Below, in pieces: positions 1 to 8,739 of a DNA stretch of 8,739 nucleotides; the stretch's first letter is position 1; each line of letters begins with the position of its first letter. A model generated the notes under the pieces. It was given only the letters and a program-made list of their open reading frames with translations, was not told where the DNA came from and did not search any database. Source of the stretch: Victivallales bacterium (lineage in GTDB: Bacteria > Verrucomicrobiota > Lentisphaeria > Oligosphaerales > Lenti-02). The DNA lies in contig JABGQJ010000302.1 of assembly GCA_018648945.1 (NCBI GenBank), positions 1 to 8,739 of the forward strand, read 5' to 3'. The translations under genes were made by a program, and so were the position numbers.

Positions 1-608
1 ACCATCAACGCCTTGGTGCCGACCGGGGTGGCAAAGACCATATCCCCATCCACCAGCACCGATTCGCTCACGCCCCAGGTGATGTTCTTGCCGCCAAAGT
101 CCTCCAGGATGTTGACTGCCCAGAGCTCCGCGCCGTCGGCGGCATTGAGGCAGGCCAGGCGGCCATGGGCGTTCACCAGATAGAGTTTCCCGTCATCGAA
201 ACAGCAGGTGGGCCGTCCGCCGGGGTGCGACTTCTTCCAGGACTTGCCGTTGGTCGTCCGCCATTTGACCTTCCCCGCCAAGTCCAGCGCGAGCACAACC
301 AGTTCCTCGCCGACATCGCCGGCGATGTAGATAGTATCGCCGACGATGGCCGGCGAGCCGAAGCCCTTGCCGATGCCGTTGATTGCCCAGAGCTTCTTCG
401 GGCCGCCCTCGGGCCACTTCTGGAGAAGCCCCTTTTCCATCGACACCCCATCGCGGTGGGGGCCGCGCCATTGGGGCCAGCCCGGGGTGGGCGAGGGGAG
501 GGCACGGGTAGCGTCTTGGGCGGGTGCCCCAAGCAGCACGGTGCAGGCGAGCCAGGGACCAAGCATGGCAAACAGTCGGCGGCGAGACGGGGAGGTGGCT
601 GGCTTCAC
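1..608 (-). CDS. Secreted PQQ-like beta-propeller repeat protein (C-terminus beyond window)
   Basis: The first 203 residues of a BamB/PQQ-type propeller protein are visible. After the signal region comes WPQWRGPHRDGVS (residues 44-56), a motif that opens many planctomycete and verrucomicrobial PQQ-like propeller proteins. Blade-like repeats follow, for example VLALDLAGKVKW (105-116) and LACLNAADGAELW (151-163), which fit the pattern 'xxLxxxxGxxxW'. I chose the GTG at 608. It lies 3 bases after the stop of the upstream gene and has GGAG 6 bases before it. It gives a complete export signal: basic n-region with SRRRLF (8-13), hydrophobic AMLGPWLACTVLLG (14-27), and APA (28-30) before QDA. The ATG at 566 has no Shine-Dalgarno sequence and loses the n-region. 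In this family such proteins are often annotated as alcohol dehydrogenase-like without proof of PQQ binding; binding residues cannot be judged from this fragment. It is probably co-translated with the large glycoside hydrolase-like gene. Family is fairly sure, function open. Confidence 0.88.
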   Translation of the reverse strand, partial: MKPATSPSRRRLFAMLGPWLACTVLLGAPAQDATRALPSPTPGWPQWRGPHRDGVSMEKGLLQKWPEGGPKKLWAINGIGKGFGSPAIVGDTIYIAGDVGEELVVLALDLAGKVKWRTTNGKSWKKSHPGGRPTCCFDDGKLYLVNAHGRLACLNAADGAELWAVNILEDFGGKNITWGVSESVLVDGDMVFATPVGTKALM

Positions 609-611
609 AGA

Positions 612-3600
612 TTACTCCGTTGGGTAGATCTTGGTGATGGAGGCTTGAGCACTGACCCCGGCGGGGAGGTCGAGGAGGAGACGGAGCTGATTGGGCCCGG
701 GGCGGAGATCGGGCATGGGCTGGGGCAGGTGAACGCTCTCGGCTTTGCCGGTCGTGCGGAGTTCGCAGGCGGCAGGGGTGATGCGGAGCTGTTCACCGCT
801 GCCGAGAGAGACGGGCAGGCGGATGGGGGTGCCGTTGACCTCGATGGTGGGGTTGGGGATGCGGAACGTGGTGTGCAGCACGCGCAGGTCGTCGACGACA
901 CAGGTGACCGTGGCCCCGGCGGGAATGCCGTTGTAGTAGAAGATGATGTATTCGACCTTGCTGGGATCGAGCCTGAGCTTGTCCCAGGCAAAGGAGATGT
1001 AGCGCCAGCCGGTGAAGTCTACGCGGGTGACCATGTCGTGCCACATGCCCTTGGTATCGCGCATCTGGGCCTTGAAGGACTCGCCCTTGCCGTCGCCATG
1101 GAGCCAGAAGCCCATTCCCTTCCCACCCGAGAGGTCGAGCGGCGGAGAGAACCGGCGTCCCTTGGCCCCCCAACCGCCATTGTCGGCGCGCTTGCTGGTG
1201 GCGGTGTAGCGCAAGGCCTTGCCGGTCTTGGCACGATCGGTGGCGAGGGTGAGCTCGTGGGTGACGCCGGGCTTGGCGGGGACGCCCTTGGAGTCGGCAT
1301 CGTAGGCGTACTTGGCGTAGGTGTTGACTTGGGAAAGCTGGAACAGGGCAGGGTCGTCACAGGGCTCGATGACCGTGTTCTCGGGGCGGCTGTGGAGGTC
1401 GGGGTTGCCGATGTTGTTCGATAGCTGTAGGTCGAACTCGAAGCTGGCGCTCTTCGCATTCCGGCGAACGGGCAGATCCCAGGTGGTCGCTTTGGTGCCG
1501 ATGATGGTCCGCGGTCGCCCGTGCTCGCGGCCGAGGCGGGCCCAATCCACCCGGTCGGCGGGGGCGCGTTCGCCAAAGGGCGCGCCCAGGGCCAGGAGGG
1601 TCACTTCAGCGCGAGCATTGTAGCCAGCAGTCGTCTTGGCGGTGAGTTGGAGGGTGTTCTCGCCAGCGCGGAGCTTGGGCCAGTCTGAGCCAAGAGGGAA
1701 GGTGCTGAGGACAACCCCACGGGCATCGCGGACCGTGCCTTGCTGGGTCTCATCCACTTCCAGATAGTCGCCGCTGACAGTGCAATTCGGGAGACTCACT
1801 GGTTTGCCGCCATTGACGGTGAGGGTGATATCCTCGAGCGGCACGGCCCGGATGGGCAGAGCTCGGATGGGGCTGACGAGAACTTCGACCTGCCCGCCCG
1901 TGGGGATGTTGTTCAGATAGAGATTCAGCTCGCTGACCACGTGGGTGTGGAGGCGGTTGCGGAAGATGCCGTGCTGGCTGTAGTAGGGCCATTTGTAGTC
2001 GTGGTAGCGGTCGGCCGAGCGCTCGCGGAGGGGGATCTCCACGTACTTCCAGCCGGTGAAGTCCAGATCGATGTAGTGCTCGGCGTAACTGTGGGTGTGT
2101 TCGCGCGGATTCTCGAGCTGAACGTTGAGGATTGCGCCGCTCCCGTCGCCGTGAACCCAGAGGCCGAGGGCTTCGCCTGGGCGGATACTGAGATAGGGGC
2201 GGAAGTGGGTGCCGAACTTGGCCCACGACGCATTGCGTTCGGCAGTTTTGTTGGCTGCGATGAGACGGAGCGAGTGGGGGCCTTCCTTGGTACGCTTGGT
2301 ATCCAGCGACGCAGCCAGGCTGACGCCCGCCGCTTGCCCCCGCTTGCCGAAGGTCTTGAGATCCGCGAAGTCGGTGATGGTGACGTGCTGGGGGGAGTCG
2401 TAGGGCTCGACCGCGTAGAGGGATTCCAGGCGGAGCCGGAGGGGTTGCTCGGCGTGTGGGTTCTGCATTTGCCAAGTGGCGGGCATCGAGGTGGCGCGGT
2501 GCTTCCTGGTGGCCAGGGGGCGGAACTGCCAGTTCCCGTCGGGGGTTTGGCGCAGGCGGGCTTCGCGGCCTGGCTCGCGCAGCTTCTGCCGGGTCTCGTC
2601 GGTGAAGTAGCGGGAGAGACGCAGGTTCTCATACCAGCCGAGGATCGTGAAGAACTCGCTCTGCCGAGCATTGGGCGGACGGCTGCCCACATTGACGCCC
2701 TGGATGGACATGGCGGCATCGATGCTCATGGTCTTGCCGATGAAATACTCGACCTCCTCGGGGAACATGCCTCGGCTGATGGTGGAGGGGCCGGTCAATG
2801 CCCACCAACCAAGCTGGGGTTCGAGCAGATCCCGGCGGCGGTGGTTCTCGGCAGAGGCGATGTGCATGTCGGTGAACCGCTTGGGTGCCCACTTGGGATG
2901 GTCCCAGGCACCCAGGCGCGAGTGGAACCACCAGTTGTGATGCCCCCAGCAACTGGCTTCGGTCAGAGCCGGTCGTTTGAGCCGGTTGAAGATGGCGTGG
3001 CGCATGACCGGGATGCCCCGCCAGTGGCGCATGCCTTCGGAACCGTCGAAGTAGATCTCGTCCATCTCGCAGGTGTTGAAGACCTCGGCGATGCAATCCG
3101 CCAGTTCGCCCACCAGTGTACTGTTCTGCTCGGGGTAGAAGGCGAGGTAGCGCTGCAGCAAGTGGTCGACAGCTACCCCGGCCTGGTGTGTGCCGGGACG
3201 GGTCCTGAAGGCGCCCCGGATGCACTTGCGCAGGGCGTAGGGTTTGGTCTTGGCGATCTCGGTGTAGTGGATCATTTCGCCGCCAATGCGGACCACGTTG
3301 CCGTTGCCGGCATAGCTCCAGACCACGTCGTGGTTGCCGAAGGGCTCGGTCAGGAAAATCTCGGTGTCCTTCGGACCGAGGTCCTTGGCGAGGGTGTAGG
3401 ACGCATCCGGGACGAGGCGGGGATCGGCGACGGGAGTGACCCATGGGTCATTGGTGGAGATGCAGCCGGTGAGGGTGTGGATGCCGGCCTTCAGTCCGGC
3501 ATCGTGGATGCGCTTGACCGTTTCCTTCATTCCTTCCATCCCGTTGGGGAAGGCGCTCTTGCGGGGCTTGTAGTGGCCGAGGGATGTTCCCCAACCCGAG

Positions 3601-5057
3601 TAGTGCAGATTGGTGAATCCCCCACGCCGGGCGACCTCGATCCATGCATCCACATTGGCCTCGGTAACGTGGGCGAAGAGATAGGAGCCCCGGGTCTCCT
3701 CCGCGCCCATGGCCCACGGGCCGCCCTGCTTGGATACCGGCATCTTCTCGGTCACGGCGACTTCCTGGAGAATGGGACGGAAGTCCTCGCGCCTGCTGGC
3801 GACCAACGCGATGGCGCCGTTGCCCAGGCCGTGCTCGGCGTAGGTGGTGGCGGCGAGACCTCGGCGGCCCCCCGTCAGTTGCACCTTGGTATCGAGGTTG
3901 AGCGCCCGCATGCAGATGCCATGGGTGTCGTCGGCCAGAAGCCCGGCCATGGTGCCGGCATCCTGCGTGGTCTCGGCGGCGACTTGGCCAAAGGTCAGAG
4001 AGTCGCCTTCCGGGACCTTGGTGAGCTCGATCCGGAAATGGCGTTTGCGCGGGGTGATCTTGAGCCTGACTTCCCCGCCGCCCCGGCGGAGAGTGATGGC
4101 TAGCTCATCGCCTTCCTTGCGGCAAGTGCGACCGGTCAGACGCCGGCGCTCGCGTTGCAGGGCGACGAGGGGCATGGGGGCACGGATCAGTTCGCGCCCA
4201 TCGGGCAGGGAGCGCAGGGAAGCGATGCGTCCCAGCGTGTCTACGGTCAGCTCGCTGGCTGCGGTCTTGTAGGTGGCGATGATCGGCGCGCGGTTGCGGT
4301 CCTCCGGGGCGGGTTGCCATGCTGGCGACTGCCCCTCGGGATTGCGTCCCTGCTGGGTGGCGGCGAATTCGGCCTGGATTTCCGCCGCAGTCAGGGCTTG
4401 GTTGTGCAGCTTGAGCTCGTCGATCAGCCCCTTGTGGGTGTTCTTGCCGCCCCAGGTGCCGAGGCGGATGTCGCCTTCGTGCCCAACGGGGTGGTCCCAA
4501 CGCGCGGCGCCCACCCGCTTGCCGTTCACATAGGTAACGATATTGGGTCGCTTGAGGGTGGCGGCGAGGTGGTACCAACGGCCCATGACGATCTTCCGGA
4601 CGAGTCCCGAGCTGATCTCGCGCCACCGGTCGCCTGCGCGGCTGGCACTATGGCCCGGACGTCCCATGCGGAAGCTGCAGGTGTCGTCCTTCACGAAGAT
4701 CAGGAAGCCGCCGGGGCTCCAGACGCCACCGCTGACGATGTTGGGGTATTGCCCGGTTTCTTGCCAGAGAACCCAGCAGGAAACCGTCATTTCCTCGCTG
4801 CCGTCCAATTCGGGAAGTCCGGGGATGATGACCGCCGCCCCGTTGCCGGCGAAGGCCAGGGCCTTGCCGAAGGGGCCCTGCACTTGGCTGGCACCCTGTA
4901 GCTCCGCATCGTCGCCTGTGTCAGAGCCGTCTGGCGACAGGCCACCCATGACCTCCGTGAAATCCCAGTGTCCCAGCAGACCACGCGTGGGCCGCTCGGG
5001 GGCGGCAAAGAGCGTGAAGGACGCAAAGCCGAGAGCAAGGGCGATCGCGTGACGCAT
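612..5057 (-). CDS. Secreted multidomain glycoside hydrolase-like protein (LamG, GH-D-like barrel, duplicated jelly-roll modules)
   Basis: This 1481-residue protein starts with a Sec signal (h-region AIALALGFASFTLF, residues 4-17, then AAP). Residues about 25-233 look like a LamG/concanavalin domain, with GHWDF (29-33), GRWYHLAATL (159-168) and a closing IDELKLHNQALTAAEI (212-227). Residues about 258-450 resemble the N-terminal beta-sandwich of clan D hydrolases. A TIM barrel (about 455-800) contains FPNGMEGMKETVKRIHDAGLKAG-like sequence (503-525), matching the pattern seen in GH27/GH36. It also has DEIYFDGSEG (666-675), where D671 could be the nucleophile, TEASCWGHHNWW (699-710) and DMHIASAEN (730-738). 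Two C-terminal jelly-roll plus Ig-like units follow (about 891-1158 and 1237-1478). The ATG has GGAG 8 bases upstream. Family assignment below clan level and the substrate are not recognised; YFDG also recalls the GH29 nucleophile strand. A glycan-active extracellular or periplasmic enzyme is inference from the fold pattern, and a non-catalytic carbohydrate-binding role is possible. Confidence 0.9.
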   Translation of the reverse strand: MRHAIALALGFASFTLFAAPERPTRGLLGHWDFTEVMGGLSPDGSDTGDDAELQGASQVQGPFGKALAFAGNGAAVIIPGLPELDGSEEMTVSCWVLWQETGQYPNIVSGGVWSPGGFLIFVKDDTCSFRMGRPGHSASRAGDRWREISSGLVRKIVMGRWYHLAATLKRPNIVTYVNGKRVGAARWDHPVGHEGDIRLGTWGGKNTHKGLIDELKLHNQALTAAEIQAEFAATQQGRNPEGQSPAWQPAPEDRNRAPIIATYKTAASELTVDTLGRIASLRSLPDGRELIRAPMPLVALQRERRRLTGRTCRKEGDELAITLRRGGGEVRLKITPRKRHFRIELTKVPEGDSLTFGQVAAETTQDAGTMAGLLADDTHGICMRALNLDTKVQLTGGRRGLAATTYAEHGLGNGAIALVASRREDFRPILQEVAVTEKMPVSKQGGPWAMGAEETRGSYLFAHVTEANVDAWIEVARRGGFTNLHYSGWGTSLGHYKPRKSAFPNGMEGMKETVKRIHDAGLKAGIHTLTGCISTNDPWVTPVADPRLVPDASYTLAKDLGPKDTEIFLTEPFGNHDVVWSYAGNGNVVRIGGEMIHYTEIAKTKPYALRKCIRGAFRTRPGTHQAGVAVDHLLQRYLAFYPEQNSTLVGELADCIAEVFNTCEMDEIYFDGSEGMRHWRGIPVMRHAIFNRLKRPALTEASCWGHHNWWFHSRLGAWDHPKWAPKRFTDMHIASAENHRRRDLLEPQLGWWALTGPSTISRGMFPEEVEYFIGKTMSIDAAMSIQGVNVGSRPPNARQSEFFTILGWYENLRLSRYFTDETRQKLREPGREARLRQTPDGNWQFRPLATRKHRATSMPATWQMQNPHAEQPLRLRLESLYAVEPYDSPQHVTITDFADLKTFGKRGQAAGVSLAASLDTKRTKEGPHSLRLIAANKTAERNASWAKFGTHFRPYLSIRPGEALGLWVHGDGSGAILNVQLENPREHTHSYAEHYIDLDFTGWKYVEIPLRERSADRYHDYKWPYYSQHGIFRNRLHTHVVSELNLYLNNIPTGGQVEVLVSPIRALPIRAVPLEDITLTVNGGKPVSLPNCTVSGDYLEVDETQQGTVRDARGVVLSTFPLGSDWPKLRAGENTLQLTAKTTAGYNARAEVTLLALGAPFGERAPADRVDWARLGREHGRPRTIIGTKATTWDLPVRRNAKSASFEFDLQLSNNIGNPDLHSRPENTVIEPCDDPALFQLSQVNTYAKYAYDADSKGVPAKPGVTHELTLATDRAKTGKALRYTATSKRADNGGWGAKGRRFSPPLDLSGGKGMGFWLHGDGKGESFKAQMRDTKGMWHDMVTRVDFTGWRYISFAWDKLRLDPSKVEYIIFYYNGIPAGATVTCVVDDLRVLHTTFRIPNPTIEVNGTPIRLPVSLGSGEQLRITPAACELRTTGKAESVHLPQPMPDLRPGPNQLRLLLDLPAGVSAQASITKIYPTE
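615..618 (-). promoter_or_regulatory. Ribosome-binding site deciding the GTG start of the propeller gene
   Basis: On the minus strand GGAG sits in the last sense codons of the large upstream gene (ACG GAG TAA), 6 bases before GTG at 608-606. The stop codon lies between the two. Position and spacing suggest translational coupling and favour GTG 608 over ATG 566, which is preceded by GACTGTTTGCC with no purine-rich stretch. Confidence 0.7.
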
Positions 5058-5065
5058 GATTCAGT

Positions 5066-5069
5066 CTCC
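5066..5069 (-). promoter_or_regulatory. Ribosome-binding site of the large hydrolase-like gene
   Basis: Minus-strand GGAG lies 8 bases before ATG 5057 (GGAGACTGAATCATG). It supports this start, which also gives a clean signal peptide. Confidence 0.65.
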
Positions 5070-5094
5070 GTAATGGGTTCCTAGCCGACGGGCC

Positions 5095-5123
5095 ACTGTA
5101 CCACACTCCCCCAACGCAGGCAA
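5095..5123 (-). promoter_or_regulatory. Candidate sigma70-type promoter for the leftward operon
   Basis: On the minus strand a -35-like TTGCCT (5123-5118) and a -10-like TACAGT (5100-5095) are separated by exactly 17 bases. Each box matches the consensus at 4 of 6 positions, and TGG directly before the -10 box gives an extended -10 (TGn). Transcription would start near 5088, leaving a leader of about 30 bases with the GGAG site. This is a sequence match only; promoter rules in this lineage may differ. Confidence 0.4.
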
Positions 5124-5141
5124 AAGATGCGCGCCCTAGGC

Positions 5142-5169
5142 TTGTGCGAAACATGCGGGCCACTATGGT
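5142..5169 (+). promoter_or_regulatory. Weak candidate promoter for the rightward operon
   Basis: TTGTGC (5142-5147) and TATGGT (5164-5169) are 16 bases apart; they match the consensus at 3 and 4 of 6 positions. If used, the transcript would begin near 5176 and carry both octamer arrays in a leader of roughly 160 bases before the activase start. I saw no better -35/-10 pair upstream of 5339, but the match is poor. Confidence 0.2.
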
Positions 5170-5182
5170 CGCCCGAGTTCTC

Positions 5183-5238
5183 TGCGCTGACGCGCTTGTG
5201 CGCTGGCGCGCTGGAATGTTGGAATGTTGGAATGATGG
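5183..5238 (+). repeat. Left octamer array (7 units of 8 bp)
   Basis: Seven consecutive 8-bp units can be read: TGCGCTGA, CGCGCTTG, TGCGCTGG, CGCGCTGG, AATGTTGG, AATGTTGG, AATGATGG. The first four are GC-rich variants and the last three are AT-richer, but the period stays at 8 and units mostly end in TGG or a near variant. The AT-richer half is the inverted counterpart of the array at 5275-5326. Confidence 0.8.
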
Positions 5239-5274
5239 CAGTGCTCCCTCTGGCCATCCCGATGTTCCCGCCCT

Positions 5275-5326
5275 CCCAGTATTCCAGTATCCCAGCATCC
5301 CAGTATTCCAGCATTCCAGTATTCCA
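5275..5326 (-). repeat. Right octamer array (6.5 units of 8 bp), inverted relative to the left array
   Basis: On the plus strand the units are CCCAGTAT, TCCAGTAT, CCCAGCAT, CCCAGTAT, TCCAGCAT, TCCAGTAT and a final TCCA, consensus YCCAGYAT. Read on the minus strand they become CTGGAATA/CTGGAATG-like, matching the TTGGAATG units of the left array. As RNA, 5212-5238 can pair with 5300-5326 through three TGGAAT/ATTCCA blocks with G-U pairs between them. Several sliding registers are possible. The array ends 12 bases before the activase start codon. Confidence 0.85.
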
Positions 5327-5338
5327 CGGACTCATCCC

Positions 5339-6247
5339 ATGACCGGTATGATCTTCGATATCCAGAAGTTCTCGATCCACGACGGACCGGGAATCCGCAC
5401 GACCGTGTTCCTGAAGGGTTGCCCCCTGCGCTGTCGCTGGTGCCACAACCCCGAGTCGAACACACTCAAACCCCAGCTCTCCTTCATGCCCGAGCGGTGC
5501 ATCGGCTGCGGCTTCTGTTTCGAGCGCTGCCCGAATGAGGCCCATCGGATGACCGACGACGGGCATCTGCTGGACCGGGACAAGTGCGTGGAATGCGGTT
5601 CCTGCACGGAGAAGTGCTACGCCGAGGCCCTGGAGGTGATCGGCCGCGAGGAGACCGTCGAGGAAGTCTTGGCCGAAGTGCTCAAGGACAAACCCTTCTA
5701 TGAGACCTCGAAGGGCGGCATGACCCTCTCCGGCGGCGAACCGCTGATGCAGATCGATTTCAGCGAGGCCCTGCTCCGGCGTGCCAAGGAGGAGGAACTG
5801 CACTGCGCCGTCGAAACTTCTGGGTATGGCCCGTTCGAGCGCATCGAGCGGCTCCTGCCCTTCGTGGATCTCTGGCTCTATGACATCAAATCAGTGGACG
5901 ATGCGCAGCACCGCGACCTCACTGGGGTCTCGAACGAGACCATTCTGGCCAACGTGCGGGCTTTGCACGATCGGGGGGTGGAACTGCTCTTGCGGTTGCC
6001 CATGGTGCCTGGATACAACGCCAGCGAGGCGGATTTTCTGGCGTTGGCTGCGTTGGCCAACGAACTGCCCAATTGCCAAGGCGTGGAGATCATGCCGTAC
6101 CATCGCCTGGGCGAAGGCAAGCTGGAACGGCTCGGGGCTGATGGAACCTACCGGGCCGTGGCCGAGTCTCCCGAAGCGGAGACGGTGAACGGCTGGATCG
6201 ACCGGCTCACGGAGTTGGGTGCGAAGGTCATCAACGAGCGCAAATAG
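5339..6247 (+). CDS. Glycyl radical enzyme activating enzyme (radical SAM)
   Basis: This 302-residue protein uses S-adenosylmethionine and a 4Fe-4S cluster to make the 5'-deoxyadenosyl radical that abstracts hydrogen from the glycine of a partner enzyme. It opens with the family's signature IHDGPGIRTTVFLKGCPLRC (13-32). The radical SAM cluster is C28-x3-C32-x2-C35. Two ferredoxin-like 4Fe-4S motifs follow, C54/C57/C60/C64 and C83/C86/C89/C93, as in activases of glycerol dehydratase, choline lyase and hydroxyproline dehydratase; the classic pyruvate formate-lyase activase lacks them. GGMTLSGGEP (126-135) is the SAM-binding GGE region. Length is normal for the subfamily. Start: ATG 5339, with a weak GGA 8 bases upstream; ATG 5348 (M4) is an alternative that removes only three residues. 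Upstream in-frame starts would run through the octamer repeats and are unlikely. Its partner follows 20 bp downstream. Confidence in the function is high; specificity depends on the partner. Confidence 0.95.
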   Translation: MTGMIFDIQKFSIHDGPGIRTTVFLKGCPLRCRWCHNPESNTLKPQLSFMPERCIGCGFCFERCPNEAHRMTDDGHLLDRDKCVECGSCTEKCYAEALEVIGREETVEEVLAEVLKDKPFYETSKGGMTLSGGEPLMQIDFSEALLRRAKEEELHCAVETSGYGPFERIERLLPFVDLWLYDIKSVDDAQHRDLTGVSNETILANVRALHDRGVELLLRLPMVPGYNASEADFLALAALANELPNCQGVEIMPYHRLGEGKLERLGADGTYRAVAESPEAETVNGWIDRLTELGAKVINERK

Positions 6248-6254
6248 GCACGAC

Positions 6255-6259
6255 GGGAG
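6255..6259 (+). promoter_or_regulatory. Ribosome-binding site of the glycyl radical enzyme gene
   Basis: GGGAG lies in the 20-base gap between the activase stop and ATG 6268, with 8 bases of spacing. It is clearly stronger than anything before the activase, which fits higher production of the enzyme than of its activase from one mRNA. Confidence 0.7.
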
Positions 6260-6267
6260 CAGCCACG

Positions 6268-8391
6268 ATGGCGGTCACTGGAACCACTCGCCAGGATCAA
6301 TGGGCCGAACGGATCAAGACTCTGCGGGACCGTTGCCTGGTGCGCAAGCCGCAAGGCGCTCCCGACCGGTCCGTGCCCACTGCGCGCGGCCTGCGCGCCA
6401 GCGAAGGGGAATCCTGGCAGGTGCGGCGCGGCTATGCGGTGCGCGAAACGCTCCGGGCCCTTCGCTTTGAACTGGATGAACAGGAGCTGCTGATCGGGCG
6501 CATGGCCCGGCTGAGCTGGTCCGAAGACGAGCACCGGGAAGCCCGCGAGTACCTCGCGACCTTCACCGCGCCAACTGGCCAGACGGGGCACTGCGAGCTG
6601 GCCCGCTCCCGACTTTTCGCCGGCGGCGTGGCGGGCATGTGCGCCGATATCGGGGCTCGTCTGGGCAAGGCCAGCGGCGAACAGGCGGATGCGTATCGCT
6701 CGTTCCTGCTGGCTCTCGAAGGCTTCGCGGCCATGATCGGGCAAGCCGCCGAGACTGCGGAACAGGCCATCCCCGACGCAACCGCAGAGCGCCAGCTGGA
6801 ACTGCGCACCATCGCCGACTCCTGCCGCCGTCTGCAGACCGATCCCCCCCAGAGCTTCCGCGATGCCATTCAGCTCTCCTGGCTCATGGACATGGCCGCG
6901 ATGCTTGGTGACAGCATCGGGCTCGTCGTCTCCGGCCATCTGGACCGGACCTTGCTGCCCTTCTACGAGCGCGATGTGGCGGCCGGTCGTCTGGACGAAG
7001 GCGAGGCCCTGGCCCTGATTGAGGCGCTCTATATCCTGATCAACGAGCTGATTCCCGATGGCTTGGCCATGTCGGTGATGGTGGGTGGTCGCGATGCCGC
7101 CGGTCGCGATGTGACCAATCCCCTGTCCTATCTCTGCCTGGAAGCCCTGCGCCGGACCGGTTTGGTCTACCCCACGGTGGGGGTCTGTTGGCACGAAGGC
7201 ACGCCTGCCGATCTGCCCCGCTTGGCCTCCGAGATCGTGGCCGACGGCTGCGCCAACCCCGCCTTCTTCGGCGACGAGACCATTCAGCGTGGCCTCCGTT
7301 CCTATGGGGTTCCCACTGAGCAGTCCTGCAACTACATCAACTCCACCTGCGTGGAGATCACCCCGGTCGGCAGCAGCAATGTCTGGGTGGCCAGCCCCTA
7401 CTTCAGCACCTGCGGCATCCTCTGCGAGGAGTTGACGGCGCAAGCGGCGAGCGAATGCCCTGCCGCCGATTTCGACACTTTTCTCGCTGCCTACCGGGAC
7501 CGCCTCGGTACCCGCATCGCCGCCGCCGCCCAGCATCAGGCCAAACAGCGCCAGGGCCGGCGCACGCACGGCCGTAAACCCATGCAGAGCGTTTTCACCA
7601 AGGACTGCATTGGGCGCGGGCGTGACATTGACGATGGCGGCGCGCTGTACAACTGGGTGGAATGCTCCTTCGTGGGGCTGGCCAACTTGGTGGACTCCCT
7701 CTGGGTGGTCCGCGAGGAGATCTATGGTCAGGAACTGCTCGGTTTCCCCGAGTTGCTGCGCGTTCTGGCTGGGGACTTCGCGGGCGAGGAGTCCGTGCGG
7801 CGGCGCTTCCTGAGCTACCCCAAATACGGGAACGCCATTGCCGAGATCGATGGCCTGTTCGACGGGATCGTCGGTTTCGTTCGCGGCGAATGCGAGCGTC
7901 ACCCCATGCCCCCGGACCAGACCCATTATGTGCCTGGGGCGTTCTGTTGGGTGATGCATGAGCGTCTGGGCGGCGAATGCGGGGCCACGCCCGACGGTCG
8001 CCGTGCTGGGACGCCCTTCGCCGATGGCTGCGGCCCGGCCCAGGGCCGCGAAACCTGCGGCCCCACCGCCGCCGTGCTCTCGACCACATCGTGGGACCAC
8101 GCCCCGCTGATCGGTGGCAGCGCCTTCAATATGAAGTTCCCCAAGTCCCTGTTCAGTGACCAGAGCGGCCGGGACCGCCTGTGTGAGCTGGTCCTGACCT
8201 TCCTCCGTCGCGGTGGGTTTGAGACCCAGATCAACGTGGTCGATGCCGATATCCTGCTCGCCGCCCGCGAGAACCCCGAGGATCACCGCGATCTGGTCGT
8301 GCGCATTGGCGGCTACACCGACTACTTCGTCCGCCTGGCCCCCGGCATGCAGGACGAAGTCATCCGCCGCACGCAGTACGACGAAGTCTAG
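6268..8391 (+). CDS. Glycyl radical enzyme (pyruvate formate-lyase-like superfamily), substrate unknown
   Basis: This cytoplasmic, oxygen-sensitive enzyme of 707 residues belongs to the PFL-like superfamily. The C-terminal radical motif is VRIGGYTDYF (678-687), with G682 as the likely radical glycine. The thiyl-radical cysteine is C361 in NSTCVEITPVG; E363 two residues on matches the Cys-x-Glu pair used by dehydratases and C-N, C-S and C-O lyases (glycerol and propanediol dehydratase, CutC, IslA, HypD). PFL itself has Cys-Cys, so formate lyase is unlikely. Other family signatures are DRTLLPFYERD (226-236), the N-terminal ELLIGR (73-78) and TPDGRRAGTPFADG (574-587). Odd points: STCVE instead of the usual GCVE, AFFGDETIQ (332-340) where relatives carry a PALYND-like segment, and a length below the roughly 760-850 residues of characterised members. 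Y378 lies 17 residues after the Cys, the same offset I recall for CutC Y506; without an alignment this is only a hint. The gene is cotranscribed with its activase. Superfamily certain, reaction unassigned. Confidence 0.95.
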   Translation: MAVTGTTRQDQWAERIKTLRDRCLVRKPQGAPDRSVPTARGLRASEGESWQVRRGYAVRETLRALRFELDEQELLIGRMARLSWSEDEHREAREYLATFTAPTGQTGHCELARSRLFAGGVAGMCADIGARLGKASGEQADAYRSFLLALEGFAAMIGQAAETAEQAIPDATAERQLELRTIADSCRRLQTDPPQSFRDAIQLSWLMDMAAMLGDSIGLVVSGHLDRTLLPFYERDVAAGRLDEGEALALIEALYILINELIPDGLAMSVMVGGRDAAGRDVTNPLSYLCLEALRRTGLVYPTVGVCWHEGTPADLPRLASEIVADGCANPAFFGDETIQRGLRSYGVPTEQSCNYINSTCVEITPVGSSNVWVASPYFSTCGILCEELTAQAASECPAADFDTFLAAYRDRLGTRIAAAAQHQAKQRQGRRTHGRKPMQSVFTKDCIGRGRDIDDGGALYNWVECSFVGLANLVDSLWVVREEIYGQELLGFPELLRVLAGDFAGEESVRRRFLSYPKYGNAIAEIDGLFDGIVGFVRGECERHPMPPDQTHYVPGAFCWVMHERLGGECGATPDGRRAGTPFADGCGPAQGRETCGPTAAVLSTTSWDHAPLIGGSAFNMKFPKSLFSDQSGRDRLCELVLTFLRRGGFETQINVVDADILLAARENPEDHRDLVVRIGGYTDYFVRLAPGMQDEVIRRTQYDEV

Positions 8392-8392
8392 A

Positions 8393-8502
8393 GTAGAAGC
8401 GGCGTCTCGCCGCTTGTCTTGCTGCTCTTCACCGAAAAAGGCGCTGTTGGCAGCCGCAGGGCGTGGGATGTGGGGGGACAAGCGGCGAGACGCCGCTTCC
8501 AC
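8393..8502. repeat. Inverted repeat with 26-bp arms, each arm a hairpin
   Basis: The arms are 8393-8418 and 8477-8502. They are reverse complements at 25 of 26 positions (the mismatch pairs 8395 with 8500) and enclose 58 bases. Each arm contains the self-complementary core AAGCGGCGTCTCGCCGCTT or its reverse complement (8397-8415 and 8480-8498): an 8-bp stem with a 3-base loop. The left arm begins 1 base after the TAG of the radical enzyme gene. No T-run follows, so a standard intrinsic terminator is not clear, although the structure could block read-through or protect the mRNA end. No target-site duplication or coding capacity is visible. A dispersed REP-like or MITE-like element is the likeliest identity. 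Confidence 0.85.
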
Positions 8503-8551
8503 GCTCGTCTGTTGGCGTGCCTCGCTCCCTCCCCGCCCTTCCCAGAGAACC

Positions 8552-8572
8552 CAGATCACAAACCACAGACCA
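8552..8572. repeat. Short heptamer repeat (3 units)
   Basis: Three adjacent 7-bp units read CAGATCA, CAAACCA, CAGACCA (consensus CARAYCA). A weaker fourth unit may precede them. The array is short, so chance cannot be excluded, but its style resembles the octamer arrays in the other intergenic region. Confidence 0.4.
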
Positions 8573-8609
8573 TGGGCCGCAAAGCATCGATCCCGGCGGA
8601 GTTTCCAGG

Positions 8610-8629
8610 GGCAGACAGGGAAGTCTGCC
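8610..8629. repeat. Small hairpin, 7-bp stem
   Basis: GGCAGAC (8610-8616) and GTCTGCC (8623-8629) are exact reverse complements around a 6-base loop AGGGAA. There is no adjacent T-run. It could be another dispersed palindromic repeat or a terminator-like structure for a gene beyond the window. Confidence 0.45.
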
Positions 8630-8739
8630 ACACCTTGTCGGTCGGAGGTCAGGATGTCTTGGCTAGCCCAACTTCCCCGGCGGCGCGCGAAATCCCGCAC
8701 GGATGCCCCGCATTAGTTACTACGAAGCCCACTCGGGTG

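Follow-up and report, generated by a model that had tools for sequence, protein, structure and literature searches.

Described glycyl radical enzymes and the enzyme encoded in the window

Glycyl radical enzymes (GREs) are oxygen-sensitive and carry out reactions that are among the most demanding of anaerobic metabolism, and new subfamilies of these enzymes have revealed new metabolic steps. The best sequence match in the PDB to the enzyme considered here is glycerol dehydratase (274 bits). Its residues His281, Ser282, Tyr339 and Asp447 are taken by us to be the diol-binding residues, and those of 1,2-propanediol dehydratase are presumed to be equivalent. PflD and YbiW, which were solved with 1,5-anhydrohexitol-6-phosphates (PDB 8id0, 8id7 and also 8yjo), are reportedly the subject of work on radical-mediated glycolysis that appeared in JACS in 2024. 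According to the respective papers, the Cys-x-Glu pair of the Cys loop is conserved among GRE eliminases (PMC7077986), Asp278, Ser334 and Asp339 are essential in HypD, where His160 tunes the Cys-loop glutamate (HypD paper), and the sulfonate site of IslA/IseG is composed of Arg187, Gln191 and Arg676 (PMC6453916).

The stretch of DNA analyzed in this study, an 8,739-nucleotide contig of a Victivallales bacterium referred to here as the window, contains on the forward strand an open reading frame at positions 6268..8391 that begins with ATG and encodes 707 residues. The deduced protein scores 286 bits with the Pfam domain PFL-like and 70 bits with Gly_radical, and it possesses the finger-loop cysteine and the radical glycine of the GRE superfamily. 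The Cys loop from Ile357 to Tyr378 (INSTCVEITPVGSSNVWVASPY; 7336..7401, forward strand) includes C361 and E363 and thus the Cys-x-Glu pair of the eliminase branch, while the Gly loop RIGGY (residues 679-683; 8302..8316, forward strand) includes G682, the radical glycine according to the alignment. Judged by these sequence features, the reading frame is a real and intact GRE gene with C361, E363, H108 and the RIGGY loop. A preliminary description of the locus had given the same length and the same positions for C361-V-E363, Y378 and RIGGY; its proposal of a CxE catalytic core is borne out by C361 and E363 in all 120 listed homologues (55-93% identity). The segment AFFGDETIQ, by contrast, had been regarded as unusual, but it is a general GRE motif that corresponds in the alignment to the A-Y-Y-N-D-E stretch of glycerol dehydratase, with G in the place of N, and FFND occurs in 13 of the 120 relatives.

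The comparison with structurally characterized GREs showed identities of 19-27% in the 50 fold-search matches listed. The B12-independent dehydratases of glycerol (PDB 1r8w) and 1,2-propanediol (5i2g) share the common GRE fold with the window enzyme (Foldseek TM 0.86 and 0.85), and the CxE Cys loop and the Gly loop are common to glycerol dehydratase and the window GRE in the alignment, whereas the identity amounts to 24-26% and the two dehydratases are longer (787 and 843 residues). Mapping of the pocket by sequence alignment revealed that all four glycerol dehydratase residues named above are replaced (H281 by G218, S282 by L219, Y339 by A267 and D447 by A375), and the loop that carries Phe333 in glycerol dehydratase and Ser334 in HypD is about 13 residues shorter. 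PflD and YbiW are also among the nearest folds, with PflD tying with glycerol dehydratase, but they are 22-27% identical to the window GRE and fall on separate branches of the tree described below.

The trans-4-hydroxy-L-proline dehydratase HypD (PDB 6vxc) shares with the window enzyme the CxE pair, a tyrosine (Tyr450, corresponding to Y378) and the equivalent histidine, since H108 aligns with the histidine of the GH motif in two HypD sequences, which was taken as His160. The positions of Asp278 and Asp339 are not conserved in the window enzyme and the Ser334 loop is shortened, as deduced from the motif position in two HypD loci. The choline TMA-lyase CutC resembles the window enzyme in its fold, the CxE pair and the tyrosine at position 378; with the CutC numbering that we presume, Tyr506 aligns with Y378 and Thr502 with V374. 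The residue E465 of the window GRE corresponds to Gly, Ser or Tyr in the references other than pyruvate formate-lyase, and on the basis of the alignment E465 and W561 set the family of the window enzyme apart from the references. A pocket lined by E465, W561, E363 and Y378 would suit a neutral hydroxylated ligand.

A profile scan showed that the window GRE reaches none of the NCBIfam equivalog cut-offs. The scores were 243 bits for the HypD model NF043068 (cut-off 1100), 233 bits for the CutC model TIGR04394 (1050), 254 and 234 bits for the sulfopropanediol dehydratase (HpsG/HpfG) models NF048011 and NF048009 (1000 each) and 289 bits for NF007437 (PRK09983; 1109), which we take to be the PflD model. 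Pyruvate formate-lyase was likewise rejected, with 58 bits for TIGR01255 (cut-off 994) and a T-C in the window enzyme at the place of the C-C of PflB.

Conservation, phylogeny and distribution of the NST family

A search for homologous proteins yielded at least 909 matches at E values up to 1e-3, which may include other GREs, and the 120 closest were listed. The motif NSTCVE, after which the family is named NST here, is present in 118 of these 120 proteins. C361, V362 and E363 as well as I364, V374, A375, S376 and Y378 are found in all 121 sequences (the 120 listed homologues and the window enzyme), and H108, where the alignment has no gap at that site, in 120 of 120 protein rows and 72 of 72 locus rows. 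A genome scan with the patterns NSTCVEIT and ECSFVG[LM]A detected 90 stretches, of which 75 were confirmed as loci with an NST GRE and 15 were dropped. C361 and E363 occur in 75 of these 75 loci; because the loci were picked by motif patterns, motif conservation has to be judged from the protein homologues and from five loci that were found later by protein search, one of which (L131) has NSAC in place of NSTC. A search of the PDB with the 39-residue Cys-loop region detected no GRE at E values up to 10.

In a tree of 57 rows, the 24 NST rows constitute one branch (SH-aLRT 100) apart from the eight reference rows, namely PflB, YbiW, PflD, glycerol dehydratase, HypD (two rows) and CutC (two rows). 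Along with other short GREs of the same bacteria they belong to a group of 48 rows with a support of 99. The tree was calculated by a quick method from a set without HpsG, IslA, HPAD, BSS and propanediol dehydratase, and it includes three very long branches and 14 rows of odd composition. The STCVE loop is, at the sequence level, the mark of a GRE family. The absence of an equivalog match, the low identity to the solved GREs listed, the loop without a counterpart among GREs of the PDB and the separate branch together support the view of the preliminary description that this family is an uncharacterized subfamily of CxE-type GREs; the clustering with a characterized subfamily of the same loop that would speak against it was not seen among the eight references. 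Among the matches listed in a search of the open-licence PMC literature, no description of the NST subfamily, of a clade of short GREs or of the GREs of the phyla concerned was found.

NST GREs occur in anaerobic bacteria of environmental origin. Thirty of the 75 loci are labelled Lentisphaerae, Lentisphaeria, Victivallales, Victivallis, Victivallaceae or Oligosphaera, and the remainder covers, among other groups, Armatimonadetes, Latescibacterota, Planctomycetota, Hydrogenedentota, Chloroflexi/Anaerolineae, Kiritimatiellae and a few Clostridia. Of the genome loci, L001 from the Victivallales MAG SZUA-436 is most similar to the window enzyme (79% identity), and the named strain among the loci is Oligosphaera ethanolica DSM 24202 (L017; 58% identity). 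In the class of the genome that carries locus L016, a match at an E value of 1e-120 or better was detected in 36 of 197 genomes, with one copy each, which is a lower bound as at most five candidates were scored per genome. The subfamily thus comprises at least 120 members at 55% identity or more and 75 genome loci, with operon clues to sugars near some of them; since a member is also encoded in O. ethanolica DSM 24202, the question of the substrate is directly testable. As a side observation, the NST GRE at L043:269-2463 is distributed over two frames (242 and 534 residues) and represents a broken or mis-sequenced copy.

Gene neighbourhoods and the proposed reaction

The GRE gene of the window is preceded, at a distance of 20 bp, by a gene for a radical-SAM activase of the TIGR02494 family (5339..6247, forward strand; 356 bits with a cut-off of 174). 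The ATG at 5339 is a chosen start within a longest open reading frame from 5144, and the cysteine motifs read from the sequence are CX3CX2C and two ferredoxin-type sets, which correspond to two 4Fe-4S sites. The activase had been described as the sole neighbour of note. This does not hold, as the divergently oriented gene at 612..5057 (reverse strand), which encodes a protein of 1481 residues (LamG_3 and CBM_11 domains, glycoside-hydrolase-like core), also has a homologue beside the activase and GRE genes of L001, on the same side and separated by one open reading frame of 297 residues. Moreover, the longest contig given for a 75% homologue of this protein has the same length, 60147, as that given for an 83% homologue of the GRE, which suggests that the two may be linked, and we infer a functional link between the 1481-residue protein and the GRE. 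The core yielded no match among PDB sequences up to an E value of 0.1, and its structural model resembles GH101, GH129 and GH31 enzymes weakly (TM about 0.4, rmsd about 10 A, mean pLDDT 68). At least 338 matches to the protein were obtained, the named ones being mostly MAGs of planctomycete, verrucomicrobia and lentisphaeria type.

Two repeats were observed in the window, an array of an 8-bp unit resembling YYCCAGYA at 5266-5329, in the gap that separates the divergent gene from the activase gene, and a REP/MITE-like inverted repeat at 8385-8510, which begins at the 3' end of the GRE gene and has 34-nt arms that are 88% complementary and 58 nt apart. Exact patterns of the array and of the core palindrome of the inverted repeat gave no matches in 130 loci, and Rfam gave none across the window at gathering scores.

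The neighbourhoods of the relatives were deduced from homology-weighted open reading frames rather than gene-finder calls. Pfam scans were applied to selected proteins, and 126 of the 137 proximal genes were tallied, the 11 longest being dropped. Close relatives often consist of GRE and activase genes or of the GRE gene alone, and many loci, including the window, are of this kind or have mixed neighbours. Among the three window proteins scanned, no shell protein, aldehyde dehydrogenase or transporter was identified, in agreement with the preliminary description; sugar genes near some relatives do provide clues to the substrate. In L020 the order is a metallophosphoesterase-cluster gene, a rhamnulokinase-like gene (481 of 528 bits), Ldh_2, the GRE and an L-rhamnose isomerase above its cut-off, and the same gene clusters recur in L016. 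In L026, genes for an iron alcohol dehydrogenase (Fe-ADH), a class II aldolase, a protein with weak similarity to phosphatases (75 of 400 bits), DeoC (above its cut-off), an FGGY kinase and an IclR regulator precede the NST GRE and a second GRE; four of these clusters recur in L037, including DeoC, class II aldolase and FGGY kinase homologues. In L003, a relative of 64% identity, a class II aldolase gene adjoins the activase gene, the only TIGR02494 match at 1e-40 in that genome; some 1.4 kb, including a GH16 gene, separate this activase gene from the NST GRE. In L047, genes for an FAA hydrolase and an aldehyde dehydrogenase precede the GRE.

In the 75 loci, one representative query each detected nine Fe-ADH and eleven IclR homologues, and all of these share the strand of the GRE gene, at distances of up to 5.3 kb and 2.6 kb, respectively; since eight of the nine loci with an Fe-ADH belong to Lentisphaeria-type MAGs, they are not independent. 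The commonest Pfam families among the 126 proximal genes are IclR (9), URO-D (9) and Fe-ADH (6). Two of the five later loci repeat the set of IclR, GRE and Fe-ADH, with the orders IclR, NST-GRE, two more GREs, Fe-ADH and activase frame in L138 and IclR, GRE, activase and Fe-ADH in L139. L131 contains another GRE, IclR, the GRE with NSAC and an activase, L144 has a second GRE, and L145 shows neither the gene set nor a second GRE.

These data point to the window GRE as an anaerobic 1,2-eliminase (dehydratase) that acts on a polyhydroxylated compound, most probably a sugar, a sugar alcohol or a close derivative, an assignment that we regard as evenly balanced between right and wrong, and the NST family may hold several substrates. 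As in characterized eliminases, the activase and SAM would generate the radical at G682, from where it would pass to C361; the C361 thiyl radical would then abstract a hydrogen atom from a hydroxyl-bearing carbon, E363, tuned by H108, would deprotonate that hydroxyl, water would leave the neighbouring carbon, and C361 would return the hydrogen, with a deoxy aldehyde or ketone as the product. Following the operons of some relatives, an FGGY kinase could phosphorylate the deoxy product, an aldolase (DeoC or class II) could split it and an Fe-ADH could reduce the short aldehyde.

The sugar or polyol reading, derived from the operons of some relatives, has about an even chance of being correct. 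It is consistent with the complete set of Cys-x-Glu, histidine and Gly loop next to an activase gene, with the rhamnose genes of L020 and L016, the DeoC, aldolase and kinase genes of L026 and L037 and the aldolase gene of L003, with Fe-ADH and IclR genes on the GRE strand, and with the occurrence of the ligand-bound PflD and YbiW structures among the closest folds. Against it, the sugar-gene contexts are few (DeoC in two, RhaA in two and class II aldolase in three of 75 loci) and belong to relatives of 52-64% identity, and URO-D, as common as IclR with 9 of 126 genes, is not explained by the model. In the similarity network of one paper, about 60% identity separates GREs of distinct chemistry, so that the operon clues of the relatives at 52-56% may not transfer to the window GRE. 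These clues are best connected to the window enzyme through L003 with its 64% identity.

The rhamnose genes of L016 and L020, the Fe-ADH genes elsewhere and the best PDB match would also accord with a divergent 1,2-propanediol or glycerol dehydratase that acts on the diol from deoxysugar fermentation (lactaldehyde to propanediol to propanal). This appears unlikely in view of the four replaced substrate residues, whose roles are presumed, and the shortened Phe333 loop; in addition, the two Fe-ADH proteins scanned score 199 and 221 of 523 bits with a lactaldehyde reductase model, and no family of microcompartment shell proteins is seen among the neighbours scanned or among the 25 of 113 families listed in the tally. 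A PflD/YbiW-like lyase that opens the ring of an anhydro sugar or anhydroalditol supplied by the breakdown of algal or plant polysaccharides is quite improbable, given the low score with the presumed PflD model and the weak fold match of the 1481-residue protein, even though PflD and YbiW are among the nearest folds, the GH101/GH129 matches of that protein include a 3,6-anhydro-D-galactosidase and a GH16 gene is present in L003. Sulfatase genes near L027 and L029, the CxE core that CutC and IslA have in common with the window enzyme according to the literature, and the alignment of Y378 with the CutC tyrosine would fit a C-N or C-S eliminase of an amino or sulfonated compound. The valine at the position of the presumed Thr502 of CutC, the scores far from the CutC and HpsG cut-offs and the scattered occurrence of nitrogen-related neighbours (amidase, amidohydrolase, creatininase) make this very improbable.

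Surplus of GRE genes over activase genes

In 12 of the 75 loci, the strand of the NST GRE carries another GRE gene or piece of one at a distance of at most 6 kb; this count omits L043 with its one gene in two frames. In L046:2077-14144, five different GREs, one Fe-ADH and one activase are encoded in a single run, and two of the five GREs lack the Cys-loop glutamate (CMG and CNR). Matches to PF02901, some of which are fragments, number 12 in Oligosphaera and 3-20 in 16 other genomes. GRE frames of at least 600 residues outnumber activase-like genes by 17 to about 5 (one partial) in the genome of L001, 17 to about 2 in that of L003, 15 to about 4 in that of L016, 16 to about 4 in that of L020 and 12 to about 6 in Oligosphaera; less extreme ratios were obtained for L013 (7 to 2), L035 (4 to 1) and L046 (7 to 4). 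These numbers come mostly from MAGs, which may be incomplete or contaminated, and the activase counts represent the union of TIGR02494 (E value 1e-40) and PFLA (1e-15) matches without those of 61-69 bits, so that weaker TIGR02494-type activases were counted only if the PFLA model caught them. As there are more GREs than activases, the sharing of activases is testable.

The Cys loops of the paralogues include CTE, CYE, CWE, CWD and CIE as well as CNR, CNW, CHW and CMG without Glu or Asp, and each of these paralogues has a recognizable Gly loop; an antisense frame (L078) was disregarded in this comparison. It is conceivable, albeit rather unlikely, that Lentisphaeria and related anaerobes harbour a radiation of short GREs (about 620-750 residues) to which the NST enzymes belong as one arm. 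The two to five different GREs of an operon would then have a single activase, Fe-ADH and IclR regulator in common and would remove oxygen from sugars and polyols stepwise or one stereoisomer after another, which would provide a fermentative sink for electrons; members whose Cys loop lacks Glu may perform new radical chemistry. In L007 and L009, a GRE with a GCNW loop and its own activase are encoded on the strand opposite to the NST GRE, with URO-D paralogues around them. The twelve GREs of Oligosphaera ethanolica (L076-L087) display, for example, the Cys loops CYE, CWE, CWD and CHW and the Gly loops RVCGW, RVWGW and RMCGF.
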